Below, piece by piece: positions 1 to 54,119 of a DNA stretch of 54,119 nt. The position numbers were made by a program, and so were the translations under genes. Below the pieces are notes generated by a model that was given only the letters and a program-made list of their open reading frames with translations, did not search any database and was not told the DNA's origin. Where the stretch lies: NCBI GenBank assembly GCA_028687045.1, contig JAQUAW010000004.1:1-54119 (forward strand), written 5' to 3'. The stretch comes from Patescibacteria group bacterium (GTDB taxonomy: Bacteria > Patescibacteriota > Patescibacteriia > Magasanikbacterales > UBA922). Within the stretch, counting starts at the first letter, position 1. Each line of letters begins with the position of its first letter.

Positions 1-75
1 CACTGGGCATACTAGATGATACAATAATAGTGATACATTGTGTGATTTCTTGATATGTTCCGTCATGCATATAGT

Positions 76-324
76 TTACCATAGTGCCCCCACGATGCAA
101 GCATCGGAGAATTCTATTCCATTAAAGGTACCCTCTGGTAAAGATGCTTTTGCATTTATAAAAGAAACTGCAGTAGGATCAACCTCTGCACTCACAAACG
201 CCACACCAAAACTATTGAATAAAAGAGCTGAAACTAGGAAAAAATGGCCTAGTTTAGCGAAAAAGTTCTTTTTCATAGACAAATATATTAGACTTAATAT
301 GTATAAATTAAAATGACTACACAT
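76..324 (-). CDS. Signal-peptide-bearing secreted/pilin-like hypothetical protein, probably frameshifted or truncated; likely start at MKKNFFAKLG
   Basis: Hydrophobic N-terminal signal (MKKNFFAKLGHFFLVSALLFNSFGVAFVSA). ORF stops just after a G5 run; another frame stays open to the window edge. Confidence 0.4.
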   Translation of the reverse strand: MCSHFNLYILSLIYLSMKKNFFAKLGHFFLVSALLFNSFGVAFVSAEVDPTAVSFINAKASLPEGTFNGIEFSDACIVGALW

Positions 325-499
325 TATAATGGTTTGTGGAAATCACAACCATTTGTAAATTATGAATTAATTGGCTAAATAAAGCCTTTTTATATATGTG
401 TAATAAACAGAGTAGTGTAGCACACTTTGCTACTTTTGTCAAGATGCTCCACGTATGATAAAATAACATAATATCGAGCTTTTGTAAAGTCTATAAACT

Positions 500-1057
500 A
501 TGAACAAAATATACTATCCAAATCAAAAAACACACAGCAAAATATTGCTCTGGCTACAGAGAGTCATTGCTTTTGTCTTCCTCTACGCCACTCTCACCTT
601 GCCAGCTGGCCTGAAACTTATGGATACTCCACTGGTGAATACTATCAGAAAAGAATACCCTACTTGGTGGCATGTGGCCTGGGATATTGTTTTGACTGTT
701 TTAATTTTGGGAATTATTATTTTTGTTATCAAATTATTTTTATTCTATACTCAAAAACATCACAGCTCCCAAAAATATATTAATTGGTTAAAAAAAATGG
801 ATGGCAAGTTCATACAGAATTTTCTCAACTTTGATTTTTTCGTAATTAAATTTTTGTTAGCAACTCTAGTCTCACTAATAATTTGGGAATTGTTAAAATT
901 ACTTTTGCAAAATTCTTCTCTTTTTAATTTACCCGAGTATTCTACTCAGCCAGTAGTATTCGTCATGGTTATTTTAGGTCTTATTATTTTGGTCGAAAGT
1001 TTTGAAACTTGGAAAATAAAAATTAGAAAACATTTGCATATTACGGAGAAGTTTTGA
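500..1057 (+). CDS. Hypothetical multi-pass membrane protein
   Basis: 185-aa ORF with several hydrophobic segments. Confidence 0.7.
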   Translation: MNKIYYPNQKTHSKILLWLQRVIAFVFLYATLTLPAGLKLMDTPLVNTIRKEYPTWWHVAWDIVLTVLILGIIIFVIKLFLFYTQKHHSSQKYINWLKKMDGKFIQNFLNFDFFVIKFLLATLVSLIIWELLKLLLQNSSLFNLPEYSTQPVVFVMVILGLIILVESFETWKIKIRKHLHITEKF

Positions 1058-1126
1058 CAGCATGTCAGCAGAGACAGTTTGTCAGCAGATTCAGCAGACA
1101 CAGCTTTTCAAAAAATGTACGTACAA

Positions 1127-1222
1127 TCCCCCTCCTATTAGGAGGGGTTAGGGGAGGTCTGGAGTATAATAAAACGTTTTATCTTGCTAAAGACCCCCTC
1201 TAACTCCCCCTACTAGGGGGAG
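1127..1222. repeat. MITE-like inverted repeat (CCCCTCCTATTAGGAGGGGTTAGGGGAGGTCT ... AGACCCCCTCTAACTCCCCCTACTAGGGGG)
   Basis: Two ~33-bp imperfect inverted arms around an AT-rich centre; related copies at 16138 and 34685. Confidence 0.75.
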
Positions 1223-1236
1223 AACCATTATTTATT

Positions 1237-1881
1237 ATGAAAAAAATATTCTTAAAACTTTTGCTAATTTTTTTCTTGAGTGTTGTTTTTCTTTCTTCGG
1301 CTATCGTCATCACTAACAAAATAATAGAAAAAAACACTGACGAAAAAATTTATAATTCAACAAAAAATATCCCTCATAACAAAGTAGGATTATTACTTGG
1401 CACAATCAAATATTTGAAAGATGGCAGAATAAATGCTTATTATGCTTATAGAATTACAGCTACCAAAGAACTTTTTGAAGCTAACAAAATTGATTTCATT
1501 CTCGTAAGTGGCGACAATGGCACAAAGAAGTATGATGAACCGACAACTATTCAAAAAGATTTGCTAGAAGCTGGCATACCAACATCAAGTATTTTTCTTG
1601 ACTATGCTGGCTTCCGCACTCTAGACTCAGTCGTCCGAAGCAAAGAAATATTTGGACAAGACAGTGTCACTATCATCTCACAAAAATTCCACAATGAGCG
1701 CGCCATATATATAGCCAACAAAAAAGGTATAGACGCCATCGGCTACAATGCTCGCGATGTAAAGTCTTATGCTAATACAAAAATACAAATTAGAGAAAGC
1801 TTCGCACGACTCAAGATGATGCTGGATTTGTTATTGAATATTCAGCCAAAGTTTTTGGGAGAGAAAATTGAGATAAAATGA
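1237..1881 (+). CDS. sanA: SanA/YdcF-like DUF218 family protein
   Basis: SGDNGTKKYDEP, LDYAGFRTLDSVVRSKEIFGQ and TIISQKFHNERAIYIA motifs; N-terminal TM. Confidence 0.88.
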   Translation: MKKIFLKLLLIFFLSVVFLSSAIVITNKIIEKNTDEKIYNSTKNIPHNKVGLLLGTIKYLKDGRINAYYAYRITATKELFEANKIDFILVSGDNGTKKYDEPTTIQKDLLEAGIPTSSIFLDYAGFRTLDSVVRSKEIFGQDSVTIISQKFHNERAIYIANKKGIDAIGYNARDVKSYANTKIQIRESFARLKMMLDLLLNIQPKFLGEKIEIK

Positions 1882-1982
1882 TAGTTTATAAAGTTTGTAA
1901 AGTTCATAAAGTTATAAAACCTTTTAAGAAATAAAAAAATACTTCTTTTCGAAGTATTCAATAAAATTTAGTTTTCCTTTGC

Positions 1983-2036
1983 TGCCCGTACCGATGTAAA
2001 CTTTACACCAGTACGGACAGTCTTTTTTACCTCCTT
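1983..2036 (-). terminator. Rho-independent terminator of GC-rich lipoprotein gene
   Basis: Minus strand: CTGTCCGTAC ... GTACGGGCAG hairpin. Confidence 0.6.
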
Positions 2037-2057
2037 GATTTGAGAGAAGAACTTGGA

Positions 2058-2489
2058 CTACTTGTCGTAGGGGAGGCCGTAGGACGGCGACTCCCCATTA
2101 AAAACGACGTGCCAGAGGATCCCGCGAACGGTCTCCTCCAGCAAGAACTCGGTGCAGTAGCCCTTGCACCGGATCATCCGATACTTGTCGGCAGTCTCTT
2201 TTGTGACGGCCCCAACCCGGAGGTCAGAGCCGCCCCGCTGCGCCAACGAGTTGAACTCCGCGATAACGCGGAATGTCTCGCTGGAAGTGAGCTGTTGGGA
2301 CGCCTTCAGGCCCGCCTCGCGGAAGGCCTGTTCAAAGATTGCGGTGGCCGTCTTCTGGGTCTCCTGCCCCAGAATGACGACCTGAGCACACCGGCGATAC
2401 TCGTCGCCGGTGGGGTTGAAGGTACTGGTTGCACACCCCAAGCCGATAACGGCCCAGAGCAAAAGGATGCTAAGAACGGTTGTCTTCAA
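2058..2489 (-). CDS. GC-rich orphan putative lipoprotein (143 aa, TTG start)
   Basis: Signal peptide with Cys (LLLWAVIGLGCATS); upstream TTGACA-17-TATAAT promoter and downstream terminator; much higher GC than the surroundings. Confidence 0.7.
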   Translation of the reverse strand: MKTTVLSILLLWAVIGLGCATSTFNPTGDEYRRCAQVVILGQETQKTATAIFEQAFREAGLKASQQLTSSETFRVIAEFNSLAQRGGSDLRVGAVTKETADKYRMIRCKGYCTEFLLEETVRGILWHVVFNGESPSYGLPYDK

Positions 2490-2550
2490 ACTAAGCCCCC
2501 TCCCTTGGGGCTATCGTACAACACCGGGAAATCCGGTGAAGCGACCAAAA

Positions 2551-2579
2551 ATTATAGCATAAAATAGCTAAAATGTCAA
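2551..2579 (-). promoter_or_regulatory. Consensus sigma70-type promoter for the GC-rich lipoprotein gene
   Basis: Minus strand TTGACA - 17 nt - TATAAT. Confidence 0.8.
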
Positions 2580-2664
2580 TGGTGTGAAATGAAAAGAAAC
2601 AAAAATAAAATATACACAATTCATGATTGTTGTTTCTTTCAAAACATGTTATTATTAGTAAGAT

Positions 2665-2757
2665 ATGAATATAAATTCTCTACAACAATTTAGAGACAGT
2701 CAAAGACAGCTATCAGCTAATTTTCATTTCTTTATCTATACAATAAAATCATCCTAA
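2665..2757 (+). promoter_or_regulatory. Possible 30-aa leader peptide ORF (MNINSLQQFRDSQRQLSANFHFFIYTIKSS) upstream of the PRTase-deaminase gene
   Basis: ATG to TAA in frame; stop lies in the loop of hairpin AAAATCATCC-TAATAC-GGATGATTTTTT. Confidence 0.35.
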
Positions 2758-2773
2758 TACGGATGATTTTTTA
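2746..2773 (+). terminator. Intrinsic terminator or attenuator upstream of the PRTase-deaminase gene
   Basis: AAAATCATCCTAATACGGATGATTTTTT: 8-bp stem plus T-tract, 41 nt before the start codon. Confidence 0.65.
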
Positions 2774-2813
2774 TTTACTACATGCCACTTTGGTATGACT
2801 AATCTTATATAAT

Positions 2814-3980
2814 ATGTTAAATCTTCTTGAAAAAGAACTTCAACAAACATATCAAGAAATAATAGCCATAAAAAAAGATGTAGGTGATGCTATGAATCTA
2901 TTTCGTGAAGCACAAATACGTACAACTGATAGTAAAGGTGGTACTGTTTCTAATTATCAATATTTTATATATCCTTTCAAAGGTTTTACTCTAGCTAATC
3001 AAGGAATTTATAACACCTTGGCAAAATATTTAGCAGAAATGATACCAAAAGATAACGAAGTCATCCTGTCTATAGAATCTGATGGTATAGGCATTGCCAC
3101 TTTGGTAGCTGCACAATTACGACTTCCTTTGATTATTGCCAAAACATTTCATTATGATATAGAATGTGTTGCTTTTTCACAACAAACAGGCTATTACGAA
3201 CGTACAATGTATATGAGTAAAGCTCTAAAAAATAAAAAAATTGCTATTGTAGACTGTATGGCTTCAACTGGAGGAACTATTGTAAATATGGTAAAAGCAG
3301 TTGAGTCAATAAGCTCAGATACAAAAATTACAGGCATTTATTGTGTAAATGATAAAAGTAATTATAGACAAAAAAATGATATTTTTAAAAAATATGATTA
3401 TTCCTACCTTTTTGATACTTATATAGAAAATAATAAAGTAATTTGTAGTATGTCTAGTCGTTTCAAAGATGTTTTTTGGGCAGATGTAAACCATAGATTT
3501 TATAATATTACCGAACGCTTGGCTGAAGATGTTTCCAATAAATCCAGACACGGCTATGGTGTAGGAGCCACATTGGTAAATTCAGAAACTTTCGAAATTT
3601 CTGCTTGGGGATACAGACGTGGACATGTTCATGCTGAACAAGATGCTTTGTCTATGCTAAAAAATAATACTCCTGATTGGGAAGAACACGAATACATGCT
3701 TTATTGTACAATGGAACCATGTACCTATCGTAATGGTAAATATACACCATGTTCACATCTTATATCTGATATGCCACAACTAAAATGGGTTATCATTGGT
3801 CAAAAAGATGTAGCTGACAACAAAATTTGTGGTAACGGTATTCAGTATTTAGTAGAAAATGGTAAAAACATTAGACTAATGGCAACCAATGAAAAATTTT
3901 ATGCCAACCAAAATATTTTTCAAGAAACAAAAATAGAAAATGAAGAAATGATGTTGGAACCAGGACTTTCTTTTGCTTAA
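2814..3980 (+). CDS. Phosphoribosyltransferase-like domain fused to a RibD/CMP-dCMP-type zinc deaminase domain
   Basis: N-terminal KIAIVDCMASTGGTIVNMVKA (PRPP-loop-like); C-terminal HAEQDAL and TMEPCTYRNGKYTPCSHL zinc deaminase motifs. Confidence 0.8.
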   Translation: MLNLLEKELQQTYQEIIAIKKDVGDAMNLFREAQIRTTDSKGGTVSNYQYFIYPFKGFTLANQGIYNTLAKYLAEMIPKDNEVILSIESDGIGIATLVAAQLRLPLIIAKTFHYDIECVAFSQQTGYYERTMYMSKALKNKKIAIVDCMASTGGTIVNMVKAVESISSDTKITGIYCVNDKSNYRQKNDIFKKYDYSYLFDTYIENNKVICSMSSRFKDVFWADVNHRFYNITERLAEDVSNKSRHGYGVGATLVNSETFEISAWGYRRGHVHAEQDALSMLKNNTPDWEEHEYMLYCTMEPCTYRNGKYTPCSHLISDMPQLKWVIIGQKDVADNKICGNGIQYLVENGKNIRLMATNEKFYANQNIFQETKIENEEMMLEPGLSFA

Positions 3981-3998
3981 AAATTGATAATGAAATAA

Positions 3999-4031
3999 AA
4001 AAGTACTACCTTAACAAGGTAGTACTTTTCT
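3999..4031. terminator. Bidirectional intrinsic terminator
   Basis: AAAAAGTACTACCTTAACAAGGTAGTACTTTT. Confidence 0.8.
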
Positions 4032-4069
4032 TTCTGCGTCATTCCGCGTGTTAATCCATTAATTTGCGT

Positions 4070-5503
4070 CTAAGTAATCGCCGTCACATCATGAACACCA
4101 CTTTCTTGTAAACCCGCTCCACTTATTCTCACAAACTCTACATTTTTTTGTAATTCTGCAATTGTATGTGAATTTGTATAACTCATACCAGACTTAAGTC
4201 CACCAACCATTTGATGAATGATACTTGCTACGTCACCTTTGAAAGGAACAATAGATTCTACTCCTTCTGGTACAACTTCACTCATATTTTTCTTTTTTTC
4301 TTGATTTATTTTTCTTCTATCATTGGCTTGAGTGAAGCTCGCACTACCACGAGAAATTTTGAATTTTTTGTCCCCTTTGTGCATTACGACACCAGGACTT
4401 TCTTCCGTACCTGCCAACATACTACCAAGCATAATTGAATCTGCACCAGCACCAAGAGCTTTCACCATGTCTCCAGATTTTTTGATTCCACCATCAGCAA
4501 TCACAGGTACACCGTATTTCTTGGCAACATTGACTGCCTCCATGACAGCTGTCAGCTGAGGCATACCACAACCAGTCACAATGCGCGTGATACAAATAGA
4601 ACCTGGACCAACTCCCACTTTGACGGCATCTACTCCGGCTTCACAAAGTTCTTCGGCAGCACGAGCGGTAGCAATATTGCCGGCTATCAAATCTACATGA
4701 GGAACTACTTCACGCAATTTACTAATAGCATTGAACATAAGATCTGAATGACCGTGAGCAATGTCAATCACCAAAACATCCACTCCAGCTTTGACCAGTT
4801 CTTGAGCTCTTTCCAAATAATCTCCATGCACTCCCACACAAGCTCCCACAATCAAACGCCCTTCACTATCACGATTGGACAAAGGAAACTCTATAATATG
4901 TCGAATATCATCACTAGTGATAAGACCAACAATTCTATTTTCTTCATCTACCAAAGGTAATTTTTCAACTTTATATTCTGCAAAAATTTTTTTAGCTTCT
5001 TCAAAAGTCGTGTAAGCATTACCAACTATTAATCTTTCTCTTGGTGTCATAATACTTTCTACTTTTTGATTCATTTCATTTGCAAAAAGAAAATCACGAC
5101 GAGAAAGTATACCTCTTAATTTATGATCGCCGTTAGCTACCAATAATCCTGACACTCCTGTTTCAGCTGCAAATTCTTTTGCTTCTGCAACTGTTTTATT
5201 TGAGTCAATAATATAGGGATCACTAACAATCAAATTCTGAGCACGTTTCACTCTTTTCACTTCTTCCACATTTTCTTCAATACTATTGAAACGATGCAAA
5301 ATACCAATACCACCAAGACGAGCCATGGCAATCGCCATATCAGATCCTGTGACAGAATCCATATTGGCTGAAATTATTGGGACATTGAGATTAACATGAC
5401 GTGAAAGTCTGGTCTTGGTCACAGCTTCGTCACGAGAAGAAAAACTAGAACGACGAGGAATGATTAAAACATCATCATAAGTAAGGGATAATGGTATGTT
5501 CAT
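4070..5503 (-). CDS. guaB: IMP dehydrogenase
   Basis: [20 protein letters not shown] active-site loop; CBS pair; full length. Confidence 0.97.
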
Positions 5504-5895
5504 AAAAAATATTAATTAACACTGATTACACGAATTATTGAGGATTACACTGATATACTATGAAGTCATCAATAATAACCAAATAATACTTGTAACAAAT
5601 GTGTTTTTATAAAAATTAAATTCTAATTTATTTTTCAATCAGTGTAATCTTTTCTAAATCAATGCAATCAGTGTCTAATCAATGCAATAAAAAACCACCA
5701 GATATGGTGGCTTGTATGTCAAATAAGAGTTGTTCTTCCTCCTTTTAATTTTGAGTAGAATATTCTCATAGCAAATTAATTGTAGCACGTAAATTTTAGA
5801 CTGGCAAGAGATTGTTTTTTGACTGAAATTGGATGTTTTTAAGAAAGCTGTGGATACATTAGTCGAAAGTTCATAAAGTCTGTAAAGTCAAAAGT

Positions 5896-6381
5896 CTATA
5901 AAGTAATAACTTTAAAAGAGGGTTTTTCTACCTCCAAAAATTTATGAAAATCAACTCTATCTAATTCCAAAGTTGCAGTGTTACGATTTGGATGAAAAGT
6001 GACAATATCAGACTCATATACTTCTCTACCCAAAAACAATTGCACATCTTTTTCTTCATTATTCAACAAACCAAAAACAGAAACTGAGCCAGGATCTACT
6101 CTCATTTTTTTCATTAAATTTTCTTGTGAGGCAAAACTAATTTTTTTCTCACCCAATTTTTCCGCCAACATTTTCAAATCAGTTTTATGACTCCCTGGCA
6201 AAATAACCAAATAAAAATTATTCCCTTTTATACCCTTCAGTAATAAATTTTTCAAATGCATACCTGGAATATGTCCACAATATTTTCGTGCTTCTTCAAC
6301 AGTAAAAACGGCCGTGTGTTCGTGCAGTTTATAAGCAATGTTATTTTCTTTTAAAAAATGTTCAACGTCAACCATAAACAA
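5896..6381 (-). CDS. YbaK/ProX-type aminoacyl-tRNA deacylase domain protein
   Basis: HEHTAVFTVEEA, HLKNLLLK and PGSVSVFGLLN motifs. Confidence 0.85.
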   Translation of the reverse strand: MFMVDVEHFLKENNIAYKLHEHTAVFTVEEARKYCGHIPGMHLKNLLLKGIKGNNFYLVILPGSHKTDLKMLAEKLGEKKISFASQENLMKKMRVDPGSVSVFGLLNNEEKDVQLFLGREVYESDIVTFHPNRNTATLELDRVDFHKFLEVEKPSFKVITL

Positions 6382-6401
6382 AATAAAAACTGATTGTAAT
6401 T

Positions 6402-7940
6402 TTATCCTAGTTTTTCTTTCAGTTTTTCCTCCACCACTTTCACATCCGCACTTCCTTCACTTGCTTTCATCACCATACCAATCAAAAACTTAATAACTGT
6501 TTCTTTGCCGGCTTTGACTTGAGCAACTTGGTCTGGATAATTTGTGATTACAGCATCAACAAGACTTTCAATCTGACCACTATCAGAAACTTGTCCCCAA
6601 CCTTTTTCTTCCAAAATATGTGTTGGATCTTTGTCTACATCAAGACCAACCATAATCAATAAAATTTTCAAAGCATTGGTACCATTGACTTTGTTGTTGT
6701 AGATAAGAGCAACAAGCTCAGCAAAATTCTCAGGAGAAAATTTGACATCAGTAATATCCATATTTTTTTCTTTGAGAATTCCCAAGAGTTTACTCGTAAT
6801 CCAACTACCCGCTAAACGACTAATTTTTTGAGGAAGATTTTCGGCTTTATTTTCTGACTCTGGCATAGAATCCAACCATTCAACAAGATCACTCATCACA
6901 GCTTCAGTAAAATAAGAAAGTTCTTTACTGTCTGTCAAAATTTTGGCATCTGAATATGACAAATAATATTCTTCACGAAAACGCAATCTCTTTTGAGAAG
7001 GCAACTCTGGCAAAGAAACAATACCAGCAATTTTTAGAGGATGAAAAGGTGGTATATCTGGATCTGGAAAATAACGATAATCAGCAGCATTTTCTTTGGT
7101 ACGTTGCATCACAGTTTCTTGTTTGTTATCATCCCAACCACGAGTCTGCTGTACCCAAGTTTCGCCTTTTTCGATCATCGCTGTTTGTCTTTTGATTTCA
7201 AAATCAATACCACGTTCAACAGCTTTGAAAGAATTTAGATTTTTGAGTTCAACTTTATTATTTAGTTTTGCACCGTTTAGAGGTTTCACTACACCATCAA
7301 TAATCTCAAAACTACCAACTTCTTGCACAGAAATATTGGCTTCACAGCGCATCTGACCCTTTTCCATATCAGCATCACTCACACCCAAATAACGCACAAT
7401 ATTGCGTAATTCTTGACAATAAGTTTTGGCTTCAAGAGCTGATTTGAAATCTGGATCAGTCACAATCTCAACCAAAGGCACTCCAGAACGATTGAAATCG
7501 ACGAGAGTACTACCATCTTCACCATGATTTAGTCTGGCAGTGTCTTCTTCAAGATGTGCACGTGTAATACCAATTTTGGCAGTGTCACGAATAGGATTTT
7601 CTCCTATAAAATCTAACTCAATAAAGCCATGCTCAGCAATTGGCTCTTCATATTGAGAAATCTGATAACCTTTTGGTAAATCTGGATAAAAATAATGCTT
7701 ACGATCAAACTTGGAAAATTCCAAAATATGACAATTTAGCGCTTTTCCAACCATAACTGTCCAGGCAATTGCTTTTTTATTAGGTACTGGCAAAGTACCA
7801 GGATGAGCCAAACAAATTTCGCAAATATTCTTATTTGGAGTATCAATATTAGGATTATTTGGGCACGAACAAAACATCTTGGAGTCAGTCTTTAGCTCCA
7901 CATGTACTTCCATACCAATAATTGGGACGTATTGTTTCAT
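6402..7940 (-). CDS. gatB: Asp-tRNA(Asn)/Glu-tRNA(Gln) amidotransferase subunit B
   Basis: IGMEVHVEL start, KFDRKHYFYPDLPKGYQISQ, C-terminal YqeY-like domain. Confidence 0.97.
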   Translation of the reverse strand: MKQYVPIIGMEVHVELKTDSKMFCSCPNNPNIDTPNKNICEICLAHPGTLPVPNKKAIAWTVMVGKALNCHILEFSKFDRKHYFYPDLPKGYQISQYEEPIAEHGFIELDFIGENPIRDTAKIGITRAHLEEDTARLNHGEDGSTLVDFNRSGVPLVEIVTDPDFKSALEAKTYCQELRNIVRYLGVSDADMEKGQMRCEANISVQEVGSFEIIDGVVKPLNGAKLNNKVELKNLNSFKAVERGIDFEIKRQTAMIEKGETWVQQTRGWDDNKQETVMQRTKENAADYRYFPDPDIPPFHPLKIAGIVSLPELPSQKRLRFREEYYLSYSDAKILTDSKELSYFTEAVMSDLVEWLDSMPESENKAENLPQKISRLAGSWITSKLLGILKEKNMDITDVKFSPENFAELVALIYNNKVNGTNALKILLIMVGLDVDKDPTHILEEKGWGQVSDSGQIESLVDAVITNYPDQVAQVKAGKETVIKFLIGMVMKASEGSADVKVVEEKLKEKLG

Positions 7941-8142
7941 AGGTTTAATTCATCCCGATCCTGAGCGACGAAGGAGTCGAAGGAGAGGGATCTTTCTTAA
8001 AATAAAATAACTTAATAGCACGTCTATAGGATGACTCTAAAAAAAGTCAAAAAATAGACATTCACAACTTGATTGTAACACGAGATTAGACAAAAGAAAA
8101 GACCCCTCAAAGAGTGGTCTTCTTACAAAAAATTCAAATATT

Positions 8143-8931
8143 TTAGACACTTTCTGGTTTTGGCAAATCCAAAACTGGTTTTTTCATCAAATCACAATAT
8201 AATATAGTAGGAACAACGACACTAAAAGGAATAATAGCCAAAGTCAACAAAAGCATAACTACCGTATAAAAAATAGTACTTCCAAAAAGCATATCAAACA
8301 ACCCATTCATAACAGCAAAAATAATATACAATACAAACGATGGCAAAAATAAACGAATAAAGACAGACCCAACCCTTCCCTTTACAATTTTTACACTAGA
8401 AACAATTGATGATAAGCCATTCCCCTTTTCCAAAGCCAAATCTACAAGAACAAAAGAAAACCAAATATAAACTAAAACACCCAATAAAATTATCAACCAA
8501 AGTCCAATAAAAATCACCACAAAATTCACATAACCCATGATACTAAATAAATAAAAAACGTACAAAATAATAGCAGGTATAGCCAAGAAAACAAAAGTTG
8601 CTAAGTTTTTGAAAGTCAAAAAGAACGATTCTTTGATATTTGACCAAAATTTTGGTACTGGCTGACCAATATAGTGCAAGCCAACTACTTTTATAAATGA
8701 CAAACTCAATATAAAACCTAATAAAGAAAAAAAGATAGAAGAAAAAAGATAAATAATAGCTTTGACATAAACGCTTGATATCAAAGATGATAATAATGGT
8801 TTTGAAGTATTGGCAAAAGATAAAAGTATAGAAAAAAACAAAAACAAAAACAAATAAGGAACAAATTTTTTCAATGTGCTAAAATAAACATGAAAACTTT
8901 TTACGATTAAACTACCAATGGAAGGCAACAT
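8143..8931 (-). CDS. Hypothetical multi-pass membrane protein
   Basis: 262 aa with multiple hydrophobic segments. Confidence 0.7.
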   Translation of the reverse strand: MLPSIGSLIVKSFHVYFSTLKKFVPYLFLFLFFSILLSFANTSKPLLSSLISSVYVKAIIYLFSSIFFSLLGFILSLSFIKVVGLHYIGQPVPKFWSNIKESFFLTFKNLATFVFLAIPAIILYVFYLFSIMGYVNFVVIFIGLWLIILLGVLVYIWFSFVLVDLALEKGNGLSSIVSSVKIVKGRVGSVFIRLFLPSFVLYIIFAVMNGLFDMLFGSTIFYTVVMLLLTLAIIPFSVVVPTILYCDLMKKPVLDLPKPESV

Positions 8932-8940
8932 AAAATTATG

Positions 8941-9528
8941 TTAAATTAATTTTTTTATTTCTTCCCATAGTATAACATGAATTTCGAGAATTGTTAAATT
9001 AGCATTTATCTTTTTCCAACCCAATTCTTCACCTATTTTCAAATGAGCCTGTCTAACTTTTTCTAACAGTTCTTCATCAGTTTCATGCTTATGATTTTTT
9101 TCAGTACTTTCAGTAAAACGTTTACCATCAAAAAGAAAATCAATATCTTCTTTTAATAAATGTGAATTAATTAATTTCAAATATTCTTCATCCACTCCAG
9201 CACCAATCCCCCAACAAATTCCCGTGCCAGTGTAATCTTCGGCAATAATATTTATTCCGCTTTCTAACTTCTCTTTCAAAGTTGTTTCATATTGTGTACG
9301 ATTGAGAGCATAAATTGTTTGAATTTCACGAGGAGTCAAACTAAATTTGTTTCCCTCACGCAAATAATTATTGAGAATTTTTCCAGATGGTTCCAAATCA
9401 TAAACAGGATATTTCATATACTCTGCTTTATATCCTTCTGCTTGTAATTTTTCAACCAACATTTTGGCTTGAGTAGTTTTGCCCAAATTATTTATTCCAT
9501 GCAATACAACGAATATTCCTTTTGACAT
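8941..9528 (-). CDS. Divergent thymidylate kinase-like protein
   Basis: P-loop GINNLGKTTQ; Tmk-like length and layout; DR(Y/H) motif replaced by EDY. Confidence 0.8.
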   Translation of the reverse strand: MSKGIFVVLHGINNLGKTTQAKMLVEKLQAEGYKAEYMKYPVYDLEPSGKILNNYLREGNKFSLTPREIQTIYALNRTQYETTLKEKLESGINIIAEDYTGTGICWGIGAGVDEEYLKLINSHLLKEDIDFLFDGKRFTESTEKNHKHETDEELLEKVRQAHLKIGEELGWKKINANLTILEIHVILWEEIKKLI

Positions 9529-9638
9529 AAAAATAGTCTATAAAGTCGCAAGTCCCTAAGGTCTTTAAAGTCGACTTATCTAAATAAAATAATCTATAAT
9601 TATCCAAAAGACTTTATAAACTTTTGACTTTATGGACT

Positions 9639-10112
9639 TTACAGACTCCTAATATATCTCACAAAACTAAACCCCTCAAAATCTTCACGTTCAACCTCTT
9701 CCCAAACTTTTTTATTTATTTCTGGAAAAAAAACATCGCCATCAAATGTCTTGTGAACTTCGGTAATATATAGTTTATCAGCGATATCAATTGTTTGTGC
9801 ATAAATACTTGCTCCACCAATTACAAAAACATTTTCATTTTTATACTTTTCTAAAGCTTCTTCAATACTAAAATATTTTTCTACATTTTCTGGCACAGAA
9901 TAATTTTCATCACGAGTAATCACAATATTTTTTCTATTTGGCAATGGACGAAATTTTTCGGGAATTGATTCCCAAGTATTACGTCCCATAAGAACAATAC
10001 TTCCACTAGTAATTTCTTTGAAGTGTTTCATGTCTTCTTTGATATTCCAAAGCAAAGCATTGTCTTTGCCAATGCAATTGTTTTCTGAAATAGCGGCTAT
10101 GAGTGAGAGCAT
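9639..10112 (-). CDS. folA: Dihydrofolate reductase
   Basis: LIAAISENNCIGKDNALLW, MGRNTWESIP, VIGGASIYAQ. Confidence 0.96.
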   Translation of the reverse strand: MLSLIAAISENNCIGKDNALLWNIKEDMKHFKEITSGSIVLMGRNTWESIPEKFRPLPNRKNIVITRDENYSVPENVEKYFSIEEALEKYKNENVFVIGGASIYAQTIDIADKLYITEVHKTFDGDVFFPEINKKVWEEVEREDFEGFSFVRYIRSL

Positions 10113-10132
10113 ATTTATTTTATACAGTAATA

Positions 10133-10567
10133 TTAAAATTTACCAGTACTCCCAAACCCTCCCCTATCATTTTCTTCCATTTTTTCTACTTCTACAAAAT
10201 TACCATTATCAATACGCATAAACATACCTTGGGCGATACGTTCACCTTTTTCTACAACCACTTCTTCATCTGTAAAATTGTAAACTGATAATAATATTTC
10301 ATCATTTTCACCACAATAATCTCGATCAATAGTACCAACACCATTTGCAAGCATCAGACCCTTTTTCTTAGCCAAACTAGAGCGTGCAGACAAAATAAGT
10401 CCATGACTTTCTGGTGTTTTAATAATGAAATTACTTGGCAAAAGTGCCAAAGATTTTGGCGCAATTTTCATTTCCTCACGAGAATACATATCAAAAGCAA
10501 TAGAGCCTTGCGTTTTGTATTCTGGTAGAGGTAAACTTTTGTCTACGCGTTTAATTTTTATGTCCAT
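10133..10567 (-). CDS. dut: dUTPase
   Basis: SARSSLAKKKGLMLANGVGTIDRDYCGEN and C-terminal GGFGSTGKF motif. Confidence 0.93.
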   Translation of the reverse strand: MDIKIKRVDKSLPLPEYKTQGSIAFDMYSREEMKIAPKSLALLPSNFIIKTPESHGLILSARSSLAKKKGLMLANGVGTIDRDYCGENDEILLSVYNFTDEEVVVEKGERIAQGMFMRIDNGNFVEVEKMEENDRGGFGSTGKF

Positions 10568-11114
10568 ATTTTTTTACAATTTCATCTACTTGTTTGTATA
10601 AATCTTCAAGACTACCATTATTATCAATTAATTCCTCTGCCTGATTAGCGACTTCCTCAATAGTAATTTCTGTTGATCTTTTGTGATCTTCCAAAAATTG
10701 TTCATAAGTTTTGCTATTATCATCAGCTTTGTCTCCACGTCCAACAAGACGTTCATAGCGAATTTTTGGATCAGCAAAAATTTTGACAAGAATAAATCCT
10801 GGGATTTCTTTTAAATATTTTATATCAGCAGGACGACGAACATTAGAAATAGAAATAATTTCATGTTCATCCTTTTCTACATCGCGAGCCATAGTCTTGG
10901 CCAAAATATCTTCTCCAAAATATTCACGCATGGCTTCAGAAATTTTTATATAATTGTCTCTGTTTTTTTCAATGTGATATCTATTCAAAACATCTCCTAA
11001 CATACCACTAAAACTATAATTTTTTCCATTATATTTTTCTTCAATATAATTGGCAGCAGTATCTTTGCCACTTGCCATTTGTCCAACAAATCCTAAGATT
11101 ATTTTATTTAACAT
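10551..11114 (-). CDS. P-loop (deoxy)nucleoside monophosphate kinase-like / dephospho-CoA kinase-like protein
   Basis: GFVGQMASGKDTAANYIEEKY Walker A. Confidence 0.65.
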   Translation of the reverse strand: MLNKIILGFVGQMASGKDTAANYIEEKYNGKNYSFSGMLGDVLNRYHIEKNRDNYIKISEAMREYFGEDILAKTMARDVEKDEHEIISISNVRRPADIKYLKEIPGFILVKIFADPKIRYERLVGRGDKADDNSKTYEQFLEDHKRSTEITIEEVANQAEELIDNNGSLEDLYKQVDEIVKKYGHKN

Positions 11115-11625
11115 ATTGTTTTATTTTTAAAATATTTTCCTCAAGATTTAAAGCCGTATCTATTAAATAATAATCAATTTTTAAATTTTCTAAAATATTT
11201 AGATATGAATCTGGAAAATCTCTTTCTAGACGAGCTTCCAATTTTACAACGTCCATATCTCTACTTCTTTTTAAAGCACGCTCTTTACAGACTTCATTAG
11301 GGGCAACACACAGAAAGATTGTTACTCTGTAGTCGTCATTAATTTTATTTAATTCTTGCAAGTTATACCCTGTATGACTAGTCCCTAATTCAAGTATAAT
11401 CTGTCCTTTATCTTTTAAATAAGTTTCCCGCATTTTTTCATACATGTCTTGGTAACCTAAAATTGTTTTCTCTTCTGGTACAGCAGAACTATTACCATTC
11501 CCATAGGCTAAAACAAAAGGTAACACATCAACCACAAAATCATTTGGAAAAATATTTTTTATTAGAGTACTTTTACCTACACCAGGTTTACCCACAAACA
11601 CAAACAAATTATTGTCGTCTATCAT
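11104..11625 (-). CDS. P-loop kinase-like NTPase
   Basis: FVGKPGVGKSTLIKNIF Walker A. Confidence 0.6.
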   Translation of the reverse strand: MIDDNNLFVFVGKPGVGKSTLIKNIFPNDFVVDVLPFVLAYGNGNSSAVPEEKTILGYQDMYEKMRETYLKDKGQIILELGTSHTGYNLQELNKINDDYRVTIFLCVAPNEVCKERALKRSRDMDVVKLEARLERDFPDSYLNILENLKIDYYLIDTALNLEENILKIKQYVK

Positions 11626-11643
11626 ATTGAAAAAAATTCTTTA

Positions 11644-12174
11644 CTAAATTTTCCAAATAGTATCTTTAGGAGTGACACGTTCATTATTTTTTGTTTTCTT
11701 TTCTAATTCTTTTTGTAGAGCGAGCCTTGGTTCACGACAAAAAATGTTTTCTGCATTTTCAAGTAAATAAACATTTTTTATACCATGTTTAATTATACTG
11801 TCCCAACATTTTTTACAACACCACCAATGACCAAACAAATACAAATCAGCTTGCCCAGGATCATTATTGTTAGCAATAGCATTGTTTACGGCACCCAATT
11901 CAGAGTGACCATTTTGTTGACAAATTTCTTTACAAAAATGATATCCTTCACCAGTGGGACAATTGTTTTGTACACGTGGACAGAGAGGTTGCCATTTACC
12001 TTCATTACTTGCACGACCAATAATTTTTTCATCTTTTACCACCACCGCTCCAGTTGGCCACCACGAACATCCTGATAGTTCGTTTGCAATTTTTTGTGCT
12101 TCTTGCATCCATTTATTATCGAGAGGAACGTACAATATTTGTTTGTTTTCAGGTAAATAAGGATATTTTATCAT
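11644..12174 (-). CDS. Cytidine/deoxycytidylate deaminase family protein
   Basis: CPR...C...C...GHSELGAV and CCKKCWDSIIKHGIKNVY zinc motifs. Confidence 0.82.
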   Translation of the reverse strand: MIKYPYLPENKQILYVPLDNKWMQEAQKIANELSGCSWWPTGAVVVKDEKIIGRASNEGKWQPLCPRVQNNCPTGEGYHFCKEICQQNGHSELGAVNNAIANNNDPGQADLYLFGHWWCCKKCWDSIIKHGIKNVYLLENAENIFCREPRLALQKELEKKTKNNERVTPKDTIWKI

Positions 12175-12854
12175 ACAGGATTCTTTGTAATATCATCTTG
12201 TATAGGAAACTGTTGTTTCAATTGTTCTACGTTCCCCTGTTTCAACAATTCTGTCTCTTCTTGATGGTCAGGTTTGCTTTCAAGACTGTATGGAGTTGCT
12301 GTATTATATTTTGAATCTTGAAGACCATGTTTTGCAGCGTCCTCTTTGGAAATTTCTTGTTTCAAATTATAAAAGACGATCTGACAAATTCTTTCACCTG
12401 GATAAATTTTCAAAGCATGGTGTGTATTATTGACCATTGGGATAATTAAGTTTCCAGAATAAAAAGGATCAATAACACCACTTTCAATAGAAAGACCACG
12501 TCGTGAGCTTGAACTTCGTGGATATAAAATACCCATAATAAGTCCCGTGTTTATTGAAATTTTTTCTAGTGTAGAAGCAACTATAGATTCACCTGGCAAT
12601 ATTTCAAAATACTGACCTGGTTTAAGCTTAATAAGTTGATAATTTTCAGAAAGATTGTCAGTATCAAAATAATCAGCCACAACAGCAGATCTTCCTTTTT
12701 CATCAAATTTCCAAGTTTTTGGTATATAAAAACTCCAACCAAGACGAATATCTACAGCAGCTGGTTGCATTTGAAATGCATCTAGCTCTGGAGAAAAAAT
12801 TATTTTGTTATTTTTGAACTCTTCTATTATGTTGTATTTAGTAAGTATTGACAT
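12171..12854 (-). CDS. dcd: dCTP deaminase / dUTPase-superfamily protein
   Basis: QPAAVDIRLG, YPRSSSSRRGLSIESGVIDPFYSGNL, GERICQIVF. Confidence 0.88.
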   Translation of the reverse strand: MSILTKYNIIEEFKNNKIIFSPELDAFQMQPAAVDIRLGWSFYIPKTWKFDEKGRSAVVADYFDTDNLSENYQLIKLKPGQYFEILPGESIVASTLEKISINTGLIMGILYPRSSSSRRGLSIESGVIDPFYSGNLIIPMVNNTHHALKIYPGERICQIVFYNLKQEISKEDAAKHGLQDSKYNTATPYSLESKPDHQEETELLKQGNVEQLKQQFPIQDDITKNPV

Positions 12855-12880
12855 ATATAAAAATTAAATTACATGAATTT

Positions 12881-13711
12881 TTAAAAAACAATCTTCATGC
12901 CTTTTACAGGTCCTTGGGGTTTATATTGTTTATCAATTTTATCAAAAATTTCTTGAACTAATGTCTCGTCTCCTTTTTCAGCACGATCAAAATAATCTGG
13001 TTGCCCATGTAAATGAATTGTAGGATGTTCATTACTTCTCTCTACAACTTCCCATGCTTGTTTGTAATGAATATCATAAATATGAGCATTACTAATAGTG
13101 TATGTGAGTTTTCCAGGCTGAACCCCAAGTTTTGCAGCTAATATAACTTGCAAAAGTGCAGCTCCAGCCACATCATGTGGGCACCCCAACATCATATCAT
13201 TTGATCTGACTACATTATGAATATGTAATTTATTACCAATAATATTTGCAGTAAAAGTATAAGGACAAGGAACATTCTTTTTTGTATTAGGGTTACCAAG
13301 ACCATCTTCTCGTGGATCCCAAGTTACAATAACCCCATGTCGTGAACCAGGTTGTTCTGTGAGATGTTTTACCAAAAGTCCCAGCTGATCTCTATCAAAT
13401 GAATGACGCCATCGATAACCATATGCGGCGGGAATAGTGCCATCGTCCTCAGTAAAATCCTCCCAAATTTTGGTAAACTTATTTACAAAATCATCCGGAT
13501 ATTTACTCCCCATAATGAACCAAATCTGTTCAGCTATACATATTTTTAAAGGAATTTTACGAAGTGTGAGAAGTGGGAATCCGTTGTCTAATTCAAATGT
13601 TAAGCCTGGTATAATTTTTGTATAATGTCCTGTCCTTTCATTGTATTCTTCAAATCCCTCATTTAATATCTTTAATATTGCACTTTTATATTGTTCGTCA
13701 AATTGAGTCAT
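12881..13711 (-). CDS. thyA: Thymidylate synthase / dCMP (hydroxy)methylase family protein with Asp at the pyrimidine-specificity position
   Basis: VPCPYTFTANI, RSNDMMLGCPHDVAGAALL, NAHIYDIH; aligns without gaps to recalled E. coli ThyA core, with N177 replaced by D. Confidence 0.92.
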   Translation of the reverse strand: MTQFDEQYKSAILKILNEGFEEYNERTGHYTKIIPGLTFELDNGFPLLTLRKIPLKICIAEQIWFIMGSKYPDDFVNKFTKIWEDFTEDDGTIPAAYGYRWRHSFDRDQLGLLVKHLTEQPGSRHGVIVTWDPREDGLGNPNTKKNVPCPYTFTANIIGNKLHIHNVVRSNDMMLGCPHDVAGAALLQVILAAKLGVQPGKLTYTISNAHIYDIHYKQAWEVVERSNEHPTIHLHGQPDYFDRAEKGDETLVQEIFDKIDKQYKPQGPVKGMKIVF

Positions 13712-13764
13712 ATCATTATTTTAATAAAAATATATAGTATATACATTTTACCAGACAAATAAAG

Positions 13765-13812
13765 TTCTCGCAAGCAAAACAAAAACCCCCCGAAAAAAGA
13801 GGAGTTTCTGTG
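13765..13812 (-). terminator. Intrinsic terminator/attenuator upstream of the thyA-like gene
   Basis: Minus strand AACTCCTC-TTTTTTC-GGGGGGTT followed by a T-rich tract. Confidence 0.5.
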
Positions 13813-13993
13813 GCCATACAGTGTGGGCTAAAATAAATTATAACCCTTGTTTGAAGTATTGCTACTTCAATACTATCAAACATATCTCTACATCTGATAA
13901 TAAAACCATTATACACAAATTTTTAAGAAAAGTCTACTGTTATCCCCAAAACCTGTGTATATTTTTATTTTTCAAATTTTTTGTAAGATAAGA

Positions 13994-14022
13994 TTGACAA
14001 AAAAAAACTTTTGTTATATAAT
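13994..14022 (+). promoter_or_regulatory. Consensus promoter for the tRNA cluster
   Basis: TTGACA - 17 nt - TATAAT. Confidence 0.85.
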
Positions 14023-14058
14023 CAGACCCGTCAAGTTTACGACAATTTCGGTCAAAAT

Positions 14059-14131
14059 GCGGATGTCGTATAATGGCTTATTATCTCGGCCTTCCAAGCC
14101 GATGACGCCGGTTCGATTCCGGTCATCCGCT
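14059..14131 (+). tRNA. tRNA-Gly(TCC)
   Basis: Cloverleaf GCGGATG...CATCCGC; anticodon loop CTTCCAA. Confidence 0.95.
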
Positions 14132-14176
14132 CAAAATATGCTAAAAAGCATATTACAATATAACATCGCAGGATAA

Positions 14177-14192
14177 TCCCGATCAATCGGGA
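14177..14192. repeat. Palindrome TCCCGATCAATCGGGA, copy 1
   Basis: Follows ATCGCAGGATAA, which resembles the start of tRNA-fMet. Confidence 0.8.
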
Positions 14193-14213
14193 AAAAAACA
14201 TATCGCGGGATAG

Positions 14214-14229
14214 TCCCGATCAATCGGGA
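14214..14229. repeat. Palindrome TCCCGATCAATCGGGA, copy 2
   Basis: Identical to copy 1; follows ATCGCGGGATAG, identical to the start of tRNA-fMet. Confidence 0.8.
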
Positions 14230-14252
14230 CGTCGGACAATAAAACTTAACAT

Positions 14253-14326
14253 CGCGGGATAGAGCAGTCAGGCAGCTCGTCGGGCTCATAACCCGAAGGT
14301 CGCCGGTTCAAATCCGGCTCCCGCAA
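14253..14326 (+). tRNA. Initiator tRNA-Met(CAT)
   Basis: CGCGGGA/TCCCGCA acceptor with C1:A72 mismatch; loop CTCATAA. Confidence 0.95.
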
Positions 14327-14377
14327 CAAAGGTATTTACATTTTTTGTAAATATGATAAAATAGATTTCGCAAAAAT

Positions 14378-14433
14378 GCGGTAGTAGTTCAGTTGGTAGA
14401 TACGCCCGTCCGGGAGATCGCCGGTTCGAATCC
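14378..14433 (+). pseudogene. tRNA-like sequence 1: tRNA-Gly-like 5' half, anticodon arm replaced by CCCGTCCGGG, acceptor 3' side lost
   Basis: GCGGTAGTAGTTCAGTTGGTAGATACG-CCCGTCCGGG-AGATCGCCGGTTCGAATCC. Confidence 0.8.
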
Positions 14434-14461
14434 TTTCGCAAAAACAAAATTTATAATAAAT

Positions 14462-14534
14462 GCGGTAGTAGTTCAGTTGGTAGAACGCTTCCTTGCCAAG
14501 GAAGAGGTCGCCGGTTCGAATCCGGTCTGCCGCT
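14462..14534 (+). tRNA. tRNA-Gly(GCC)
   Basis: GCGGTAG...CTGCCGCT; anticodon loop TTGCCAA. Confidence 0.95.
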
Positions 14535-14547
14535 CACTTTATAAAAT

Positions 14548-14814
14548 ATGATTTCAAAAAATATTTTATATATATTACAAAGCTTATCCCACAAGGATAA
14601 GTTTTATGTTGGAATAACAAATAGAGAAAGAGAAAGACTTGATGAACATAATAGAGGACAAACCTTTTCTACAAAAAAATATTTACCATGGAAAGTTATT
14701 TATATGGAAGAATTTGAAACTAAGTCTCAAGCTATGAAACGTGAAACCTATTTAAAAAGCATTAATGGTTATAAAGAAAAATTAATTATAATTGATAAAC
14801 ATAGAAAAAAGTAG
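14548..14814 (+). CDS. GIY-YIG nuclease domain protein
   Basis: LYILQSLSHKDKFYVGITNRERERLDEHNRGQ...STKKYLPWKVIYMEEFETKSQAMKRE; stop codon lies in the following tRNA-like sequence. Confidence 0.9.
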   Translation: MISKNILYILQSLSHKDKFYVGITNRERERLDEHNRGQTFSTKKYLPWKVIYMEEFETKSQAMKRETYLKSINGYKEKLIIIDKHRKK

Positions 14815-14871
14815 TTCAGTTGTATATACGCCCGTCCGGGAGGTCGCCGGTTCGAATCCGGTCTGCCGCTC
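14811..14871 (+). pseudogene. tRNA-like sequence 2: 5' acceptor lost, CCCGTCCGGG in place of anticodon arm, T-arm and 3' acceptor intact
   Basis: GTAGTTCAGTTGTATATACG-CCCGTCCGGG-AGGTCGCCGGTTCGAATCCGGTCTGCCGCTC. Confidence 0.8.
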
Positions 14872-14923
14872 ACAAAAAAACCACTCATATAATGAGTGGT
14901 TTTTTTAATCAGTGTAATCTTTT

Positions 14924-15793
14924 CTAGATCTGTGCAATCAGTGTCTTCCAATCACTCACAAACTTCTCCAAACCAGCATCAGTCAAATCATGCTCTACAT
15001 TATAATCAATAAAATTTTTATCTAAATCAATATTTTTAAATTCAATATCTTTCATTTCTTTTTTATCATAAACAAAATCACTACCAGGCAATTCCAAATC
15101 ACGTTTCCACCATTCTTCCAAAATTTTTAGAGGAGCAGTAATAATATCTACTTCCAAAGCCAAACAAGCTACAAAGTGTTCATAAGTTCTAACACTCGCA
15201 GCCAATATTTCTACATGACCACCACCTTTACTATATAATTTTTGAATATTTTCTATAATACTCATACCATTTAGACCTTTATCATCAAGCCTACCAATAA
15301 AAGGAGAAATAAATATATCACCTTTTTTTGCACCGTTACTCATATTATATACAGCAGCTGATTGCTCTTCAGAAAAACACAAAGTCATATTAACTTTTAT
15401 ACCTTCTTTTAGCAAATCATGCTCAGCTTGTAATCCATTTTCAGTAATAGGAAGTTTGATATGCGCATTTGGAATCCAAGTATTCATGATTCTGGCTTGC
15501 TCCAACATTTTTTCTTTGCTCGTATTTTTGTCAGCATAGACTTCTATTGAGATTGAACCTTCTGGAATCATGACACGAATTTCTTCTATTACACTTTTAT
15601 AAAAAGCATTTACTTCTTCAGAAGATAACTTTTCTCCTGCAGAAAGTTTTGCTTGCAATTCTGGATTTTTGGCAATAAGACTTGGATTCGTAGTTTGTCC
15701 ATCTAGAAAACCAAGCAATTTTATTGCTTCTCTTGTTTCAACTGGATTACCACTGTCAAGAAATATTTTTGTTTTGAGATTTTGTGGTCGCAT
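14924..15793 (-). CDS. tal: Transaldolase family protein
   Basis: KIFLDSGNPVETREAI, GQTTNPSLIAK, INMTLCFS-like and ISPFIGRLDD motifs. Confidence 0.9.
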   Translation of the reverse strand: MRPQNLKTKIFLDSGNPVETREAIKLLGFLDGQTTNPSLIAKNPELQAKLSAGEKLSSEEVNAFYKSVIEEIRVMIPEGSISIEVYADKNTSKEKMLEQARIMNTWIPNAHIKLPITENGLQAEHDLLKEGIKVNMTLCFSEEQSAAVYNMSNGAKKGDIFISPFIGRLDDKGLNGMSIIENIQKLYSKGGGHVEILAASVRTYEHFVACLALEVDIITAPLKILEEWWKRDLELPGSDFVYDKKEMKDIEFKNIDLDKNFIDYNVEHDLTDAGLEKFVSDWKTLIAQI

Positions 15794-15891
15794 ATGTTTA
15801 GATTATTAGATTATTGGTTTATTAGTTTGTTTATTATAACATTATTTTGTTTGTAAACAAAAAACTCTCTATAAAATAGAAAGTTTTTTTG

Positions 15892-15965
15892 TGGACCTTA
15901 TGGGACTTGAACCCATGACCTCCCGTCCGGGCGATCTAGCCTCCCGATGAAATCGGGAAAAGGCC
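15892..15965 (-). pseudogene. tRNA-like sequence 3: palindrome in the D-arm region and collapsed anticodon arm CCCGGACGGG
   Basis: Minus strand GGCCTT-TTCCCGATTTCATCGGGA-GGCTAGATCG-CCCGGACGGG-AGGTCATGGGTTCAAGTCCCATAAGGTCCA. Confidence 0.65.
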
Positions 15966-15992
15966 ATATGTTTTTCTTATAAAAATTGGTTG

Positions 15993-16066
15993 TGGACCGT
16001 ACTGGATTCGAACCAGCGACATCTTCCATGCCATGGAAGCACTCTAGCCAGCTGAGTTAACGGCCC
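15993..16066 (-). tRNA. tRNA-Ala(GGC)
   Basis: Minus strand GGGCCGT...ACGGTCC; anticodon loop ATGGCAT. Confidence 0.93.
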
Positions 16067-16137
16067 ATTTCACTTCAAATAAAGTAAAAACATATTATCA
16101 AATCACCCAAATTTTGTCAAAACTCTCAATTCTTTAT

Positions 16138-16176
16138 TCCCCTCTCTTACAAAGAGAGGGGCTAGGGGTGAGTTGC
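16138..16176. repeat. Half copy of MITE-like repeat (CCCCTCTCTTACAAAGAGAGGGGCTAGGGGTGAG)
   Basis: Resembles one arm of the 34685-34764 element. Confidence 0.65.
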
Positions 16177-16192
16177 GTCTTTATCTAATCTA

Positions 16193-16672
16193 CTAATTCA
16201 AAATCCAAATCGAAAAGTTAAGAATGCTAGCAAAACTTACCCACAATAAATATGGTACAAGCAACCATGCAGCCAATGTAGAAAATTTATTAAATTTAAA
16301 AATAGTTATTGCGATTGATACCCACAAAATAATTATCTCAGCAAAAGCCAAACCTGGACTCAAAATTCCAAAAAATAAAGCACTCCACAAAACATTCAAC
16401 AACAGTTGTAATAAATAAATTTGCAGAGCTTCTTTTTTCTTTTTTCCATGAAACATTGTCTTCTTGGTCCAGACTAGATAGACAGCAACTCCCATCATCA
16501 AAAATAAAATTGTCCCAACAGGACCAAACACCCAATTTGGTGGATTGAAACTTGGTTTGTTCAATGTCGTGTACCAAGTTGGGATTGAAACAAAATTAAA
16601 AACTGAACCAAGCACACCGGCCAACTGTGTACCGATAATTGAAATTGTTAATTTTTTAAAATCTAGTTTCAT
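16193..16672 (-). CDS. TspO/MBR family protein
   Basis: WYTTLNKPSFNPPNWVFGPVGTILFLMMGVAVYLVW. Confidence 0.93.
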   Translation of the reverse strand: MKLDFKKLTISIIGTQLAGVLGSVFNFVSIPTWYTTLNKPSFNPPNWVFGPVGTILFLMMGVAVYLVWTKKTMFHGKKKKEALQIYLLQLLLNVLWSALFFGILSPGLAFAEIIILWVSIAITIFKFNKFSTLAAWLLVPYLLWVSFASILNFSIWILN

Positions 16673-16699
16673 ATTTTTGTTAATTAATTTAAAAATTGA

Positions 16700-17206
16700 T
16701 TAAAATTTTTTAGTATAAAAATGACAATAAGGTTCATGACCATTTTTTTCATAATATTTTTGGTGATAATTTTCTGCTTCCCAAAATTCTCCAACTGGTA
16801 AAATTTTAGTAACTACATCAAAATCTTTTTCTTTCAAAATTCCAATCAATTTTCCTGTAATATTTCTTTGTTCATCATCTATACAAAATACCGCTGACAA
16901 ATATTGTTCTCCAATGTCAGGGCCTTGTCCATTTTTCTGAGTTGGATCATGAATCTCAAAAAAATACTTACACAAAGTTTCAAAATCTGTTTTGTCAGCA
17001 TCATAAAAAACTTCCAAAGCTTCCAAGTGTCCAGTATTTCCACCACAAACTTCTTTATAAGTTGGTTCCTGTTTTTTTCCTCCCATATAACCAACCGTTG
17101 TTTTGACCACACCATCCAATTTATCAAAATAATATTGTACTCCCCAAAAACAACCTCCAGCGAAATATGCTTTTTTGTTCATAAAATAATAATTATTCTT
17201 TCTCAA
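16700..17206 (-). CDS. msrA: Peptide methionine sulfoxide reductase A
   Basis: [15 protein letters not shown] and TVGYMGG motifs. Confidence 0.96.
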
Positions 17207-17549
17207 AAAGCAAAGACAAGGAATTCACACAATGTCTAATATTTTTTGGAGTCAGACCTTCACCCTCAAATACATGCCCAAGATGTGCAGCACAATTAGC
17301 ACATTGTATTTCAGTCCTTGATCCATCAGCATCGGGAAGTCTAACGATAGCACCTTTTATTTCATCATCAAAACTAGGCCAACCACAGCCTGAATCAAAT
17401 TTACTACTTGATTGATATAATTTGACACCACAACGTTTGCAAGTATAAACACCTTTGTCATTATTCAAATTATATTCACCAGAAAAAGGGGCCTCAGTAC
17501 CTTTGTGTAAGATTATATTTTCTTCTTCTCTAGTAAGTGGTTTAAACAT
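17193..17549 (-). CDS. msrB: Peptide methionine sulfoxide reductase B
   Basis: [34 protein letters not shown]. Confidence 0.96.
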
Positions 17550-17557
17550 ATTTAAAA

Positions 17558-18391
17558 CTAAACAAAATCCTTAAAATTTCTCACAAAACCATAAATTTCT
17601 TTTTGTAATTCATGAGGATTATTTATAACTAAGATATGATTTGCTTCAGGGATAACGTTTAATTCAGAATTTTTTATAAGACTATTTATTTTTTTAGCCT
17701 CAAGCATATTGAAAACACTGTCTTTCTCACCTTCAATAATAAGAACTCTTTTTTTGATACTTTTCAAAATTTCTATAGCATCAAATTTGGCAATATTTTG
17801 ATATGTAAATATCCAAGATTTGAAAGTAGTATGAATAATATCTGAAAAAATCCGTTTCACATTCCAATCCCCTGTCCCTACATACTTTTCAAAATCCATG
17901 TGTGAAAAACTTTTTTGACCAGTTTTCATTTTTTCCAAAAAATAATTCAAAATAAAAACAAAAGGTTTGTTTGCCTTAAAAAAATAACGCATTTTTTTTG
18001 GAGCTTTGTAAGTAGTATCTACCAAAATATATGATTGTGCCAAAGTTGGAAACAATTTATGAAAAATAGTTACCACCATACCGCCAAAGCAATGACCTAT
18101 TAAAATAAAATCTTTTATTTTTTCTTTTTTCAAAATTTCAAAGACATCCTTAGCAAAACTTTCTAAATCATAATCGTCCACATTGTCAGGTCTGGCTGAC
18201 TTCCCATGTCCACGAAAATCAATGGCTAAGGTAGAAATACCCTTGCGATGAAAAAAATGTAGCTCTTTGTTCCAAGCTGTCAAATTACCACCAGCACCAT
18301 GCAAAAAAACCAAAAAACCACTATTTTTGTCTTCTTTTACAATATCATAATTTATTTTAACCCCGTCAAAAGAATTTATTTGTTTTTGCAT
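17558..18391 (-). CDS. Alpha/beta hydrolase
   Basis: [26 protein letters not shown] nucleophile elbow. Confidence 0.9.
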
Positions 18392-18561
18392 AATATATAG
18401 TTAATAACATTATACTATATATTAATTTTTTAAACCATACACGCCCATTATTATAAACAAAAATAATAAAAAAATAACTAATATATTCATATTAATATAT
18501 AGATATTGTATATTATACGAACTTAATGTATAATAACATTAGATTAAGAAATAACGACATT

Positions 18562-19380
18562 ATGATCACAAAAAATATTTTAAAAAATACACAACAAATA
18601 CTATTAGAAAAAAAATATAGTACCAAGACAATCACCACCTATTTATTTTATCTTAAAAAATACCTAGACTTTTTGGAAAACAAAAAACTAACAGACGAAA
18701 CAAAGTCTGTAGAAAAATTTTTGAATTACCAAAAAGAAAACAATAACTCTAATCAAACTTTCAACTTAATTTTAAATATACTAAATTTTTTCCACACAAA
18801 TGTACACACCATTGTAGACAAACTTGATATAAAGTACAAAAAAATAACTAAACAAAAAATCCAAACTCTCACAAAACAACAAATAATTAATATTTTAGAT
18901 AGTACCAGAAATGAAAAACATTTCCTAATTTTCGCATTATCGTATGGTTCTGGGCTACGTTTAAACGAAATAACAACGTTAAAGATAAAAAATATAGATT
19001 TTAAAAAAAATATTATAAAAATTTGTAATAAACAAGGTAGAGAAGTCAGAAAAACCATTTTGCCAAAAAACCTAAAAGAAAAAATAGAAAAATTTATAAC
19101 AGATAAAAAACAGACACAGCTAATTTTTTTGAATAAGGCAGGTAAACAACTTTCTGAAAGATCCTTACAAATGGCTTTCGCCAGAGCATTGATACGCGCA
19201 AAAATCAAAAAACAAACATCTTTTCAAGTCCTACGCCATAGTTTCACTATACATTTACTAGAAAGTGGTATCAATATTGAAAGTTTGCAACAGGTGTTAG
19301 GACACAAAAATATTAGAACTACCAAAAAATATCAAAAAAACACTCACTATAATCTAACTGAAATAAAAAGCCCTCTATAA
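18562..19380 (+). CDS. XerC/D-like tyrosine recombinase
   Basis: GSGLRLNEI, LRHSFTIHLLESG, LGHKNIRTTKKY catalytic motifs; start placed at MITKNIL (track ORF starts at 18526). Confidence 0.9.
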   Translation: MITKNILKNTQQILLEKKYSTKTITTYLFYLKKYLDFLENKKLTDETKSVEKFLNYQKENNNSNQTFNLILNILNFFHTNVHTIVDKLDIKYKKITKQKIQTLTKQQIINILDSTRNEKHFLIFALSYGSGLRLNEITTLKIKNIDFKKNIIKICNKQGREVRKTILPKNLKEKIEKFITDKKQTQLIFLNKAGKQLSERSLQMAFARALIRAKIKKQTSFQVLRHSFTIHLLESGINIESLQQVLGHKNIRTTKKYQKNTHYNLTEIKSPL

Positions 19381-19382
19381 AA

Positions 19383-19398
19383 TGTTCCACGTGAAACA
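19383..19398. promoter_or_regulatory. parS site
   Basis: TGTTCCACGTGAAACA: exact match to TGTTNCACGTGAAACA. Confidence 0.92.
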
Positions 19399-19501
19399 AA
19401 ATAATTAACAATTAGTAATTAATAATGATGAATAAGTAAATATTAAATATTAAGTATTAATTATCAATTTTTAATTATTAATTGTTAGTTATTAATTAAA
19501 G

Positions 19502-19517
19502 TGTTTCACGTGGAACA
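19502..19517. promoter_or_regulatory. parS site, inverted
   Basis: TGTTTCACGTGGAACA: exact reverse complement of the 19383 site. Confidence 0.92.
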
Positions 19518-19598
19518 TTTCCTTTAAACAACAAAAAATGCCTTTACTAGGCATTTTTATATATATTTGTATACAATGGTGTGTACTTTTACTTTTTA

Positions 19599-20011
19599 TT
19601 ATGATAAATATCCAAAACTCATATAAGCTCTATATAAACTCTCTGTTGTTTCCAAAATCTCAGTTGAAGTTATATCTCCCATTCTTTTGCATGAATTGCG
19701 AGAAGATACCACTTCACAGTCAATTATTTCTATATTATCGACGAAGATTTTTCAACATGTGGATATAGACGACTTTAGGTATTACACCTTTTTTGTAATA
19801 AATCATAGACGTTTTCAGCACCACAAGCTTTGTCTTTACTTTTCTTTAGAAAATAAAAAACTACAATTTATACATCTTGAGAGGATTAGCCAAAATTATC
19901 ATTATGATATCTTTTGAGTTCTTTTTCAAATATTAAGGATCTTTCACCTTCAAATTCTGATTTCAAAGACATTTTGTAATATTGTAAAGGAGAGAACTCA
20001 GATTTCATCAT
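19599..20011 (-). pseudogene. Degraded Cys-containing small protein gene with several frameshifts
   Basis: Frame fragments MMKSEFSPLQYYKMSLKSEFEGERSLIFEKELKRYHNDNFG / LILSRCINCSFLFSKE / SKDKACGAENVYDLLQKRCNT / IFVDNIEIIDCEVVSSRNSCKRMGDITSTEILETTESLYRAYMSFGYLS in order. Confidence 0.5.
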
Positions 20012-20144
20012 TTTGTTCAATTATTACAACGATATTATAGCACAAAAAACACCTTTTGTCAAGCAAAAATGTAGCTGTTTGTATATACTACTCTATACAA
20101 ACGTGTCTTTTTATCATTGTGCCCCTGACATGAATCTCCGCCCA

Positions 20145-20185
20145 CAGCCCAAGGCGTGCAGGCAAGGCGAACCAGCCTTGGGCTG
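20145..20185. repeat. Hairpin CAGCCCAAGGC...GCCTTGGGCTG
   Basis: 11-bp perfect inverted arms. Confidence 0.75.
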
Positions 20186-20213
20186 GGAACATTCCTTATT
20201 AATTTTTTAATTG

Positions 20214-20285
20214 TGTCCCCGACATGAGTCGAACATGTGTCTAGGGTTTAGGAAACCCCTATTCTATCCACTGAACTACGGGGAC
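20214..20285 (-). tRNA. tRNA-Arg(CCT)
   Basis: Minus strand GTCCCCG...CGGGGAC; anticodon loop TTCCTAA. Confidence 0.93.
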
Positions 20286-20372
20286 AAGTGATAAATTACA
20301 AAATCAAAATGACAAATTCCAAATACTTTATAGGTGTGCTATAATATCTACATAATTTAATCATACACATCT

Positions 20373-20609
20373 ATGAAAGCCTCTTTCATTAATATTTTAG
20401 GCTGGTACGGTGCTCTAGCCATTTTAATAGCTTTTGCACTGGTAAGTTTCAACACTATCAGCTCAAACTCTTATATTTATCAAGTTTTAAATCTAACAGG
20501 CTCGGTTGGTATCCTTATTAATGCTAAACGTAAAAAGGATTTTCCAGCCGTAGCACTCAATGCTTGTTGGATAATCATAGCTTTGATAGCTTTAATTAGA
20601 TTTTTTTGA
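20373..20609 (+). CDS. Small CBU_0592-like membrane protein
   Basis: GWYGALAILIAFALVSFN...QVLNLTGSVGILINAKRKKDFPAVALN. Confidence 0.7.
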   Translation: MKASFINILGWYGALAILIAFALVSFNTISSNSYIYQVLNLTGSVGILINAKRKKDFPAVALNACWIIIALIALIRFF

Positions 20610-20610
20610 T

Positions 20611-20688
20611 ATGCTCTCTATACTAATAGGTATCTTTGGTGTCATTGCGATAGCTATTGTAGCGTTTTTTTTCGGTAAAAGCAAGTAA
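20611..20688 (+). CDS. Possible 25-aa single-TM microprotein (MLSILIGIFGVIAIAIVAFFFGKSK)
   Basis: Starts 1 nt after the upstream stop; hydrophobic with basic C-terminus; too short for the track. Confidence 0.35.
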   Translation: MLSILIGIFGVIAIAIVAFFFGKSK

Positions 20689-20802
20689 CGAACCATTGTT
20701 AAATGGCTAAATTGTTAAATTGTTGTTTTTTTCTGAGTAGCAATGTAACAATATAGCCATTTAAACGTCTTTGAAAAATAAAATATTAAAAAAATAAAAA
20801 AT

Positions 20803-21924
20803 ATGCAGACATTTATATTAGTAATATTAGCAATCTTACTCCTAGCCACTCTTGCCGGCATTTTTTTTCTTTATCAAAAAGTACAAGATTTGAAAAAACC
20901 AAAAGAAGGTGAACAAAATATGTTTATGCTTTTGCAACAACAAATGCAAGACCTAAACAAAACTCTAGATCAAAAAATGTCTGAGACGCACAAGTCCATG
21001 AATGACACTCAATTCAATATAAATAGAACTATTCAGGATCAATTTGGACAAAATGCCAAAATAATTCAAGGCATATCTAGTCAAAGCAATAAGATGATTG
21101 CCGACATCACAGAGAAACTAACAAGTCTTGATAAAACTAATCAACAGGTTATTGGCTTTTCTGAACAACTTTCAAATTTGGAAAAAGTTTTGAAGCACCA
21201 AAAACAAAGAGGAAATCTTGGTGAAGCAGGACTACAACTTGTCATGGAAAATATGCTACCACCAGGAGCATACGAATTCCAACATAAATTTGACGACGGT
21301 GACATTGTAGACGCGCTTATCATCACCAAAGAAGGTACCATCCCAGTGGACGCCAAATTTTCTCTAGATAATTATCAAAGACTCTTACATGAAGAAAATG
21401 AAGATGCCAGAAAAAAATTGGAAACAGATTTCAAAAATGATTTGAAAAAAAGAATTGATGAAACCAGTAAATATATCAAAACCAAAGAGGGGACGCTTGA
21501 ATTCGCTTTCATGTTCATCCCTTCCGAAGCTATTTATTATGATTTACTAGTCAATGAAGTGGGTGCAGTCAAAGTAAATACCAGAAATCTTATTGACTAC
21601 GCTTTCAATGAGAAAAAAGTCGTCATCGTATCGCCAACAACTTTTGCAGCCTATTTGCAAACTGTTTTGCAAGGTTTACGCGCGATGAAAATAGAAGATG
21701 GTGCCAAAGAAATCCGCAAAAATGTTGAGCAACTTAGCAAACATCTAAATGCTTATGAAGACTTCATGAAAAAACTTGGTATCAGTATGACGACCACAGT
21801 CAATCATTACAATACTGCTTACAAAGAACTTGGCAAAATCGACAAAGATGTCGTGAGAATTACTGGCGGAGAAAAAAGTGTTGAGCCAGAGTTGTTGGAT
21901 AAGCCGAGGTTGGAGGTGGAGTAA
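20803..21924 (+). CDS. rmuC: DNA recombination protein RmuC
   Basis: TM then coiled coil; KQRGNLGEAGLQLVMENMLPPGAYEFQ, IPVDAKFSLDNYQRL, FMFIPSEAIYYDL. Confidence 0.93.
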   Translation: MQTFILVILAILLLATLAGIFFLYQKVQDLKKPKEGEQNMFMLLQQQMQDLNKTLDQKMSETHKSMNDTQFNINRTIQDQFGQNAKIIQGISSQSNKMIADITEKLTSLDKTNQQVIGFSEQLSNLEKVLKHQKQRGNLGEAGLQLVMENMLPPGAYEFQHKFDDGDIVDALIITKEGTIPVDAKFSLDNYQRLLHEENEDARKKLETDFKNDLKKRIDETSKYIKTKEGTLEFAFMFIPSEAIYYDLLVNEVGAVKVNTRNLIDYAFNEKKVVIVSPTTFAAYLQTVLQGLRAMKIEDGAKEIRKNVEQLSKHLNAYEDFMKKLGISMTTTVNHYNTAYKELGKIDKDVVRITGGEKSVEPELLDKPRLEVE

Positions 21925-21932
21925 AAAATAAT

Positions 21933-22745
21933 ATGTCAAAAAAAATTCCCACTCAAAATATTCTACAAGCTTTTGATATTTCTGGAAAACCTGATTTACT
22001 AGATGGTGGACAAGGAACATGTTTTCGTGTTGATAACATTGTACTAAAGCCAACAGACAATCCAATCGAAACAACTTGGCTAGCAGAAATAAATAATAAT
22101 CTCCAAAGTAGTGAATTCCGCGTGCCAAAATATAAAAAAGCCAATAATGATTCTTTTGTTTTTGAAGATTGGACTGCTAGTGAATTTTTGGAAGGTGAGC
22201 ATAAAAAAGATAATTATATAAAAGCTATTGAACTCAGTAAAATATTTCACAATGAATTAAAAGATATAAAAAAACCAGACTGGTTTGATAAAAAAACAGA
22301 CGTGTTCGCTATTGCTGACAAAATTGCTTGGGGAGAATTGCCACTACCAAATTTTGAACCAGCAAAAAAACAACTTGAAAATATTTTTGAATTATTAAAA
22401 GAAAATAATCTTCCTAACCAACTTGTTCATGGCGATTGGGGACCTGGTCAAATATTATTTTCTGATACACTTCCTCCTGCTATACTTGATATTACACCCT
22501 ATTTTAGACCAGCTAATTATCCCATTGCGGATATGTTAATTAGTGCTTTAGCAAATGATAATAAAGATATATCGATTATTAATCTAGGAAAAAATATAAA
22601 AGAATTTGACCAGTTACTTTTGCGAGCACTAGTTTTTCGTACTTGTACTTATATTGAATTTCAAATCCATCTTGAAAATGACCATGATTGGACAGGAGAA
22701 ATTAAAAAATACTTGGATTTATTTGAAGTTATTAAAAACAGATAA
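21933..22745 (+). CDS. Aminoglycoside phosphotransferase/choline kinase-like family protein (TIGR02569-like)
   Basis: LVHGDWGPGQILFSDTLPPAILDITPYFRP. Confidence 0.75.
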   Translation: MSKKIPTQNILQAFDISGKPDLLDGGQGTCFRVDNIVLKPTDNPIETTWLAEINNNLQSSEFRVPKYKKANNDSFVFEDWTASEFLEGEHKKDNYIKAIELSKIFHNELKDIKKPDWFDKKTDVFAIADKIAWGELPLPNFEPAKKQLENIFELLKENNLPNQLVHGDWGPGQILFSDTLPPAILDITPYFRPANYPIADMLISALANDNKDISIINLGKNIKEFDQLLLRALVFRTCTYIEFQIHLENDHDWTGEIKKYLDLFEVIKNR

Positions 22746-22771
22746 TACAACTAGATTCTGAACTTGTTTAT

Positions 22772-22898
22772 ATTTTGTTGAGGACTTTGAATTGAACAAA
22801 TAGGAATGGCAAACGTAAGTTTGCTCCATAGATGACACTTAGCAAAATTACGACTGCCCGCCGTTGGGATGGTTCACCACTCCCAAAACCTCACAACC
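22772..22898. ncRNA. Candidate structured RNA or leader element, strand uncertain
   Basis: Nested hairpins GGCAAACGTAAGTTTGCTCC and TTGGGATGGTTCACCACTCCCAA inside closing arms GTTGAGG/CCTCACAAC. Confidence 0.35.
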
Positions 22899-22927
22899 TT
22901 GACAAAAAACTTAAAATAACCTATACT
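22899..22927 (+). promoter_or_regulatory. Promoter of rpsT
   Basis: TTGACA - 17 nt - TATACT. Confidence 0.8.
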
Positions 22928-23025
22928 AATCACGCTCTCAAAGGTACAAATAATATTTAGGAATAGTTCACCTAAAAATGTACCAAAATAAATTTTTATT
23001 TAAAAAAATTTTACTAAAAACATTT

Positions 23026-23361
23026 ATGCCAATTTTACAAAATGCCAAAAAAGCATTACGCCAAGCAAACAAACGTGCTGAAGAAAACATGGTTTTCAAA
23101 AAAGCTTACAAAGATGCTTTGAAAAAAGCTCGTAAAGCTGTATTAGCTGGTGAAAAAGATCTAACAGAAAAAGTTCGTTTAGCTCAAAAAACACTAGACA
23201 AAGCTGTAAAAAAAGGTGTTTTGAAAGCAAATACTGCTTCTCGTTACCTTTCTAGATTATCTACCAAAGTAGCAACCCCAAAAGTAGAAAAGAAAGCTGT
23301 AAAAAAAGGAACTGTAAAGAAAGTAGCAAAAAAAACTACTAAAAAAGTTGCAAAAAAATAA
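23026..23361 (+). CDS. rpsT: 30S ribosomal protein S20 with Lys/Ala-rich C-terminal extension
   Basis: MPILQNAKKALRQANKRAEEN...TASRYLSRL; start inferred at MPILQ. Confidence 0.9.
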   Translation: MPILQNAKKALRQANKRAEENMVFKKAYKDALKKARKAVLAGEKDLTEKVRLAQKTLDKAVKKGVLKANTASRYLSRLSTKVATPKVEKKAVKKGTVKKVAKKTTKKVAKK

Positions 23362-23427
23362 AATAACGTATAAAATAAATCCTGACTATAAATAAGTCAG
23401 GATTTTTATTTTTTAAAAGATATTTAT

Positions 23428-24438
23428 ATGAGTGAAACAACACCACAATCTAGAGAGATATTGTTTGGTGACGAAACTATAACAAATAAAGATATAAACA
23501 AAGCTTTAGATAATTACTTCGACGATATTGATGAAGATAAAAAAGATCTTACTCCACAAAATCAAAAAGAATTACGTACATGGTTTGCCAAAAACTACAA
23601 AAGATTGATTGCTGGTGAAAAAACAAGAAAATCTAAAAAAGGTGAAACTGTAAAAATTTCTACAGAATTTCAAGACAAAGCTCTAACAGCATCTTTGACT
23701 GAGTTAAAAAAATTAACAGAAAGTACCATAAAAGAAGGACAAGAAAATTTAACTCCAGAGTTATTTAGTCGCTATGGTTCTCAACAAGAATTTAAAAGAA
23801 AAATGGCTGAACTACAAGGCAGTGAAAACGTCGTAGTATTTGTTACTTTTGATTTGGATAATTTCAAAAAAATAAATGACTCTCACACTCATGAAAAAGG
23901 TGATGAATTACTCAAAACAGTAGCCAAAAATTTGGAAGCTACTCTTTCACTAGCCAAAGGTGACGTAGGTATTAGATTTAGTGGTGATGAATATGGTATG
24001 TTTTTGACAATGCCACAAGACAAAATCGCTGATGTAAAAAATGTCTTAGCTAGAATGATAACTAATATAGAACAAAATAGTGAGAGACCAGATGGAAATA
24101 AACAAACATTGAGTGTAGGCTATACTGTAGTAACACCAGAAATGATTTCTGAAAAAGATTTGTTCAAAAACAAACGCGAAGCAGCTGACAAGGCAGGAGA
24201 AATTTCTAAACTAATTAGAACAAAGAATCTTTTAGAAGGTAAAGATGATATTGCTTCAGCTGATAGAATAATTTCGTCAGAGGAGACAGAAACTTATTTT
24301 GAAGAAGGAGAAAAAGAAAAACTTTCTTACATAAGACAGGTCATGCGTCCGATGCAAGAAGTTTTGAAGGAAAAATCAGAAAAAGAAATTGTAGAAATGG
24401 CTTTGCAATGTTATGAAAAATTAGTAGAAAAAAAATAA
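23428..24438 (+). CDS. Cytosolic GGDEF-family protein (SGDEY variant)
   Basis: FVTFDLDNFKKINDSHTHEKGDELLKTVA...GIRFSGDEYGMFL. Confidence 0.85.
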   Translation: MSETTPQSREILFGDETITNKDINKALDNYFDDIDEDKKDLTPQNQKELRTWFAKNYKRLIAGEKTRKSKKGETVKISTEFQDKALTASLTELKKLTESTIKEGQENLTPELFSRYGSQQEFKRKMAELQGSENVVVFVTFDLDNFKKINDSHTHEKGDELLKTVAKNLEATLSLAKGDVGIRFSGDEYGMFLTMPQDKIADVKNVLARMITNIEQNSERPDGNKQTLSVGYTVVTPEMISEKDLFKNKREAADKAGEISKLIRTKNLLEGKDDIASADRIISSEETETYFEEGEKEKLSYIRQVMRPMQEVLKEKSEKEIVEMALQCYEKLVEKK

Positions 24439-24502
24439 TATTCTAAAAAAATTTCAGAATCAATTAACGTAAAGAATAGTTTAAAAAGTTTATCTTTAGA
24501 AA

Positions 24503-24522
24503 CCTGCCTGCCGGCAGGCAGG
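24503..24522. repeat. Perfect 20-bp palindrome CCTGCCTGCCGGCAGGCAGG
   Basis: Identical copy at 28389. Confidence 0.9.
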
Positions 24523-24544
24523 GATCCCTCGTCGTATTCTCGAT

Positions 24545-25522
24545 TCAAGATGACGGTAATGTACCCACAAAAACATCCAACAAAAAAGACTGACCACCCT
24601 GGCCGGTCTTTGTTTTTGTATCCATTTCAAGTAACTTCAAATAAATATCTTTTATTTGATTTAGAGTATAGCGTTTCACAAAGGAAAAAGATTTGGTCAC
24701 AACAAAAGGATGAAGCCCGAGCATCTTAGCCAAATCACTGCTACTAATATTATTTTGTTTTTCAAAAACCTCACGCATCTCAAGTAATATTCTAAACTGA
24801 CGCAAAATCATGGCAAAAATAAATTGAGCATCTTCACCATTTTCATATTGTTTGCGAATCATTTTGAAAGCTTTGGTTTTTTGTCCGGCGACAATAGCAT
24901 CTACTAGATTGAAAATATTATCATCTACTTTTTCCTCTACAAATTTCTGTACATCACTCAAATTTATTTCTTCGTTTGTATATGAAATCAATTGATTTAT
25001 AAGAGTTGAAAGTAACCACATGTCACTACCAAAATTTGAAGAAAGAAAATTCAAAGCCTTCATTTCAATCTTACCTCCACGAGAAACAATTTCACTTTTT
25101 ATCCAATTTGATAATTCAAAACTTTTTAATTCGGGAAAAACTTGAGCAAATTTTTCTTTTTTCAATTTTTCAAAAAGAGTCTTGGCATTTTTGGTTTTGA
25201 AAGTGTCATTTCCTTCCCAAAACAAAACGATATTTTCTTCTGGCAATCTATTTTCCTCAATACGAGCCAAAATCTCCAGTAAAAAATCTTTATGGTCACT
25301 AGTTGATAACAAATTTTTTAGCACGATCATTTTTTTGTCTGCCAAAAAAGGTGAAGTCAAAAGTTGTTGCATAATATTACCACTAGTTTCTTTTTCACAG
25401 TCAAGTTCAACAACATTGTAACCTTGTGGATCACGCTCAAGCTTAAATTTATCAACCATTTTTTTTAGTTGTTGTTTACTGCGGAAAGTGTCTTTGCCGT
25501 ATAAAAATATAATCATAAACAA
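24545..25522 (-). CDS. holA: DNA polymerase III delta subunit
   Basis: FLYGKDTFRSKQQLKKM, clamp-loader delta architecture, LHPFVVTKS. Confidence 0.88.
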   Translation of the reverse strand: MFMIIFLYGKDTFRSKQQLKKMVDKFKLERDPQGYNVVELDCEKETSGNIMQQLLTSPFLADKKMIVLKNLLSTSDHKDFLLEILARIEENRLPEENIVLFWEGNDTFKTKNAKTLFEKLKKEKFAQVFPELKSFELSNWIKSEIVSRGGKIEMKALNFLSSNFGSDMWLLSTLINQLISYTNEEINLSDVQKFVEEKVDDNIFNLVDAIVAGQKTKAFKMIRKQYENGEDAQFIFAMILRQFRILLEMREVFEKQNNISSSDLAKMLGLHPFVVTKSFSFVKRYTLNQIKDIYLKLLEMDTKTKTGQGGQSFLLDVFVGTLPSS

Positions 25523-25625
25523 TCCGGATATACGGATAATCCGGATGTTCCGGATGTGACCGTAGTTTGGTTATTTTAAAAATAAAAAAGTATTTAAGTG
25601 ATAAAGTGATTAGGTGATTAGGTGA

Positions 25626-28331
25626 TTACTTGAGACGTCCCCAACAATACCCAATCGCGACTTCCACATCAAGAGGTACTTCTAATTTCACTACATTTTC
25701 CATTTCATGTTTTACTAATTCAGCAATTTCGTCTTTCAAATCTTCGCTAACTTCCAAAACCAATTCATCGTGTACTTGCAAACACAATTTTACTTTATCT
25801 TTATATTTATCTACATTTATTTTGTTACTAACTGCAATCATAGCCAGTTTCATTATATCAGCAGCTGTACCTTGCACTGGCATATTTACCGCCATTCTCT
25901 CGCCAGAAGAACGAAGTTGGAAATTATTAGAGTGTAATTCTGGGATATAACGACGACGCCCAAACAATGTTTCTACAAAACCATCTTCTTCGGCTTGCTT
26001 CAAAATATTTTCCATATACTTTTTTACACCTGCAAAATTAGAAAAATATTTATCAATAAATTCTTGAGCATCATAACGACTAATACCAGTACGGGAAGCT
26101 AAACCAAAAGCTCCCATACCATACAACACACCAAAGTTAACTTCTTTGGCAGCTCTACGCATTTCTTTACTAACATCTTTTAAGTCAACACCATTTATAG
26201 CCGCGGCTGTAGCAGTATGAATATCTTGTTTGTTTTTGAAAATTTCAATCATTCTTTCATCTTTGGCCAGTGAAGCCACCACACGCAACTCAATTTGTGA
26301 ATAATCGGCTGCAATCAGAGCATTACCTTTTTCAGCTATAAATACTTCCCGCACTTTTTTGCCAAGTTCGGTACGAATCGGAATATTTTGTAAATTTGGA
26401 TCAGAACTAGAAAGACGACCAGTAGCTGCCACTGTTTGATTATAAGTAGTATGAATTCTACCTGTATATTTATTTTTCAAATTTGGCAAAACATCTATAT
26501 AAGTATTACGTAATTTTTCCAATTCCCTAAATTCTTCGATAAAAGCAATTATTGGATGCAAATCTCTCAACTTTTCTAATTCAGCTGCCGCCGTAGAATA
26601 TCCTGTTTTACCTTTTTTGATACCTTGCGTTGATAATCCCATTTTATCAAATAGAATATCTCGCAACTGCACAGAAGAAGCCACATTGAACTCTTCACCA
26701 GCTTCTTCCCAAATTTGTTTTTCTAGTTTACCCAAAGTTTTGTTTACCTGTACTGATAATTCTTGCAACATTTCAACATCAATAGAAATACCATTCATCT
26801 CCATTTCTGCCAAAACAGAAAGAAGGGGAATTTCAATATCAGAATATAACTTTTCATATTTTTCTTCCACAAGTCTCTCCTTATATATTGTATATATTTC
26901 AAAAACAGCCAAGACTTCTTCTAAAGCATTGGTAGGATCTATACCAAACAAACTTTTTTGATTGTCTGAAACAATAAGCTCTTTGCCAAGTTCACGCAAA
27001 GTCAATGATTTGATATCATGAGCTCTAGTACTAGAATTCAAAATATAAGAAGCAATCATTGTATCAAAAATTTTGTTTATTATTTTCACTCCACGTAAAT
27101 TGACAAGTTTTATTAAATTTTTCAAATCATGACCAACAAAAAATATTTTTTCATTCAAAAAAATTTTCAAAACTTTTTCACTTATATTTTCAAAAAAATA
27201 GTTTTCCTTATGTGTTGCCACTAATAAAGAAAAATTATCTGGAGCAAACAAATCAGTATCTTTCATCAGTTCTTTGGCTACAAAAAAATCTTCTTGCAAA
27301 ATTTTATTTACAACATCTGTGACTTCTTTGTCAGTTACTCTTATAATTTTTTTGGAAAGCTGTAGTTTATTTTTTTTCTTACTGTTTTTCTTTTCAACAA
27401 AACTATTTTCTCCACCTGGCAATCTCTTGATAAGAGAATAAAATTCAAATTTTTGAAAAAGTTCAACTACTTTTTGTCTATCGAATTCTTGCGTTTTGGC
27501 TTTATCCAAATCAAAATCAATGCTATCAACGTCAGTGCGAATAGTAGCGAGCTCCTTACTCATGAAGGCTTTTTCTTCATCTGTTTCCAATTTTTTAATC
27601 ACACTCGCACTGAATTCTTGATACAGTAAAGAATCTGTTTTTTTCAATTGTTTATAAATTTCATCAATACTACCAATTTTAGTAATCAAGCTAACGGCAG
27701 TCTTGTCGCCAATACCTTTGACACCAGGAATATTGTCTGAGCTATCACCACGAAGAGATTTGTAACTAATGACAAACTCTGGAGCAAAACCCATTTTTTC
27801 AAAAACCATTTTTTCATCACAACTTTCAAACTCTGACATGCCTTTTTTGAGTAAAAAAATTTCAATATTTTCTTCGTCATCAACTAATTGTAACAAATCT
27901 TTGTCACCAGTCACAATCAATGTCTTAATTTTTGTTTTACCATTTTTGACATGATGAGCGATTGTTCCCATCACATCGTCAGCCTCAAAACCTTCTTTAG
28001 TAAAAATAGGAATATTGAAAGCATTGACTAAATCATAGACCAAAGGAAATTGATCATACAAATCTTGGTCGGCTTTGACACGTGTAGCTTTGTAATCAGT
28101 AAAAATTTCATCACGAAAAGTGCCACCAGCCACATCAAAACTAACAGCTAAATATTCTGGTTTCACATCATTGATAATCTTGAGCAACATCGAAGCAAAA
28201 CCATAGACAGCATTAACAATCGTACCATCTTTGACACGCATGGGTGGTAGAGCGTGGTAAGCTCTATGCACAATGGCGTTACCGTCGATTATTACTAATT
28301 TTTTGATTGTTTGTTCTTTTGTTTCTTTCAT
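25626..28331 (-). CDS. polA: DNA polymerase I with 5'-exo and polymerase domains
   Basis: DGNAIVHRAYHALPP, DSSDNIPGVKGIGDKTA, DYSQIELRV, QVHDELVLEV. Confidence 0.97.
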   Translation of the reverse strand: MKETKEQTIKKLVIIDGNAIVHRAYHALPPMRVKDGTIVNAVYGFASMLLKIINDVKPEYLAVSFDVAGGTFRDEIFTDYKATRVKADQDLYDQFPLVYDLVNAFNIPIFTKEGFEADDVMGTIAHHVKNGKTKIKTLIVTGDKDLLQLVDDEENIEIFLLKKGMSEFESCDEKMVFEKMGFAPEFVISYKSLRGDSSDNIPGVKGIGDKTAVSLITKIGSIDEIYKQLKKTDSLLYQEFSASVIKKLETDEEKAFMSKELATIRTDVDSIDFDLDKAKTQEFDRQKVVELFQKFEFYSLIKRLPGGENSFVEKKNSKKKNKLQLSKKIIRVTDKEVTDVVNKILQEDFFVAKELMKDTDLFAPDNFSLLVATHKENYFFENISEKVLKIFLNEKIFFVGHDLKNLIKLVNLRGVKIINKIFDTMIASYILNSSTRAHDIKSLTLRELGKELIVSDNQKSLFGIDPTNALEEVLAVFEIYTIYKERLVEEKYEKLYSDIEIPLLSVLAEMEMNGISIDVEMLQELSVQVNKTLGKLEKQIWEEAGEEFNVASSVQLRDILFDKMGLSTQGIKKGKTGYSTAAAELEKLRDLHPIIAFIEEFRELEKLRNTYIDVLPNLKNKYTGRIHTTYNQTVAATGRLSSSDPNLQNIPIRTELGKKVREVFIAEKGNALIAADYSQIELRVVASLAKDERMIEIFKNKQDIHTATAAAINGVDLKDVSKEMRRAAKEVNFGVLYGMGAFGLASRTGISRYDAQEFIDKYFSNFAGVKKYMENILKQAEEDGFVETLFGRRRYIPELHSNNFQLRSSGERMAVNMPVQGTAADIMKLAMIAVSNKINVDKYKDKVKLCLQVHDELVLEVSEDLKDEIAELVKHEMENVVKLEVPLDVEVAIGYCWGRLK

Positions 28332-28388
28332 AAAATTTGTTATCCAGTATATTGTAACATAGCAAGCAGAATAAGCAAAGTAAGCAGA

Positions 28389-28408
28389 CCTGCCTGCCGG
28401 CAGGCAGG
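28389..28408. repeat. Perfect 20-bp palindrome CCTGCCTGCCGGCAGGCAGG
   Basis: Identical to 24503 copy. Confidence 0.9.
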
Positions 28409-28495
28409 ATATGCAGAATAAGTTACCTTAAAATTATTAGCTTTTGACTAAATAAAGATGAACAGCTATACTTTAATTACTTTATCTATATATTT

Positions 28496-29140
28496 ATGAA
28501 AAACATCCACCTACATATTCTCCAAGCTAATCCTCTACTAAAACCCTATAATTCCAGATTAAAAAAGGAGTTTGATTTAGTATTGAAACAAATTTCCGAA
28601 TATCTCGACACTAAAGATGTTGATATTTTAGTTATGGAAGACGGAACTCGTGTTGGTAGCGCTGTGGAGACCAGAATAATAAACGACAATGTGCTAGCAG
28701 TTACTTTCGGCACCAAACACAAAAATTTCAAAAAATATTTCAAACAATACGTCAGACGCCCTGTTTCTTATGATCTTTATTCATTAAGTATTTATCAAAA
28801 ATTTGGCTTTCCCAAAACACTATTAGAAGAAATGTTACTGCACGGCGTGGCCCTAAGTTTTGAAAAAACAATTACAAAATTTGCTCTAGCCAAAAATTTT
28901 GAATTAAACAAAAATGAAGTTGATGGCCTGATAAATAAAAATAAAAAAAATTTTAAGCTAAAAAATTACAACCCTGCCAAATGGTTTCATAATGCCAAAA
29001 GCAAACCTGCATATATAGGTAGAGTAATAGGCTATTTCCTGGTAAAAAATTATTTGCAGGAAAATAAAGATACGAAACTGGACGATCTATTAAAATTAAG
29101 CCCAAAACAACTAGCCAAACTTATCCAAATTAAAAAATAG
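28496..29140 (+). CDS. Hypothetical protein (weak DUF2268-like resemblance)
   Basis: 214 aa; GRVIGYFLVKNYL near C-terminus. Confidence 0.55.
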   Translation: MKNIHLHILQANPLLKPYNSRLKKEFDLVLKQISEYLDTKDVDILVMEDGTRVGSAVETRIINDNVLAVTFGTKHKNFKKYFKQYVRRPVSYDLYSLSIYQKFGFPKTLLEEMLLHGVALSFEKTITKFALAKNFELNKNEVDGLINKNKKNFKLKNYNPAKWFHNAKSKPAYIGRVIGYFLVKNYLQENKDTKLDDLLKLSPKQLAKLIQIKK

Positions 29141-29285
29141 TCCTAAAAAGACTATTTTTTGTTTTTTAAACGACTTTCAACTTTACGAACTTTATAGACT
29201 TTCGACTAAGTTCCCTTGACTTTTCAACCCTTTTTCCCTATAATCTACCTATTAATTCATTTATTTTTAATTTATAAAGTAGAGT

Positions 29286-31274
29286 ATGCTAACAACACTA
29301 CTGCTTATCGGACCAGCCGTTTTGGCGATTGGTTACGGTATCTTTTTAATTCAATGGATAAACAAGAAGCCAACAGGTTCTGAACGCATGCAAAATATTG
29401 CTCGCGCTATCCAAGAAGGTGCCAAAGCTTATTTGGCTCGTCAATATAAGACTATTTCTTATGTGGCTATCCTTGTTTTCTTGGTTCTTGGACTAACTTT
29501 AGGCTGGATGACTGGACTAGGATTCCTAGTTGGAGCTCTTTTCTCTGGAATTGCTGGTTTTGTAGGCATGAACGTATCTGTCAAAGCCAATGTTCGTACT
29601 ACAGAAGCTGCCAAAAAAGGCTTGAAAGCTGCACTTGACGTAGCTGTCAAAGGCGGTACTGTTACTGGTTTACTCGTAGTTGGTCTTGGACTTTTGGGAG
29701 TTGCTGGTTTTTATTTATTGACCAAAGACTTAGATGCTCTTATTGGATTAGCTTTCGGTGGTAGTCTTATTTCTATCTTTGCTCGTATCGGTGGTGGTAT
29801 TTTTACCAAAGCTGCTGACGTCGGAGCTGATTTAGTTGGAAAAGTAGAAAAAGGTATTCCAGAAGATGATCCTCGTAATCCAGCTGTAATTGCTGATAAC
29901 GTCGGTGACAACGTCGGTGACTGTGCTGGTATGGCGGCTGACTTGTTTGAAACTTATGCTGTAACTGCCGTCGCTGCGATGGTACTCGGTGGACTTACTT
30001 TTGTTGGTACTACTGCTGGTATTATGTTTCCTCTTATGCTTGGAGCTGTTTCTATTATTGCTTCAATCTTTGGAAGTTTCTTCATCAAACTTGGTAAAAA
30101 GAACAACATTATGGGAGCTTTGTACAAAGGTCTAATAATGTCTGGCCTTTTCTCAATGATTGGTTTCTTTTTCTTAAGTAGACACTATGCTGCTGATTTA
30201 AATGCGACTACTGCTGATGTTTTCTGGACTACTGTAGTTGGTATCGTACTTACTGGTGCTATGGTATGGATTACAGAATATTACACTTCAACCAAATATG
30301 CTCCTGTAAAACAAATTGCAAAATCTAGTGAAACAGGTCATGGTACCAATGTTATCACAGGTTTAGCAGTATCAATGAAGTCAACTGCTTTGCCAGTACT
30401 TGCAATCGTACTTGGTATGCTTGTAGCTCATCACTTCATGGGACTTTATGGAGTAGCTATCGCTGCTATGTCTATGCTTTCTCTTACTGGTATTGTCGTA
30501 GCAATCGACGCTTATGGACCTATCACTGACAATGCTGGTGGTATCGCTGAAATGGCCGAACTAGGTGACGATGTTAGAAATGTCACAGATCCACTAGATG
30601 CTGTTGGCAACACCACAAAAGCTGTTACCAAAGGTTATGCTATCGCTTCTGCTGCTCTAGCTGCTCTAGTACTATTTGCTGACTTTACTCACAAACTTGA
30701 TGCAGAAGGTATTAGTACAGTATTTAGAATTGATGATCCAAAAGTTTTGACAGGTTTGTTTATTGGTGGTTTGCTTCCTTACTTATTTGGTTCATTGTTA
30801 ATGCAATCTGTTGGTAAAGTAGCTGGTAGTGTAGTAGAAGAAGTTCGCAGACAATTCCGTGAAATCAAAGGCATTATGGAAGGTCAAGCAAAACCTGACT
30901 ATGCCAAAACAGTTGATATCGTAACCAAAGGTGCTATCGGTCAAATGATTTTGCCAGCAGTTATCCCTGTTGTAGCTCCAATCTTAGTTGGTTATTTCTT
31001 GGGTGCTGCTGCTCTTGGTGGCTTACTAGTTGGTACTATTATCACCGGTTTATTTGTCGCAATATCAATGACTACTGGTGGTGGTGCTTGGGACAATGCT
31101 AAGAAATATATTGAAGAAGGCCATCACGGTGGCAAAGGAAGTTTTGCACATCAAGCAGCTGTCACTGGTGACACTGTAGGTGACCCTTACAAGGACACAG
31201 CTGGCCCTGCAATCAATCCTATGATCAAAGTGGCTAACATTGTAGCTTTATTGATTATTGGAATCCTCAAGTAA
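29286..31274 (+). CDS. hppA: Membrane-bound H+-translocating pyrophosphatase, probably K+-independent
   Basis: [34 protein letters not shown] has Lys at the K+-dependence position. Confidence 0.97.
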
Positions 31275-31315
31275 GACACTGATTTCACTGATTATCGATT
31301 AGATTACACAGATTA

Positions 31316-31347
31316 AAAAACACTCTCAATTATGAGAGTGTTTTTTA
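31316..31347 (+). terminator. hppA terminator
   Basis: AAAAACACTCTCAATTATGAGAGTGTTTTTT. Confidence 0.85.
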
Positions 31348-31405
31348 AATTTTTAAATAGTTGTGGGCGCGAGGGAGACCGAAGTCTCCGCTCGTCGCCG
31401 TCCTC

Positions 31406-31582
31406 CTACTTCTTAATGTTATTCACCTCCTTTTCCTTGGTTTCTTTATTGTCCCATGGCTTGTCAGTCATACGACGCTTGTAGTCGATGACCGACAAAG
31501 TAAGGGCGCCAAAAAAGACGCCACCGACGACGAGAATCTTCAGCAAGAAGTATTCGCCGCCGCCTGAACCACCGTCAAGCAT
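31406..31582 (-). CDS. GC-rich orphan small membrane protein (58 aa, MLDGGSGGGEYFLLKILVVGGVFFGALTLSVIDYKRR...)
   Basis: One TM segment; GAGG upstream of ATG; terminator-like GGAGAC-TTCG-GTCTCC downstream. Confidence 0.6.
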   Translation of the reverse strand: MLDGGSGGGEYFLLKILVVGGVFFGALTLSVIDYKRRMTDKPWDNKETKEKEVNNIKK

Positions 31583-31639
31583 TACCGACCTCGCCAATGG
31601 AAAGACAAATAAAAACTACTACTAAAAAATATTTTTGTC

Positions 31640-31680
31640 AACAAAAAAACCGCCTTTCAAAAAAGAAAGACGGCTTTAAT
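31640..31680 (-). terminator. Terminator after the 45-aa GC-rich gene
   Basis: Minus strand AAGCCGTCTTTCTTTTTTGAAAGGCGGTTTTTTT. Confidence 0.75.
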
Positions 31681-31725
31681 TTATTTAAAAGAGAGTTGGG
31701 GCCCGCGCGTGCGCAGGCCCCCGTT

Positions 31726-31863
31726 TTACCCTCCAACGACATCGCCGACCCCCATTTTGAGGATGTCGGCAAGCGCCTGTTCGTCGAACAGGCAGCCCGC
31801 CCAGACAATTCCCCCAAAAAAGAGAGCAGCGAGGCCGAAGAGGATCCCAAGGATCTTCTCCAT
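31726..31863 (-). CDS. GC-rich orphan 45-aa membrane protein MEKILGILFGLAALFFGGIVWAGCLFDEQALADILKMGVGDVVGG (not in the ORF track)
   Basis: GGAGGTGGGCC-ATG strong RBS; TM segment; GC-rich hairpin and terminator downstream. Confidence 0.7.
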   Translation of the reverse strand: MEKILGILFGLAALFFGGIVWAGCLFDEQALADILKMGVGDVVGG

Positions 31864-31950
31864 GGCCCACCTCCGCAATCAACAATACACCCAAAAAATC
31901 TTCCCATCAAAACTTATTCTGCTTACTTTGCTTACTCTGCTTGCTAACAA

Positions 31951-31979
31951 TTGACATTTTCTCAAAAATACGCTATATT
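31951..31979 (+). promoter_or_regulatory. Promoter of tig
   Basis: TTGACA - 17 nt - TATATT. Confidence 0.8.
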
Positions 31980-32053
31980 ACAGCCACTTTTAAACAAAAA
32001 ATCTGCGTAAATCTGCGTCATTATCTGCAGTAATCCGCGTTAACAAATAAAGT

Positions 32054-33427
32054 ATGGAACACAAATCACAAAAATTAGAAAATTCTCAAATGGAATTCAC
32101 AGTTACTGTCACTCCAAAAGATTACCAAAAACATCTAGAAACGGCAGCTCAACACATCTCAAATCGTGTTGCTATCAAAGGCTTCCGCAAAGGCAAAGCC
32201 CCTTATGATATGGTAAGAAAAGAAGTAGGCGATATGAAACTTATGCAAGAAGCTCTAGAAGATATCATCCAAGAAAGTTTCTTTCAAGCTGTGAAGGCCG
32301 AAAAAGTAGATACCATCGGTATGCCAGAAATCAATGTTCAAAAAATGGCTCCAGATAATGACATTGTTTATACTGCCAAAGTTGCTCTAATACCAAAAGT
32401 AACATTGCCAAAACTAGATAGTATAAAAATAAAAAGAACAGTCAAAAAAGTAAGTGACAAAGATGTTGATGAAACAATTGAAAACTTACGTAAAATGCAA
32501 GCCAAAGAAGTAGTGAAAGAAGGTAAAGCTAACAAAGATGACAAAATTGTTATTGATATGAATTTACTTCTTGCTGGAATACCAGTTGAAGGTGGACAAG
32601 CCAATGACTATGGTGTTTATCTAGGAGAAGAACACCAACACATCCCAGGTTTCAACGAAGCACTGCTTGATTTGAAAAAAGATGATGAAAAAGAATTTGA
32701 TCTCCCTTTCCCAAAAAATTATCACAGTCAACAATTGGCTGGTAATACCGGTACTTTCAAAGTAAAAGTAAAAGATGTTTTTACTAGAGCACTACCAGAA
32801 GTAGATGAAGCTTTTGCCAAAGCTCTTGGACAAGACAGTGTCGAAAAATTACGTGAACTTATCAAAGAAAATCTTGGACACGAAGCGCAGCACAAAGCTG
32901 ATGAAGTAGCTGAAATAGAAATGTTTGAAACACTTATCAAAGCATGTAACTTTGATGAAATTCCAAATGTATTAGTCGACGCTGAACGCAAAAAAATGTT
33001 TTACGAATTACGTAGTGATTTGGAAAAACATGGCGTCAGTATTGAACAATATTTACAAGATATCAAAAAGAATGAAAAAGATTTGGAAGCAGACTTCAAA
33101 GCAAAAGCAACCGACAGAGCCAAAGCTTCACTATTATCTCGTGAAGTTGCTCTAGAAAATAAACTTGAAGTAAGCAAAGAAGAATTAGACACTGAAGTAA
33201 AAAAATTACGTGAATATTACAAAGAGACTGCTGAGTATCTAGAAAATTTGAAAAAACCAGAAGTAATTGATTCTATTCACAACATGCTTCTAAACAAAAA
33301 AGTTGTGGCTTTCTTAGCTGACAAACTAATAGATGGAGAAAGACACATTCATGAAGAACATTCTCATGGACATGCTATGGCAGAAGCTGACGAAGATCAC
33401 GAAGACCATACTGGTCATAATCACTAA
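32054..33427 (+). CDS. tig: Trigger factor with His-rich C-terminal tail
   Basis: KGFRKGKAPYDMVRKEVG; FKBP and C-terminal domains; tail HIHEEHSHGHAMAEADEDHEDHTGHNH. Confidence 0.95.
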   Translation: MEHKSQKLENSQMEFTVTVTPKDYQKHLETAAQHISNRVAIKGFRKGKAPYDMVRKEVGDMKLMQEALEDIIQESFFQAVKAEKVDTIGMPEINVQKMAPDNDIVYTAKVALIPKVTLPKLDSIKIKRTVKKVSDKDVDETIENLRKMQAKEVVKEGKANKDDKIVIDMNLLLAGIPVEGGQANDYGVYLGEEHQHIPGFNEALLDLKKDDEKEFDLPFPKNYHSQQLAGNTGTFKVKVKDVFTRALPEVDEAFAKALGQDSVEKLRELIKENLGHEAQHKADEVAEIEMFETLIKACNFDEIPNVLVDAERKKMFYELRSDLEKHGVSIEQYLQDIKKNEKDLEADFKAKATDRAKASLLSREVALENKLEVSKEELDTEVKKLREYYKETAEYLENLKKPEVIDSIHNMLLNKKVVAFLADKLIDGERHIHEEHSHGHAMAEADEDHEDHTGHNH

Positions 33428-33529
33428 AAAGTATTTCAATAAAAAAACATTCTCTATTTAGAGAATGTTTTTTTGTATCACGTAACACGTACCGCGTAAC
33501 AAAAACTGATATGCGATACGCGATATGTG

Positions 33530-33793
33530 TTACGCGTCTATCTCAACCACCTTATTTTTTCCAGTCTCACCCTTCACAATCCTAATCTTTGATTTAGCAA
33601 CATTATATTCTTTACTAAGTATTTCTATCAACTTTTTATTAGCTTCACCATCAACCGGTGGGGAAGTCAACTTCACCTTCAATTCATTCTCAGATACTCT
33701 AATAATCTTATTTAAAGATGATTTAGGTATTACTTTGATGTTTAAGCGCATATTATATAAATTATCAGCGTATATCAGCGTTATTATCAACAA
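33530..33793 (-). CDS. DUF167/YggU family protein
   Basis: LTSPPVDGEANKKLIEILSKEYNVAKSKIRIVKGETGKNKVVEI. Confidence 0.93.
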   Translation of the reverse strand: MLIITLIYADNLYNMRLNIKVIPKSSLNKIIRVSENELKVKLTSPPVDGEANKKLIEILSKEYNVAKSKIRIVKGETGKNKVVEIDA

Positions 33794-33805
33794 AATCCGC
33801 GTTTC

Positions 33806-34072
33806 CTACTTAGGAAGATCAACACCACCCTTAGACCACGGATTACAACGGATTATTCTCCACAAAGTTTGAGGAATTCCCTTTATTAAGCCTTTTTTCT
33901 TAATTATCTCATGACCATATTCACTACAAGTAGGATAAAAGCGACAATAACCATTGGGAAATCTTCGCTTAAATAAGCCATGATCTGGAGACAAAGTCTT
34001 CTGATAAAGCTTTATCAACAACAAAACAGGCACACGTGGTAAATATAGTAATTTTTTAAAAAAGTGCTTCAT
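33806..34072 (-). CDS. yidD: Membrane protein insertion efficiency factor YidD
   Basis: LIKLYQKTLSPDHG...CRFYPTCSEYGHEII...RIIRCNPWSKGGVDLP. Confidence 0.96.
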   Translation of the reverse strand: MKHFFKKLLYLPRVPVLLLIKLYQKTLSPDHGLFKRRFPNGYCRFYPTCSEYGHEIIKKKGLIKGIPQTLWRIIRCNPWSKGGVDLPK

Positions 34073-34254
34073 AGAGCAAAAAAATACAATTAATAAATAT
34101 TATTAGAAATCTTTTTAAGTACGGCGTACTCGTTTGGAAAGAAAAATTAAAAATCCTAAATACTTTTAAAAACCAACTAAATAAAATAAAAAAATTAATT
34201 AATCAAAAATATAAATATTATAAAAAGCAAGTATATTAGCTACAATTAGCAAAA

Positions 34255-34635
34255 TTATTGAATTAACAAACGAGCTTTTTTGAGACAAAAAATAATATCT
34301 TCTTCAATTTTGTGGTAATCAGCTTCCAAAATACTATTCTTAGCCATAAAGCCAATCAAATAGCCTGCTTTTATTTTATTTCCTTTGAGTAACAATCTAA
34401 TGACTTCACGCATTTTACGTCTAACAGCATTACGTTTTACAGCACTCTTACTTATTTTGACACCAACACTAAAACCAATTTTGAGATCTGTCGTCTTAAA
34501 TTGTCTACGAGGATACTTATCCAATTCTATTTTCCAAGCTTTCATAGTCAAATCACGAGCACCCACAAAAGCACCTTCGTTAAAAAGTACTTCCCATTCT
34601 TTAGTACCACGTAATCTATTATTTTTTGCAAGCAT
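34255..34635 (-). CDS. rnpA: Ribonuclease P protein component
   Basis: NRLRGTKEWEVLFNEG...KISKSAVKRNAVRRKMREVIR. Confidence 0.93.
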   Translation of the reverse strand: MLAKNNRLRGTKEWEVLFNEGAFVGARDLTMKAWKIELDKYPRRQFKTTDLKIGFSVGVKISKSAVKRNAVRRKMREVIRLLLKGNKIKAGYLIGFMAKNSILEADYHKIEEDIIFCLKKARLLIQ

Positions 34636-34684
34636 ACGTTTTGTTTTTGTAGTTAGTAAAACGATATATTACTATACTTGAACG

Positions 34685-34764
34685 AACCTCACCCCAGCCC
34701 TCTCCTACCAGGAGAGGGAGCATAATTCCCCTCCCATCGTAGGGGAGGGGTTAGGGGTGAGGTT
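34685..34764. repeat. MITE-like long inverted repeat
   Basis: AACCTCACCCCAGCCCTCTCC ... GGGGAGGGGTTAGGGGTGAGGTT. Confidence 0.8.
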
Positions 34765-34874
34765 CTGTGTTAAAAAGTATTATCACCAATCTACTACATA
34801 ATTATTTATAACAATTATAACACAAAAACCTCGTAAAAACGAGGTATTGTTGATATTCTAATAAAAACAGTCAA

Positions 34875-35051
34875 TTAACGTGTCTTTCTTGTGCGTTTAC
34901 CAGTTTTTTCGTCACTAACAGTCAATTTCTTTCTACCTTTATCACGACGCGCTTTTAGAACTTTGCGACCATCTTTAGTTTTCATTCTTTCTAGAAAACC
35001 ATGGGTTTTAGCTCTTTTGCGTTTCTTTGGTTGGTATGTTCTTTTTGGCAT
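34875..35051 (-). CDS. rpmH: 50S ribosomal protein L34 (58 aa, not in the ORF track)
   Basis: [58 protein letters not shown]. Confidence 0.97.
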
Positions 35052-35318
35052 ACATTCTATTTTTTAAATAATGTAGCTATATAATACTAAAAAATAGCAT
35101 TTCTGTCAAGAGCCTTTAATAACAAAGATTAGTTTGCAACAATCGACTAAGAGATATTGGGCAGTTTACCATACTATTGTAAGTAATAAAATTATTGAAC
35201 CATTGCCACATTGTTCCATTGTAATCGAAACACCAATTTAAAATGACAATGAGACAATGAAACAATGCCCTTATAAAAAATTGACCTTTCTTTCAAAATA
35301 AGGCACAGTATAGATGAG

Positions 35319-35347
35319 ATATCCACACCGTCCACAGTTTTTCCACA
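35319..35347 (+). promoter_or_regulatory. DnaA-box cluster upstream of dnaA
   Basis: ATATCCACA and TTTTCCACA (8/9 to TTATCCACA) with weaker CGTCCACA between. Confidence 0.6.
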
Positions 35348-35470
35348 AACTATACACTTTTGGCTATTTTTACATCATTTTTCAAATTAACAAAGTGTGC
35401 TAAAATAAGAAACATAATATGAAATTACGTGAGGAGTTACCTTTTTACGTAATAAACTTTTTAAAAGTAT

Positions 35471-36856
35471 ATGACTACTCACGAAATTTGGCAAGCCGTA
35501 CTAGCAGAATTCGAATTGACACTGTCTAAAGCAAACTTCACAACTTGGTTCAAAAATACTGGTATCGCCAACTACGATGACGGCAAAGCTATGATCTGTG
35601 TACCAAATACTTTTACAAAAAGTTGGTTAGAAAAAAAACACCATTCACAAATAATAAAAATTTTGGAAAGAGTGACTGGCAAACCAATAAAAAAAGTTGA
35701 TTACGTTGTTGAAAATATAAAAAATATAAAAAATGAAGAATGTAAACTTTCCGGACAACCTCCTCAAATTTCTACTATCACCAATCCACTTTACAACAAC
35801 CAAAGAAAAAATACTTTAGTACAACAATTTGGTCTTAATCCAAAATATACTTTTGAAACATTCGTGGTTGGTAAAGGTAATGAGTTAGCACATGCTGCTT
35901 CTCAAGCTGTTGCTCGTCGTCCTGGCGAATCATACAATCCTCTATTTATTTATGGAGGAGTAGGACTTGGTAAAACTCATTTGATACAAGCGATTGGCCA
36001 CACCATGCTTGAGGCTAATCCACAAACAAAAATTTTATACGTTAGTTCTGAAAAATTTACCAATGAATTTGTCTCTTCTGTAAAAGAAGGTCGTGCCAAA
36101 GAATTCAAAGATCGTTATCGTAATGTGGATCTTTTACTAATTGATGATATTCAATTCATTGGTGGTAAAGAACAAACACAAGAAGAATTCTTTCACACTT
36201 TCAACGAACTTCATCAACAAGGTAAACAAGTAGTTCTAACAAGTGATCGTCCACCAAAAGCAATTCCTGCTTTAGAAGACAGATTGAAAAGTAGATTTGA
36301 ATGGGGAATGATTGCTGATATTTCTGCTCCAGATTTTGAAACACGTCTTGCTATCTTACAAAAGAAAGCACAAGAAAAAGATTTCAAAATTGATGAAAAA
36401 ATGATTCAATTTATTGCAACTCAAGTTCAAAATAATATTCGTGAACTCGAAGGAGCTTTGAACAAAATAATTGCTTATCACGAATTAAAAAATATTGTAC
36501 CTACTGAAGAAACATTGAAGCAAGTATTATCAAGTTTTGCAGAACAAAGTATGAAACGTTCGTTGACACCTCGTGAAGTTGTCAACGTAGTAGCAAGTTA
36601 CTTTGATATTTCTATAGAAGATGTTTTAGGAAAAAGTCGTGAAAAAAAACTAGCTTTTCCTCGTCAAATAATAATGTATTTATTACGTGAAGAATTGAAA
36701 TTATCCTATCCAAATATTGGTGACGAGTTAGGTGGTAGAGACCACACCACAGCTATGCATGCTCATACTAAGATTTCAACAAATATTGATAATGATCTAA
36801 AACTAAAACAAGATTTGGAAATGATAAAACAAAGACTTTACGCAAATTCTATTTAA
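35471..36856 (+). CDS. dnaA: Chromosomal replication initiator protein DnaA
   Basis: GGVGLGKTHL, LLIDDIQFIGGKE, GGRDHTTAMHA. Confidence 0.99.
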   Translation: MTTHEIWQAVLAEFELTLSKANFTTWFKNTGIANYDDGKAMICVPNTFTKSWLEKKHHSQIIKILERVTGKPIKKVDYVVENIKNIKNEECKLSGQPPQISTITNPLYNNQRKNTLVQQFGLNPKYTFETFVVGKGNELAHAASQAVARRPGESYNPLFIYGGVGLGKTHLIQAIGHTMLEANPQTKILYVSSEKFTNEFVSSVKEGRAKEFKDRYRNVDLLLIDDIQFIGGKEQTQEEFFHTFNELHQQGKQVVLTSDRPPKAIPALEDRLKSRFEWGMIADISAPDFETRLAILQKKAQEKDFKIDEKMIQFIATQVQNNIRELEGALNKIIAYHELKNIVPTEETLKQVLSSFAEQSMKRSLTPREVVNVVASYFDISIEDVLGKSREKKLAFPRQIIMYLLREELKLSYPNIGDELGGRDHTTAMHAHTKISTNIDNDLKLKQDLEMIKQRLYANSI

Positions 36857-37136
36857 AAAAAAGAAAAATAAACATAAAAAAATATACACAAAACTGTAGA
36901 TAAACAACAATAAACACTGTTAATAACAAAAAAAATATACACAGACAATACACAGAAAAAAATACCAAAAAAAGTTATCCCGAAACAAACAACATTTACC
37001 AACACAACATATAAACAATTGCTAATACAAAATCTTGGCTAAACAAAAACAAAATAAGCACTTTTCCACTCAGTACACAGGCCCTATAGTTAACTACTAG
37101 TTCTATAAATATATAAACTAATAATACGACACCAAT
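36857..37136. other. Candidate oriC (AT-rich dnaA-dnaN intergenic region)
   Basis: Strongly AT-rich; repeated ATATACACA words; flanked by dnaA and dnaN. Confidence 0.45.
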
Positions 37137-38264
37137 ATGAAATTCACATGCACAAAAGAAAACCTAGAATATTCTTTGAGTCTCGTGAGTTCTCTAGCTA
37201 GTAAACATACCAACTTACCGATTTTAAGTAATGTTTTAATAAAAACAAATGATTCAGGAATTGAAGTAAGTGCTACAAACTTAGAAATTGCTGTTAAAAC
37301 ACAACTTCGTGCCAAGGTAGAAGAACAAGGTTCGTTTACTGTTCCTGCCAAAACTTTGACAGATTATATTCGTTTGTTAACCAACGAACAGGTTGAAATA
37401 AGCAAAAAAGATAATGAGCTTTTGATAACTAGCGGTAATTCTAGTACCAAAATAAAAGGATCAACGGATGAAGATTATCCAATTTTGCCAGAAGTAGAAG
37501 AATTGAATTCTTACGTTTTGCAAATAGAAGATTTGAAAAGCGCTATTGCCAAAGTCATAATTGCCGTTGCAAAAAATGAAATACGTCCAGAATTATCCGG
37601 AATTTTCTTTTCTTTTTTCTCCGAAAAATTTGATGGTTTAGTTCTTGCCGCAACTGATTCTTACCGTTTGGCAGAAGCAAAAATAAAAGTTTCTCAAGGT
37701 GAAACTAAAGACATAAAATGTATTGTGCCTTCTCGTGTTGCTTATGAAATAAATAGACTTTTACAGGCTGCCAAAAGTCATGGTGGAGAAGATATTGTTC
37801 GTGTTTGGATTAGTGATAATCAAATAGCCATTCGTTATGATAATTTCGAAATGACTAGTCGTTTGATTGATGGTAAATATCCTGACTATACTCAAATAAT
37901 TCCCGATAATTTCAAGACCACTGCTGTATTTCCACTTGATGTAATGGTTAACAAAATTAAAGCTGCTAGTCTTTTCACTTCCACAGGAGTCAATGCTGTA
38001 TCTTTTGATTTGAATGTGACTGAAAAAAATATTGGAGTTTCTTCTTCTAGTACTCAAGCAGGTGAACATAGTTCTGCTATTGATGTGGATATTGAAGGTG
38101 AAGAAAATTCTATTTTACTCAATCATAGTTATGTTTTAGATGGACTTTCACATATGGAAAGTGACAATGTTGTTTTTGGTGTAAATAGTAAAGATGCCCC
38201 ATGTATTTTTCGTCCTCAAGGTAAAGATGATTATTTGTACATTGTGATGCCTATTAGACAATAA
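37137..38264 (+). CDS. dnaN: DNA polymerase III beta clamp
   Basis: Full-length clamp; C-terminal YIVMPIRQ. Confidence 0.97.
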   Translation: MKFTCTKENLEYSLSLVSSLASKHTNLPILSNVLIKTNDSGIEVSATNLEIAVKTQLRAKVEEQGSFTVPAKTLTDYIRLLTNEQVEISKKDNELLITSGNSSTKIKGSTDEDYPILPEVEELNSYVLQIEDLKSAIAKVIIAVAKNEIRPELSGIFFSFFSEKFDGLVLAATDSYRLAEAKIKVSQGETKDIKCIVPSRVAYEINRLLQAAKSHGGEDIVRVWISDNQIAIRYDNFEMTSRLIDGKYPDYTQIIPDNFKTTAVFPLDVMVNKIKAASLFTSTGVNAVSFDLNVTEKNIGVSSSSTQAGEHSSAIDVDIEGEENSILLNHSYVLDGLSHMESDNVVFGVNSKDAPCIFRPQGKDDYLYIVMPIRQ

Positions 38265-38408
38265 TTTTAAATTTAGTAATTTTAAATTTTAAAAACAACT
38301 TTTTCAAAAGTTGTTTTTTGTTTCAGATATGTTTTTAGAGATTGAACAATTTTAGTAGTGTTGAGTTATAAAAATAAACTCTAACATCAAATAAATTATT
38401 TTTATATT

Positions 38409-39146
38409 TTAATTTAAATCAGTCACACAAAGGTAATGATCGGCTCGGCCTGTTATTATTTTTGAATTATTTTTTTTCCATTTTTTTGAAACAATAATTT
38501 TATCATAAGGTCTACCTTTTGGTGTGGTTGGTTTATTATTCAAAACAGCTTGAAATTTTTTTTCAAAAACGTTTGGTAATAATTTTTTGATATCCCCATT
38601 AAAGTTCATATCAGCACAAAATATTGTTGGCATTTTTTCTTTCAAAATTATCTTTTCAATTTTGTTTCTTATGTTGCTAAAGTCGTCTTCCAAAAAATCT
38701 CTACCAAATTTTCTAAAAGGGGACATCTGTCCAGAAAACACCCTAATTATTTTATCATTGTATTTTATTCTTGTTTCAAAAATAATTTTGTCGTGTGACA
38801 TCACTTTTTTATTTTTCCAGACAAATTCCATATTTGGGTTTGGTAATTTGTGTATTTTTGAATCAGTTATGGGAAACTTACTAATAATAGCTAAAGACAA
38901 TTTTTGATTAATTTTTAAGTGAGAATCAGAAACTTTCTTTGTTCTAAAATATTTATAGCCAAGTTTTTTGGCAATTTCTTTTGGTTGGTTTGTGTTTTTA
39001 GAAGTGTGTGTTTCTTGTAAACAAATAATATCTGGATTTATTTTTTTTATTTCTTCTACAAAATAATCTAGATTTTCTTCATTAAAGTCTAAACTATTGT
39101 TTTTTGAAATGAAACCGCCACCGATATTCCAAGTTGCTATTTTCAT
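38409..39146 (-). CDS. Endonuclease/exonuclease/phosphatase family protein
   Basis: IATWNIGG, ICLQETH, CADMNFNGD, RADHYLC. Confidence 0.88.
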   Translation of the reverse strand: MKIATWNIGGGFISKNNSLDFNEENLDYFVEEIKKINPDIICLQETHTSKNTNQPKEIAKKLGYKYFRTKKVSDSHLKINQKLSLAIISKFPITDSKIHKLPNPNMEFVWKNKKVMSHDKIIFETRIKYNDKIIRVFSGQMSPFRKFGRDFLEDDFSNIRNKIEKIILKEKMPTIFCADMNFNGDIKKLLPNVFEKKFQAVLNNKPTTPKGRPYDKIIVSKKWKKNNSKIITGRADHYLCVTDLN

Positions 39147-39154
39147 AAAATTAT

Positions 39155-40111
39155 TTAATAAGCAGTAGTTCTTGTTAAATGATAAGGTTTATCATCTGGT
39201 AAATCTTTTCTACCCAGTAACCAAAGTGAATCGTTTATTTGTATAGAATTTATTTGCGGAAATTTTTCTTGAACTTTTTGTTTGATTATTTCATTAGCCC
39301 AGACAGTATTGGCTCTAATTTCTATTTCTTCCGCACTATCTTTTTTTAATTCAATGTAGTTGTCTATCTTGTGGCTTAGTTGTTCGTCATATTCCAAAAT
39401 ACCAAGTCGGCGTAAAACAAAAGGTACTTTGTAGTCAGCACAGGCTGTTAGTTCCTCAATATTTTTTATTTTACAAAAATGTTCTTTACTTGTCTGAGAA
39501 ATGTCATTGATAAGTACTTGGGCTCTTTTGTAAAAATAAATTTGTTGTCCTTTATAATTTGTTTCATCTTTGAAAGATGGAAAATATTTTATTAGCAGTT
39601 CTATAATTTTTTGTGAGTTATTGTTTGATTGTTTTATTAAGTTGGAAAAGTTACCTGAAAAATTAACCAATAAACTTTTTCCAACTTCTCTGATAATTTG
39701 TAATCTTTCTTGAAACAATGGTATTTCTATTGTACCTTCTAAAATTTTAGCTAAATCATTTTCACTAATTTGTGATAAATATTTTGCATCCAAAATAGAA
39801 AAATTATTTTCAATAGCTTTTCCAAGGGAAGTCATCATACAATATGATCCACCTTTTATTTTTTGTCCTTGATAAGTTATCTCCCATTTTGGTTTTCCCC
39901 AATAGGAAAAGTTAAGAGAATTAAAAATTAATAAAAAATTAAGTAAATCTTTTGAATCTAATTTTGTAAGATCAAAAGGGGACACAAAAAACCAGTGTTG
40001 TATATTTTCAGGTGAAAAATGTTTTGCAAAATCAACAAGTTTGTTTTCATTTATTTTTACATGTTTTGACTTTTCACTAACAAATTTACATGATTCCAGG
40101 ATTTTATTCAT
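39155..40111 (-). CDS. Queuosine salvage (Qng1/DUF2419-like) nucleosidase family protein
   Basis: NFSYWGKPKWEITYQGQ, FYKRAQVLINDI, LTACADYKVPFVLRRLGILEYDEQL, EEIEIRANTVWANEII. Confidence 0.82.
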   Translation of the reverse strand: MNKILESCKFVSEKSKHVKINENKLVDFAKHFSPENIQHWFFVSPFDLTKLDSKDLLNFLLIFNSLNFSYWGKPKWEITYQGQKIKGGSYCMMTSLGKAIENNFSILDAKYLSQISENDLAKILEGTIEIPLFQERLQIIREVGKSLLVNFSGNFSNLIKQSNNNSQKIIELLIKYFPSFKDETNYKGQQIYFYKRAQVLINDISQTSKEHFCKIKNIEELTACADYKVPFVLRRLGILEYDEQLSHKIDNYIELKKDSAEEIEIRANTVWANEIIKQKVQEKFPQINSIQINDSLWLLGRKDLPDDKPYHLTRTTAY

Positions 40112-40201
40112 ATTTAAGAGATTATCAATCCATTATAATATAGACTTTGTAATATGTAAACCAAGCAAAAACAGTCTTTTCAGGACTGTTTTTTATATTT
40201 C

Positions 40202-42532
40202 TTATATTATTTCTTTTAGTTTGTCCTTATATTTGGTGTAAACAAAGGAAACTAATAGAAGTATGATACCAAGAACCATATATGATATTGTACGGTAAAT
40301 AGTCTCCAAACCACGAGTATCATAAACAAAGACTTTTAGAATGGTGATTGCCAAAACAAACAGACCTTGAAGGCGGAGATATTTTTTCCTATACGCAATA
40401 CCTACTAATAGAATTAATAGTGCAAGTGTTGACCACCCAATAGAAATCCAGAAATCTTTCATTTCTAATGTGATTAATATAAAGGCTAATAGTGTTCCTA
40501 GATAAGAATAAATACTTACTAGTGTTTGTTCTGACGCCCCTAAGAGAGTTTTCTTTTTTTCTAGATAATAACTAGCAATATAAAATGTAATGATACATAT
40601 TATGAAGGAAAAGAATCTTGTACTATCCAAGAAATTGTCAAAACTAAATTCATGTAATTCAGTAGAATCGTATAAAAGAATTTTCAGTGATAATAGTACA
40701 AAGATAATAACTGACTGAGCCAAAATATTTCTTTTTCCAACTTTTGAAACGAACAAATATGACAAAGATAATACTGCCAAGATAACTGTTACCAAGAAAG
40801 TGTGTTGTGGTTGTAATTCCAAGAAAATTGTTAATAACAAAAGTCCGGAAGCTAACCAAGAGTAAACTTTGTATATTTTTATATCATCTTTGTCTAACAT
40901 CTGTTCGTTTAGTTCAAATATTTTATAGATGATATAAAAACAAAGAGCCGTAAACAAAAGGGAAAACATTCTTGTACTATCTAAGAAATTTGCTGGATTA
41001 AAGGCGTGTAGTGTTGTGGTGTCATAAATTAAGGCTTTGAAAATAGTAGCTAGTCCAACAAAGTAAGACGTTCTTTTTAGAGGGATGTTTTTTAGTTTGA
41101 AGGCTAATGCAGTCAATAGTAGTGTTTCTAGAGCCCAGATGAAAGTGATGAGATCATGATTGAATTGGATAGGAATTGCGAGTGTCAAATAGAAAAGAGC
41201 TATATATAGATTTGTTGTGGTTGCTTTTTCTTCTTGGCTTGATTGATAAAGATAAAAGCCAAATAAGTGGAAGGCGGCTAAAAGAAAGGTAAACAAACCT
41301 GTTAGACTTGGGTAGAAAGTTTCAAATTGTCCATAGGCAATCAAGAAAAACCAAAGTGAATTTATTAAAAGCATGGCAACATTTTGTTTCCAAAGCTCTT
41401 GTCTTTTACTCAAGAAAAATGATTGTATGGAGAAAGAAACAAAATAAATAATAAGAGGTATCATTATCAAGGCAAAGGAACTTTCAGGGTTATCTGCGAG
41501 CCAAAGTGAATGCATAATATAAGAAGACACAATTCCGGCAATACCAATAACAGGCCATTTCTTGTACGCCACTACAGCTACGAGTCCAATACTTAATAAA
41601 AGATTATAAACAAGAGTTATCATCTCAAAATTGTTACTAAGTAGTGAGGTTGTATATCCCAAGAAGAAAGCTCCTGCGACAGTTATTTTTGAATTGTCTT
41701 TTATAGAAAGATAAATTGCTGACAAAACTATGAATGTCAAAAATATGATATCTGTTAATTGGGTGATGCCTATAGCTGCTCGGTAGCTAGGAAAGTAGTA
41801 AGCAGCGTAGACAACAAAATAGGTAATAGCGATACCACCACTTACCAAAGTTTTTCCCCAATTCAGATATTTTTCATTTTTAGAAATTATTTCACCAAAG
41901 ATTACCAGAGCAATACCTAAGACTACGCCTAGAATTATTCTAGTTAGGTGATTTATCCAGTTCATATCAATGGCGTATTTTATAAAAAAGCCAACACCAA
42001 TTACTAAAGCCAAAATACCTACTCGAGCAAACCATTTCATACCAATATCTTCTTCGAAAGAAGTCTCTTTTTTTATTTTGTTGTGTTCATTTTCTTTTAC
42101 CTCGGCTACATTTTTTTCTTCAGTATTTATTGTCATTTTTTGTTTTTCATTCACCAACAAGACACCAACCACAATAAGGATCAATCCCATAAACATGTAG
42201 ATACTTTCGTAAGTGGAGAAAAATCCCAAAAATGAAAAAACACCAACGATTATAGAAAGTATGCCAAAAGTCTTTTTTGTATCATTTGGTTTTTGTGTTT
42301 CTGAATTTTCTAAAATAGATAAAAGTTTGCCACTGTCTCCTTGAGTTTGTGTGGTTTGTTTGCTTGTTGTTTCCGTGGATGTGGTCTCTACCAGCTTTGT
42401 CTCTAGTTTATTTTCTAAGTAGGAAATTCTGTTTTCCAAAGATGTTTGTTTGTTTTGGAAGTGAGTAACCCATTTACCCATTTTGGACAGATCCTCTTTT
42501 AAATTTTCATACTCACCTTGTTTGTCTGGCAT
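40202..42532 (-). CDS. DUF2339 family multi-pass membrane protein
   Basis: N-terminal coiled coil then many TMs; EEDIGMKWFARVGILALVIGVGFFIKYAID. Confidence 0.88.
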   Translation of the reverse strand: MPDKQGEYENLKEDLSKMGKWVTHFQNKQTSLENRISYLENKLETKLVETTSTETTSKQTTQTQGDSGKLLSILENSETQKPNDTKKTFGILSIIVGVFSFLGFFSTYESIYMFMGLILIVVGVLLVNEKQKMTINTEEKNVAEVKENEHNKIKKETSFEEDIGMKWFARVGILALVIGVGFFIKYAIDMNWINHLTRIILGVVLGIALVIFGEIISKNEKYLNWGKTLVSGGIAITYFVVYAAYYFPSYRAAIGITQLTDIIFLTFIVLSAIYLSIKDNSKITVAGAFFLGYTTSLLSNNFEMITLVYNLLLSIGLVAVVAYKKWPVIGIAGIVSSYIMHSLWLADNPESSFALIMIPLIIYFVSFSIQSFFLSKRQELWKQNVAMLLINSLWFFLIAYGQFETFYPSLTGLFTFLLAAFHLFGFYLYQSSQEEKATTTNLYIALFYLTLAIPIQFNHDLITFIWALETLLLTALAFKLKNIPLKRTSYFVGLATIFKALIYDTTTLHAFNPANFLDSTRMFSLLFTALCFYIIYKIFELNEQMLDKDDIKIYKVYSWLASGLLLLTIFLELQPQHTFLVTVILAVLSLSYLFVSKVGKRNILAQSVIIFVLLSLKILLYDSTELHEFSFDNFLDSTRFFSFIICIITFYIASYYLEKKKTLLGASEQTLVSIYSYLGTLLAFILITLEMKDFWISIGWSTLALLILLVGIAYRKKYLRLQGLFVLAITILKVFVYDTRGLETIYRTISYMVLGIILLLVSFVYTKYKDKLKEII

Positions 42533-42623
42533 ATTTTTATTTATAAAAATTATAGTTAGATTATAGTATAACTAACTCTTTTTGTAAAACAAAAAAGCCA
42601 CCAATTTTTTGGTGGCTGTTCGT

Positions 42624-45491
42624 TTATTTTATTTCTATATTGACTGACTCTACTGTTTTTTCATTTTTTTTGTCTAGCGTCTCAGCTATTAATTTGTAAT
42701 TTCCTATACCAGGATTGTCTTTCCAAGATACAAATATTTGATTTGTTTGTAATTCAGAAAAGTTATTCATTTCTCCTATCAAACTTTTGTTTCCATTTTT
42801 TTCATAGTATAAAGAAATCTTTTTTATTTCTGATATTTTTATGGCTTCTAGTGTTATTGTTTTTGGGAAAGAAGCACTATTAATTATTGTATAATCATTT
42901 AAGAATATTACAGAAGGTTTGACATCAGGTGCATCTAATTTGAATTTAACTTCTTTTTGGAATTTGTTTCCTACATCATCTTCTACAATAATTGTCATAG
43001 TATGTTCACCTGAATTTTGTTCTTGCATGTAATAGTGGAGGTTGAAAGGGTGTGCGTTTACCACATCTACATAGACGTTGTCTATTTTGTAGGTTACTTT
43101 TGATACACCTCTAGGCGCTGTAACACGAACGTCAGTATCTATTTGTCTGTTTGTAAGAGTTTGACCTTCTTCTGGATAAACTACTTCTAAACTTGGAATT
43201 AATTCCAGACTGTGGGCATCATCATATTTTGTAGGTGGCTCTTCAAAACTAAATTTCCAATCAGGATTGGATTCTTGATTTCTAGCTATCCAATCTTGAA
43301 TACCTTGTTCCCAGGCTGAAAATTGAGGATCATCTGCCGGGTTGGTAGGTGGTTCACCACGTGGGTCATCTTTGTTGACATAATAAAGGATAGAATGTGG
43401 TTGGATATAAGTTCTTTCTTCTATATATTCTGGTGGAGTTGAACTTGTGGCAAGATTACCAGTGGCTTTGTCAACCTTTAGTGTTACTTTACCACCTTCA
43501 GAACCTCTAAGGACTGGTTTTGTAGCATCATTTTTTGGTGTTGGTGCAAATTGTTCTACAGCCGTATTTTGTAGTGCTTTTTGCATGAAACTGTTCCAGA
43601 TTTTTGCAGCTACCATACTACCACCATAACCTTGTTTCATAGGTGTATTGTCAGTATTACCAGCCCAGACACCTGTAACAAGAGATGGTGTATAACCCAT
43701 AGCCCAAGAGTCTACATAATTTTGTGTAGTACCTGTTTTGGCAGCTACTGGTCTACCTGGCAATGTAAGAACACTATTGGCCCCAAAGACATAAGCACGT
43801 GCAGGATCATCACTTAAAATACTGTTAATATTGTCGGCAACTTTTTCATCTAGCACTTTTTCACCTTTTTGGTTTTTCCACTCTTCTAAGATTTTACCAT
43901 TTTCATCTTCAATTTTTAAAATACTAGTTATATCATGTTTGTAACCTCTGTTGGCAAAAACAGCAAAAGCATTGGTATGTTCAATAAGCTTTACTTCGCC
44001 ACCACCAAGTACAAGTGTCAAACCAAAATTACCATTACTAAGAGTAGTATATCCTAGTTTTTGAGCAAAACTTTTGGCATCTTTTTCTCCAACAAGATAC
44101 ATCATTTTGACAGCGGGAATATTGAGTGAACCTTGTAAAGCTTGTTTTACTGTCAAAGGTCCTCTTTCTTTTAGATCATAATTTTTAGGAATATAACTTT
44201 TTCCTGAAACAGCAAAATTGGTGATTGTATCAAATAAGATTGTGTCTGGTGTATAACCTTTTTCAAAACCGGCAGCATAAATAATAGGTTTGAATGATGA
44301 ACCAGGTTGACGTTTTCCTAATGTTGCCACATCGAATGTACCTTTTATTTCTTTATCAAAAAAATTTCTTGAACCAATCATAGCTAGGATTTGTCCTGTT
44401 TTAGGGTCAATAGAAACAAGAGAAGTGTTGTCAGCGTCAGCTGCTCCCAAAATTTCGTCAGCTTCTTCGTCCATTATTTTTTGGGCTATTTCTTGTTTGT
44501 CCCAATCAAGTGTTGTAATTATTTTGAGTCCTCCTGTATCTACCATAGTTTCACCATATTTGGATACTAATTGTTTTTGGACATAGATAACAAAGTGAGG
44601 AGCTTCAATGTTGTTAAAGGTTTGTTTTATCACCAATTCTTCTGCTTGGGCTGAATTTTTTTCTTCTTCTTTTATGTATCCTTCTTCATACATTCTAGTC
44701 AAAACAAAATCTCGACGAGCTTTTAGGGCTTCGTGATCATTTAAATATGTTGAAGGAGCTTTTGGTAATCCTGCTAAAGTAGCACTTTCGGCAAGACTTA
44801 ATTCATTAGCGTGTTTTCCAAAATAACTTTCAGCAGCAGATTCTATACCATAGTTACTAGAGCCATAAGGTATTTCATTGAAATAAATTTTTAAGATTTG
44901 ATCCTTATTATATTTTTGTTCAATGCGTATTGTCATTACTGCTTCTTTTATTTTACGAAGTATTGAACGTTCATCTGTCAAAATAGCGTTCTTAACGAGT
45001 TGTTGTGTTAGTGTAGAAGCACCACTACCAATACTCTTTTTAGTAAAAATACCGACAAGTATAGAACGAATAATAGAAAGTGGACGGATACCTTTGTGTT
45101 GATAAAAGGTAGTGTCTTCTGTAGCGATAAGACCGTTTATTAAGTTTTTTGGTACTTGGTCAAGCTCTATCAGAGTTCTTTTTTCATCACCAAATATTTC
45201 GTAGAGGAGGTGTGTGCCTGTTCTGTCATATATTTTGGTACTTTGAGCTACTGTTCTATCAGTTAGTTTGTCAGGGTCTGGCAAATCTTTACTAATCCAA
45301 GCTGTCAAAATTGTAACAAATAAAAAACCAAATACTGTCAAAAAAAGAAAAGTATATATTAATATTTTTTTAATTTTCTTCTTGAGGTCAGAATCTTCCT
45401 TTTTATTGTTTTTTTTCTTTTGGTTGCTTACATAACCATAAGAGCGTTTTTTTATTTGAGGAATTGTCATATTTTGTTTATTTGTAATCAA
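42624..45491 (-). CDS. Class A penicillin-binding protein (PBP1A-like) with C-terminal Ig-like domains
   Basis: EDTTFYQHKGI, GASTLTQQLVKN, KQRPGSSFKP-like (RQPGSSFKPIIYA), AKTGTTQNYVDSWAMGYTP. Confidence 0.96.
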   Translation of the reverse strand: MITNKQNMTIPQIKKRSYGYVSNQKKKNNKKEDSDLKKKIKKILIYTFLFLTVFGFLFVTILTAWISKDLPDPDKLTDRTVAQSTKIYDRTGTHLLYEIFGDEKRTLIELDQVPKNLINGLIATEDTTFYQHKGIRPLSIIRSILVGIFTKKSIGSGASTLTQQLVKNAILTDERSILRKIKEAVMTIRIEQKYNKDQILKIYFNEIPYGSSNYGIESAAESYFGKHANELSLAESATLAGLPKAPSTYLNDHEALKARRDFVLTRMYEEGYIKEEEKNSAQAEELVIKQTFNNIEAPHFVIYVQKQLVSKYGETMVDTGGLKIITTLDWDKQEIAQKIMDEEADEILGAADADNTSLVSIDPKTGQILAMIGSRNFFDKEIKGTFDVATLGKRQPGSSFKPIIYAAGFEKGYTPDTILFDTITNFAVSGKSYIPKNYDLKERGPLTVKQALQGSLNIPAVKMMYLVGEKDAKSFAQKLGYTTLSNGNFGLTLVLGGGEVKLIEHTNAFAVFANRGYKHDITSILKIEDENGKILEEWKNQKGEKVLDEKVADNINSILSDDPARAYVFGANSVLTLPGRPVAAKTGTTQNYVDSWAMGYTPSLVTGVWAGNTDNTPMKQGYGGSMVAAKIWNSFMQKALQNTAVEQFAPTPKNDATKPVLRGSEGGKVTLKVDKATGNLATSSTPPEYIEERTYIQPHSILYYVNKDDPRGEPPTNPADDPQFSAWEQGIQDWIARNQESNPDWKFSFEEPPTKYDDAHSLELIPSLEVVYPEEGQTLTNRQIDTDVRVTAPRGVSKVTYKIDNVYVDVVNAHPFNLHYYMQEQNSGEHTMTIIVEDDVGNKFQKEVKFKLDAPDVKPSVIFLNDYTIINSASFPKTITLEAIKISEIKKISLYYEKNGNKSLIGEMNNFSELQTNQIFVSWKDNPGIGNYKLIAETLDKKNEKTVESVNIEIK

Positions 45492-45673
45492 CTAAAAAAC
45501 TTATTAACTAATAAGTCAGTAGCCATCAATATTGTATCAAACTATTGACAAAATTGCTATATTATGCTACAATAGGGCATCGGTAAAAATAAGGTACTTA
45601 GTATAAGAGTATCTTTTTATTTTGGCAAAAATCAAATTTTAACCAACTACAATTTACCGAAAAAAACAAATAT

Positions 45674-46219
45674 ATGAAAAAATTCTTCAAAAAAAGGCTA
45701 AATAGACAACTTTTTGAGGTGTCTGTCTCACTTGTTGTTATCTTATCTTTCTTTGTAAACTCATTTTTACCTCAAATAGTAGAAGCAAAACCGGTATTTT
45801 TGGCTGGGTTGAGCAATTTGTTTTCTAATAATAATGAAAAAACTGAAATTATTGAGAATTCTGTATCTTTTCCTGATATGGAAGAAGCTGAGCCTAGAAT
45901 GGTCGTTTTGGCTGTTATGACAGCTTATTCTAGTGATGCTGCTCAAACAGACAGTACACCTTGTATTCCTGCTGATTTTCATTACAATCTGTGTGAACAT
46001 TATGAACAAGAAGGTGAACAAAACACTATTGCTACTAATTTTTTACCTCTTGGTACCAAAGTTCGTTTTCCTGAACTTTATGGTGACAAGATCTTTGTTG
46101 TCAGAGACAGAATGAATGCTAGATATGGTTATGGTAGAGGTGATATTTGGATGCCAAGTAGAGCTGAAGCTGTGGCTTTTGGTGTCAAAAGAGTGAAAAT
46201 GGAAGTGTTTTATAGATAA
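45674..46219 (+). CDS. 3D-domain secreted protein (double-psi barrel-like)
   Basis: MTAYSSDAAQTD..., LPLGTKVRFPELYG, VVRDRMNARYG. Confidence 0.75.
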   Translation: MKKFFKKRLNRQLFEVSVSLVVILSFFVNSFLPQIVEAKPVFLAGLSNLFSNNNEKTEIIENSVSFPDMEEAEPRMVVLAVMTAYSSDAAQTDSTPCIPADFHYNLCEHYEQEGEQNTIATNFLPLGTKVRFPELYGDKIFVVRDRMNARYGYGRGDIWMPSRAEAVAFGVKRVKMEVFYR

Positions 46220-46347
46220 AAAAAGCCTTAAAAGGCTAAAAAAGCAACTTGTAAAATACAAGTTGCTTTTTATTAGCACAAAACATTCAATTTTAAAATT
46301 AAGAAATTGTTTGAAAATTGAAAATTCCTAAATTTAGGAATTTTTAA

Positions 46348-46422
46348 TGGAGGTACCGGCGAGAATCGAACTCACGAATAGAGGTTTTGCAGACCCCTGC
46401 CTTACCGCTTGGCTACGGTACC
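46348..46422 (-). tRNA. tRNA-Cys(GCA), CCA encoded
   Basis: Minus strand GGTACCG...CGGTACCTCCA; anticodon loop CTGCAAA. Confidence 0.93.
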
Positions 46423-46494
46423 ATACTATTTTTACTCAGCTATAATAACAGATATTATATTTTTTTTCAATAGCTAAGTTAAGTGAATATATCA

Positions 46495-46523
46495 TTGACA
46501 AAGGGTCAAATTCATGATATATT
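46495..46523 (+). promoter_or_regulatory. Promoter of the GC-rich 290-aa gene
   Basis: TTGACA - 17 nt - TATATT. Confidence 0.75.
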
Positions 46524-46687
46524 ATGCTGTTCCGTTTTTGACGGACAAGCACATTACAAAAGATAGTTTATATGGAACTTTGTGTCGGCAAGGGATTTTT
46601 GTTTCTTTGTAAAAAAGAAGTAGAAGTCCCCACGCCGACAGAACATATCTGTTCGGGCACAACTTTCATCTGGGGTGGAGTATCATC

Positions 46688-47560
46688 ATGATTCGCAACA
46701 TCATTGCTATTTTGTTTGTTCTTTTCGCTTCGGCCGCCGCCTGTACTTCTTCGTCCCTGCCGGAGACGAAGTTGTACTCCTGTTCCTATCAAGGAGAGTT
46801 CTCCAGCTGTCATGTTTACGTCGCCTGGTCCATGATGGGGGGGGTGAAAACGCACCTCCTTCAGGAGGAGCTTTTCCGACGCAAGTCGCTGGAGAAGGAG
46901 GATCAGAAGCGACGTCAGTGGCTGGAGGATCTCAACTTTCGGGCCATTGATGAACTGTGGAAGCAATTCCGCTACATGAATCACTGCGTAGGCAGGATCT
47001 TCAGCGTTGAGACGGGAAGACGTCTCGAGGATCTGGTTGAGAAGTACAGGACTTACCACGAGGGGCAAGAGCGTAATTGCGAGAGCTACGCGCGACGCTG
47101 CTTGGACTTCTACGGCAAGGATTGTACTTTTTCCAAAGAGGCTGGCATGTACCTCGAGAGGCGTAATAGCAGTCTCGTGGACCTCCTCTGGAAGATCGTC
47201 AACTTCCGTGGTGAGATCTTGCCCTACACTTTCTGCGCGGACGAGATGTGCTACTACTCATCTCTTCGGATCACTCTCCTTAACAAGATGGAGATGTTGT
47301 TGGAAGGTCTCAACAAGAGACCTGAAGACATCGACATCACCATTGATCAACTCGTCCAGACCAAGAAGAATTCCTACTTAGAGGCCTGGAAACAGGCAAA
47401 TCAGAAGGTCTCTTTTTCTGAGGTTTGGAAGGTCGAGGAGTGGCGACTGACCCAGCAGGACATCCGTTGGACAATCTGCGACCGGTTCATCCAGGAAGCA
47501 TCTAGCTTCCTGACCGAGAAGCAGATCGAACAACTCCATTGTGAGAACATCGACGACTAG
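46688..47560 (+). CDS. GC-rich orphan putative lipoprotein/secreted Cys-rich protein (290 aa)
   Basis: GGGGTGGAG RBS then MIRNIIAILFVLFASAAACTSS signal; high GC; no recognised family. Confidence 0.8.
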   Translation: MIRNIIAILFVLFASAAACTSSSLPETKLYSCSYQGEFSSCHVYVAWSMMGGVKTHLLQEELFRRKSLEKEDQKRRQWLEDLNFRAIDELWKQFRYMNHCVGRIFSVETGRRLEDLVEKYRTYHEGQERNCESYARRCLDFYGKDCTFSKEAGMYLERRNSSLVDLLWKIVNFRGEILPYTFCADEMCYYSSLRITLLNKMEMLLEGLNKRPEDIDITIDQLVQTKKNSYLEAWKQANQKVSFSEVWKVEEWRLTQQDIRWTICDRFIQEASSFLTEKQIEQLHCENIDD

Positions 47561-47805
47561 ATCGTCGACTGTTTTCCAAGACTATCTTATGGAGGGGAGG
47601 AAGGTAAACAGTGAAATATCTGTACCATCCTCCCACTCCGTTTGACTATTTTTTTTAAAAACTTAGAAGAAATTGAGAAATAAAAAATCACCTAATAAAG
47701 TGATTTTTTGTTTGATATTAAGTATTTTTCTTGAATTAAAACATTTTTTGTAAGCTTATAAAAGGTTGAAAAATATATCAAAATCTGGTATAGTACATCG
47801 TACTT

Positions 47806-49203
47806 ATGAACAAGAAGTTTTATCAAGTTTTATTGTGGTTTTTGAGAGGACTTATTTATTTTAAAAAAAGTCTTTTTTTCATTTTTTCTATTATCTGGCG
47901 TTTTTTGTTGTTTATCAATAATATCTATAAAGGTACACTCGGATTTGCTCTTTTTAAAATATTTTTTTATATTAAGAAATATTTTGCTAAATTAAAATTT
48001 CTTAAAAAAGAAAGTAAAATAGAGATTTTTGGTAGAAGAGGGACTTTGCAGTTACTTTTGTTTGTGTTCTTTTTTTTAATAATGGTTCCACATACTATAT
48101 TGTACACTAGAGCTTTTGGAGAGATTCCAGGGCGTAATTCTTTATTATACAAAGTAGTCGGACCTGGTGATCAAGATTTTTCAGAAGAAGAAATTGTTAT
48201 TTTGGATAATACAAATAATGTTAATAATAAAGTAGGTGATTGGAAGTCGGGGAGTGTCTCTACTGAAGATTTGAAAGATATTTCTCAGCAAACAACATCA
48301 GATTTGGTTTCTGTAACCACAGGTGGTTCAGCTGTTACTAAACCAACTATTATACCAGGATCTTCTGGAGAAAATAGTGGTGAATCAAATAGTACAACTC
48401 AAATTGTCAAAAGTAGTAGTAATAATGATATTATAGAATATACAGTTCAATCTGGAAATGTGATTGGAGAGATTGCCAAAGAATTTGGAATAAATGTTAA
48501 CACAATTTTGTGGGCTAACAATCTAACAACTCGTTCTTATATAAAACCTGGTCAGGTTCTTAGTATATTGCCTGTGGATGGTGTGACACATAAAGTTGTA
48601 AAGGGAGATACTGTCTCCAAGATAGCAAAAAATTATAATGCTGAAAGTGATGAAATAGTGAAGTTTAACAAATTAGAAGAAGATGGTGCTGATATCGTCA
48701 TTGGCGAAGTTTTGATAATTCCTGGTGGTGAAAAGAAAGCTGCTGTTGTCATACCTACTAAAACTAGTATAGTAACAAGACCTAGTTCGTTTAATGATGT
48801 AGTACCTATTTCATCTGTGGCTACTCCAGCTGGTTCTGGTTATTTGTGGCCTTCGGATGCTAAAACTATTACTCAATATTTTGGATTGATCCATAATGCT
48901 TTAGATATCGCCGCACCTATTGGTACTAGAATTTATGCCACAAAAGAAGGTACTGTTATTACTTCACAGTGTGGTTGGAATAATGGTTATGGCTGTTATA
49001 TTAAAATTGATCATGGTAATGGTATAGTTTCTCTTTATGGACATAATTCAAAGTTGTTGGTAAATGTGGGAGATTATGTAACTCAAGGACAAAATATTTC
49101 TTTGATGGGTTCTACTGGTAATTCTTCTGGTCCCCATGTTCATTTTGAAATTCGTGTTAATAATAAAAATGTAAATCCATTGTCTTACGTGAGAAAACCA
49201 TAA
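47806..49203 (+). CDS. LysM plus M23-family peptidoglycan-binding/peptidase protein
   Basis: Two LysM motifs; HNALDIAAPIGTRIYA, VSLYGHNSKLLVNVGD, GSTGNSSGPHVHFEIR. Confidence 0.93.
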   Translation: MNKKFYQVLLWFLRGLIYFKKSLFFIFSIIWRFLLFINNIYKGTLGFALFKIFFYIKKYFAKLKFLKKESKIEIFGRRGTLQLLLFVFFFLIMVPHTILYTRAFGEIPGRNSLLYKVVGPGDQDFSEEEIVILDNTNNVNNKVGDWKSGSVSTEDLKDISQQTTSDLVSVTTGGSAVTKPTIIPGSSGENSGESNSTTQIVKSSSNNDIIEYTVQSGNVIGEIAKEFGINVNTILWANNLTTRSYIKPGQVLSILPVDGVTHKVVKGDTVSKIAKNYNAESDEIVKFNKLEEDGADIVIGEVLIIPGGEKKAAVVIPTKTSIVTRPSSFNDVVPISSVATPAGSGYLWPSDAKTITQYFGLIHNALDIAAPIGTRIYATKEGTVITSQCGWNNGYGCYIKIDHGNGIVSLYGHNSKLLVNVGDYVTQGQNISLMGSTGNSSGPHVHFEIRVNNKNVNPLSYVRKP

Positions 49204-49374
49204 TGAAGTTAATTGGTTTATTGGTTAATTAGTATATTAGGATACGAAATACTCCGCCCAAGGCGGATGCGCCTAGGGTGCAGAAAGGTACGAAATTACG
49301 AAAATTATTTAAATAAAAAACGATTCTTTTTGATAAAGAATCGTTTTTTATTTTCAGAATTTAATTTTGAATTT

Positions 49375-49677
49375 CTAGCTTTCTTCCAAAATAATTTTAT
49401 TTTTGAGACCTCCCTTTTTTTCAAATTTATCTTTTCTTATCTTTTCTAAATTTTCTTTGTCTATTTTATAAAAATCACATAGGGCATAGACCACTTCCAA
49501 AATATCGGCAAGTTCTTCTACGTTTGAACTTTTCAAAAATTCTTGCACTTCTTCGCCAAGTTTTTCTCTCAATTTTTCTTCATATTCTTTTTCGTCAGCA
49601 ATATGTATTTTGTATTTTACATTTTTGTTGTCTAAATTTTGAGGGATTTTGTCACGGATTAGTTTATTGTATTGCAT
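49375..49677 (-). CDS. MazG/phosphoribosyl-ATP pyrophosphohydrolase-like protein
   Basis: YNKLIRDKIP...KLGEEVQEFL...EELADILEVVYAL. Confidence 0.85.
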   Translation of the reverse strand: MQYNKLIRDKIPQNLDNKNVKYKIHIADEKEYEEKLREKLGEEVQEFLKSSNVEELADILEVVYALCDFYKIDKENLEKIRKDKFEKKGGLKNKIILEES

Positions 49678-49800
49678 ATTTTTTGATTAGTTTGTTAATG
49701 CTAGTATAGCACAATAATTGGTAAATACAACTTATTTTATTTTCAAAAATTTTGTGTTATAATATTTTTAGTTTTAAAATTAATTCTTAAAAAGGGGGAT

Positions 49801-52800
49801 ATGAAAAAACAATTTTTTGTTTCAATCAGCTTTATTTTTGTTGTATCAACACTCCTCTTGAGTGTTTTTTTATTTAAAAATTTTGCACGTGGTGCAAATA
49901 ATGATATTGTAATTACAGAGATTTGTCCGACCAGTTGTGCTGACAGTAATTTTCAGTGGTTGGAAATTTATAACAAAGGTGATGAGAGTGTAAATTTAGA
50001 AGGTTGGAGGTTTTGGGAATCAAATTCTAGTACAGACCCTGGTATAAATCATTTTTTAAAAGTAAGTCAAAAAAGTTTAAAAAAAGATTTTGTATTGTCA
50101 TCCCATCAGTATGCTGTAATAGTGGAGAATGATGCTTATTTTTTTAATAAGTATCCAGATTTCCAATTTTTAGTTTTGGATAGCACTTGGGATGATTTGG
50201 GCAGTAGTGGTGAAGTAGGTTTGAAGACAGGTGGGGGAGCTAGTGATTATTTTGTTGAGAAGTTTACTTATAAGCAAATAGAAAATAATAATTCATTAGA
50301 AAGAATTGATTTCAATCAATCAATAAGTGATGTCAAAAATTGGCAAGAACATCCAGACAGTAATACTGTAGGGCAAAAAAATTATTGGTCAGTTTCTGAT
50401 AATAATCCTCCAACAGAAAATATTTTACCTACTGCAAAAATCGTTACTAATGGTACCAATTTCAAAGTTGGTGAAGAAATAAATTTTGATGGAAGTCAAT
50501 CAAGTGATAGTGATGGACAGATTGTAAATTATAATTGGCTTTTGGACAATAGTACTTTGTCGACCAGTTCTATTTTTTCTTATTTTTTTTCAAGTGCTGG
50601 ACATTATGATATTAAATTGAAAGTGACTGATGATCAAGGTGGTGTTGGAAATGACACCTTAATTTTAAATGTTGTTAATGAAAACACAACATCAACTCCA
50701 CCAACAAATTCAACGAGTACCAATGATAATTATTATGGAGTTGTTATCAACGAATTTGTTAGCGATCCAAGTTCGATTGGTATTGATAAGGAATGGGTAG
50801 AAATTTATAATAGCTCTACTTCAACGGTAAATTTGAAAGATTGGAAATTGCATGAAGGTGTGGGTGTAAAAGGTAGTACCAGTACTAAAGAAATGGTGGT
50901 ATTGGATAATGTTTTGGATCCTAATAGTTTTCTTTTTATAAATATAAACTCAACAATTAAACTTAATAATGATGGTGACAGAATTGTGCTTTATGATAAT
51001 TTAGGTAATATTGTTGACCAAGTACGTTATGGTAATTGGAAAGATCCTGATGATGAAAATGTTTCTGACAATGCACCTGTAACTTCTGATCCAAATTCTG
51101 TTGCTAGAATTGTGGATGGACAAAACACTGGGAATAATAAAAATGATTTTGCTGTGACGAGTGAACCTACACCAAGTGGTTTAAATATTATTAAAATAAT
51201 TGAAAATGTTCCACCTAGTTCTGGTGGTGGGAGTGGAAACTCTTCAGAAGTAAATAGCAAAAGTTATAATGTACGTGATATTGTCATCAACGAGTTTGTT
51301 TCAGATCCTACTGATGGTGAAGATGAGTTTGTTGAACTTTTCAATAATACTGCCGAAACTATTGATTTGGCTAGCTGGAAACTGGATGATGGTAGTGAAA
51401 CAGAAACCATTTTAGTTGGGAAAATAGATGCTAAAGGTTTTTTTGTGATAGAGAAACCTAAAGGCAACTTGAATAATGCTGGCGATTTATTGTTGCTGAC
51501 GGATCCTAGTGGCAAAGAAATTGACAAAGTAGTTTATGGCTCTTGGGATGATGGTAATATTTTTGATAATGCTCCTGTTGCAAGCGATCCTTATTCTCTT
51601 ATTCGCAAAGTGGATGGACAAGATGCTGACAATGATTATTATGATTTTGTGATTACTGACACGATTACCAAAAATACCAAAAATATTTTTTCGATAACAA
51701 ATGAAGATGGAGAAAAAATAAATGAGAATATTGTTTTGCAAAGTAATATCATTATTAATGAAGTTTTTCCCAATCCTAAAGGTAGTGATAGTGAAGATGA
51801 ATTTATTGAACTTTTTAATAATGGACAAGAAACCGTAGATTTGAAAGATTGGCAATTGTCGGACTCAACCAAGAAAAAATATACAATCAAGCAAGGTATT
51901 TTGAAACCGGGGGATTATCTTGTTTTCAAACGTAGTATGACTGGTATTGCTCTCAATAACACTGGTGGAGATGAAGTAAAAATTTATACCCAAAATGGCT
52001 CAGTCGTTGATAGGGTTAGCTATCCAGGCAGTGCTGAGGAAGATATGAGCTATGTCAAAACAAATGATGGCAGTTGGGTTTGGAGTATCAAAGTGACAGC
52101 TGGGACAAAAAATCTTGTGGAAGGTAAAAGTGCAGCTCCTATAATTGCCATTGATGCTGATATTGAAGTCGCCGTCAACGAGTGGGCGACTTTTGATGCT
52201 TCTGATACTGTCAGTCCTGATAACAAAAAACTTGCTTTTAATTGGGATTTTGGGGATGGTACCGATGATGAAGGTGCTAGTGTAGAACACAAATTTTCAA
52301 AAGAGGGAGTTTATAGTGTCACGCTAAAAGTAGATGATGGCACAAATAATAGTAAAAAAGAAATTATTGTTACTGTGAAGTTGAGCAGTGATTTTGTGGG
52401 AGGTTATAATGGTAAAAGTAATGTTTCGGTTTTGAATATTTCTGAAATATTGCCAAATCCAGTAGGATCTGACACAACAGAATTTATTGAACTTTATAAT
52501 CCTACAGATGAAGATTTGGATATTTCAGGTTTAAAACTTGATGATGAAGAGGGTGGATCCAAAGCTTATACTTTTCCAGATAATACAAATATTCTGGCTC
52601 ACGAGTACAAAGTTTTTGGACGACAAGATACTAAATTAGCTTTGAATAATACTAGCGATTCGGTTCGTATTCTTTATCCAGATGGTACAATTGTTACAGA
52701 AATAAGATTTGATGATGTGGTTGAAGGTGCTTCTTATGTTCGGGATAGTGAAGGACAATGGCTTTGGACGAGTGTGGTAACTCCGGGTGCTGAAAATTTT

Positions 52801-53610
52801 GTAACTGTGTTACCAGAAGTAAAAGGTAGCAAAATTATCAAAGGCAAAAGTAATTCTGTAAAACCAGTAATAAACACTAGTTTAGCAAAAGTACGTGATG
52901 AAGATATTGGTGATGTTGTTTTTGTGACTGGCACTGTTGCTGTGGAACCTGGAGTATTGGGCACACAGTTTTTTTATATTGTAAATGAAAACGCTGGTGT
53001 GCAAATATATATGTATAGTAAGGATTTTCCTAAATTAGAAGTTGGTGATGTAGTTGAAATTACAGGTGAAATTGCCGAGAGTGGTAATGAAACCAGGATA
53101 AAATTATCACAAAAAAGTGATATTAAAGTTGTGGGACATATTGATTTGCCACAGGGACAAGTCGTGGAATTGGCTAATGTTGGAGAAAGTTATGAAGGAA
53201 GTTTGCTCAAAGTAAATGGTGAAATTACTGAAATAAAAACTTCTTATATGTATGTGGATGATGGGACAGAAGAAATAAAAGTTTATTTCAAAGCTGGAGC
53301 TGGAATTAAAAAAGATGTTTTTCGTGAAGGTGACTTGGTTGTTGTCACTGGACTTTTGCATCAAACCAAAACAGAGTATCAGCTTTTACCACGTACACAA
53401 AATGATATTATGAAAACTGGTGTAACTGAAGATTTTGTGACGAAACAAGAACAAGCCAAGAATCAAGATAATGCTGATATGGTCGAAAAATATTTGACAG
53501 CTACGGCTGGTGGATTGACAGCTATTTTGTTTGGACTTTTTTTGAAAAGTAATGGTGAAAATATTTTTTCTAGAATAAAAAATATTATCAAAAAATTTTT
53601 TGCTAAATAA
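49801..53610 (+). CDS. Large surface protein with repeated lamin-tail domains, PKD-like domains, OB-fold-like segment and C-terminal TM
   Basis: Repeated VINEFVSDP...EWVEIYN / EFVELFN / EFIELFN / EFIELYN units; PKD motifs NWDFGDGTDDEGASVEHKFSKEGVYSVTL. Confidence 0.9.
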   Translation: MKKQFFVSISFIFVVSTLLLSVFLFKNFARGANNDIVITEICPTSCADSNFQWLEIYNKGDESVNLEGWRFWESNSSTDPGINHFLKVSQKSLKKDFVLSSHQYAVIVENDAYFFNKYPDFQFLVLDSTWDDLGSSGEVGLKTGGGASDYFVEKFTYKQIENNNSLERIDFNQSISDVKNWQEHPDSNTVGQKNYWSVSDNNPPTENILPTAKIVTNGTNFKVGEEINFDGSQSSDSDGQIVNYNWLLDNSTLSTSSIFSYFFSSAGHYDIKLKVTDDQGGVGNDTLILNVVNENTTSTPPTNSTSTNDNYYGVVINEFVSDPSSIGIDKEWVEIYNSSTSTVNLKDWKLHEGVGVKGSTSTKEMVVLDNVLDPNSFLFININSTIKLNNDGDRIVLYDNLGNIVDQVRYGNWKDPDDENVSDNAPVTSDPNSVARIVDGQNTGNNKNDFAVTSEPTPSGLNIIKIIENVPPSSGGGSGNSSEVNSKSYNVRDIVINEFVSDPTDGEDEFVELFNNTAETIDLASWKLDDGSETETILVGKIDAKGFFVIEKPKGNLNNAGDLLLLTDPSGKEIDKVVYGSWDDGNIFDNAPVASDPYSLIRKVDGQDADNDYYDFVITDTITKNTKNIFSITNEDGEKINENIVLQSNIIINEVFPNPKGSDSEDEFIELFNNGQETVDLKDWQLSDSTKKKYTIKQGILKPGDYLVFKRSMTGIALNNTGGDEVKIYTQNGSVVDRVSYPGSAEEDMSYVKTNDGSWVWSIKVTAGTKNLVEGKSAAPIIAIDADIEVAVNEWATFDASDTVSPDNKKLAFNWDFGDGTDDEGASVEHKFSKEGVYSVTLKVDDGTNNSKKEIIVTVKLSSDFVGGYNGKSNVSVLNISEILPNPVGSDTTEFIELYNPTDEDLDISGLKLDDEEGGSKAYTFPDNTNILAHEYKVFGRQDTKLALNNTSDSVRILYPDGTIVTEIRFDDVVEGASYVRDSEGQWLWTSVVTPGAENFVTVLPEVKGSKIIKGKSNSVKPVINTSLAKVRDEDIGDVVFVTGTVAVEPGVLGTQFFYIVNENAGVQIYMYSKDFPKLEVGDVVEITGEIAESGNETRIKLSQKSDIKVVGHIDLPQGQVVELANVGESYEGSLLKVNGEITEIKTSYMYVDDGTEEIKVYFKAGAGIKKDVFREGDLVVVTGLLHQTKTEYQLLPRTQNDIMKTGVTEDFVTKQEQAKNQDNADMVEKYLTATAGGLTAILFGLFLKSNGENIFSRIKNIIKKFFAK

Positions 53611-53671
53611 AACTGTAGAAAAAAAATTAAAAATTTGTTATAATACTTTTATAAACAAATAATAAAAAAAC

Positions 53672-54119
53672 ATGGATAATATTTTTCTTCAAATTTCAGC
53701 ATTGCTTGGTATTACTGTTTCTGTAGCTTTTGTTTTACGTTTGTTAAAACAACCACTTTTGATTTCATATTTGATTGCGGGTATTATTGCTGGTCCCATG
53801 TTTTTGAATTTGTTGCAAGAAGGAGGACACACTTTTGATGCTTTAGCTGAGTTTGGTGTTGTTTTACTTTTGTTTGTAGTAGGTTTGAGTCTCAATATTC
53901 AACATATCAAGAGTATTGGTAAAGTTGCGGTCATTACAGGTATGGCCCAAGTAATATTTACAGCTTCTCTTGGCTTTTTGATACTCCTTGCTATGAAATT
54001 TTCAGCATCGTCAGCTATTTATTTGGCTTTGGCTTTGACTTTCTCTAGTACTATTATTATTGTAAAATTATTGGCAGACAAAAAAGACACTGAAAGTGTT
54101 TATGGTAGATATACTATTG
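53672..54119 (+). CDS. Kef-type cation:proton antiporter, partial (runs off window)
   Basis: ATG 53672: MDNIFLQISALLGITVSVAFVLRLLKQPLLISYLIAGIIAGP...AEFGVVLLLFVVGLSLN. Confidence 0.88.
   Translation, partial: MDNIFLQISALLGITVSVAFVLRLLKQPLLISYLIAGIIAGPMFLNLLQEGGHTFDALAEFGVVLLLFVVGLSLNIQHIKSIGKVAVITGMAQVIFTASLGFLILLAMKFSASSAIYLALALTFSSTIIIVKLLADKKDTESVYGRYTI

Follow-up and report, generated by a model that had tools for sequence, protein, structure and literature searches.

A gene cassette on a 54,119-nucleotide stretch of DNA from a Patescibacteria group bacterium (contig JAQUAW010000004.1 of assembly GCA_028687045.1; hereafter the window) probably encodes a thymidylate route that bypasses uracil nucleotides, leading from dCTP through dCMP and 5-methyl-dCMP to dTMP. 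Judging from residues and homology, a dCTP-deaminase-fold protein which keeps the fold and the hydrolytic Asp but has lost the deaminase Glu (DCD-P) would hydrolyse dCTP to dCMP; a ThyA-fold enzyme (TSD) would then methylate dCMP at C5 with methylene-tetrahydrofolate, yielding 5-methyl-dCMP and dihydrofolate by an Asp177/Pro147 chemistry like that of N177D mutants and the phage Xp12 group; and a dCMP-deaminase-like protein (DEAM) would convert 5-methyl-dCMP to dTMP by deamination. The thymidylate kinase and dihydrofolate reductase (DHFR) of the same operon would complete dTTP synthesis and recycle the folate, and a retained dUTPase would serve sanitation. The original prediction had left two outcomes for the ThyA homologue, a modified cytosine nucleotide or 5-methyl-dCMP that the neighbouring deaminase turns into dTMP, and comparative genomics appears to favour the second: canonical ThyA and ThyX were not found in the clade genomes searched, the cassette is swapped in place in two genera, the adjacent DCD lacks the deaminase Glu throughout and the dCMP-deaminase-like protein accompanies TSD.

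TSD (12881..13711, minus strand), a putative dCMP C5-methyltransferase, is encoded by an intact ORF of 276 aa that matches PF00303 with E=8.8e-50. It had been described as a ThyA homologue with Asp in place of the pyrimidine-specifying Asn, and this is what the Pfam match and an alignment with E. coli ThyA and T4 gp42 bear out, since Asp180 of TSD, specified by the GAT codon at 13172..13174 on the minus strand, corresponds to Asn177 of E. coli ThyA (whose numbering we use below). The catalytic Cys and the His and Tyr that had been claimed as kept are indeed present (Cys146, His207 and Tyr209), as are Glu58, Trp80, Tyr94, Ser167 and Asp169. The same claim for the phosphate-binding Arg residues holds for Arg126 and Arg166, but Arg127 has become His, so one of these Arg residues is lost. 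Further active-site substitutions on which the original prediction was silent are His147 to Pro, Trp83 to Phe, Phe176 to His and Ser180 to Gly, the Pro at position 147 being Pro150 of TSD, directly after its catalytic Cys149 (13262..13267, minus strand). When compared with the canonical ThyAs of E. coli and of Patescibacteria, TSD has the same fold, the same catalytic Cys, most of the substrate residues and an identical operon position with DHFR and thymidylate kinase as neighbours, but it is only 27-28% identical to them, and Asn177, His147, Arg127 and Trp83 are all altered.

TSD is a member of an old clade in Patescibacteria. With a search profile built from five members of the Asp177 clade and applied to 380 genomes of the phylum (metagenome-assembled as far as their titles show), we found the Asp177 type in 15, with a clear gap between scores of at least 344 bits and of at most 148. 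It also occurs at 17 named loci whose labels assign them to Magasanikbacteria, Uhrbacteria, Falkowbacteria, Saccharibacteria and other Parcubacteria. The 30 distinct clade sequences all carry Asp177, Phe83, His176 and His or Gln at 127, and their position 147 is never His (27 Pro, 2 Val and 1 Leu), whereas Asn177 and His147 are found together in 45 of 45 canonical patescibacterial ThyAs; for Asp177 the difference of 30/30 against 0/45 gives a Fisher p of about 1e-21, kinship ignored. The Asp of TSD is not a product of chance or sequencing error, since the identical state recurs in every clade member, and the suspicion that Asp might be common among thymidylate synthases of CPR bacteria came to nothing, all 45 canonical sequences having Asn. 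In a tree from which the mistranslated row V45iii, from an unannotated phage, had been left out, canonical ThyA stood apart from the Asp177 proteins, whether from bacteria, from phages or from T4, with support of 98/84; the branching inside the Asp177 half is weakly supported and the gp42 branch is too long to place. No member of the Asp177 clade was found among the viral contigs of IMG/VR.

Positions 177 and 147 were those most associated with cytosine-modified DNA in a metagenome study, and for N177D mutants a change of substrate to dCMP, with production of 5-methyl-dCMP, has been reported (PMC8670742). As far as active-site residues can tell, dCMP is very probably the substrate of TSD. It is unlikely that TSD is instead a divergent ordinary thymidylate synthase acting on dUMP, with its other active-site changes offsetting Asp177 and DEAM supplying dUMP from dCMP, even though it is the only ThyA-fold protein in these genomes fit to serve as thymidylate synthase, adjoins DHFR and thymidylate kinase genes and narrowly passes the cut-off of the thymidylate synthase equivalog TIGR03284 (109.7 bits, cut-off 108.35). 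All 30 clade sequences have lost both Asn177 and His147, which every canonical neighbour keeps, the N177D mutants reportedly turn to dCMP, and the congener with a canonical ThyA employs an ordinary dCMP deaminase, not DEAM; moreover, activity on dUMP would account neither for the coupled loss of the DCD Glu nor for the disappearance of dUTPase from several genomes.

The gene next to TSD encodes DCD-P (12171..12854, minus strand), a putative pyrophosphohydrolase of dCTP and perhaps also of dUTP. The best matches of its predicted fold are dCTP deaminases, including the E138A variant of E. coli Dcd with dCTP bound, and it shares with dCTP deaminases and bifunctional DCD-DUT enzymes the fold, the Arg and Ser residues of the substrate site and the hydrolytic Asp of the dUTPase superfamily (Asp129 in the window, kept in nearly all members). 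What sets it apart from those enzymes is that the catalytic Glu, Glu138 in E. coli Dcd, is replaced by Pro (Pro139 in the window, codon at 12438..12440, minus strand) in all 26 DCD-P partners, and Glu is retained in 8 of 8 DCDs of canonical genomes. DCD-P accompanies the clade in 17 of 18 genomes, the exception being G053 (84% complete), and is present in none of 46 canonical ones. Hydrolysis of dCTP to dCMP by DCD-P is the least certain step of the route, and one that we hold to be somewhat better than evenly likely.

DEAM (11644..12174, minus strand) belongs to the dCMP-deaminase family by its zinc site (H90xE92 and C120xxC123) and its fold. It is nearest to dCMP deaminases both by profile and by fold, and it was the profile that revealed this relation, a search of the PDB with the DEAM sequence alone having given no match. 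With dCMP deaminases of the ComEB/T4 Cd family it shares the zinc ligands, the catalytic Glu and the fold, but it forms a separate and distinctive subfamily marked by a GHWWCCxxCW motif and occurring with Asp177 enzymes, and it differs from the ordinary dCMP deaminase that the congener has. DEAM is present in 16 of 18 clade genomes, and canonical genomes give weak, family-level matches only; in G019, G345 and G368 it is the sole PF00383 deaminase found. In G357 (99% complete), TSD and DCD-P are present and no DEAM-type deaminase was recognised, the only PF00383 match looking like a cytidine deaminase. Known dCMP deaminases accept 5-methyl-dCMP (PMC12088426), and we consider it likely that this zinc deaminase acts on 5-methyl-dCMP to give dTMP. 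At other loci DEAM is fused to a nucleoside deoxyribosyltransferase domain (L051:9369-10283) or to a dNMP-kinase-like domain (L036:5242-6258, where two DEAM copies lie in a row). The window itself also holds, at 2814-3980 on the plus strand, an ORF that reads as a phosphoribosyltransferase-like portion followed by a PF00383-type deaminase domain.

The remaining genes of the cassette, all on the minus strand, encode a P-loop NTPase/kinase of the AAA_33 kind (11104..11625), a deoxynucleoside-monophosphate-kinase-like protein (10551..11114), a dUTPase that here probably serves dUTP sanitation (10133..10567), DHFR (9639..10112) and thymidylate kinase, which converts dTMP to dTDP (8941..9528). A DHFR is expected beside TSD because C5 methylation would yield dihydrofolate, and at most of the loci that we looked at, the neighbourhood includes a gene for a DHFR or a RibD/DHFR-like reductase. 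When we compared the window with G040, a genome of the same genus, the interval of G040 between the shared flanks proved to hold an ordinary dCMP deaminase, a dNMP kinase, a dUTPase, a ThyA with Asn177, a DHFR and a thymidylate kinase, so that TSD, DCD-P, DEAM and the P-loop kinase stand where G040 has its deaminase and ThyA. The flanking gatB (6402..7940, minus strand) and, on the opposite side, transaldolase (14924..15793, minus strand) are 92% and 85% identical between the two cassette types, and within the cassette identity to the congener is 91% for dUTPase, 80% for DHFR and 46% for the dNMP-kinase-like protein. The same was seen in a second genus, where G182 has a DCD with its Glu, a dUTPase and a ThyA with Asn177 at the cassette locus (no PF00383 deaminase was found in that genome), and G368 has TSD, a DCD with Pro and DEAM at the same place, most flanking genes being 80-94% identical. 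Since in both genera the cassette occupies the very site that the usual uracil route holds in a congener, it has been swapped in place. Between the cassette and the transaldolase flank of the window, a small GIY-YIG protein (14548-14814, plus strand) is encoded next to three tRNA genes. Elsewhere, thymidylate kinase is fused with dUTPase, both cassette genes, at L046:4310-5512, and with thymidine kinase at L042:12064-13392.

Among 18 clade genomes, dUTPase is clear in 8, represented by DCD-P only in 7 (G368 has none besides DCD-P), a weak second match in 2 and absent from 1. Because dUTPase remains in the window and in 8 of the 18, dUMP is probably still formed in the window's genome and in the dUTPase-bearing members of the clade.

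The search for a second thyA or thyX that had been proposed was carried out in the 18 clade genomes, 14 of which are at least 90% complete, and neither a canonical ThyA nor ThyX was found in any of them. Likewise, among the 380 genomes of the phylum none has both ThyA types and the 15 clade carriers show no second ThyA-like match, a mutual exclusion expected by chance at about 5e-5, kinship ignored. The one second PF00303 protein in the 18 genomes is a small, divergent protein of 200 aa in G000, the genome of the window (L041:5417-6079 on contig C40, the same as L002:1285-1887). We rejected it as a true synthase, as it has lost the Trp80, Arg126 and Arg127 positions and has Asp at the equivalent of 177, and the congener G040 has it beside a canonical ThyA. 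In G000 its gene adjoins a MazG-like gene and a nucleotidyltransferase gene, both missing from the surroundings of the G040 copy (L039:2708-3310). Thymidine kinase was not found in 12 of the 18 genomes; it is clear in 4 (G013, G014, G019 and G020), with a weak match in 2, so thymidine salvage is possible where the kinase occurs.

Two further clade genomes carry fusions of thymidylate kinase with ThyX-like domains near the cassette. At L056:5059-7371 a 770-aa protein beside the Asp177 cassette combines thymidylate kinase with two ThyX-like domains according to Pfam, and a similar protein stands beside the Asp177 cassette at L054:4136-6448. The RHR motif looks degenerate in both, and we did not accept them as ThyX. 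These fusions nevertheless count against the proposed route, together with the lack of DEAM in G357 and of DCD-P in G053, the dUTPase kept in the window and in 8 of the 18 clade genomes, and the thymidine kinases.

The closest known system is the thymidine-nucleotide route of phage Xp12. According to the passages of PMC12088426 and PMC8543423 that treat it, work of 1982 (Kuo et al.; Wang and Ehrlich) reported that Xp12 makes thymidine nucleotides via 5-methyl-dC nucleotides, with a dCMP methyltransferase and a 5-methyl-dCTP deaminase. Xp12 is classified in Bosavirus, Bradleyvirinae, and our comparison at the gene level rests on a relative from the same genus, DoCa10, in which the genes for a pyrophosphohydrolase, an Asp177/Pro147/Phe83 ThyA-fold enzyme, a dCMP-type deaminase and a DHFR-like protein stand in a row. 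The three residues are common to TSD, DoCa10 and other Bradleyvirinae phages, the methylation of dCMP and later deamination of a 5-methyl nucleotide proposed for the cassette match the Xp12 route, and the linked deaminase, DHFR and pyrophosphohydrolase are functional analogues. However, TSD and the DoCa10 enzyme share only about 35% identity, the phage pyrophosphohydrolase is of the MazG/PRA-PH kind and not homologous to the DCD-like protein of the cassette, and Xp12, a phage and not a cell, carries out the deamination on the triphosphate and has DNA filled with 5-methylcytosine.

This likeness raises the question of whether the product of the cassette is a C5-modified cytosine nucleotide destined for DNA, such as 5-methyl-dCTP, with dTMP as a by-product or obtained from salvage. 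Xp12 DNA has 5-methylcytosine in place of cytosine (PMC7653180), the nearest phage relatives of TSD belong to the subfamily and genus of Xp12, and the operon includes a nucleoside-monophosphate-kinase-like gene. We nonetheless regard this as improbable, because the 12 genomes that have neither thymidine kinase nor canonical ThyA or ThyX are left with the cassette exchanged for ThyA as their only source of dTMP, and the loss of cytosine to which full 5-methylcytosine should lead is not obvious, GC contents within a genus being 33.2 vs 33.7% and 45.8 vs 48.1%, which is a weak test.

More improbable still is a dCMP hydroxymethylase of the T4 gp42 type. Asp177 and the absence of His147 are shared by TSD and gp42, but the two are 23% identical, gp42 differs in product and setting, and its residues Thr147 and Val83 contrast with the Pro147 and Phe83 of the clade and of the relatives from the genus of Xp12. 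Hydroxymethylation yields no dihydrofolate, and the DHFR or RibD/DHFR-like reductase near most loci fits a reaction that does, i.e. methylation; no gene for modifying hydroxymethylcytosine was seen downstream. We judged hydroxymethylation weaker because of these DHFR-like neighbours and the residues of the Xp12 group. The CMP hydroxymethylases MilA and BcmA also have Asp at the cytosine-specifying position (PMC5175136). Unlike them, TSD retains the Ser that is characteristic of deoxyribo-specific enzymes, and its gene lies within a dNTP operon.

Methylation of dCMP followed by deamination thus remains our preferred reading. Its chemistry is already known from Xp12, and what is new is the cellular setting, the repurposed DCD and apparently its use as the main route to dTMP; we found no report in the open-access literature of a dCMP-methylation route to dTMP in a cell. 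We lean towards the wider proposal that in several patescibacterial lineages none of the thymidylate is made through dUMP, a DCD repurposed as dCTP pyrophosphohydrolase being used instead, and that this cassette and the canonical uracil-based one have been swapped repeatedly at one locus. In PMC5519681, dUMP is called an obligate precursor for dTTP made de novo, a rule to which a cellular lineage without this step would form an exception, with a phage-type route acting as core metabolism. If true, this would account for some clade genomes managing without dUTPase, would predict a changed sensitivity to inhibitors of the fluoro-dUMP type, and would mean that annotations of thymidylate synthase, dCTP deaminase and dCMP deaminase across Patescibacteria need correcting. 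The route is also relevant to the question of whether methylation of C, rather than of U, could have given rise to T. Among phages, genes for Asp177/Pro147 ThyA-fold proteins, annotated as thymidylate synthase and even as ThyX-like, stand beside dCMP deaminase and DHFR genes in siphophages that infect Xanthomonas, Rhodobacter and Roseobacter (L222, L176, L177 and L179), and these phages may share the Xp12 route.
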